33,283 bases of DNA. Source: a virus. A program made the position numbers and the translations under genes. Shown piece after piece: positions 1-33,283 of this stretch. Within the stretch, counting starts at the first letter, position 1. Each line of letters starts with the position of its first letter. The notes under the pieces were generated by a model. It did not search any database. It saw only the letters and a program-made list of their open reading frames with translations, and had not been told where the DNA came from. Location: IMG/VR virus record IMGVR_UViG_3300018426_000086, positions 1-33,283 of that record; one strand, 5' to 3'.

Positions 1-269
1 ATGTCTGTATCATTGACCGAACCACGATTGAACTCGTTGTCGTTCATGATGTTGTCATTCATCACGTTTTCAAAGATAACAGTACCAGTTATCGAACCAC
101 CAGTGATAGTGATTCGGTCAAATATTTCGTACTGAATTGCTTGAACGAGTTCTTTTCTGGTAATATTCTTCGTACCATCGTCACCTTGAACTAGGTTAAC
201 GATGACAAAGAGGTCTTCTGTCCTAGTATTGGCACCAGTAATCGAACCTAATTCAGAAATTTTTGACAT
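1..269 (-). CDS. Tail fibre or structural protein, N-terminal part (cut by window edge)
   Basis: An open frame starts at an ATG at 269 and runs off the left edge, giving 89 residues without a stop. It begins MSKISELGSITGANTRTEDL and continues with a segment reading FVIVNLVQGDDGTKNITRKE. An N-terminus of this kind, with GANT, DLF and GDDGTKNITRKEL elements, is familiar to me from fibre-like virion proteins of marine T4-like phages, where it probably attaches the protein to the baseplate or to another fibre. It is the most downstream gene of the minus-strand structural block, 54 bases after the S74 fibre gene, with a late-promoter-like octamer at 303-310 just upstream. The receptor-binding part lies outside the window, so specificity cannot be judged. 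Confidence 0.6.
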   Translation of the reverse strand, partial: MSKISELGSITGANTRTEDLFVIVNLVQGDDGTKNITRKELVQAIQYEIFDRITITGGSITGTVIFENVMNDNIMNDNEFNRGSVNDTD

Positions 270-302
270 TCTAGTCTACCTTACTATAATATGTTTTCTT
301 TT

Positions 303-310
303 TATTTATT
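303..310 (-). promoter_or_regulatory. Possible T4-type late promoter (AATAAATA)
   Basis: On the minus strand this reads AATAAATA, one mismatch (first base) from the T4 late consensus TATAAATA. It sits 34 bases upstream of the start at 269, in the 54-base gap after the S74 fibre gene. The spacing matches the better promoters in this window. Confidence 0.4.
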
Positions 311-323
311 ACAGACCATCATA

Positions 324-1238
324 TCAATCTTTTGATTTTTCAAGGGCCTCGACTTTATCATTCAATTCTTTGATTGCTTGAATCAACAAAGGGATGATAT
401 TATCGTAGCGAACAGCTTTGTGTCCTTTTTCATCTAAATCAAAAGTAACGCCAGGTAATACTTTCTCTACCTCTTGCGCAATTACACCCGAAACCCTTTC
501 ATCTGGTTTCGCAATATAGTTAAATGTATAACCATTAATTTGTTCTACTTTGTCTAACGCACCATCAATAATTTCAAGATTTTCTTTCAATTTAATATCA
601 GATGCAGTATATGCAGTAACAACGTCACCAGTTACATAAGCACTACCAGTGACATACAAATCACCAGATAATACGTTATCACCGCCTGGACCTGACAAAG
701 ATCCAGTGTATGTAATATTGTTTGCAGTTATATCCCCAAAATTACCGAAGTTAAAGATTGCATTGTTACCAGAAGCATCTTCTGAAAGTACGAGATTAGT
801 CGCATTAATCGTACCTGAAGGTGAGAGAGAAAATTTTCTTGCACCAACACCTGTGTCGATGATAAAGTTTGCATTGGTGGAATCTTCCATACCAATGTCC
901 CAAGAAATATTTCCATCTGTGTATCTGGTTCTACCACCACCCGCACCGAATGTGAATGTAGCGCACAACGCATCTGAGAGGGCATTGTGAACAGTAGGAG
1001 ATCCAAATGTTACACTACCACCGTTAGTAACTGCTTCAATATCGTCTGATTGTAGATCACCAATAAACTGATTTGCAGTGAAGTTACCTACAAGAGTTGC
1101 ATTACCAGTCGTAGAGTCACCACCAGCCGAGGCAGTCACCGCTTCTGAACGAATGATACCTGCAATTTCATTTGTTTTGTCAAACCAGTTTTGAAAGGTT
1201 TGGGTTACTACCAGATCGGCTATGGATGGTTTTGCCAT
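324..1238 (-). CDS. Tail fibre with C-terminal S74 intramolecular chaperone
   Basis: A 304-residue virion protein. The first 210 residues are rich in Gly, Thr, Asn and Ser, with short beta-type repeats, as expected for a trimeric fibre shaft. From about residue 211 the sequence TASDIKLKENLEIIDGALDK opens a peptidase S74 (endosialidase-type) intramolecular chaperone domain. The Ser-Lys dyad that cuts the chaperone off after trimer folding is visible as S213 and K218 in SDIKLK. The domain continues with GVIAQEVEKVLP and ends in an amphipathic helix of about 20 residues. Its start overlaps the upstream coiled-coil gene by TAATG. It is likely a receptor-contacting or short tail fibre; the receptor cannot be inferred. 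Confidence 0.82.
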   Translation of the reverse strand: MAKPSIADLVVTQTFQNWFDKTNEIAGIIRSEAVTASAGGDSTTGNATLVGNFTANQFIGDLQSDDIEAVTNGGSVTFGSPTVHNALSDALCATFTFGAGGGRTRYTDGNISWDIGMEDSTNANFIIDTGVGARKFSLSPSGTINATNLVLSEDASGNNAIFNFGNFGDITANNITYTGSLSGPGGDNVLSGDLYVTGSAYVTGDVVTAYTASDIKLKENLEIIDGALDKVEQINGYTFNYIAKPDERVSGVIAQEVEKVLPGVTFDLDEKGHKAVRYDNIIPLLIQAIKELNDKVEALEKSKD

Positions 1239-1429
1239 TACTCTTTTTCCAATTTAGCTATTCTCTCGCACATATATGAAAGAGTCTCTTGAATCTCAGT
1301 AACATCAGACTGAAGTTTATCAATTTTTCTATAATAATTTCTTTCCATCTTGTATTTATTAAGGGCTTGGGTATCCGTAGACAAAATTGCCTTCGAATTC
1401 GAATCCCTTATTACCCTTTCCTGTGTCAT
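1238..1429 (-). CDS. Small coiled-coil protein
   Basis: A 63-residue protein I do not recognise by family. The second half (about residues 28-63) is a strong heptad-type helix, running from MERNYYRKIDKLQSDVTEIQ to IAKLEKE, so a coiled coil is likely. The first part contains NSKAILSTDTQALNKYK. It is translationally coupled on both sides: its ATG overlaps the stop of the 1805-residue protein gene (ATGA) and its TAA overlaps the ATG of the S74 fibre gene (TAATG). The position suggests a fibre-attachment or fibre-assembly factor. That is inference from context; no enzymatic motif is visible. Confidence 0.65.
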   Translation of the reverse strand: MTQERVIRDSNSKAILSTDTQALNKYKMERNYYRKIDKLQSDVTEIQETLSYMCERIAKLEKE

Positions 1430-4400
1430 GTCAATGCGATTCCTCTATAATCTTTCACAATTGGTGCGGAATAAACATTTGGTGAAAGCAATTCGATACG
1501 AACTGCGAATTTTCTAAACGTTTTAAATGCACCTGCGCTACTTGTATATTGATAAACTCCTAGTCCATCTTTGTTGGCGTCAGAAATTCGATATCTAAAT
1601 TCACGATAATCTTCTAGATTACCAGATGTTGAAAATGTTTCGACACCCTCAAAGAGTTCCAGTTCAACCCAATCTACATCAGCAAAGTCTTGACTATCAA
1701 ATGTGTTTTGTGCACGAATGTATGTCTTAATCGTAGTACCTGCTGGTCTATGTGCAGAAAGAATTAATTGGAAATCTTCCGCATCAAAGTCTTCGGCGAG
1801 TTCTACTGTTTTAGAAATGAAGTTTGCAGTTTCACCAGACACATTCGTTATATCGTATTTATAGGCAAGTAACTTGGATATTTCCACGTCAATAAATGGA
1901 GAAGATGTAGAGTTACCACCGTTAGACATATTAACCGTCACGTCAAACTTCAAACTACCGTTTACGTTATTAGATTTACTGTAAACAACAACACCTTCTT
2001 TACTAAATGTGTTGTTATCATTAAACTTCATTGGTAGATTATATGTCGTTCCAACATTTGCAGGCGGAATAAATTCACCAGCTAATGTAGTTTTGGATAC
2101 ACTGTCATTTGCACGTTGAATAAATGGTTGAACATAACTTAAATTTATATTATCAATAGAAGTAATTTCAGCAGTAGAATTTGAGTCTGCACCAGTAATA
2201 GTACTTCCATTAGAGAATACAAATCCTGCTCTTGCAGTACTATTTTCTAGGTAAAGTGTATTTGGATCTGTGAGATCATAATGACAAACTCTACCAGCCA
2301 CAATAGGAGTGACTTCAGAACCAGACCACACTTGACTAGATTGTTTACTTGTGGTAATTGTATCTGGTGTGACCCCAGTGACCTCAAATATATCTAGAAC
2401 CCCAGTGTTCGCTGTTAGATTAATTTTAACAAAGTCCCCAACCGAATATATCGTATCAAATGCATTACCAGACAATCTAGTAATTGTGTTATTTGCATTT
2501 GCCATACCTGCAGTCTGTGCAGCACCTACACTTTGATATACAACTTCATCATTTCTAAATGCACCCGCAAGATCCGTAAGTCTTAAGAACTCATGATCAC
2601 GGTTTGTCATGGTAACAGAACCAATAGACTCGTTGAAGTCATGTCTGTATAGATTAAACTTAAGATCTTCGTCTTGATAAGACTTCCATGCAGAGTTGTT
2701 TGTCGATGTGAATAGAACACCGTCACCCCAGTCTTGTACAACTGCACGACCCTGTGTCGCACCTGGCGTCAAATCATTACCACCAACCTTAGAAGTGAAC
2801 ACCAAGTAGCCTGGATCGTTCGCATCTGGTTGAATTACTACTGCATATTCTTTTTCCGTTTCAAGGTAAATAGGCGCATGGAATTCAACTGTTGTTGCAA
2901 GACTTGCATCATCCGAAATGTTAACTTCAGATGCTTGTAAGTGTACAGATGAGAATGGGATGATTTCAGAAGAAGGATATCCGTTAACGACTTCACGCAA
3001 CATTACAGTGACACCGTTGATACCACCGCCATTTGTCAGTGTACTAGTTGCCTTACGTTTGAAGAATACATCAATCTTCGACGCCATTACAGAATTACTT
3101 CCACGACCCATGCCCTTCTTAATAAAGAAAGTTTGTGCAAGTGGATCGCCTCGTGGTGGAGGCGGGCGGAATGTAACCGAACGGTTCGACGAACGTGTTT
3201 CTACGTTTGTACTTGGCATACGTGTTGAAAGACCAGTTTTTGTGACATCAAAACTGTATGCACGATATGCAACTGAAGCACGAGAAGTTGCACCAGATTC
3301 AATACTGTCGTAAGTATCAACATCGACAATCTCCAACATACGTTCACCAACAAAGAATGTCTCTTCTGGAATTTTGAAGACTGCACGAAGAACACCATTT
3401 TCATCAGATGTAACAGTCTGTCCGAACACACCTTGTCGACCTACTTGTCCTACAGAGTTAACATTTGTGCCTGGGATTATATGTTGATCCACCGATACTC
3501 TATCAAAGAAGAAATGATGAACAGTATTAGGTCTCAATCCTGTCACGTAAATAGACACATCTCTGGAGGCCATGTAAGGCATAAATTGGAAGTTAGACAC
3601 GAAGTCACCAACCAATTTTGTTTCGCTTCCAACGTTTATACTTCCAATAGTGTCTTTAAAAGTTACAGTACCACCATTCGCACGTGCACGGCGCAGTGCT
3701 GCCTGATTTGCTGCACTAAACTCGTTCGTGTCAATTCTTACATCTGTCAATGGAATGAACTTTTGTAACGCTTCTGCAAAGTCTACAAAAGGTTTTTGAA
3801 AATCAATTTCAACTGGGTTGACTGTTGTGTCGTAAGTTGCATCGTACTCTGGTGAAACCTGAGCTTTACCTTGATAATTGTAGAAGTTACTTACACAGTT
3901 TCTGTACCCAGTTGCATAGGGTTGATTGATAATTGATACGTGTGCGTTACGACTTAGTGTTGCAGCCTTTGGTTCCTCTGTAGGAGAAGGTGCAGGGAAT
4001 GCAGTTGCTCCACTAGATGTTTTATACTTAAGATCCAATGGGAATGTTTGTACGGCAGGCGTCATAACTCTCTGAGAGAAATGAACTGCCGCATTGAAGT
4101 TTGCATCTCTTGTGTTTGCAAGAGACATATCATTGAAAGGATCTACAATGAAACCATTTTTAAATCTACTTAATCCATTTTCATCTAAAACTGTTAGATT
4201 ATTTGTTTCTTGTTCCAGTTGATTCAAAGATGTATAGTATACAAGTCTTTCAATCTTGTCTTCCAACGCTCCAATATCTTTCATAGTGTAACGTTTCGTA
4301 CCTTTTGGTCTTGCACGAACTGCGTATTCTCTTTTACCTTGTTGTGAAGCTTCTTTAGGTGAAAGAATAGGTGCGCCAGGCACATAGATTTCAGAAATAA

Positions 4401-6843
4401 CAAGTTGTTCTTCACCAAGTAAAGGTGGTCTAGGATTAATCTCTTCGGCACCTTTAACGTAGTTAAATTGACCATAAGAGTCAACCGTAATAACATCATA
4501 ACGAGGCAAATAATATTCAATATCTGCAGACGCATACTGAGAAGTTGCAGGTAGAGTGTAAGTACCAGTAAATGATGGTGCTGCCGCATCAATCGTATTC
4601 TGAATGGCTACAGTCATGATAGGCGCAGATGCACCGCTAGTTTCAGTGTAACTCATTGTTGACTCTTTATCAACCTGTGGTCTGAAGTCTAAACAATCAC
4701 GTAGATTGTATTTGTATCCAGATTCTGAAACATATACAGGGATCTCACTCTCATCCACGCCTGTGTATGACGCAACGTGATAGAAACTTTCTGCACCAAC
4801 TGGTTTAATGGTTTCAAAAACTTTAATGTTAATTTCAAGTTGTTCGTTGCCAGGACGTGGACGACCTTGAATATATTCAATATAAGAAAGATCGTAATAT
4901 GCATCTTTTTGATTTGGATTCAAACGGAAAGACTTAGTAAAGTCGTCTCCTGCAGCGTTTTTAATCGAAACAATTTCATAAACATCTGGGAAACCCAAAG
5001 AAAACTTTCTACGAGTTGTAACGTGATCTAGGCGCAGCCAAGTATCTCTTGCAGACTTAGTGAATACTTGTGCATCAATTGCACGGTAGTCGTAGTAACA
5101 AATAACGCTAACCCCATCTGATACTACACCATTTGGTAGAGATACAGTGAGGTTTGAACCACCCAAAGAAGTAGAAGTACCTGTAGGAGTAACCTTAGTA
5201 CCTGTGGACGTAACCACCAAAATATTATTTTGATTAAGATTAAAGTCAGTGCCCACACCTGTTTGCGTTGTAGTAATAGTGAATTCGTTACTGGTCACAA
5301 CGTGAGTAGACTGTCCCCTGATTGGAACAATTAAATCGTCTTCATAAACATCATACAGATAATCCATACCAGTGTCGAAAATATATGCACGTTTGTCCGT
5401 ACCTTTTAGAGTACTACCAACCGAAATTTCACCAGTTGTTGCCCCATCTATCTTCGCAACATCTACAAATCCTTTACCTGCATTCATAGAAATACCGAAG
5501 AGATATGCACGATCTTCTGTCAAGTTAGAGACAAAACACTCGCCAATCTTTGTGTTAGTACCATCAAGAAGATCTTGTGGTGATGATAGATCAATATTAA
5601 CGTGTCCAGTAAACCCTGTAACATCAACATAGTTTCCATAGTTAAATGAAATTGGTTGTGATGTTTGGATTTCTGTATTAGATGGAGATTCTATTTCGAA
5701 CGCTTGTGTGCCAACAGTCTCTGCACGATAACCTTTTACATATGCAGCGCCTGGATCTACTAGTACTTCCAATAATGCATTGTTGGCAGGGTTTCTTTCG
5801 ACAGTAACAGGAAAATCTCTTACGATATAGTTACCAGACTCTTCGTATGTGCGTCTTGCAGTAACATCACCAAGGACATTATACTGAGAAATGTCACGAA
5901 TACGAACTGCATTTCCGTTTTGATAACGAATTAGTGAGAAGAATGTGGAGTCTGCTTCAGCTTCTGCCGCCGTAAGTTTGGTTAGTATTGGAACGAGTTT
6001 AAGTCTATCTGCGCCTGGCGCATTCTCGTTAGTTGAACCGTTTGCGTTATCATACAAGGTATCATCTTGAAGATATGAAATCAAAGATTCATTAATTCTA
6101 AATCCAACTGATGCATCCGCAGGTTCATTGCTGTATTTTTCTACAACAAGAATTTGTTCGTCTGTATAAAGGAAATGTCCTTTTTGGAATAGAATACCTG
6201 GCGAGGATTGAATACCAAAAGAAGATCCTGTTGGGGTGTATGATGCACGTGCAACGTTAATCGAATCAACACCAGTTTCAACAGGAGTCAGTGGTTCGAC
6301 TGTGCCTGCTTTATATGTGTATTTGTCAATACGGATTGTCTCACCTGCAGTAAATTCTTTCGCACTTCCTTCAGAGTTCAAGTATCTGATGAAGAAAGTG
6401 TTTAGATTTGGTGGACGAGTTGTAAACCCTGCAGAAGCATCAATGACTTGTGCACTAACTTGCGAGGTTTGACCGTAAAGAACATAAACAATATCTACCT
6501 CAGTTTCAACTCCGCCTAAAGTATCTTTGGTGGTAGTTCTATTACTGATATACGATTCTGGATTGAAATAGGTTTGATTTAATGTTTCTGAAGCTTCACG
6601 ATTTTCAACCTTTACAAATTTAAGATCACTTAGGTTTGTGAAAACACAACCTTTAACAATACTACCTTCTTTAAAGATGTTGTCACCAAATTGTTCAACT
6701 TGGTTTTGTAAAGAAGTTTGTAACTGTGTAAGTTCACGTGCCTGAACTGAGTAGCCAGGTTTGAACAACACACGATAGAATTGCTTTTCGATGTCAAAGT
6801 CATCGAAGTATGGTGATACATTTAGATCTGTATTAATAGGCAT
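1426..6843 (-). CDS. Giant virion structural protein, DUF4815-type
   Basis: At 1805 residues this is the largest product in the window. Its N-terminus (MPINTDLNVSPYFDDFDIEK, then LFKPGYSVQARELTQLQTSL) is the hallmark of the DUF4815 family, large structural proteins of marine T4-like phages. The first 700 or so residues carry the DUF4815-like part, including CLDFRPQ near residue 715. The rest is beta-rich with Ig-like or jelly-roll-like stretches typical of fibre and wedge-periphery proteins. It sits where T4 has genes 9-12, between the gp8-like gene and the fibres, so it may replace the gp10/gp11 peripheral wedge and fibre-holding function. No catalytic motif is seen. It begins 12 bases after the gp8-like gene and ends with an ATGA overlap. 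Confidence 0.8.
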   Translation of the reverse strand: MPINTDLNVSPYFDDFDIEKQFYRVLFKPGYSVQARELTQLQTSLQNQVEQFGDNIFKEGSIVKGCVFTNLSDLKFVKVENREASETLNQTYFNPESYISNRTTTKDTLGGVETEVDIVYVLYGQTSQVSAQVIDASAGFTTRPPNLNTFFIRYLNSEGSAKEFTAGETIRIDKYTYKAGTVEPLTPVETGVDSINVARASYTPTGSSFGIQSSPGILFQKGHFLYTDEQILVVEKYSNEPADASVGFRINESLISYLQDDTLYDNANGSTNENAPGADRLKLVPILTKLTAAEAEADSTFFSLIRYQNGNAVRIRDISQYNVLGDVTARRTYEESGNYIVRDFPVTVERNPANNALLEVLVDPGAAYVKGYRAETVGTQAFEIESPSNTEIQTSQPISFNYGNYVDVTGFTGHVNIDLSSPQDLLDGTNTKIGECFVSNLTEDRAYLFGISMNAGKGFVDVAKIDGATTGEISVGSTLKGTDKRAYIFDTGMDYLYDVYEDDLIVPIRGQSTHVVTSNEFTITTTQTGVGTDFNLNQNNILVVTSTGTKVTPTGTSTSLGGSNLTVSLPNGVVSDGVSVICYYDYRAIDAQVFTKSARDTWLRLDHVTTRRKFSLGFPDVYEIVSIKNAAGDDFTKSFRLNPNQKDAYYDLSYIEYIQGRPRPGNEQLEINIKVFETIKPVGAESFYHVASYTGVDESEIPVYVSESGYKYNLRDCLDFRPQVDKESTMSYTETSGASAPIMTVAIQNTIDAAAPSFTGTYTLPATSQYASADIEYYLPRYDVITVDSYGQFNYVKGAEEINPRPPLLGEEQLVISEIYVPGAPILSPKEASQQGKREYAVRARPKGTKRYTMKDIGALEDKIERLVYYTSLNQLEQETNNLTVLDENGLSRFKNGFIVDPFNDMSLANTRDANFNAAVHFSQRVMTPAVQTFPLDLKYKTSSGATAFPAPSPTEEPKAATLSRNAHVSIINQPYATGYRNCVSNFYNYQGKAQVSPEYDATYDTTVNPVEIDFQKPFVDFAEALQKFIPLTDVRIDTNEFSAANQAALRRARANGGTVTFKDTIGSINVGSETKLVGDFVSNFQFMPYMASRDVSIYVTGLRPNTVHHFFFDRVSVDQHIIPGTNVNSVGQVGRQGVFGQTVTSDENGVLRAVFKIPEETFFVGERMLEIVDVDTYDSIESGATSRASVAYRAYSFDVTKTGLSTRMPSTNVETRSSNRSVTFRPPPPRGDPLAQTFFIKKGMGRGSNSVMASKIDVFFKRKATSTLTNGGGINGVTVMLREVVNGYPSSEIIPFSSVHLQASEVNISDDASLATTVEFHAPIYLETEKEYAVVIQPDANDPGYLVFTSKVGGNDLTPGATQGRAVVQDWGDGVLFTSTNNSAWKSYQDEDLKFNLYRHDFNESIGSVTMTNRDHEFLRLTDLAGAFRNDEVVYQSVGAAQTAGMANANNTITRLSGNAFDTIYSVGDFVKINLTANTGVLDIFEVTGVTPDTITTSKQSSQVWSGSEVTPIVAGRVCHYDLTDPNTLYLENSTARAGFVFSNGSTITGADSNSTAEITSIDNINLSYVQPFIQRANDSVSKTTLAGEFIPPANVGTTYNLPMKFNDNNTFSKEGVVVYSKSNNVNGSLKFDVTVNMSNGGNSTSSPFIDVEISKLLAYKYDITNVSGETANFISKTVELAEDFDAEDFQLILSAHRPAGTTIKTYIRAQNTFDSQDFADVDWVELELFEGVETFSTSGNLEDYREFRYRISDANKDGLGVYQYTSSAGAFKTFRKFAVRIELLSPNVYSAPIVKDYRGIALT

Positions 6844-6855
6844 TCTATCTGTTCC

Positions 6856-8490
6856 TTAAAATTCCATCACGAATTTAAATTCTTCTCGTGAGTTTTCTGT
6901 TCTTGGCAGTGGGAAGAAGTCTTCGAAAAAGTATATTCTTCCAGATCTTTGCACATAAGTTGGTTCTACTACGTTATTCGCTATAGGTGTATTTATTCTC
7001 ATCAACTGACCTGTTTCGTTGCGCAAATTCAAAGTCAAATCTAGTGAGTTACTTGAATTCGCAAGGTTTTGATAAGGACCCATGTATTCTGCGAGGAATA
7101 AAGTGTTACTTGAATAATCGATATCATGAACAGTTGCTTGGAAAACAACTTCGTTATCAGAGTTTAACTGTTGCACAGTACCGTTGACTTCTGTCTTATC
7201 ATAGTCATCAGTAGTAACTGCAATTCTATTATCGAATACTACTGGTGTGTTTGCACTTGGTATTACATTCCAATCAGAATCTCTAAATTCTGGATTCTTT
7301 ACTAATCCAATAGTAGAGTATTCATTATTTGCACCAATTAAAAGATTATCCTCTCCTGTTATATATGCATAAACTCCGAAGTGATGACAATGAAATTCAT
7401 CGATCAAATCGTGTGCATGTCCATCAATTGGGGAAAGAATTGGTCTCAAATCAGCACGTGTATCTGTTCTTGTTGGATCGCTTGGATCAAAATCGTAAAG
7501 TGGATCTACAACTCGTGCAACAATACTGTTATATGAAGAACCACGGTTCAACAAAGTTGTACTTCTAATTCTACCTAAATTATCAATAACTGGAATTGCA
7601 GATGCGCCAGTTCCGTCTCCTTCGATTTTGATCTTTGGTAGGATTTGCCATCTTGCGTTTGCAGACACACCCGCAGCTACTGGATCTCTCTCAACTCTAA
7701 ATTCAACAAGACCAGTTGCAGTGTTATAACTGTAGTATTCAATGTCAAACAAATTTGTCACAGCGTTGTCATTGTTTGTGACATAAAGGGTTTGACCATA
7801 GTAATAATAAAAGATTTGAGAAATATCTTCATCGTCTGGTCTACCAATCATCACACCAGAAGCGGTTGGTGCTTGATCAAGCGAACCTTCAACCTTTGTG
7901 TAACCCAAGTTATCGTCTAGGTTTGTCACAAAGATATCTGAGACTTCTCCACCAGTTGTGTTTGCAACAGGATCTACAACAAAATCACTACTTCTAATTG
8001 GAATGAAACCAAGTGCATTATAAGCTTCGAATTGCAAATCTGATAGATCATAAATGTACTTCCAAAGATATCCATCCGCCGTTTGATAAATCTGACTATC
8101 TGTGTTTGCATTCCATGCAGGTGGCGCTTGAACTGGTGCACCATCGTTGTTATACAGACATTTAAATATTCTGTAGTCACCAGTATCGTTGTTTGTTGGA
8201 CCAACTACTGCATAGAAGTTTTGGTCTTCTAAGTTAATTGCATCGTCGTACTGAGTATAGACCTGATCTCTCTGCCAAGGATAATACTTGATCATAAAGT
8301 GAACGTCATCAGGATCCACTTTTTTACCAAACAATATCTTTTCTTTGAATTCATTTTCTGAAAATCTTGAATTTTCAGCGTCGAGACGTTCGATACTAGA
8401 ACACATGATATAGAAGTCATTGGACTTGATGTCTTCAATGAACAATCTAGTAGTGTCAGATTTAAATTTTGTTGTTAAAATCTCTGCCAT
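6856..8490 (-). CDS. 8: Baseplate wedge protein, gp8-like
   Basis: A 544-residue protein resembling T4 gp8, the dimeric baseplate wedge subunit, but longer (T4 gp8 is 334 residues). The N-terminal part opens with LTTKFKSDTTRLFIEDIKSN, comparable to the T4 gp8 start. The most telling stretch is QTADGYLWKYIYDLSDL near residue 138, which matches the gp8 core GDGYVWEYLFEI. The extra length falls in the middle and C-terminal part, where beta-type segments and the His-rich run DEFHCHHFG are seen. It is expected to bridge gp6/gp7-type wedge proteins and outer wedge components. It has its own late-promoter-like octamer upstream (8519-8526) and is followed after 12 bases by the giant structural gene. 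Confidence 0.8.
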   Translation of the reverse strand: MAEILTTKFKSDTTRLFIEDIKSNDFYIMCSSIERLDAENSRFSENEFKEKILFGKKVDPDDVHFMIKYYPWQRDQVYTQYDDAINLEDQNFYAVVGPTNNDTGDYRIFKCLYNNDGAPVQAPPAWNANTDSQIYQTADGYLWKYIYDLSDLQFEAYNALGFIPIRSSDFVVDPVANTTGGEVSDIFVTNLDDNLGYTKVEGSLDQAPTASGVMIGRPDDEDISQIFYYYYGQTLYVTNNDNAVTNLFDIEYYSYNTATGLVEFRVERDPVAAGVSANARWQILPKIKIEGDGTGASAIPVIDNLGRIRSTTLLNRGSSYNSIVARVVDPLYDFDPSDPTRTDTRADLRPILSPIDGHAHDLIDEFHCHHFGVYAYITGEDNLLIGANNEYSTIGLVKNPEFRDSDWNVIPSANTPVVFDNRIAVTTDDYDKTEVNGTVQQLNSDNEVVFQATVHDIDYSSNTLFLAEYMGPYQNLANSSNSLDLTLNLRNETGQLMRINTPIANNVVEPTYVQRSGRIYFFEDFFPLPRTENSREEFKFVMEF

Positions 8491-8518
8491 GGTGTCTCTC
8501 TAATAATCATTTTTAATA

Positions 8519-8526
8519 TATTTATG
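8519..8526 (-). promoter_or_regulatory. Possible late promoter (CATAAATA)
   Basis: The minus strand reads CATAAATA, one mismatch to TATAAATA, 29 bases upstream of the gp8-like start in the short gap after the S8 peptidase gene. The same variant octamer occurs at 11843-11850 and 29109-29116 at similar distances from starts, which supports a real late promoter. Confidence 0.5.
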
Positions 8527-8529
8527 GTG

Positions 8530-10473
8530 TTAACCCATACGTTTTTTTCTGCGTGGATATGATTGCTTTGTATCATTGTAATTATTATAATGGAAATTGG
8601 ATCTAAATGCAGAGGAAGCTCTTTGTTTAGTGTTTCTTGTTACAAAATATGGGACGAATATTCTTTTAGTTGTTGATCCCCAAAGATCCATTACTTCGTT
8701 ACCACCGTTTTCGTATTGTCCCTCTTCAATTCTGTTGTAGGTTGATGCAGCATTATAGGTTCGTGGACCATAAAGTGCATTAGGTGGAGTAACACCCGCA
8801 TTAGAGTAATCAAACTCATTAGTACGTGCTAATGCATCAGCAGCACTGTTGGTTGTGGTGGGTGGCAGATCAAGCATAACTTCTTTACCATTTTTTTGCA
8901 TATAGTCTAAAAGTTGTTGATGTGTGGGGTATTCACCGAACGTATCAAAGTGGTAATCTACAAACAATGCGGCAGCACCCGCAGCTACTGGGGCAGCACA
9001 ACTAGTTCCACTAAAGTAATCCCACTCTCCATCAGGAAGAGTATAGCTACCTCTTCCAGTTCCACCTGCTGAAGACCAAGTGTATGCACCAAACGCCCAA
9101 ATGTCAATATGTGGACCACGATTACTATAAGGATCTGGTACAGGATTTATAGTACTGTGATGACATGCACCAATACTGTAGTGATTTAGACTTCCTACAG
9201 TACGATATGTTTTTGTATATCTTTGAAGATCTTGTGTTGTGTTAGTTTCGTATGTAAAATCATATAGTCCGTCAACATCTGTGAATGGACGGATCACATC
9301 GATATTCGCATCCATTTTAATGTAATCGTTCAGACGTGGATCACCAGCCTTAACAGACTGTGCACCACCAAAGTTACCTGCACTTTTAAAGTAGTATATG
9401 CTTCCATCACTAACCCAATTTGTAAGCATAGAGTTATAGGTACTACTAGGTATTTGGTATGGACACGAAATCCACCACTCATTTTGAGCAGTGGTTTGGT
9501 CATACGCAATCCTTGGCATCAAACCTGCATTGACAAAGGGAGTCAAATCAGAACCCCATCCACCCACTGGTCTCTGAACTGTTGTTAACATTCCATCGTC
9601 ATCATAGGAACCAATTTCATTGATGTCTTTAACTCTGTACATGTAGTTATGGTCTTCTCCACCATATCCCCATGCACCAGTGACAATGGTTGCATTTCTT
9701 CTACCAGTGACTGGATTAACTGGTTTCGTTTGGTGCCATGATAATACTGCATTATGCACTGTGGTTACACCATCAGAAAGATATATGACACGTATACTTG
9801 AAACCGCAGCCCATCCACATGTCTTGCCCGCTGCAGTACTTATAACACCTATTGCGTGATCTGAAAATCGATTACTATTAGTTATTTGATTGTTTCTTGC
9901 ATCATTTACAGAAGCACTAATATCAGACCAATCCATTCTAACAAACCTAGTGTTAGTAGTAGGAGTAGCGTCATCTTGAGAATCTGGGTGGTCTTCCCAA
10001 ACATCATTCGCTGCAACTGGCGTACCCGCTTCGATTGCAACGATGTCTACATATTCACCTGCATAGTTTCTAGTAATATTTTGATCTTCGAGATAAGCAT
10101 CTTCATTGAATGGACTAATTTGAAAAAATCCTATTGGACCTGAGTTTCCAGAAATCTCTTGGTCACTAGATAAAAACTTGAAAGTCGAAGTGATGTCTGC
10201 ACCATTTTGTGAAGTGATCCCAAATCTCGTAAGGTAATTAAAGTCAACATCAGTACGTACTGTATAAGTTTCTATAGGAACATCTTCTTTCTCTACTTCC
10301 ATGATACGGTCAGATGCACGTAATTCTTCAGCTTCTTCTTCAGTCAACATCATACAAACAAGACCTTCAAGTGCATCAAGTGTATCATACACTTCCATGT
10401 CACAACATTCTGTTTCCAAAACAGAATCCTGTTCTTCACAGTTGCAAAGGACGATGTTGTATCTAGATTTCAT
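8530..10473 (-). CDS. Subtilisin-like serine peptidase (S8) with I9-like propeptide
   Basis: A 647-residue protein in the baseplate block. Residues 1-66 resemble an inhibitor I9 propeptide (LTEEEAEELRASDRIMEVEK). The peptidase core has catalytic His206 in SDHAIGV, oxyanion Asn367 in KSAGNFGG and catalytic Ser491 in FSGTSCAAPVAAG. The DIWAFGAYTWSSAGG segment matches the SxG-x-DIWAPG region of the family. At the place of the usual catalytic Asp (V-D-x-G) the sequence is VDIVAIEAGT, so Glu148 replaces Asp. The C-terminus is basic (RRKKR). S8 peptidases do occur in virion gene blocks of marine T4-like phages; possible roles are maturation of fibres or degradation of host surface protein. It starts one base after the upstream gene's stop, so it is part of that operon. 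Activity is uncertain because of the Glu. Confidence 0.85.
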   Translation of the reverse strand: MKSRYNIVLCNCEEQDSVLETECCDMEVYDTLDALEGLVCMMLTEEEAEELRASDRIMEVEKEDVPIETYTVRTDVDFNYLTRFGITSQNGADITSTFKFLSSDQEISGNSGPIGFFQISPFNEDAYLEDQNITRNYAGEYVDIVAIEAGTPVAANDVWEDHPDSQDDATPTTNTRFVRMDWSDISASVNDARNNQITNSNRFSDHAIGVISTAAGKTCGWAAVSSIRVIYLSDGVTTVHNAVLSWHQTKPVNPVTGRRNATIVTGAWGYGGEDHNYMYRVKDINEIGSYDDDGMLTTVQRPVGGWGSDLTPFVNAGLMPRIAYDQTTAQNEWWISCPYQIPSSTYNSMLTNWVSDGSIYYFKSAGNFGGAQSVKAGDPRLNDYIKMDANIDVIRPFTDVDGLYDFTYETNTTQDLQRYTKTYRTVGSLNHYSIGACHHSTINPVPDPYSNRGPHIDIWAFGAYTWSSAGGTGRGSYTLPDGEWDYFSGTSCAAPVAAGAAALFVDYHFDTFGEYPTHQQLLDYMQKNGKEVMLDLPPTTTNSAADALARTNEFDYSNAGVTPPNALYGPRTYNAASTYNRIEEGQYENGGNEVMDLWGSTTKRIFVPYFVTRNTKQRASSAFRSNFHYNNYNDTKQSYPRRKKRMG

Positions 10474-10474
10474 C

Positions 10475-11815
10475 TTATGCGTCTTCCAGTTTCAGTCCAG
10501 TAATAGTCACAGTAACTGTGCCAGTAGTACCAGAACGGTTGGTTACTCTCACAGGAATATCATTTTCTGTTGGTCTATTATCGACAAAACCGAAGATCGC
10601 TGGGGTGATGACGAATGTCTCCGCCGCCGTTGAAACAAATTCTGCAACGACTCCGTCACCCTCTACTGGATCTGTACCTATTGGACGACTTACATCTGCA
10701 GTACGTGCTGCATCGTCTTTATAAATTCTAACTCTTGCACCTTTGTCGACTTGAACACTATACAAACAGTATGATACACCCAAGTTTGCAAAATCAATGT
10801 TTGTTTCTGCATCATCTGCAATACTTGCAGAGGTTACTGCTTGTGTAACACGTGATGGTGTAAATCCACCAGACGCAGTTGAGTTGATTGTGATTGAGTC
10901 TGTGCCTGTATCAGTTTGAATTGTAATATTCGAACCTGCAACAAGGTTTAAAGTGTCTGCAGTAGAATCTGCAACAACACTAGGTTGACCTGCAACAGCA
11001 ATAGTAGAGAATGTATTCGCAGCTCCACCAGTACCACCAGTCGCAGTAGATACGAATGTGATAGTATCATTTGCAGCGTCAGTGGTAATAGTCATACCAG
11101 TACCTGCAATAAATGTCAAGGTATCTGTTGTAGCATCTGCGACAACATCTGTTTGACCTGCGACACTAATTGTACCAAATGTATTTGCACTACCGCCTGC
11201 TGCAGCTGCATTTACCCATGCAGAACCATTGTAACTTAGAACTTCTCCACTTGCAGGAGCAGTAATAGTAACATCTGTAAGATCGTTGATTGCACTTGCG
11301 CCTAAAGAAATGTCTTTAAATTCAAATATTCCATTTCCATTGGCAGTAAGAACTTGACCAATAGTACCATCTGCAATACCATCAAGATCTAACAACCCAA
11401 ACCCAGAATTGTTTGCGTCTGTCAACATTCCAGTGTATGCAACGTTTGCAAGACTGTCTGCATATGAAGTTACATCGTTATTGGCATTATCAGTTAGAAG
11501 TTTGCGCCACTGACCGTGAGCATAGTAAAGTGCACCAGTCGAGTGAACGTGTGCGATACACCCATGATAAGTACCCGCACTTAGCGCATATAAATCCGCC
11601 TCAGTATCAAGTAAGAAAGATATTTTGTTGTGAACATTAAGAACTTGAAGTTCCTGATCACTGTTGACCATATTAAGTAGTGTATCATTACCCAATCCAC
11701 CCACTGCACGATAAATCTCATTCGTATTATCGTTAATTTTATCCATGGCGACACGTAACGGATCACCTGTTCCATCATTGGGTGCTTGACCTATATCTAC
11801 TGTTTGCTTTGCCAT
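10475..11815 (-). CDS. Tail fibre-like virion protein with internal repeats
   Basis: A 446-residue protein. The N-terminal motif IGQAPNDGTGDPLRVAMDKI followed by NDNTNEIY is a recurrent attachment or trimer-initiating segment in T4-like phage fibre and neck proteins. Residues 50-200 contain a segment LTDVTITAPASGEVLSYNGS, common in fibre shafts. Residues 211-258 and 267-312 form two tandem beta repeats. The C-terminal 130 residues are a separate beta-rich domain with RVTNRSGTTGTVTVTITGL near the end. The gene lies between the gp7-position protein and the S8 peptidase, starts after its own late-promoter-like octamer and is 1 base from the peptidase gene. It could be a gp9-type fibre adaptor or an accessory fibre; homology to T4 gp9 is not evident. 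Confidence 0.7.
   Translation of the reverse strand: MAKQTVDIGQAPNDGTGDPLRVAMDKINDNTNEIYRAVGGLGNDTLLNMVNSDQELQVLNVHNKISFLLDTEADLYALSAGTYHGCIAHVHSTGALYYAHGQWRKLLTDNANNDVTSYADSLANVAYTGMLTDANNSGFGLLDLDGIADGTIGQVLTANGNGIFEFKDISLGASAINDLTDVTITAPASGEVLSYNGSAWVNAAAAGGSANTFGTISVAGQTDVVADATTDTLTFIAGTGMTITTDAANDTITFVSTATGGTGGAANTFSTIAVAGQPSVVADSTADTLNLVAGSNITIQTDTGTDSITINSTASGGFTPSRVTQAVTSASIADDAETNIDFANLGVSYCLYSVQVDKGARVRIYKDDAARTADVSRPIGTDPVEGDGVVAEFVSTAAETFVITPAIFGFVDNRPTENDIPVRVTNRSGTTGTVTVTITGLKLEDA
10880..11185 (-). repeat. Two tandem coding repeats in fibre-like protein
   Basis: Two units of about 46-48 codons encode NTFGTISVAGQTDVVADATT and NTFSTIAVAGQPSVVADSTA, followed by DTLTFIAGTGMTITTD and DTLNLVAGSNITIQTD. 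They are joined by a Gly/Thr-rich linker. Such repeats are typical of beta-helical fibre shafts and can expand or contract. Confidence 0.7.
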
Positions 11816-11842
11816 TTTTTCTTCCTAAAAAGTGTTTTTAAT

Positions 11843-11850
11843 TATTTATG
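11843..11850 (-). promoter_or_regulatory. Possible late promoter (CATAAATA)
   Basis: The minus strand reads CATAAATA, overlapping the stop codon of the upstream 986-residue gene and lying 28 bases before the fibre-like gene start at 11815. It is the same one-mismatch variant found upstream of the gp8-like and HNH genes. Confidence 0.5.
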
Positions 11851-14806
11851 TAACTGTAATTGTATTGTTCATACTACCATGGTTTGCACACTGATAGTAA
11901 TATGTTCCTGCAACTGCAGTCCACTGAAGAACTGCACCACCTTGTCCAGTTACATTTGGCAACTGGTTACCTGTTCCCGCACCTTGTGTCGTCTTCAGAT
12001 AGAACGGATGAGAACTTTGTGTACCACTGTCAATGTTAAATTGAACCCTATCACCTACATTGAATACTAATGGTGGTTGTGCACCATTGATGTAGTTTGT
12101 GGATCTATCTGCACCATTGATCACATAATCAAATATTGGTGTACTAATATTAATAGTGTGCGTTGGCGAGAAGTTCAATGATGTATCGTTAAGTGTATAA
12201 TCTGGTGATGTATACACAACAGGACCAACACCGCTACCAGTTCTTAGTGTAACGTGCCAAGTTTCTGCGCCTTCCGTGAAGTTGTCTGCAACTGCAGCCA
12301 CAGAGAAACCACCGACACCATTGTTCATGACAATATTACCAGATTGGAAGGAGAAGTCACTATCACGATCTGGTCTTGGACCAATCGCCCAATACAATGG
12401 AGTACCATTTGGCCATCCAGGCACAGAGACACTAAATGTTTTTGTTGCACCCTCATCCAATGATGTTGAACCAATTGGAGTAACGGTGTAAGTATAACTA
12501 CCACCACCACTAACAGATGAGTCATTATCAGATGTGACAACTTCTGTATCTGAAAAGATATTAGAAAAGTCAACAGTTAAGTTGTTAATATCACCAATAT
12601 CTAGTGGTGATGTAGACTCACCATCGTCATTAAAGATACGAAGGAATCTTTGTTTTACACCAGATTTTTCAGGACCTGCAGCAAACTTTCTTTGGTAATA
12701 GAATTTACCAAACATTTTTGTACCCGCAGTATGCATGTTTTCTCTTAAGAAGTCCTCATATACAGGTTGTCCCAACATACTACGGATCTCGTAAGAATAC
12801 TCTTGGTAGTAATCACTATCTTGAATTCTCATAGAAGAGTCAAAATACGCATAAGTATTTGCGCTATCTACTTCATAACCATTCAAGTGAGAAGTAAAGT
12901 CTGACCAATACCCCTCTGTAACACCTTGTGTTTCTGCAGTAATTGTACCCTTCGCAACACGAATATTGTTATTTGCAAGATATGCAGTTCCACCATTAAC
13001 ATATCCAAATCCTGAGTTGAATATTTTCGCAGATGCAATCTTACCTGTAGCGAACTGAACTTCCGCATCAATTTCTGCGTTGTCACCAAAGTTTCTAGAT
13101 TCGTAATCTCTTTCAACTCCTAAGATATTAAATCTTTGAGCGTTAGGTCTGATGACATCGTTTGTTCCTGTAAATCCATAGTATGCATAAGGCGTGAAAG
13201 TAACCGAACCAACTTGGGTGTTACTACTACGAACAATACCTCTAACATTTGTGTTAGCTTCTGTGATAATTTCACCAATATTAAACGAACCTGCAGATGC
13301 AGGAGTAGTCAACTGAATAATCTGGTCCTTACGATCAAAGATCATCATCTGACTATCTTGTGCAATCGCCCAAACATCGTTCGTGTAGTTGACGCCTGGA
13401 TCGACGTTTCTGAAGATATCGATTCTACCAATGTCGAAAGGTGTTAAGTCAAACGCTTCGTTCAATGGTGTTGCAAGTGTCACTGGATTTGCAGTACCAG
13501 ACATTGCTTGTCCTGCAGGCGGAACATCGTTGTAGTTAGAAGAGTTAATTAAAACATTAACGAATGGTTGGATTGGATCTGTGATGAGAGAAACAGTTTC
13601 GACATCGTCAATGACTGCAATGACTTGCGCATTCGCATCCTGTGGTACACCATCTGGATATAAAATACCAGGCGAACTAGAATTCTTATTGGTAATATCA
13701 GCATATAAAATATCTGTATTACCATAACTTCTACGACGAATCGTGGGAGATTGATCAGCATCAAACTCTTCACTGTCATTCATCTTTACTGCAAGTGCGA
13801 CCTCGTTGAACCCTGTAACAATACCTTCATTACCAAAGTTATCACCAATTGTTTCTCCAATTTCCCAATCTGTTGACTGAGACGATCCCGCAAGAATAAC
13901 AACTTGATCACTAACAAGTAATCTAGTATTTTCTACCGTGTATCCAAACCCACCATCAATATATTCATATTCAACATAACCTGTGATATCGTTTGTGATG
14001 CCAGTAACAATTGCACGCCCACCATAACCATAGGTTCCTTCAACTTCGAAAATATCACCTACTTCATTACCTGTGGTTGCGCCACTCCATCTTGTATCAA
14101 TGGTTATATCGTTCAGAGATCCATTAATTTTACCAAAGGAAACAGTTTCCCCGCCAATCTGACACAACACATCATCATATTTTACAAAACTACCTTGCAA
14201 GTTATCGATGTAAATGATTGGTGTAATAATGCCGTTCAACAAAACAAAGTTAATTTTGTTTACAGAAGCCTTTGCACCAGTTGTTGAACCTATGATGTTT
14301 CTTCCAAGTAAATCTAAGTAAGAATATTCAACGCCTGTTTTGGAAGAAAATTCGTTACTATTTGGAAACATCTGTAAGAAAGTACCAGTCCTCCAAGTCG
14401 ATGCCGATGACTTAAACATTTTTTGTGCAGGATAATAAACATCAATATCTTCTTGATAGAAAATTCTAAAGAAAAGTTTGATGCCTTGTTCTGTACCCTT
14501 TGAACGATACAAGTCCATAATGTTTTTAATAATAAAGGGGACTTGTGATTCTTTTAATGGTAGATCCGCAAGAAATTTTCTTTGCCAATGAATAACCATA
14601 CTCGACAATGTCGTAGAAATATCACGATATTCAAAAATTCTTCTGATGTTATAAACAGATTGATTTGTGTCTGTTTCTAAAAAGGCATAATAATCTTTGA
14701 CAAGTTGCACAAGTTCTGGTCCGAACTCTTTATAGAGTGCGGGGAACTGCGCATCAATGAAGAATGATATCTTCTTTAGAATTTCTGCTTGGTTATAATC
14801 TGCCAT
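11846..14806 (-). CDS. Large baseplate wedge protein (gp7 position) with Calx-beta-like and cupredoxin C-terminal domains
   Basis: A 986-residue structural protein directly after gp6, the position and size of T4 gp7 (1032 residues), though I see no clear sequence match to it. Residues 1-130 form a helical domain including DLYRSKGTEQGIKLFFRIFY, reminiscent of tail protein I-type wedge proteins of contractile phages. The middle is beta-rich. Residues about 770-880 look like a Calx-beta or Ig-like module (DEGATKTFSVSVPG, then DNFTEGAETWHVTLRTGSG). Residues about 883-986 form a cupredoxin-like domain with a complete type-1 copper pattern: His933 in SHPFYLKT, then Cys973, His976 and Met979 in YYQCANHGSM. 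The C-terminal modules are probably surface decorations. Late transcription with the rest of the block is likely. Confidence 0.75.
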   Translation of the reverse strand: MADYNQAEILKKISFFIDAQFPALYKEFGPELVQLVKDYYAFLETDTNQSVYNIRRIFEYRDISTTLSSMVIHWQRKFLADLPLKESQVPFIIKNIMDLYRSKGTEQGIKLFFRIFYQEDIDVYYPAQKMFKSSASTWRTGTFLQMFPNSNEFSSKTGVEYSYLDLLGRNIIGSTTGAKASVNKINFVLLNGIITPIIYIDNLQGSFVKYDDVLCQIGGETVSFGKINGSLNDITIDTRWSGATTGNEVGDIFEVEGTYGYGGRAIVTGITNDITGYVEYEYIDGGFGYTVENTRLLVSDQVVILAGSSQSTDWEIGETIGDNFGNEGIVTGFNEVALAVKMNDSEEFDADQSPTIRRRSYGNTDILYADITNKNSSSPGILYPDGVPQDANAQVIAVIDDVETVSLITDPIQPFVNVLINSSNYNDVPPAGQAMSGTANPVTLATPLNEAFDLTPFDIGRIDIFRNVDPGVNYTNDVWAIAQDSQMMIFDRKDQIIQLTTPASAGSFNIGEIITEANTNVRGIVRSSNTQVGSVTFTPYAYYGFTGTNDVIRPNAQRFNILGVERDYESRNFGDNAEIDAEVQFATGKIASAKIFNSGFGYVNGGTAYLANNNIRVAKGTITAETQGVTEGYWSDFTSHLNGYEVDSANTYAYFDSSMRIQDSDYYQEYSYEIRSMLGQPVYEDFLRENMHTAGTKMFGKFYYQRKFAAGPEKSGVKQRFLRIFNDDGESTSPLDIGDINNLTVDFSNIFSDTEVVTSDNDSSVSGGGSYTYTVTPIGSTSLDEGATKTFSVSVPGWPNGTPLYWAIGPRPDRDSDFSFQSGNIVMNNGVGGFSVAAVADNFTEGAETWHVTLRTGSGVGPVVYTSPDYTLNDTSLNFSPTHTINISTPIFDYVINGADRSTNYINGAQPPLVFNVGDRVQFNIDSGTQSSHPFYLKTTQGAGTGNQLPNVTGQGGAVLQWTAVAGTYYYQCANHGSMNNTITVT

Positions 14807-14809
14807 TTA

Positions 14810-15712
14810 TTAGTATCCACTGCTTCCACCTTGGGATGATGAGTAAACAGATCCACCTGCACTGCCTGAACTTCCGCTACCACCAGTTGTTCTCGTGATA
14901 ACTCCACTTGCATCTGGAGCATCAAGAATTACTGGATCTTGTGCACTATTTTGAATTCCTGCAACAAGCTTATTGTCCAAGTACACATTAACACGAACAT
15001 CTTCGTCACGAATTAAGAACACTCGTCCGTTAGGTGAAGTGATGTCATCTTGTTTTGTATTTGCATAAATTTTAATTGCAGCGCCTGGATAACTCTCTGT
15101 TTCAAAGTTAACCAACTTAACGTCACCTGTTTCATAGTTTACTGTACCCGCACTTGGGTTTACAATCTGTGGATTTGAAACATCATCAGTAACAATCTGA
15201 ATATTACCTTGACCATCGTCTTGGAAAAATACACAAATTCCATTTTGATCAAAGACACTAGAAACAATTGCAGGAGTGTAGTTTGTAAATCCCTGCGATT
15301 GATTGTATGCATATGGACGAATTAATTCAGTACCAAATACAAATCTTGGGTTATATAACTGATTAATTGTTGGTGAGAATTCAATAATAGGTTTTGCTTT
15401 TATAGCATTACTATCAATAGCAGTGTCGATGTCATTCAATTCTTTCGACAATCTTGAAAGTCTTAATTTAGATTTAAATTTATTCAAATTATTTGTAGAG
15501 TGTTTCGATACCACATCTCTAACCAACGATTCGATTTGATCGCCAGATTTTTCTGTTTCTTTTTGAGTATAATAAACATTAATATTCAGATCTGCATACA
15601 AGAATTCTGTTTTAACAAAGAATGGTTCAATCGTCAATGGTGTACGGTTCTTCAAGAATTCGATGTACGAGTTTGCAAGTGTCTGAGAAATCAACTGTGC
15701 ATTGTCATTCAA
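14810..15712 (-). CDS. 6: Baseplate wedge gp6, C-terminal fragment after in-frame amber codon
   Basis: This 300-codon segment continues gp6 in exactly the same frame as the preceding gene: reading straight through the TAG at 15740-15742 gives DELAQP-stop-FGKVAISVYLNDN, as in an uninterrupted gp6, where a YGKV-type strand follows the YGGD/E segment. The only possible initiator near the front is a TTG at 15712, without a convincing ribosome binding site, and no ATG codon occurs in the remaining frame. Independent translation is therefore unlikely. The segment carries RTPLTIEPFFVKTEFLYADL, typical of the gp6 domain that joins wedges into the inner ring, and a Gly/Ser-rich tail. It is either made by amber suppression or readthrough, or the codon is a mutation or sequence error. 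N- and C-parts together approach the full length of T4 gp6 (about 650 residues). Confidence 0.75.
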   Translation of the reverse strand: MNDNAQLISQTLANSYIEFLKNRTPLTIEPFFVKTEFLYADLNINVYYTQKETEKSGDQIESLVRDVVSKHSTNNLNKFKSKLRLSRLSKELNDIDTAIDSNAIKAKPIIEFSPTINQLYNPRFVFGTELIRPYAYNQSQGFTNYTPAIVSSVFDQNGICVFFQDDGQGNIQIVTDDVSNPQIVNPSAGTVNYETGDVKLVNFETESYPGAAIKIYANTKQDDITSPNGRVFLIRDEDVRVNVYLDNKLVAGIQNSAQDPVILDAPDASGVITRTTGGSGSSGSAGGSVYSSSQGGSSGY

Positions 15713-15739
15713 ATAAACACTGATTGCAACCTTACCAAA

Positions 15740-16771
15740 CTATGGCTGTGCCAGTTCGTCACCACCATATGCAGAAACCGCATTAATCTCTGGGAACTCT
15801 TGTTTCAAAAGGATCTCATAGTCATTGGTTGTGATCGCTCGATCTTGAATCTGCAATGCTTTTGGTGCATTAGTTTTGATGCTATCGATAGATTCTCTTT
15901 CCGCACCACCTGAAGCTGCTTGCACCGTAGTCACGGTGATCTGCACATTAGATAAGAAAGAAGATGTGAATTTATTTGCACCATTCGCTTCTGGTCCACT
16001 TGTAATACGGTAACGTACTTTCACGTCTTCGAATTCTGATGGTTGTAGACCGAATACGTTACCACCAAAGTAAATGTTGTAACGGTTATCAAAATAAGGT
16101 TCTAGATAGAATACTTTGTCGGTTGGTCCCACCCCAAAAATATCTGTTCTGTATGTAAAGACGTTCTGGTCTTCTGTTGCTTCTGCGTCGATAAAACAAA
16201 CGATAGAGTCTGTATCCACTTCTGGGTTAGAGAGTGCAACACGCAGAACTCCGTTATCATCAACAAGGAAACCTTCACGTTCGAAAGAAGCAAGGACTTC
16301 ACCCTCAAAGATTTCTATATCTCCCGACTCCCATACATTCGGTGCAGTTTTACGTGCAACATACGTTTCATTAGTCACGAAGTTATATGTTGTTCCCAAA
16401 AACGATGTTGTGAACTCAGTATATGTCGGAATAACGACAGTCTGGTCTGTAATAGTTCCCTGTGGATCGTCAATACGAACACGAACAACCGCTTTTGGTG
16501 ATTTGCGAGAACGAGGCAGATAGTTGAGTTCTTTTGCATGTGAGATTACAGAGTTGCGCAAAATCGCTGAGTCAAGAAACATCTCAGATATTGCCATGTT
16601 GGTGTAGAAGTTATTATGATATGTGTTGTATGCGAGGACATCCAACAACACACTCATGTTTGACCCTTCAAAGTTATAGTCTTTGAATTGCGTTTGTGAT
16701 CTTAAGTAATCTTTGAGTTGATCCTTGGCTGCTTCAAAGTCAAGTTCAACTATTGGTGTTGGAGTCGCCAT
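15740..16771 (-). CDS. 6: Baseplate wedge gp6, N-terminal part ending at an in-frame TAG
   Basis: The 343 residues match the N-terminal half of T4-type gp6, the dimeric wedge protein that forms the inner baseplate ring. Characteristic pieces are FEAAKDQLKDYLRSQTQFKD near the start, LLDVLAYNTYHNNFYTNMAI near residue 45, and the gpJ-like LLKQEFPEINAVSAYGGDE at the end. Family members normally continue for another 300 residues; here TAG at 15740-15742 interrupts the frame and the remainder follows without frame change. Its start lies directly after the gp25 stop (overlap-like junction at 16771-16774), so the pair is co-translated. TAG is rare as a stop here: among the complete genes only the HNH nuclease clearly uses it. 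Confidence 0.85.
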   Translation of the reverse strand: MATPTPIVELDFEAAKDQLKDYLRSQTQFKDYNFEGSNMSVLLDVLAYNTYHNNFYTNMAISEMFLDSAILRNSVISHAKELNYLPRSRKSPKAVVRVRIDDPQGTITDQTVVIPTYTEFTTSFLGTTYNFVTNETYVARKTAPNVWESGDIEIFEGEVLASFEREGFLVDDNGVLRVALSNPEVDTDSIVCFIDAEATEDQNVFTYRTDIFGVGPTDKVFYLEPYFDNRYNIYFGGNVFGLQPSEFEDVKVRYRITSGPEANGANKFTSSFLSNVQITVTTVQAASGGAERESIDSIKTNAPKALQIQDRAITTNDYEILLKQEFPEINAVSAYGGDELAQP

Positions 16772-17188
16772 TTATCTTGTCCTCTCTAATATCACATCAA
16801 GCGTGATTGGCTGTTCTCTGTTACTGATGTAAAATCTTACATTAACATATACTTCGTTTTCATCTAAAGAACCTGCGGCGGTGACATCAATAATGTCTGC
16901 ACGTGGTTCATATATTTCCAGTGTAGTTTGGACACGATCTTTAATCAGTTCTAATGTTGCAGGTGTAAGATTTTCAAAAAGAAGTTCTTTTAGTCCCGCA
17001 CCAAGATAAGGTTGCATTAAACGTTCACCACGATCTGTCAACATAAGGTTACGCATAGCTTCTTTGACTGCGTCTTCATCTCTTGTGACCGCAAGATCAT
17101 CTGTTAAAAGATTAATCTCTAAATCCTTTTTAAAGTCAGAATAAAGATTAATCTTTTTTGTTTGTGGTGTAAAAACATTTAATGTCAT
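16772..17188 (-). CDS. 25: Baseplate wedge protein gp25
   Basis: A 138-residue protein of the gp25/GpW family, the small wedge subunit that docks gp6 and templates sheath polymerisation; it has structural relatives in type VI secretion (TssE). The sequence shows the family features: an N-terminal SDFKKDLEINLLTDDLAV, the LTDRGERLMQPYLGAGLKEL block around residues 50-70, and the conserved EPR motif in LEIYEPRADI near residue 92, followed by the final beta strands. T4 gp25 is 132 residues, so this is full length. It is located between the M15 peptidase gene and gp6, as expected for a 5-25-6 order with one insertion. Confidence 0.93.
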   Translation of the reverse strand: MTLNVFTPQTKKINLYSDFKKDLEINLLTDDLAVTRDEDAVKEAMRNLMLTDRGERLMQPYLGAGLKELLFENLTPATLELIKDRVQTTLEIYEPRADIIDVTAAGSLDENEVYVNVRFYISNREQPITLDVILERTR

Positions 17189-17194
17189 TTTACT

Positions 17195-18907
17195 TTACCT
17201 TGGGTTTCTTTCTACAGTATCTATGTGAACGAAAGAGTTGTATCTTTTGATAAATTTAAATCCACATCTCCTTGCATCATCAATAAACTTCGACCTACTC
17301 CAATTTCCCCACGCAACATCAATTGCATTTCCTTGCATGTGTTGTGAGTTCCATGCTACACCATAGTTCCAACCACGCCCTTCAGTGTATGTTCCACGAG
17401 ACTTACCTTGTCTTCTGTATCTTTCTCTAAGTGCCGCTTGATATTGTTCACTTCTAAATCCACTATTGATAGTCAACTTTGCACCAGTTAGTCCTTGCAG
17501 TCTCATAAGTTTTGCTTTCACATCTGGATTTATACCAGTCCATCCTCTTTCTCCCATACCCGAAGTGAATGCAATTCTTGGATGGTTTCCATCCTTAATT
17601 TCATCCCAAGTAGGTATGTCCCCAAACTCACTAGGTAGTGGTGGGTGGGGATTGTTTGGTGCTTCACCAGATGGTGTGTGGTGTTGTGATGGTGCAGCAT
17701 CAACTTCTCCGCCACATCCACCATAAGTATCTGGTAGTCTTGCAGGGTTACTTACTGTAGGATCTGTCGGTTCGTCTTGTGGATTGTCGTTTGTTCCTGT
17801 ACTTGGGGGCGCTTGCCATTGTTCTCTCATTCTATTTATTTCAGTTTGTCGAGTTTCAGAATCAAAACGAACTGCACCTGCACTGACCGCAGCTGCAGTA
17901 GCTAAGTTGGAAACTCTTTCTAAACGACCAACAATTCTTTGATACTTAAATGCATAGTTGTCCATTGGTGTTTTGATGTCTTTAATCAACGCTTCAATGT
18001 TTGACACAAAAGCACAAAATCTTGCAATCAAAAACTGAATTTCTTCCAAAGATGGATTAGAGAAAAGTCCAACCGCATAATCAAAAAGTGCTTTTACCTT
18101 TTCAACCAAACCCTCTTTATTTTCGTCTGTAAGAATGGCAGAAATGTCATCTTTAATCTGTGCAGCTTTTGCAAATACCTTTTCGTTGATGTATGTTTTT
18201 ATTTCACCAATAGTTTCTTCAAGATCAAAGTTTTTAACTGCATTCACTACCGACTCAAAAGTTTCTTCAATAACCTGACCCACTTTTTCTTTAATAGATT
18301 CGATAAGTGCTTTTACTGTTATCTTTTCAATGATCGCTTTAATCGGATCTTCAAGGTTTCTAATTTTATTTAAGAATGCAATTGCATCATTGATGAGACC
18401 TGCAACAGAACCAATAATAGTAAAGAAACCACCAATTGCGCCAAATACCTGAGGCATCATACTACAAAATCCACCAAGAATACTTGAATTAGGATCTTTA
18501 TAATATGAATTCAAATTTTTTAATAGGTTCAAGTCTGCAAGTGTAGACGCAGTTTTAATCTTAGGTGGGGTGTAATTATACGCACCACAAAAGTCTGCGA
18601 ATTCAATTGTGGAAATAGGGCCCTTTTCAAATCTTTCCAACACTTCAGGATAGTCTGTTAATTGACTTCCACTTAAAAAGTTATTAAAATCTGTTAACGA
18701 TTCATAAAATGCATTTCCATGAAGAGAAACTTGAAGATCTACAGGATCAGTTAAACTGTCTGTTTTGATCCCTTCTAAGAATTCTGCTTTATAATTTTCA
18801 ATAGCATATACGTTCAGTTCCCCACCATTACTGATGGGAGCACCGCCAAGTCTCTGTCTGGACTGATATATCTGATCGTTTAAGTCAATACAATTACTTT
18901 TTGCCAT
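17195..18907 (-). CDS. Baseplate-associated M15-type peptidoglycan peptidase
   Basis: A 570-residue protein with a long helical N-terminal part (about residues 1-330, including amphipathic stretches such as KALIESIKEKVGQVIEET), a disordered Pro/Asn/Gly-rich linker (about 340-430) and a C-terminal peptidase M15 domain. The domain shows NSGFRSEQYQAALRERYRRQ and the zinc site SQHMQGNAIDVAW with H523 and D530, plus H561 and D563 in VHID. M15 enzymes cut peptide cross-links or stems in peptidoglycan (D,D-carboxypeptidase or L,D-endopeptidase). The gene sits between the gp5-like spike and gp25, and the spike lacks the T4 lysozyme domain, so this is a good candidate for the virion wall-piercing enzyme. 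The cleavage specificity and the attachment site on the baseplate are not visible. Confidence 0.85.
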   Translation of the reverse strand: MAKSNCIDLNDQIYQSRQRLGGAPISNGGELNVYAIENYKAEFLEGIKTDSLTDPVDLQVSLHGNAFYESLTDFNNFLSGSQLTDYPEVLERFEKGPISTIEFADFCGAYNYTPPKIKTASTLADLNLLKNLNSYYKDPNSSILGGFCSMMPQVFGAIGGFFTIIGSVAGLINDAIAFLNKIRNLEDPIKAIIEKITVKALIESIKEKVGQVIEETFESVVNAVKNFDLEETIGEIKTYINEKVFAKAAQIKDDISAILTDENKEGLVEKVKALFDYAVGLFSNPSLEEIQFLIARFCAFVSNIEALIKDIKTPMDNYAFKYQRIVGRLERVSNLATAAAVSAGAVRFDSETRQTEINRMREQWQAPPSTGTNDNPQDEPTDPTVSNPARLPDTYGGCGGEVDAAPSQHHTPSGEAPNNPHPPLPSEFGDIPTWDEIKDGNHPRIAFTSGMGERGWTGINPDVKAKLMRLQGLTGAKLTINSGFRSEQYQAALRERYRRQGKSRGTYTEGRGWNYGVAWNSQHMQGNAIDVAWGNWSRSKFIDDARRCGFKFIKRYNSFVHIDTVERNPR

Positions 18908-18909
18908 CT

Positions 18910-20466
18910 TTATTGTTCCTCAAAGTACCAAAGACTAGAATCTTCTGGATCACTTGGATTAGATTGTAATGTATAATTCGTGTTACCTATCTTATATGTA
19001 TTCCCAACCGTTAGATTTTCTTTCTCTAATTGTGCGACACCCATATTGTCGAAGTAGTTACTACCTTCTTCTTCATGAGATGGGTCTGCACTATCATCTG
19101 TTGCCATAGATACTGGTGCATCCATTGATGCGATTTCAGAGTTAACAATCGCAGTAGACTTTGCGGGTGGTTCTGGCATCTGAGTTTGTTCTGCGATTTG
19201 CGCATCCTCTGCTTCTGCCGCTTCTGATTCTACTGAAGATCCACTTGCAAGATCGATAATACCACTGCCTGGATCAACATTAACTGCATCCCCCGCTTTG
19301 AGTGAGAACGTCTCGTCTGTTTGGAATTGGATATTCTCTGCAGCCTTGAAGTTGAAACCTGCGTCTGTTGACTGTTGCCAGAAACCATCCGTAGATTCAA
19401 ACTTGATAAATCCATCAGACTTTCCGTGCCACTCTTCCCCTATGTGTTGGAACATCTTCTTCGCAGTCATAGAGAACGCAATAGGTGTTGTCATTTTGAT
19501 TTCTTTTTTACCAAAGATTTCTAATGTGGAAACGTTTGCGTCCAACATCACGTCTGCGGCTCTCATTTGCAACTGATCACTTGCGTTAACAAAGAAGGAA
19601 CCACCAACACCAAACTGTGCGTTTCCACGTACAATCATGTTGTAGTCACCTTCGATCTCTTCAGTTTTATTACCTCTGACATAGACATATGCATCACTAT
19701 TGATCGTAACCATACTTGGACCACCAACATACACATGTTGTTGTCTGTCGTTGATTTCGTATTTGTCGCCCACAGACTTGTGTGTGGTAGATCCACGTGA
19801 ATCAATTTGCACATACGATCCTTCGTTGTGGTAAATCATAATGCGTTCTGCGCCTGGCGTGTCGTCTATTTCAATTGAGTGTTTTGCAGTTGATATGACA
19901 CGGTTGTATGGATACCTTGCACCGTATGCAGGACTAGGTTCACTCCATGTTATTTGTTCGTCCTCGTTTGGTTCTACTTCCTGTTGACCTGCAATATATA
20001 CATTTTCAACACGGTTCATCTCTTGTTGAAGAACATAAGTTTCTTCCAAGTTTTCACCACGTGCAAGTCGTGAGTTTTGTGGTTGTCCAAAATCTTCTGG
20101 TCTTGCGCCCTGCGCTAGTAGTTCTCCGTTACAATCTGGTACGACACCCCATCCATTTTGTTCTGGGTTGATGGGTTCTGCAAATTGTGAAGGAATAAGT
20201 CCAAGTACAAGTGGATGTTGCGCTGCACGTCCGTCCAAAAACATTCCGTATACAAATGAATTCAATGGTGGCACAGATCCGTTTGGATCATAGTCACCCT
20301 TTGCACAGATTGCCCATGGAAGTTCTGGGGTTGGGATCTCCGAGTTGTCACCGTGAATACCAAACGCACGAACTTTGATACGACCTTCGAAGTGAGGGTC
20401 TCTGTTGTTTTCCACCACACCAATAAAAAATAGTGGGTTAGTTATGCCAATACCCGATTCCATCAT
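18910..20466 (-). CDS. 5: Baseplate spike, gp5-like, without lysozyme domain
   Basis: A 518-residue spike protein. Residues 1-95 are a gp5-type OB fold: FFIGVVENNRDPHFEGRIKV, then GRAAQHPLVLGLIPSQ. The middle region (about 190-400) has short repetitive strands such as KHSIEIDDTPGAERIMIYHN and SYVQIDSRGS, typical of the trimeric beta-helix needle of gp5 and VgrG proteins. T4 gp5 (575 residues) has a lysozyme domain between these parts; here that segment is replaced by a short non-enzymatic linker rich in Glu and Asn. The C-terminal 120 residues are acidic and end in a small separate domain. The start overlaps the hub gene stop (ATGA; two tandem ATGs at 20466 and 20463 are possible). Expected partner: the gp27-like hub encoded just upstream. 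Confidence 0.85.
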   Translation of the reverse strand: MMESGIGITNPLFFIGVVENNRDPHFEGRIKVRAFGIHGDNSEIPTPELPWAICAKGDYDPNGSVPPLNSFVYGMFLDGRAAQHPLVLGLIPSQFAEPINPEQNGWGVVPDCNGELLAQGARPEDFGQPQNSRLARGENLEETYVLQQEMNRVENVYIAGQQEVEPNEDEQITWSEPSPAYGARYPYNRVISTAKHSIEIDDTPGAERIMIYHNEGSYVQIDSRGSTTHKSVGDKYEINDRQQHVYVGGPSMVTINSDAYVYVRGNKTEEIEGDYNMIVRGNAQFGVGGSFFVNASDQLQMRAADVMLDANVSTLEIFGKKEIKMTTPIAFSMTAKKMFQHIGEEWHGKSDGFIKFESTDGFWQQSTDAGFNFKAAENIQFQTDETFSLKAGDAVNVDPGSGIIDLASGSSVESEAAEAEDAQIAEQTQMPEPPAKSTAIVNSEIASMDAPVSMATDDSADPSHEEEGSNYFDNMGVAQLEKENLTVGNTYKIGNTNYTLQSNPSDPEDSSLWYFEEQ

Positions 20467-21857
20467 GGTCTATATTCTCCACTCCATCCATACTTGGCAA
20501 GAGACGCATTTGTTGTCATCACATCGTCTTGCAAAGAATGTGATATAGATACAATTAAATAATTACCAGACAACTCGTCATTATAAGGTGAGTCTGGTGT
20601 AGAAGCAATTGTAAACTTTGGTAATCTTACCGATATAATTTTGCCTGGCCTTAGATCTAATCTTGACGCATTCAAACTAACAGAAACTATTGTTTGTCCT
20701 AAGTGATGAGTATAAACACTTCTGTTTTGAAGAATTTCTGGATAGTGTTGATTAGATCTTAGTGTTTGTCCGTTTTCATCATACCAGTCTTTGAACACAA
20801 GCATTCTACGTGCATTTTCATCTGTAAAAGTTTCTCTAATATATTCTTCTGTATGAGGTACATTTCTCAAAGATGTTTTTTGACCAGACATATCAACGTA
20901 GTCTGCATCTTCAATGTAATCATAATCGATGTTTCTTGCACGTCTTCTTCCTAGATCTACTTCTATGACTTTGTTTCTATAACCACCACTATGCAAATCA
21001 GTTGCGGTATTTACACGTGAAGGGTTTTTGAAAGCCTTAAAAGATTTCACTTGCAATTCTGCATCTTGTCCGTCTTGGGAGTTTTGAACGTTGTAAGAAA
21101 ATTCTTCAATGGTTTGATTATTTTCTAATCCATGTTGAATCATAAATTCGTCTGTAACAAACCAATAACCTGTAAAAGTTTCGAAAAATCTAAAGGAACA
21201 AGAAGGCGAACTTTGACTGAAAGATCTTTGTGTAAGAAAATTCATTGCATCGCTGGGTGGTAGATTGGGAATAACGCACTGCATCACCCCCTCTGTAGGT
21301 TGTATGTAAAAAGGTTTTCTTTGTCTACTACCTAGATCGGTTGTTCTAAATTTCTTTGCATTGAAAGGAATGATTTCATTTGGAGCGCTTGTGTCCTCTA
21401 CAAGTCTGCCGTTTGCATAATACTTTTTAAAGATCTTTTCTGCAATTTCAGAAGCTGGAAGATCAACGAACGCTTCACGTACTCTTCTTAAACCTGCAGT
21501 ATAACTTATTTTGGAAATAAAGTTTATCGTGAATGTTACCCCAGAAAGGTTTTCGAGTGGCGAGACTTCTGTGATACTAAGAATTTGTGCCGTGATTTTA
21601 AGAGGATCTTCCATCTTACCATCGTAAGTCTCCACTTCGAAGGTTAGTTTTTCTTCTCCTCTAAGTTTAAACCCCTTTCCTTCCAACAAACCCGAAGAAT
21701 CCAAAATGCGCATAGAACCAGTCCACGCACTAGAATTAATACTCTGCGTGAAGTCAAGTCTGGTGCAAAGTTTTGTAATATCTTCTTCTGCGTTTCCGTC
21801 ATGAGGAGTTACTACAATATTTTTCCAAACAGCATATGTTGGGTTAAATTCTGCCAT
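20463..21857 (-). CDS. Baseplate hub protein, gp27-like
   Basis: A 464-residue protein immediately upstream of the gp5-like spike, with a 4-base overlap, the expected place for the trimeric hub that adapts the sixfold tube to the threefold spike. The N-terminal half contains tube-like strands (EDITKLCTRLDFTQSINSSA, MRILDSSGLLEGKGFKLRGE). The C-terminal half ends in RPGKIISVRLP and DELSGNYLIVSISHSLQDDV, then ASLAKYGWSGEY, which is typical of late control D/gp27-type hub proteins. T4 gp27 is 391 residues, so this version is longer. The assignment rests on these terminal features and context; overall identity to T4 gp27 looks low. Confidence 0.72.
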   Translation of the reverse strand: MAEFNPTYAVWKNIVVTPHDGNAEEDITKLCTRLDFTQSINSSAWTGSMRILDSSGLLEGKGFKLRGEEKLTFEVETYDGKMEDPLKITAQILSITEVSPLENLSGVTFTINFISKISYTAGLRRVREAFVDLPASEIAEKIFKKYYANGRLVEDTSAPNEIIPFNAKKFRTTDLGSRQRKPFYIQPTEGVMQCVIPNLPPSDAMNFLTQRSFSQSSPSCSFRFFETFTGYWFVTDEFMIQHGLENNQTIEEFSYNVQNSQDGQDAELQVKSFKAFKNPSRVNTATDLHSGGYRNKVIEVDLGRRRARNIDYDYIEDADYVDMSGQKTSLRNVPHTEEYIRETFTDENARRMLVFKDWYDENGQTLRSNQHYPEILQNRSVYTHHLGQTIVSVSLNASRLDLRPGKIISVRLPKFTIASTPDSPYNDELSGNYLIVSISHSLQDDVMTTNASLAKYGWSGEYRP

Positions 21858-21860
21858 TTA

Positions 21861-22118
21861 TTATTCGTCGCTAATAGATTCAACGAACTCCCTTGTTAAC
21901 TGTGGTAAGAATCTATTATCAAAAAGAAAAATATCTTTCTTTGCTTCGTTTCTATCTTTCTCATATTCGTAGATACGATATTCTTTCCACTCATCAGGAA
22001 TAATACGTTTAATAATAATCTTACGTCCCTGTTCTGTACGAAGAATTACACGATCTTCTTTTCTTAGATAGATCGTTCTAAATGATTCTGGTGCAAGAAT
22101 AACCTGATCAACTGCCAT
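21861..22118 (-). CDS. Small conserved-looking protein in baseplate block, function unknown
   Basis: An 85-residue protein I cannot assign. It is highly charged, with alternating basic and acidic segments: FRTIYLRKEDRVILRTEQGR, then KIIIKRIIPDEWKEYRIYEY. It has no membrane segment, signal or cysteine. It lies between gp53 and the gp27-like hub with 2-3 base gaps, so it is co-expressed late with baseplate genes and may be a wedge or hub assembly factor (T4 has several such small proteins, for example gp28). This is position-based inference only. Confidence 0.6.
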   Translation of the reverse strand: MAVDQVILAPESFRTIYLRKEDRVILRTEQGRKIIIKRIIPDEWKEYRIYEYEKDRNEAKKDIFLFDNRFLPQLTREFVESISDE

Positions 22119-22121
22119 ATC

Positions 22122-22499
22122 TTATACTTCCTTATAGTAGTAAACGATATTTTCATCGTTACCTTCTTCTTTTGTCCAATCGACAACATCATCTCCTGTC
22201 TCACCAGAAACTTCCCCATATTTTGCAATGAGATATTTGTTGAAGGTTTCCTCGTCCATAGGCCATTCGTAATAAGGATCGATAATTTGATTGGCCATAT
22301 ATACCAACCAAACATAATCTACCGACCCATAATAAAACTGTGCGACATCCTCTGCACGTTCATTTTGTTTGACAGTATATGGCAGATACAACATTGGATT
22401 GGTAGAAACACTTTTAAGAAAATTGTTTCTTCTAGTAATGTCTCTCACTTTCTTACCATTGTAATCTACGATTGGAAAGTTTTCAAAATATTTCGCCAT
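22122..22499 (-). CDS. 53: Baseplate wedge protein gp53
   Basis: A 125-residue protein matching the gp53 family, the wedge component that together with gp6 and gp25 surrounds the hub. It opens with AKYFENFPIVDYNGKKVRDI and has the characteristic LysM-like ERAEDVAQFYYGSVDYVWLV near residue 47, then NQIIDPYYEWPM. T4 gp53 is 196 residues; the shorter size agrees with gp53 of many marine T4-like phages. It lies between gp48 and a small unknown gene in one tight transcription unit. Confidence is high because of the D-Y-x-W-L-V and DPYYEWP elements. Confidence 0.9.
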   Translation of the reverse strand: MAKYFENFPIVDYNGKKVRDITRRNNFLKSVSTNPMLYLPYTVKQNERAEDVAQFYYGSVDYVWLVYMANQIIDPYYEWPMDEETFNKYLIAKYGEVSGETGDDVVDWTKEEGNDENIVYYYKEV

Positions 22500-22510
22500 A
22501 TCTTATCCTT

Positions 22511-23599
22511 TTAGAAATCAGCTGGTAGTTGGTTTGCTTGTGCACTTACCACATCACGTTCACCAATAACTTCTTCAACATCATTACGGTTATGTGCCGA
22601 CATTTCTTGAAGTTCAACAGAAAGTGTTACAGAACCAGGCACACCACCTTGCATGATTGGGACAGTACCCGCAGAGTTTTCGTAACTTATATTAACTGAT
22701 TTAATCATACATGGTTTGTATCTTGGGAAATACTCTGGATTTGTTCCAACTAGTTTAATCTCTACAGTAGATGGATATTTCAAAAACGTTTGTTCAAATA
22801 CACCATCAACCAAGTCTTGTGTTTCTGGTAGTGCGTTTCTCTTAAACAGTTTCGTAATCTTGTTAATCGTCTCTGTCTCTTGTCTATTAGAAGGGTATAG
22901 TTCCCAAGTGAAAGAATGAGATTTTAAATCAACACCTTCAAACGCAAGCGCTTCTTTAGGGTTGACTGCAGTTCCTGTTACCATGTCGATAGTTCGTGCC
23001 ATGTCTCCACTGAGTTTACTAGTGAGAGTTCTCATTAAGTATCCAGCTGCTGCAGTAGCAGTAGCGGTGTCTGTGTTCATAATTCCTTCTAATCCTGAAG
23101 TAAGAGCACCCATTGCTTGGGATTGTCCTTCCGCCGTAAACATACTGACTGCTCCTGCACCTACGTCTTGGATAAGTCCTGCAACTTCGCCTGCTTTAGC
23201 CATAAGAGTTTCACCAAGCGCCGCATTATTGTTGAATACACCTTGGTTTGACATTGCATTCACAACTGCTTCAGTAATTGCATTACGTTCAAACGCATTA
23301 ATACGTAGAGAAGTATTATCTTGTAGTTGTTTAGGGAATGGGAGTTCTATACTACCAAACCCACTAATGGTTGAAGAGATCGCATTGGATCTTTGACCAA
23401 TACCCCTTCCGACATTACGACTTCTTTGAGAATAGAAAGAAGGACTGTTTTCTGATCTAGTGTATCCTTTGTAGTCGTATTCCTTGAAAACGAACAGAAT
23501 AGAGTGCCCCGTTTTGTTTTGAGGAAAGGAAAACAATGTTGGATTGCGGGCATATGAATCTTTGAGACGCATAACCTCTGGTCTGTTACTTCCTGCCAT
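22511..23599 (-). CDS. 48: Tail tube cap / baseplate-tube junction protein gp48
   Basis: A 362-residue protein, almost the same length as T4 gp48 (364). It has a tube-protein-like fold signature split by an Ala/Gly-rich, partly hydrophobic insertion (about residues 120-200). The C-terminal half carries HSFTWELYPSNRQETETINK and FPRYKPCMIKSVNISYENSA, a pattern shared by gp48/gp54 and other tube-like proteins. With gp54 it forms the first rings on the hub on which the tail tube starts. It is the first gene of the minus-strand late block, with a perfect TATAAATA late promoter at 23636-23643, 37 bases upstream. Confidence 0.85.
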   Translation of the reverse strand: MAGSNRPEVMRLKDSYARNPTLFSFPQNKTGHSILFVFKEYDYKGYTRSENSPSFYSQRSRNVGRGIGQRSNAISSTISGFGSIELPFPKQLQDNTSLRINAFERNAITEAVVNAMSNQGVFNNNAALGETLMAKAGEVAGLIQDVGAGAVSMFTAEGQSQAMGALTSGLEGIMNTDTATATAAAGYLMRTLTSKLSGDMARTIDMVTGTAVNPKEALAFEGVDLKSHSFTWELYPSNRQETETINKITKLFKRNALPETQDLVDGVFEQTFLKYPSTVEIKLVGTNPEYFPRYKPCMIKSVNISYENSAGTVPIMQGGVPGSVTLSVELQEMSAHNRNDVEEVIGERDVVSAQANQLPADF

Positions 23600-23612
23600 T
23601 TGATTAAAACCT

Positions 23613-23620
23613 TATAAATA
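23613..23620 (+). promoter_or_regulatory. Late promoter TATAAATA (rightward, gp4 operon)
   Basis: A perfect T4 late octamer on the plus strand, 44 bases upstream of the gp4 start at 23664. By analogy with T4 the transcript should begin about 6 bases after the octamer, near 23626. It faces the minus-strand promoter at 23636-23643. Confidence 0.8.
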
Positions 23621-23635
23621 CCTATTGAGTAAATC

Positions 23636-23643
23636 TATTTATA
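23636..23643 (-). promoter_or_regulatory. Late promoter TATAAATA (leftward, gp48 operon)
   Basis: A perfect T4 late octamer on the minus strand, 37 bases upstream of the gp48 start. The predicted transcript start is near 23630, only a few bases from the predicted start of the opposing rightward transcript. Confidence 0.8.
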
Positions 23644-23663
23644 AACAAAAAGTGAAATTGGTT

Positions 23664-24122
23664 ATGGCATACAATGGTAGATTCCGTCCAAAGAATCCGA
23701 AAAAGTATAAAGGCGACCCAACTAACATCATATATCGTAGTTTATGGGAGTTGAAATTCTTTAAATGGTGTGATGAACATCCAGATGTAAACTGGTGGCA
23801 GTCAGAAGAATTGATTATTCCCTACAGATCACCTGTGGACAATCATATTCATCGATATTTTCCTGATGTTATTGTGAACAGAAAAGATCGTGATGGTAAC
23901 TTAAAGACAGTTGTGGTTGAAATAAAACCATACAAACAAACGTTACCACCAGATCCTAGAAAGAAAAACGCAACTCCTACAGGACGTGTGTCTCGTAGAT
24001 TTCTAAACGAAGTCAAGACTTGGGGGATCAATGATGCAAAGTGGAAAGCAGCAAGAGAGTATTGTGCAAAACGTGGTTGGGAGTTTGTCATCATGACAGA
24101 AAAAGAACTAGGGATAAAGTAA
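23664..24122 (+). CDS. 4: Head completion nuclease gp4
   Basis: A 152-residue protein clearly related to T4 gp4 (150 residues), which is needed to finish DNA-filled heads before tail joining. The start is placed at ATG 23664 because MAYNGRFRPKNPKKYKGDPT aligns with the T4 start MAYSGKWVPKN; an upstream TTG at 23627-23625 frame would add 13 unmatched residues. Other conserved blocks are YRSLWELKFFKWCDEHPDVN, the PD-(D/E)XK-like core PDVIVN with VVEIKP, and RRFLNEVKTWGINDAKWKAA. It is the first gene of the plus-strand late operon, under a TATAAATA promoter at 23613-23620, and its TAA overlaps the next ATG (TAATG). Confidence 0.92.
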   Translation: MAYNGRFRPKNPKKYKGDPTNIIYRSLWELKFFKWCDEHPDVNWWQSEELIIPYRSPVDNHIHRYFPDVIVNRKDRDGNLKTVVVEIKPYKQTLPPDPRKKNATPTGRVSRRFLNEVKTWGINDAKWKAAREYCAKRGWEFVIMTEKELGIK

Positions 24123-24466
24123 TGAAGTCGTATACAACATTCATATCAGAAGGCATCAAACTGAAACTCATTCGTGGGAAAGATCAAGATGTTCTGAAGA
24201 TGTGGAACAAAGGCGATAAGAAGTGGGTTGAACTTAGAGGTAAACCTGGCTTCGAAAGAAAGTACGATCCTAAAGATCCACTGCACAAGGCAATTAATGC
24301 GTTGGGTAAGTCTGCAAACATCTCTGACTTCGTGAACGGTGATGAAGTGAGTGTCAACCCCAATCACCCAGACGGTAAGAAGGCACTCGCAACCATCAAG
24401 AAGTTGATGAAGGAATGGGTGTGTGGTCAGTGTTTTAACGAACCCTGTACATGTGAGACAGAATAA
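24122..24466 (+). CDS. Putative internal head protein with capsid targeting sequence and Cys motif
   Basis: A 114-residue protein; the ATG at 24122 overlaps the gp4 stop, and a longer frame from 24041 lies wholly inside gp4 and is disregarded. The N-terminus MKSYTTFISEG closely resembles the T4 capsid targeting sequence MKTYQEFIAEA of internal protein III. Ile8-x-Glu10 fits the prohead protease rule (L/I-x-E), which predicts cleavage after Glu10. The body is basic (KLKLIRGKDQDVLKMWNKGD), and the C-terminus WVCGQCFNEPCTC contributes Cys101, 104, 109 and 111, a possible zinc knuckle. T4 internal proteins are packaged and injected with DNA to counter host defences, so this could be an injected effector. 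The family is otherwise unknown to me and the function is inferred. Confidence 0.65.
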   Translation: MKSYTTFISEGIKLKLIRGKDQDVLKMWNKGDKKWVELRGKPGFERKYDPKDPLHKAINALGKSANISDFVNGDEVSVNPNHPDGKKALATIKKLMKEWVCGQCFNEPCTCETE

Positions 24467-25074
24467 TGGCAGCAACCCTCTTTAACGACATTCTACTTAG
24501 AGGTATTCGTTCAGGGCAAGTTCCTGCACGTGAATCTTCTGCACGACAGTGGTACAGAGATACTGCGCAGAAGGCAGTTAAGAAGGGACCAATTAACTCT
24601 GAGGTAGTTCAAACTCAGTTGAAAGACAGATCATCCAACAATCTTGCATATGGAAATATGTACTTTTTTGCGTATGAAGCAAAACACAAAAAGACTCTTC
24701 CATATTACGATAGGTTTCCTTTGATCTTTCCCATTGGTCCTGCACCAAAAGGATTTATGGGTATTAACATGCATTACCTACCACCTATTTTACGTGCAAA
24801 ACTTATGGATGCACTATATGATTTGACGACAAACGATAAGTATGATGAAACAACTAAACTTAAACTTTCGTATAAAGTACTTAATGGGGCATCGAAATAC
24901 AAAGAGTTTAAACCAACAATTAAACACTATCTGAATAGTCAGACAAGGTCTAAATTTTTCTATGTCAATCCTGTAGAATGGGACATAGCTTTATTTTTAC
25001 CAACTGCGAACTTCGTGGGTGCATCGAAGAACAAGGTCTACTCAGACTCTCGTAGAATCATAAGGAACGGATAA
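24466..25074 (+). CDS. Conserved-looking T4-type structural-operon protein, function unknown
   Basis: A 202-residue protein that I cannot name with confidence. It is basic, begins with ATLFNDILLRGIRSGQVPAR and has a distinctive aromatic and proline-rich centre: MYFFAYEAKHKKTLPYYDRF, then PLIFPIGPAPKGFMGINMHY and LPPILRAKL. This looks like a family shared by T4-like phages, as it is too distinctive for a chance frame and is coupled by TAATG overlaps at both ends to the internal-protein gene and gp54. Head completion, DNA-end binding or tail-connector functions would fit its neighbours (gp4 and gp54). There is no membrane segment and no obvious catalytic motif. Confidence 0.65.
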   Translation: MAATLFNDILLRGIRSGQVPARESSARQWYRDTAQKAVKKGPINSEVVQTQLKDRSSNNLAYGNMYFFAYEAKHKKTLPYYDRFPLIFPIGPAPKGFMGINMHYLPPILRAKLMDALYDLTTNDKYDETTKLKLSYKVLNGASKYKEFKPTIKHYLNSQTRSKFFYVNPVEWDIALFLPTANFVGASKNKVYSDSRRIIRNG

Positions 25075-25844
25075 TGCGCATATCAGAATTTAAATCCACA
25101 TTTGATAAGTTTGGGGGACCTTCTCACGCTAACTTATTTCAAGTTACAATAACAGGATATCCATCTGCAGTCAATAGTGTGATTGGACCAAGGGATCTGA
25201 CGTTCTTCTGTAAGACTGCACAGATTCCTTCTGTATCCCTAAACGTTGCAAACTATGAATCAGTCGCTGCACTACCAAAACAATTTCCAATGAGTGTACA
25301 GAATACTGCAGTCAACACAATCTTCATGGTTGACAGCGACCATCAGATATTGAGGTTCTTTCATTCATGGATGCAAAGTGTTATCAACATTGGAACTGCA
25401 GGGGGTAACTTATCAGAAGACAATGGTAAACTTCCATTTGAAATTGGTTACAAAGATGAATATTCTTGTCGTATCAGTATTAAACACTTTTCGACAGATC
25501 AAGATCCAAGTAGATATTATGAAGTCATTTTAGATAAAGCATGGCCAAGTCAGATTGGTGATTTGGATCTTGCATGGGAATCTAATGACTCCTACCTTAC
25601 ACTTCCTGTTCAGTTCTCATATGATAGAATTGAATACTCTGGTCTCAGAGCAGGATCACCAACTTCAAGACTAGGACGTGGGGCTGGTTTCTTCGACATC
25701 CTTGGTGCAGTTGCAGGATTTGCAGGGGTGGTACAACAAACAGTCAACCAAGGTTTCCTTGGTGACAGTATTCAAGATACAGTAAACAACTTCCAACGTT
25801 TAAACAACTCATTTAATAACCTAACACGAAGTATAGGAATTTAA
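25074..25844 (+). CDS. 54: Tail tube initiator gp54-like
   Basis: A 256-residue protein with a tail-tube-type fold signature: HANLFQVTITGYPSAVNSVI, then FFCKTAQIPSVSLNVANYES, which is the strand-loop pattern of gp19/gp54/gp48 proteins. The last 60 residues (GAGFFDILGAVAGFAGVVQQ onward) form a helical tail of small residues. T4 gp54 is 320 residues and sits on top of gp48 to start tube polymerisation; here gp48 lies in the opposite, divergently transcribed block rather than adjacent as in T4. The tube protein gp19 itself is a possible alternative, but the length and the neighbours (gp26 and tape measure) favour gp54. Confidence 0.75.
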   Translation: MRISEFKSTFDKFGGPSHANLFQVTITGYPSAVNSVIGPRDLTFFCKTAQIPSVSLNVANYESVAALPKQFPMSVQNTAVNTIFMVDSDHQILRFFHSWMQSVINIGTAGGNLSEDNGKLPFEIGYKDEYSCRISIKHFSTDQDPSRYYEVILDKAWPSQIGDLDLAWESNDSYLTLPVQFSYDRIEYSGLRAGSPTSRLGRGAGFFDILGAVAGFAGVVQQTVNQGFLGDSIQDTVNNFQRLNNSFNNLTRSIGI

Positions 25845-25859
25845 CAGGAGAACTATATT

Positions 25860-26561
25860 ATGTCTTTACCTAAAATTGATCTACCTATTTTTGAATTGAA
25901 ACTTCCATCATCTGGTAGAAAAATCAAATACAGACCCTTTACGGTCAAGGAAGAAAAGATTCTTTTGGTTGCACAAGAATCTAATGACCGTGAACAAGAA
26001 CTCATTGCAGCCAAACAAGTCGTACAGAACTGTCTAGTAAAAACAGATGTATCCAAACTAGCAATGTTTGACTTGGAATATGTCATGATGGTTATCCGTG
26101 CAAAGTCTGTGGACAACCAAATTAAATTTATGATCAAAGATCCAGACACTGAAGAAACAGTAGAACTAGAACTTAATATTGATGATGTGTCTATCGTCAA
26201 AGATAAGGATCATAGTAAGAAGGTTAAAGTCAACGAAGAGTTCACTTTGTTTTTGAAATACCCCACAATTGATGAGTTCCAAAGAATTATCATGATGGAT
26301 CCCAACGATCCTCTTGCAAACTATCACATCATGACATCTTGTCTTGATCAGTTGGCATCTGAAAACGACACTTATAGTTTTAAAGACTATAGTCAAGATG
26401 ATATCGATGAATTCATGAACAATATGACTGGTGATGTTATGCAGTCTATTCAAAAGTTTTTTGAAACCATGCCAAAACTTCGTCATGAAATGAAATACAA
26501 GAACTCTAATGGTGATGATAAAACCTTTGTCATTGAAGGATTACGAAGTTTTTTCGTCTAA
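25860..26561 (+). CDS. 26: Baseplate hub assembly protein gp26 (tail assembly chaperone, upstream frame)
   Basis: A 233-residue protein of the T4 gp26-type baseplate family (T4 gp26, 208 residues). It starts SLPKIDLPIFELKLPSSGRK and has IKYRPFTVKEEKILLVAQES near residue 20, a well-conserved element of the family. It ends RHEMKYKNSNGDDKTFVIEG followed by LRSFFV. A strong ribosome binding site AGGAG at 25846-25850 precedes the ATG. It is directly followed, in the -1 frame, by a 58-codon gene and then by the tape-measure gene, the same layout as the G/GT-type chaperone pairs of lambda-like tails. A TTTTTTC slippery heptamer lies four codons before the stop. Confidence 0.85.
   Translation: MSLPKIDLPIFELKLPSSGRKIKYRPFTVKEEKILLVAQESNDREQELIAAKQVVQNCLVKTDVSKLAMFDLEYVMMVIRAKSVDNQIKFMIKDPDTEETVELELNIDDVSIVKDKDHSKKVKVNEEFTLFLKYPTIDEFQRIIMMDPNDPLANYHIMTSCLDQLASENDTYSFKDYSQDDIDEFMNNMTGDVMQSIQKFFETMPKLRHEMKYKNSNGDDKTFVIEGLRSFFV
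26549..26555 (+). promoter_or_regulatory. Predicted -1 ribosomal frameshift site TTTTTTC
   Basis: In the gp26 frame the bases read T TTT TTC, a perfect X-XXY-YYZ heptamer. Slippage by -1 here continues as CGT CTA ATG and enters the small downstream frame without a stop, giving a fusion of about 292 residues. I did not find a strong stem-loop immediately downstream by eye. Confidence 0.6.
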
Positions 26562-26737
26562 TGCTGTGCCATCTGAGTCTGAAAGATTACTATCAGATTG
26601 TGTTTTCACTGGTGCAGCATCATAAATACTCAATATCAGATATAGAAAATTTGATGCCGTTTGAAAGAGATTTATATTTTGCTATGTTGATACAGTTCTT
26701 GGAAAAACAAAAAGAAGAAGCGCAGAAGAGAAAATAA
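26561..26737 (+). CDS. Small tail assembly protein, gp51-like (also likely C-terminal extension of gp26)
   Basis: A 58-residue product if started at the ATG at 26561, which overlaps the gp26 stop (TAATG). The sequence MLCHLSLKDYYQIVFSLVQH is followed by HKYSISDIENLMPFERDLYF and AMLIQFLEKQKEEAQKRK. The IEnLMPFERDxY core is a pattern I associate with the second half of tail assembly chaperones in T4-like phages, annotated gp51 there. It lies in the -1 frame relative to gp26 behind a perfect slippery heptamer and touches the tape-measure start at 26738. It could be expressed by restart, by frameshift fusion, or both. Confidence 0.7.
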   Translation: MLCHLSLKDYYQIVFSLVQHHKYSISDIENLMPFERDLYFAMLIQFLEKQKEEAQKRK

Positions 26738-28564
26738 ATGGCTATCAGTAAAGAAACAGAAGCGATTATTGAACGTCTAAAAGCAGAAGGACAGTTGACC
26801 CGCAATAGCGGTAGTCACTCAATTCGTTCTGTCAAAGTGCAACTTGAAAAGTTCGAAGGTGTATTCAATACGATTTCTGCAAACATAACTGAACAAACTG
26901 ATATGTTACGTGCTTCTATGGGTATTCAAGAAGAGGCGATTGAGGCACAAAAACGTGCAAACGATCTCGCAGAACTTCAACAACCACCCGAACCAACACC
27001 TACACCAGAACCAGAAACAACAACACCAGAAAAACCTACTAAAGAAAGTAAAGGTCTTTTTGAGATGATGGGTGGGTTTGCATCAACGTTACTTGGAATA
27101 GGAACAAAACTTGCACTTGGTGGCGCAGGACTATTTGTTGCATATAACTTTGCAAAAGGTGCAATCGACGAAGCGACTGGTGGTGGTTTTAGTAGATTCG
27201 AAGATAGTATGATCACAACCTTCCGAGAGGTAGACTGGTCTGCGTTAGGAACATCTTTTAAAGAATTTGCATCAAAAGTACCAGAAGCAGTTACTTCAAT
27301 TGTCGAATTTCTGTCAGACCCTCTTACTGTCATTCTCGCAGGTGCAGGACTAACTGCAGCAGGTATTATGAGTGGGTTTGGTGGAGGCGCACTTGCACGT
27401 GGCGTGACCCAAGGTATTATCTCTGGTGTATTAGGTACAGGCGGAGATCCAAGAGGTCCAAACCAAAGGGGCGGCGGCCGTGGACTTTTCAAACTACGTA
27501 ATGTCGCACGTGCGGGCGCATTGGGTATCCTAACAGGCGCACTTGCTTACTACGGTGAAGATGTTAAAAACTGGTTAACGGAACAAGGCGTTCCAGAAGA
27601 TTGGGCAGGCGTTGCGGTAGATAGCACAATAACGATTGGTCAATTTGCAACACTAGGTGCAATGTTTGGTCCAACTGGTGCGCTTGTGGGTGCAGCCGTT
27701 GGTGTTGCGTATGTAATAGGTAAATCTCTTTATAATTGGTTCCAAGACTCAAAAGCTGCAGCACAAGCACAAGCACGTGCGGAAATCGCTGCTCTTGATC
27801 CTTTTGAAGCAACAGAAGTCGCAACAGGTGGTGCGACTGGTGGACTGGATCTGGGTGCAGTTGGTGGTGTTGGTGCATTAGACGGCGCAGAAGTAGCCGT
27901 ATCACTAGGTGAAAGAATTGCTGCAAGTGGCGACCTTGCAAGAATTGTACAGGGTTATAAAGATAACCCAGACAATGCAATGGTTCAGGAATCGATGATG
28001 GCATTCATGGAAAACATGGCTGATATTATTGACAATGAAGAATCAACCCAAGAACAACGAGAACAAGCGTTAGCAAATCTACAAGCACTAAATTCAGCAT
28101 TTCCTGAAATCAGAACACAATTAGAATCTATGACAGGATTTGGCGCTAATGAAGCAAGACTATTCTTTAATGACAATATTGTAGACTTTATGCAAAGTCT
28201 ACAAGAGGATTATGGATTTAGATATGGTACAAGAGGTTTCAGAAATTTCGGTAGTGGTCAACTTGCAATTCTACATGGTAGAGAAGCAGTTATCCCTGAA
28301 GACACCGCTGCAGGACAGTTTGTAAAGAACTTCTTTAATGAAGATTACACCCCAAGAAGATTGTCTACACTCAGTTCAGAAATAGTAAATGCAGTAGAAC
28401 AGTCTGGTATGAACGGTAGTGGAATGTCTGTTGTTATTGGTAAGATGGGTGGCGATAACTATGTCACTAACCAGACAACCAGAATGGGTGACCAGAATAT
28501 CGCAGATGTTAAGTACATCGGGGGAGGTGGTGGAGACACCAATCCTCTCGCACTACCAAACTAA
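26738..28564 (+). CDS. 29: Tail tape measure protein, gp29 position
   Basis: A 608-residue protein, close to T4 gp29 (590 residues), the hub-associated tape measure that sets tail length. Residues 1-80 are helical and coiled-coil-like, followed by a Pro/Glu/Thr linker (PPEPTPTPEPETTTPEKPT). Between residues 105 and 330 are several Gly/Ala-rich hydrophobic stretches (TLLGIGTKLALGGAGLFVAY, and FATLGAMFGPTGALVGAAVG), typical of tape measures that may insert in the host membrane. The C-terminal part contains GFRNFGSGQLAILHGREAVI followed by Pro, a motif common in tape measures of many phages. It starts at the ATG abutting the chaperone gene's stop. Its stop overlaps that of the convergent HNH gene. 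Confidence 0.82.
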   Translation: MAISKETEAIIERLKAEGQLTRNSGSHSIRSVKVQLEKFEGVFNTISANITEQTDMLRASMGIQEEAIEAQKRANDLAELQQPPEPTPTPEPETTTPEKPTKESKGLFEMMGGFASTLLGIGTKLALGGAGLFVAYNFAKGAIDEATGGGFSRFEDSMITTFREVDWSALGTSFKEFASKVPEAVTSIVEFLSDPLTVILAGAGLTAAGIMSGFGGGALARGVTQGIISGVLGTGGDPRGPNQRGGGRGLFKLRNVARAGALGILTGALAYYGEDVKNWLTEQGVPEDWAGVAVDSTITIGQFATLGAMFGPTGALVGAAVGVAYVIGKSLYNWFQDSKAAAQAQARAEIAALDPFEATEVATGGATGGLDLGAVGGVGALDGAEVAVSLGERIAASGDLARIVQGYKDNPDNAMVQESMMAFMENMADIIDNEESTQEQREQALANLQALNSAFPEIRTQLESMTGFGANEARLFFNDNIVDFMQSLQEDYGFRYGTRGFRNFGSGQLAILHGREAVIPEDTAAGQFVKNFFNEDYTPRRLSTLSSEIVNAVEQSGMNGSGMSVVIGKMGGDNYVTNQTTRMGDQNIADVKYIGGGGGDTNPLALPN

Positions 28565-29073
28565 CCCAAATACATTTCCCAACTAGGATGTTTCAGTTCG
28601 ACATTGTCGATCTGTTTCTTTTTGCGTACCAGTTCGTAGTAGCCTGGTTCGTGTGGTTTAATTTTGGGGGAGATAAGTTTGTCGCCTTTTTTGGTATTAC
28701 AGGGTCCACATGCGGCGACGATGTTTTCCCAATGTGTTTTCCCACCTTTGGATATGGGGAGTACATGATCTAAAGTAAGGTAACTCCGTGGAAACCGTTC
28801 GAAACAATATTGACAAGTGTACATGTCTCGAATATAAAGGTTCGTCTTGGAAAACCGAGGTCTACCCTTCTTCCGCATCATTTCTTTCATCATGATTACG
28901 GCGGGGACCTTGGTTTCCCAACTGGGACTTCGAACCATCCAGTCGTCGTACCAGTCTAAGACATGCACCTTATCCATCCACATGTAGGTGATTGCGTCTT
29001 TCCATTTGATAGTACTTAGAGGTAAAAAGTTTATAGGTTGACCGTCTGCATTAAGTACCAGAACATCGGACAC
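28561..29073 (-). CDS. HNH endonuclease
   Basis: A 170-residue HNH nuclease. An N-terminal domain (SDVLVLNADGQPINFLPLST, then WKDAITYMWMDKVHVLDWYD) of the kind seen in stand-alone bacterial and phage HNH proteins precedes the nuclease core. C87 and C90 (YTCQYC) and C122 and C125 (ACGPC) form a zinc site; D102-H103 (LTLDHVLPISKGG) and N117 (HWENIV) are the HNH catalytic residues. Translation starts at GTG 29073, supported by AGGAG seven bases upstream. The stop is TAG, one of very few in the window. It may be a homing-type free-standing nuclease or a host-DNA or packaging nuclease; the lack of an intron favours the former or an accessory role. A late-promoter-like octamer lies at 29109-29116. 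Confidence 0.88.
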   Translation of the reverse strand: MSDVLVLNADGQPINFLPLSTIKWKDAITYMWMDKVHVLDWYDDWMVRSPSWETKVPAVIMMKEMMRKKGRPRFSKTNLYIRDMYTCQYCFERFPRSYLTLDHVLPISKGGKTHWENIVAACGPCNTKKGDKLISPKIKPHEPGYYELVRKKKQIDNVELKHPSWEMYLG

Positions 29074-29108
29074 GTTTTTCTCCTACTAATTTGTGATATC
29101 CTCACAAA

Positions 29109-29116
29109 TATTTATG
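29109..29116 (-). promoter_or_regulatory. Possible late promoter (CATAAATA)
   Basis: The minus strand reads CATAAATA, 36 bases upstream of the GTG start of the HNH gene. It is the same variant octamer as at 8519-8526 and 11843-11850. It lies within a small palindromic context (CCTCATAAATATTTGTGAGG). Confidence 0.45.
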
Positions 29117-29120
29117 AGGA

Positions 29121-29309
29121 TTATTTGCGAGATCTCAATTTATTTACTTGCATCATGCAATGTTTTGCTTCTTCGTAATATCCTAGTGACGACAAGTGCG
29201 AAGCTGCACGTGCGTATCCAGCGACTTCACAAAAATTGCTGAACCCTGACCAAAATCCTGATAGTGGTGCGAATGTGTATTTCATTACTGCGTCCATTGT
29301 TATACCCAT
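29121..29309 (-). CDS. Small protein downstream of DUF1127 gene, function unknown
   Basis: A 62-residue protein that I do not recognise. The first 25 residues are hydrophobic and aromatic (MKYTFAPLSGFWSGFSNFCE); the second half is an amphipathic helix, GYARAASHLSSLGYYEEAKH followed by CMMQVNKLRSRK. The overall style, small with a basic tail and a tetratricopeptide-like helix, resembles short alphaproteobacterial proteins encoded near DUF1127 genes, but this is impression only. It overlaps the DUF1127 gene by 10 bases (an alternative ATG at 29297 would leave a small gap), so the two are one operon. Confidence 0.6.
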   Translation of the reverse strand: MGITMDAVMKYTFAPLSGFWSGFSNFCEVAGYARAASHLSSLGYYEEAKHCMMQVNKLRSRK

Positions 29310-29545
29310 CCGTTCAGGTTTTTGTTTACTTCTGCTTGATAATGTTCTTCTGCAAGTTGACGAATCATTCCACGATGCAAACCCATGTCTGCGAGTTCAC
29401 GATCATTTAGACCTTGTAGTTGATTGATTGTTTCTTTTGCAAGTCTACGAGCCTTATATTTGACTGCGACTTCTTTGATGAAGGAATAAACACCTTCTTG
29501 CCATGCGTTAAACATGCTTGTTACTGACAGTACAACGTGTGTCAT
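29300..29545 (-). CDS. DUF1127 family protein
   Basis: An 81-residue protein with a C-terminal DUF1127 domain: the helical arginine-rich KARRLAKETINQLQGLNDRE followed by LADMGLHRGMIRQL (residues 31-64) is the family signature (L-x-x-L-x-D-R-x-L-x-D-I/M-G-L-x-R). DUF1127 proteins are abundant in Alphaproteobacteria; studies in Agrobacterium, recalled from memory, connect small members with phosphate uptake and RNA or protein binding. A phage copy is unusual and suggests acquisition from an alphaproteobacterial host. The ribosome binding site AGGAG lies 8 bases before the ATG. It is first in a two-gene operon behind a hairpin-containing leader (29546-29711). The role is inferred as tuning host physiology during infection. 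Confidence 0.82.
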   Translation of the reverse strand: MTHVVLSVTSMFNAWQEGVYSFIKEVAVKYKARRLAKETINQLQGLNDRELADMGLHRGMIRQLAEEHYQAEVNKNLNGWV

Positions 29546-29711
29546 CTGTTTTCTCCTAAATGTGATAAATGTATGATGTGATCCGAGCGCAGAACACCGT
29601 CTGCATTTTACTCCTTATACACATTTATTTAGTACAGAAATTGGTCAGTAAGGGTGACCAATTTGAGAAACCTGTTATGCGAAAAACGCAATAGTGACAA
29701 CATAACGCAAG
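29546..29711 (-). promoter_or_regulatory. Hairpin-rich leader upstream of the DUF1127 gene
   Basis: This is the longest gene-free stretch. It holds a perfect 10-base inverted repeat, AAATTGGTCA at 29638-29647 and TGACCAATTT at 29655-29664 with a 7-base loop, and a 5-base stem GCAGA/TCTGC at 29589-29604. It also contains TGCG/CGCA around an A5 loop at 29678-29690 within a larger GTTATG/CATAAC pair. None has a U-tract, so these are not terminators. No clear late octamer is present; TATAAG at about 29615-29620 (minus) is a weak alternative -10. Confidence 0.45.
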
Positions 29712-29738
29712 AAAAAAGGGGATCCGAAGATCCCCTTT
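29712..29738 (-). terminator. Intrinsic terminator after phasin-like operon
   Basis: On the minus strand the stem AAAGGGGATC/GATCCCCTTT closes a TTCG tetraloop and is followed by a T run, 3 bases after the stop of the 74-residue gene. A strong GC stem with UUCG loop is typical of T4-type terminators. Confidence 0.88.
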
Positions 29739-29741
29739 GAT

Positions 29742-29966
29742 TTATTCTTTTTTAGAAACGAAACTATACATTTCCTTTGCTTTTTCCATTAGTTCTTCCA
29801 TGGAATACATTTTAGTTGCTTCTTTATATTCTTCCATTGCAACTTTACCCGCTTCAAACATTTTTTCCGTAAACTCACGGTTCATGTGATACTGTTGATC
29901 CATATAGTCTTTTGCAAGTTGTAACATTTCAGATCTAATTTCAAAAGGGTTTTTATTCGCCATCAT
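29742..29966 (-). CDS. Phasin-like small helical protein 2
   Basis: A 74-residue, entirely helical and amphipathic protein: NPFEIRSEMLQLAKDYMDQQ, then FTEKMFEAGKVAMEEYKEAT and SMEELMEKAKEMYSF. Its composition and spacing resemble the N-terminal part of phasins, the proteins that coat polyhydroxyalkanoate granules, but it is much shorter than cellular phasins (usually over 100 residues). It overlaps the stop of the upstream phasin-like gene by ATGA (two tandem ATGs at 29966 and 29963), and a strong terminator follows. It could act as a granule-surface protein or regulator, or be a virion-assembly helper; the phasin assignment is tentative. Confidence 0.5.
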   Translation of the reverse strand: MMANKNPFEIRSEMLQLAKDYMDQQYHMNREFTEKMFEAGKVAMEEYKEATKMYSMEELMEKAKEMYSFVSKKE

Positions 29967-30175
29967 TTTACCATCTTCGCCATAGCTGAACCTGCTGCAT
30001 TAGAAAATGCAGTGGTATGTTTCATTGCTTCTTTTGTGAATTCTGTTTGCAATTTGATGAACTCGTGCAGAGGCGCACTCATTGCTTCATCTTTAACCCA
30101 AGTGTTTACCCAAGTTGTTTTTGCGTTTTGTACTGCGTCGATCCATACGTTCGACAAATAGTCTGTTGAAAACAT
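29963..30175 (-). CDS. Phasin-like small helical protein 1
   Basis: A 70-residue helical protein beginning MFSTDYLSNVWIDAVQNAKT, then FIKLQTEFTKEAMKHTTAFS and NAAGSAMAKMVK. The alternating Ala/Phe/Thr/Lys helix with QTEFTKEAM resembles phasin family segments, but the protein is shorter than bacterial phasins. It is the first gene of a two-gene operon with the 74-residue protein. A good ribosome binding site (AGGAG at about 30183-30187) precedes the ATG, and a perfect late promoter lies at 30245-30252 with a stem-loop at the expected 5' end of the transcript. Late expression would fit release of stored carbon during virion production. Function is inferred. Confidence 0.5.
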   Translation of the reverse strand: MFSTDYLSNVWIDAVQNAKTTWVNTWVKDEAMSAPLHEFIKLQTEFTKEAMKHTTAFSNAAGSAMAKMVK

Positions 30176-30211
30176 AATCTTCTCCTGTGTTTGTGTGTGT
30201 TTATACGATGC

Positions 30212-30236
30212 AGCGCATATTTTTGTTTTATGCGCT
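30212..30236 (-). promoter_or_regulatory. Stem-loop at predicted 5' end of phasin-like mRNA
   Basis: Perfect 8-base arms AGCGCATA (30212-30219) and TATGCGCT (30229-30236) enclose a 9-base A/T loop. It begins about 3 bases after the start predicted from the late octamer at 30245-30252. No U-tract follows, so a 5' stabilising or regulatory hairpin is more likely than a terminator. Confidence 0.55.
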
Positions 30237-30244
30237 ACAGAGTA

Positions 30245-30252
30245 TATTTATA
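30245..30252 (-). promoter_or_regulatory. Late promoter TATAAATA (phasin-like operon)
   Basis: A perfect minus-strand late octamer in the gap after the PiT-like gene, 70 bases upstream of the first phasin-like start, with the predicted transcript start near 30239. Confidence 0.78.
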
Positions 30253-30271
30253 TCATATCTTCAGTTAGAAG

Positions 30272-31234
30272 TCAAGGATTAATAATATAATGAACAAATA
30301 AAACCAATGCGACTGATGCTCCAAGCCCTACCATCATTTTACCAAAATCCTTTGCAACCAATGGGAATACAGATTTGGTTTTCTTTTTACCGAAGTATGT
30401 TGCCATTGCAAGTTCACGTCCTGCAAGTAGACCAACGAAGACCCATGTTGTCGACATGGGAATATCATTCAGTTCCTTGAAGAAGTACAAACACAACCAA
30501 TAGAACAAGTCAATCAATGTCGCTGAACGAACATATCGTGTGTTGTGTTTCTCTAAAACAATTTGTTGAATCTTACCCCCACGTTCTCTGAACATGAAGA
30601 ACAGTCCTGCAACAAATACAAATGAAATGAGTATCATCAGATCTACTGGGACTTGACGTGGTAAGAACACTGCGATGTTTGCCATGTCATGTGACAACCA
30701 AGTCCACCACAATCCACCTGTTGCAACCCACTGAGCAATTAGCCAGAACTTTTTATTGCCCTCACTAACTGGTTGAGTTTCGTCGAACCATTTGTGTGCA
30801 AACTTATTGATTGCAAACCACACCGCATAAGCAAAGGCGGCGGCAACACCATATCCCATAATTGATTTCATCAACATTTTCTCCAACACAAATGTCGAAG
30901 CGAATACAGATAATACTAGGAAGGATGTTGATACTGGGACACCGATACGAGTAAGTGCAACTAGAATTGCAGGTGCTGCAGCGTGATACCACTGAACTTC
31001 TTGCCATGGTATCTTGTTTAGACGACCATATGAGATGTCGCCTCCGTTGACACTCCAACCATACCAGAGTGTCGCAAGTAGAACTGCCGAGGCGGCAATC
31101 CAAAGTGTTTTATAGTTAAATCTCTCATTATTTGATGCCATCCAAGTACCGAGAGTTTGTACTGAATCATTGGCAATGACCGCATACGCAGCCAGTAGGA
31201 ACCCAACAAGGCTCCATAAAGTTAGTAGTTCCAT
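30272..31234 (-). CDS. PiT-family inorganic phosphate transporter-like membrane protein
   Basis: A 320-residue integral membrane protein with about 8-9 hydrophobic segments. It shows the duplicated PiT (PHO4) signature: in the first half AND at residues 21-23 with LGTWMASN and GVPVSTSFLVL (98-108); in the second half LSHDMANIAVFLPR (180-193) and PMSTTWVFVGLLAGRELAMA (259-278). In cellular PiT carriers these are G-A-N-D and P-V-S-T-T-H repeats that form the phosphate and cation pathway. The product is shorter than most bacterial PiT proteins (400-500 residues), and His after STT is replaced by Trp. The AGGAG ribosome binding site is clear. Two terminators and two repeated hairpins precede it. 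It may raise phosphate import during phage DNA synthesis; substrate is inferred. Confidence 0.78.
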   Translation of the reverse strand: MELLTLWSLVGFLLAAYAVIANDSVQTLGTWMASNNERFNYKTLWIAASAVLLATLWYGWSVNGGDISYGRLNKIPWQEVQWYHAAAPAILVALTRIGVPVSTSFLVLSVFASTFVLEKMLMKSIMGYGVAAAFAYAVWFAINKFAHKWFDETQPVSEGNKKFWLIAQWVATGGLWWTWLSHDMANIAVFLPRQVPVDLMILISFVFVAGLFFMFRERGGKIQQIVLEKHNTRYVRSATLIDLFYWLCLYFFKELNDIPMSTTWVFVGLLAGRELAMATYFGKKKTKSVFPLVAKDFGKMMVGLGASVALVLFVHYIINP

Positions 31235-31252
31235 CTACTTCTCCTTATGTTT

Positions 31253-31306
31253 AACGACTTTACATCGTTGCTTACATACAAAAAAAAGACACGACTTTAC
31301 CTCGTG
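31253..31306 (-). repeat. Direct-repeat hairpins with compensatory change, leader of PiT-like gene
   Basis: Two 17-base units, AACGACTTTACATCGTT at 31253-31269 and CACGACTTTACCTCGTG at 31290-31306 (plus-strand text), each fold into a 5-base stem with a 7-base loop. The outermost pair differs in a compensating way (A-T versus C-G), which supports selection for base pairing. One unit forms the terminator at 31280-31308; the other lies just before the ribosome binding site. Confidence 0.6.
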
Positions 31307-31308
31307 CC
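31280..31308 (-). terminator. Second intrinsic terminator or attenuator before PiT-like gene
   Basis: On the minus strand GGCACGA and TCGTGTC pair around a 7-base loop and are followed by eight Ts. It lies downstream of the hsp20 terminator and 46 bases before the PiT-like start, so it is either a tandem terminator or an attenuator for the transporter. Confidence 0.7.
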
Positions 31309-31316
31309 CATGTAAC

Positions 31317-31344
31317 AAAAAAAGAGGGTTCCGAAGAACCCTCT
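31317..31344 (-). terminator. Intrinsic terminator after hsp20
   Basis: On the minus strand AGAGGGTTC/GAACCCTCT forms a perfect 9-base stem with a TTCG loop, followed by seven Ts, 5 bases after the hsp20 stop. It has the same design as the terminator at 29712-29738. Confidence 0.9.
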
Positions 31345-31349
31345 GAGTA

Positions 31350-31793
31350 TTAGTCTTCTGTAAGGAAAGACTTTTGAATGTTGGTGTTAATACCAATAGT
31401 ACGTGGACGTTTCTCTTCTGGAATAATTCTTTCCAGACGAATTGTCAACATACCATCTTCCAAAACCGCATCTTGAACAATAATGTCATCCGCAAGCGTA
31501 AATTTGCGAGTGAACTTACGACCAGAAATACCACGATGGATATATCCTTCATCATCAGTTGACTTGTCCTTATCACCAGTAATAGTCAAGACACTTTCTT
31601 GATATTGAATATCCAAGTCTTCTTCCTTGTAACCTGCAAGCGCAAGTTCAATTCGGAAGTCAGTATCCGTTCTCTTTACAATATTAAATGGTGGGAAACC
31701 TGTTGCTTGATCTTGATGGTCAAAAATTCTGTCGATCATACGATCAAAGCCAACAGCATATGGTGATAGTGTATTAAAATGTGCTCTATTCAT
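31350..31793 (-). CDS. hsp20: Small heat shock protein Hsp20 (IbpA-type)
   Basis: A 147-residue Hsp20/alpha-crystallin chaperone. The N-terminus FNTLSPYAVGFDRMIDRIFD matches the LSP-x-GFDR start of class A bacterial proteins such as IbpA. The alpha-crystallin domain spans about residues 36-128 with FRIELALAGYKEEDLDI, the I-x-G-D-K loop and, at its end, DGMLTIRLERIIPEEKRPRT (the G-x-L-x-I motif and the IPEExxPR tail). Such chaperones bind unfolding proteins; hsp20 genes are widespread in T4-like cyanophages and relatives, where they are thought to help virion assembly or stress survival. It has AGGAG before the ATG, a perfect late promoter at 31854-31861 and a terminator right after the stop, so it is a single-gene late transcription unit. 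Confidence 0.95.
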   Translation of the reverse strand: MNRAHFNTLSPYAVGFDRMIDRIFDHQDQATGFPPFNIVKRTDTDFRIELALAGYKEEDLDIQYQESVLTITGDKDKSTDDEGYIHRGISGRKFTRKFTLADDIIVQDAVLEDGMLTIRLERIIPEEKRPRTIGINTNIQKSFLTED

Positions 31794-31827
31794 AGCGTTA
31801 TCTCCTTTTAAAGCAAGATTAAAGTAA

Positions 31828-31852
31828 ATGCGAACCCTTTCGGCGTTCGCAT
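31828..31852 (-). promoter_or_regulatory. Hairpin at predicted start of hsp20 transcript
   Basis: Arms ATGCGAAC (31828-31835) and GTTCGCAT (31845-31852) are perfectly complementary with a 9-base loop. The predicted late start near 31848 falls inside the upstream arm. The same design (8-base arms, 9-base loop next to a late octamer) occurs at 30212-30236. It could alternatively be the regA terminator, but no U-tract directly follows. Confidence 0.5.
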
Positions 31853-31853
31853 C

Positions 31854-31861
31854 TATTTATA
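31854..31861 (-). promoter_or_regulatory. Late promoter TATAAATA (hsp20)
   Basis: A perfect minus-strand late octamer between the regA stop and the hsp20 start, 61 bases upstream of the start codon. Confidence 0.78.
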
Positions 31862-31891
31862 ACACATTTTCTGCCAAATGTCAATAATTTT

Positions 31892-32293
31892 TTATTTTCT
31901 ACCGATATTATATTTTACGGTCAAGTCCCAATCACCTTTTTCTTTATACGAAATGATTTTAATGTGATTTAGAGGAGCGACAGGGTCTTTGGTTTTTTCC
32001 TTGTCGATGATCCTAATAAGATCCCATTCCTCTAATAGATTGACAATTGTGTTTCTTCTCGACAAGTCTTCGTCTGTGAATGTGTTTGTCTTACCGTCGA
32101 GGATGAATAATTCTTTGAAGTGTAAAATGGAATACCTACCCTTCTTGTGCAAAATATGACAAGATTGGTACAGCCTTTTTTCCTTGCGTGATGAAATACC
32201 GATACGAGTTAGTGTCTCTTTTACTTTTAAAAAACTGTCATCGGAAGGTAGTTCAATCTCTACACCAACGCCCTTAAAAATATCTTCGTTCAT
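31892..32293 (-). CDS. regA: RegA translational repressor
   Basis: A 133-residue protein clearly homologous to T4 RegA (122 residues), which binds mRNA around initiation codons and represses translation of many early genes including its own operon. Diagnostic blocks shared with T4 are FLKVKETLTRIGISSRKEKR, LYQSCHILHKKGRYSILHFK and a C-terminal WDLTVKYNIGRK comparable to T4 WKLVPKYTIGN. It follows gp62 on the same strand, the T4 order 62-regA, with an 85-base leader that holds two inverted repeats. The start codon region (AGGTGAAC, then ATG with a nearby second ATG) is AU-rich, as expected for autoregulation. Gene 43, which follows regA in T4, is not here. Confidence 0.95.
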   Translation of the reverse strand: MNEDIFKGVGVEIELPSDDSFLKVKETLTRIGISSRKEKRLYQSCHILHKKGRYSILHFKELFILDGKTNTFTDEDLSRRNTIVNLLEEWDLIRIIDKEKTKDPVAPLNHIKIISYKEKGDWDLTVKYNIGRK

Positions 32294-32336
32294 AATACAT
32301 GTTCACCTTTTTTATAATTTATTTGTTATGGGTGGT

Positions 32337-32380
32337 GTTGATCATTATCAACAAAAGTTATTTATTATTTTAAATAACTT
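32337..32380 (-). promoter_or_regulatory. Two inverted repeats in the gp62-regA junction
   Basis: A perfect 10-base AT-rich inverted repeat, AAGTTATTTA (32355-32364) and TAAATAACTT (32371-32380), overlaps the gp62 stop. A second, GTTGAT/ATCAAC with loop CATT, lies at 32337-32352. An AATAAATA octamer at 32359-32366 falls inside the first repeat and may be a coincidence. The structures could attenuate transcription or be part of RegA control of its own message. Confidence 0.45.
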
Positions 32381-32780
32381 AACCCCCTACAAATAACTTC
32401 TGGTGAACATCTTCTAGTTGATCTTTACTAAGAACTTTCAAGTATTGTTTTGCAACGGTACGATTGCATTGATAGACTTCTTGGATTGCATCAAGGTCAT
32501 CATTCTGTTCTGCCTTGTGCCATTTAGAGAACCGTTTACGTTTCCTCAACATACCATTATAGTAGTCAAAGGAACCTATAGGAAACATGTCTGGTCTCTG
32601 GTTCATTTCGTTTGCATGAAGAATAGTATCTTCAAAGTAAGAGAAACCACGGTTGATAATGTACATGTACTCACCGTATTCTTTCTCTGCCATTTCTGGA
32701 TTGTCGTTCCCACGAATGATATCTTTCTTAAACTCAGATACTGCATTCATGAAATCAAAAGGTGTGTGTTCCTTAGCCAT
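32379..32780 (-). CDS. 62: Sliding clamp loader small subunit gp62
   Basis: A 133-residue protein related to T4 gp62, the small subunit that with gp44 loads the gp45 clamp for the replicative polymerase. The key stretch is GSFDYYNGMLRKRKRFSKWH near residue 70, matching T4 FNYLMAAVPRGKRYGKWAK, followed by DDLDAIQEVYQCNRTVAKQY and a C-terminal LSKDQLEDVHQKL comparable to the T4 end. It is shorter than T4 gp62 (187 residues), lacking much of the N-terminal part, as in many marine T4-like phages. Its ATG overlaps the upstream stop (TAATG), and regA follows. Gene 44 is not directly upstream; two small genes are inserted. Confidence 0.88.
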   Translation of the reverse strand: MAKEHTPFDFMNAVSEFKKDIIRGNDNPEMAEKEYGEYMYIINRGFSYFEDTILHANEMNQRPDMFPIGSFDYYNGMLRKRKRFSKWHKAEQNDDLDAIQEVYQCNRTVAKQYLKVLSKDQLEDVHQKLFVGG

Positions 32781-33067
32781 TAATCAAAATCCACATCTTG
32801 TCCCCAATGTTCCATGCGGTCATCTTCTTCTCTCATTCTACGACCCATGTAGTCGTGATATGATTCACGTTGTTCGGGTTTTTCTTCGTCGTAATCTGAA
32901 ACAACACTCAGATAACTTTCATATGGAATAGTATAACCGCATCCACGCAAAAAGTCAACAAAAGATTCTAGTACTTCATCAAGATTGGCATCATCAGGCA
33001 CTGTGTATTCAATCGTAGCACCCTCTTCACCAAAGAGATTATTATGGGTTTCAATAAATTTCATCAT
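32780..33067 (-). CDS. Small acidic protein upstream of gp62, function unknown
   Basis: A 95-residue acidic protein I cannot assign. Features include GATIEYTVPDDANLDEVLES, then FVDFLRGCGYTIPYESYLSV, a plausible compact alpha/beta domain, and a charged C-terminal helix with DYMGRRMREEDDRMEHWGQD. It starts with two tandem ATGs (33067 and 33064), overlaps the end of the zinc-ribbon-like gene, and its stop overlaps the gp62 start, so it is translated as part of the replication operon. Context suggests a replication- or early-expression-linked role, but no motif shows this. Confidence 0.68.
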   Translation of the reverse strand: MMKFIETHNNLFGEEGATIEYTVPDDANLDEVLESFVDFLRGCGYTIPYESYLSVVSDYDEEKPEQRESYHDYMGRRMREEDDRMEHWGQDVDFD

Positions 33068-33251
33068 TCTTTACCTTCTCTATCTCTATTAATACTTCAT
33101 TTAAATCTTTACCACATTGTTTACATGCAGTAACTTCATGTGGACCATCTGCAGTTTGTAACTTTACTTTGAAGAGGTTTGCTTTATCGACTTTCTCACC
33201 ACAATAGAAACATGTGTGTTTCTTGATCAGTCGTTTCATCCATTCACTCAT
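33051..33251 (-). CDS. Small zinc-ribbon-like protein
   Basis: A 66-residue protein with two Cys pairs, CFYCGEKV at residues 14-21 and CKQCGKDL at residues 43-50, spaced as in zinc ribbons. The N-terminus is basic (WMKRLIKKHT) and the C-terminus is a charged helix. Likely a nucleic-acid- or protein-binding zinc protein; the partner is unknown. It is coupled to neighbours at both ends: its ATG overlaps the upstream stop (TAATG) and its end overlaps the 95-residue gene. Confidence 0.75.
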   Translation of the reverse strand: MSEWMKRLIKKHTCFYCGEKVDKANLFKVKLQTADGPHEVTACKQCGKDLNEVLIEIEKVKNDEIY

Positions 33252-33283
33252 TAGATCCTCAATTCTTTCACTGCTTTAAGTGG
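33251..33283 (-). CDS. C-terminal end of an upstream gene (cut by window edge)
   Basis: The last ten codons of a minus-strand gene, PLKAVKELRI followed by TAA, which overlaps the next ATG as TAATG. The frame and coupling make a real gene likely. The neighbourhood suggests a replication gene such as 44 or 45, but the visible residues do not allow a call. Confidence 0.55.
   Translation of the reverse strand, partial: PLKAVKELRI

Follow-up and report, generated by a model that had tools for sequence, protein, structure and literature searches.

A four-base cluster private to one contig, most likely a local consensus error, places an amber codon in the gp6 gene of an environmental phage

The 33,283-base linear virus fragment analysed here (the window) carries a gp6-type baseplate wedge gene whose frame is interrupted by an amber codon, which raises the question of whether the phage reads through this codon, makes a truncated or divided gp6, or has an intact gene that the contig misrepresents. 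The initial annotation had placed the TAG on the minus strand in gp6, and we found it there (Table 1). When the codon is read through, the protein gives a full-length gp6 profile match (phrog_219, E = 5e-137, residues 3–594), and its match in the PDB is T4 gp6 (5hx2, E = 2e-29). The 309-codon part after the TAG, taken separately, has a weak match to PF21871 that falls below the cut-off. The gene lies between those of gp25 and gp7, as judged from a neighbour match and from the gene order of Sinorhizobium phage phiN3: the downstream gene (11846–14806) matches a baseplate wedge family (phrog_17744), and the upstream open reading frame (ORF; 16772–17188, 138 codons) is taken as a putative gp25 gene by its place, as in phiN3.

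Table 1. Features of the gp6 locus, in window positions
Feature	Coordinates	Strand	Details
gp6-type baseplate wedge gene	14810..16771	minus	653 codons including one internal TAG; ATG at 16771, TAA at 14810
N-terminal open frame	15743..16771	minus	343 codons; gp6 helical domain PF21379 retained
In-frame TAG	15740..15742	minus	codon 344 of 653; sole internal stop of the gp6 frame
Cluster of four window-private substitutions	15740..15754	minus	15742, 15747, 15750, 15754; codons 340–344
Codons 3' of the stop	14810..15739	minus	309 codons; no in-frame ATG; matches most of T4 gp6 C-terminal half

Several other genes of the window were also noted. Next to the putative gp25 gene, 17195–18907 encodes a peptidase M15 domain, as does the corresponding gene of phiN3, and a tail-fibre-type gene (8530–10473, minus strand) that encodes a subtilase (Peptidase_S8) domain lies among the baseplate genes. 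What looks like a gap of 866 bases, bounded by the tail-tube-cap gene and the DNA end protector gene, is mostly occupied by an ORF of 165 codons with a TTG start (23625–24122, plus strand), which by place and look may encode a T4 gp4-type head completion protein. A 608-codon ORF (26738–28564, plus strand) has no Pfam or PHROGs match, and its only relatives in the IMG/VR scan are same-strain contigs (4 loci, 100% identical); an HNH endonuclease gene follows it directly on the opposite strand. A gene for an Hsp20 small heat-shock protein (31350–31793, minus strand; PF00011) matches a phage Hsp20 family.

We asked what could be made from the frame beyond the TAG. The initial annotation had held reinitiation to be implausible on the grounds that there is no ATG downstream and only a TTG with a poor ribosome-binding site. 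The ATG is indeed absent, and the first in-frame TTG after the stop, at 15712, has no Shine–Dalgarno-like sequence, but "only a TTG" slightly understated the candidates, as 14 TTG or GTG codons and one CTG lie further along the frame. With no ATG, no ribosome-binding site and no relative in which the gene is split, we rejected both reinitiation and an arrangement of two genes.

Scanning IMG/VR with the read-through protein yielded 80 loci. Four of these belong to same-strain or near-strain contigs that overlap the window, namely L003 (99.79% identical over 13,959 bases), L002 and L011 (both 99.75%) and L004 (95.8%); with five more near-identical contigs added (L090, L096, L170, L171 and L172), every part of the window was covered by one to five relatives. 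The alignment with relatives that the initial annotation had recommended proved informative, revealing no stop among the 80 and exposing a cluster of four base changes. The gp6 frame, interrupted in the window, was intact in 80 of 80 relatives; an apparent internal stop in L017 was rejected because it is the natural end of the gene. At codon 344 the relatives have glutamine (CAG or CAA) in 79 cases and lysine in one. Codons 342 and 343 specify proline in all 80, so that codons 342–344 read P-P-Q in 79 and P-P-K in one, and residue 341 is E, D or N. The PPQ motif is also found in phiN3 (40% identity) and in Caulobacter phage Cr30 (35%). A scan of contigs from metagenome-assembled genomes added five gp6 relatives, labelled Rhodobacteraceae (three contigs), Bacteroidetes and Sphingobacteriales; four of these have PPQ at 57–59% identity, and the distant fifth (31%) has PPE. 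Going by these labels alone, the host may belong to the Rhodobacteraceae. Nor did any of the 80 relatives encode gp6 as two genes, an arrangement that had been named as evidence against an amber reading. A search by sequence pattern for TAG at the equivalent codon returned 13 contigs, none of which has gp6 at that place.

The amber codon is not an isolated difference. Against the four overlapping IMG/VR contigs, which agree with one another at this site, encode glutamine there and keep gp6 intact, the window carries four substitutions in 13 bases, all private to this contig and located at conserved codons. One is silent (codon 340), two are missense (E341A and P342Q) and one is nonsense (Q344*), turning the conserved L-(E/D)-P-P-Q into L-A-Q-P-stop. 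A single C-to-T lesion converting CAG to TAG, which had been offered as one explanation, is contradicted by the three further private changes within the adjoining 12 bases; that account is incomplete because the TAG belongs to a cluster of four differences that set the window apart from all close relatives. The substitutions fall at codon positions 1, 2, 2 and 1 and comprise two transitions and two transversions, as would be expected of unselected noise, and at this strongly constrained site the stretch bears no trace of purifying selection.

When the 21 private changes of the window were placed at random over its 33 kb, four in 13 bases were never reached in 200,000 trials, although this test is too generous when taken by itself, since short clusters of differences that are real and mostly silent are present in the population. 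Such clusters separate contigs that are 99.75% identical and appear in varying combinations (13481–13507, 13382–13406, 15929–15938 in L002 and L004, and 10143–10147), which suggests recombination over very short tracts, or mutation that is locally clustered, in the phage population. Some of them, for example those at 13481–13507 in L003 and 13382–13406 in L090, have no known donor. The one at 10143–10147 was considered as a second private cluster and rejected: it is shared with L004 and is therefore real polymorphism. As natural clusters exist, clustering alone is no proof of an artefact. The cluster in gp6 is distinguished by its effect on a conserved protein motif, which is altered by three of the four changes, including one that introduces a stop. 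The other 17 private changes in the window are 14 silent, two missense (D/E and M/I) and one non-coding; the excess of amino-acid changes in the cluster over the other private coding changes gives a Fisher p of about 0.03, from few changes. Elsewhere in the 33 kb there is no other frame break and no comparable cluster; the rest of the contig is clean, so this is not a generally poor assembly.

Because every close relative has an intact gene, the TAG most likely reflects an error of sequencing or assembly at this spot, or otherwise a dead genome, and no novel mode of decoding. We favour the first explanation, with a probability of roughly 0.7: the amber codon is part of a local consensus error in this contig, and gp6 is intact in the phage itself. 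We infer that the phage itself lacks the four changes and that they came about during sequencing or assembly. In such a scenario, four erroneous and unselected bases within 13 positions would have created the TAG by chance; they could derive from a read end of low quality or poor coverage, or from a local assembly fault. Sequence error was among the four options listed in the initial annotation and is the best supported of them, but as a cluster of four bases and not as a single wrong base.

A real lethal lesion ranks second and is unlikely, though the cluster would also fit it: clustered mutation, whether from recombination with unsampled sequence, from error-prone repair or from a complex template switch, would have truncated gp6 and left a genome that is defective or complemented by a co-infecting intact phage. 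An unselected-looking cluster is also what a dead genome would show, and short clusters of true differences are common in these phages. Against this, an allele that is lethal because it disables a virion gene would not be expected to prevail as a population's consensus, and the allele was found in no relative. We searched the surrounding 800 bases and the whole window, on either strand, for a template and found no convincing match with all four new bases; template switching or duplication as their source was therefore rejected. A donor allele was sought through the 13-base core of the cluster, which is absent from all fetched loci, and through a 20-mer of the window, which occurs in no other IMG/VR contig, although this test does not discriminate because the natural clusters also lack donors in the loci at hand.

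Readthrough, suppression and a split gene are, even taken jointly, very improbable. Amber suppression or recoding of TAG to glutamine by a phage or host tRNA would yield full-length gp6, and it is consistent with the intact frame of 309 codons after the TAG and with the identity of the replaced residue, glutamine being what TAG encodes in code 15 phages (PMC11210395). In phages predicted to use code 15, gene lengths are affected genome-wide and 52% have a Sup-CTA tRNA (PMC11210395). The window has neither the many in-frame TAGs at glutamine codons nor the disuse of TAG as a normal stop that characterize this code. As proposed in the initial annotation, we counted in-frame TAGs and found one in 10,360 codons, against 389 glutamine codons (97 CAG and 292 CAA). 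TAG is nearly unused as a stop, as had been stated, serving 1 of about 30 genes (23 end in TAA and 6 in TGA); the exception is the HNH gene (28561–29073), whose next in-frame stop lies 33 codons further on. Recoding was rejected on these stop and codon counts. The window itself yielded no tRNA gene, and a search with tRNA families found none in the same-strain overlapping contigs that extend past it (59.4, 22.0 and 22.0 kb); among five more distant related contigs, one has a tRNA, a tRNA-Glu, and the other four have none. No suppressor tRNA with a CUA anticodon was found in the window or in the eight related contigs searched; the genome is incomplete, about half of code 15 phages have no such tRNA, and one may be encoded elsewhere. 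Suppression would, in addition, leave unexplained the pair of missense changes beside the stop, which affect conserved residues. We regard it as a very remote prospect.

Equally remote is programmed readthrough or a natural split, which would give a short (343-residue) and a long gp6, or two subunits. The stop maps about 36 residues into the C-terminal fragment of T4 gp6 that was crystallised on its own (residues 334–660), and therefore roughly near a domain boundary. A functional signal should persist among phages that are 99.75% identical, and this one does not: neither stop nor split is conserved in the close relatives (0 of 80), and a second gene would have neither an ATG nor a ribosome-binding site. 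Amber suppression and regulated readthrough, both raised in the initial annotation, are thus unsupported, with TAG not recoded and no suppressor tRNA in the sampled sequence. Also very improbable is a real population with the amber codon that can produce full-length gp6 solely in natural amber-suppressor hosts, its virion assembly being host-dependent.

A functional amber codon here would mean a rare suppression-dependent structural gene in an environmental T4-like phage. With a consensus error as the preferred explanation, the locus instead offers a lesson: when one metagenomic contig shows a lone in-frame stop, near-identical contigs should be consulted before recoding is called, a comparison that here turned one odd codon into four clustered private changes.

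The window resembles TAG-recoded phages (code 15, for example some Crassvirales; PMC11210395, PMC9523058) in having TAG where relatives have glutamine. It differs in that those phages are recoded genome-wide and about half have Sup-CTA, whereas the 33 kb examined here contain a single in-frame TAG and our searches turned up no Sup-CTA. The read-through protein is homologous to T4 gp6 (PDB 5hx2 and 5iv5; C-terminal part 3h2t) over residues 8–457 and shares its gp6-like helical N-terminal domain (PF21379), but the copy in the window is broken where T4 Gly370 aligns, so its product would lose almost the entire C-terminal half, the part responsible for the inter-wedge dimer. The T4 baseplate has the gp6 ring as its backbone; the N-terminal domain pairs with one neighbour and the C-terminal domain with another, and if a component is missing, wedge assembly halts at the preceding step (PMC3004832). 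If the stop were real, gp6 function would probably be lost without readthrough. The best matches among named phages are the gp6 proteins of Sinorhizobium phages phiN3 and phiM12 and Caulobacter phage Cr30 (35–40% identity, 90% covered). The window has the gene order of phiN3, namely peptidase M15, wedge subunit, gp6 and wedge subunit, and, unlike in the window, gp6 is uninterrupted in all three phages.
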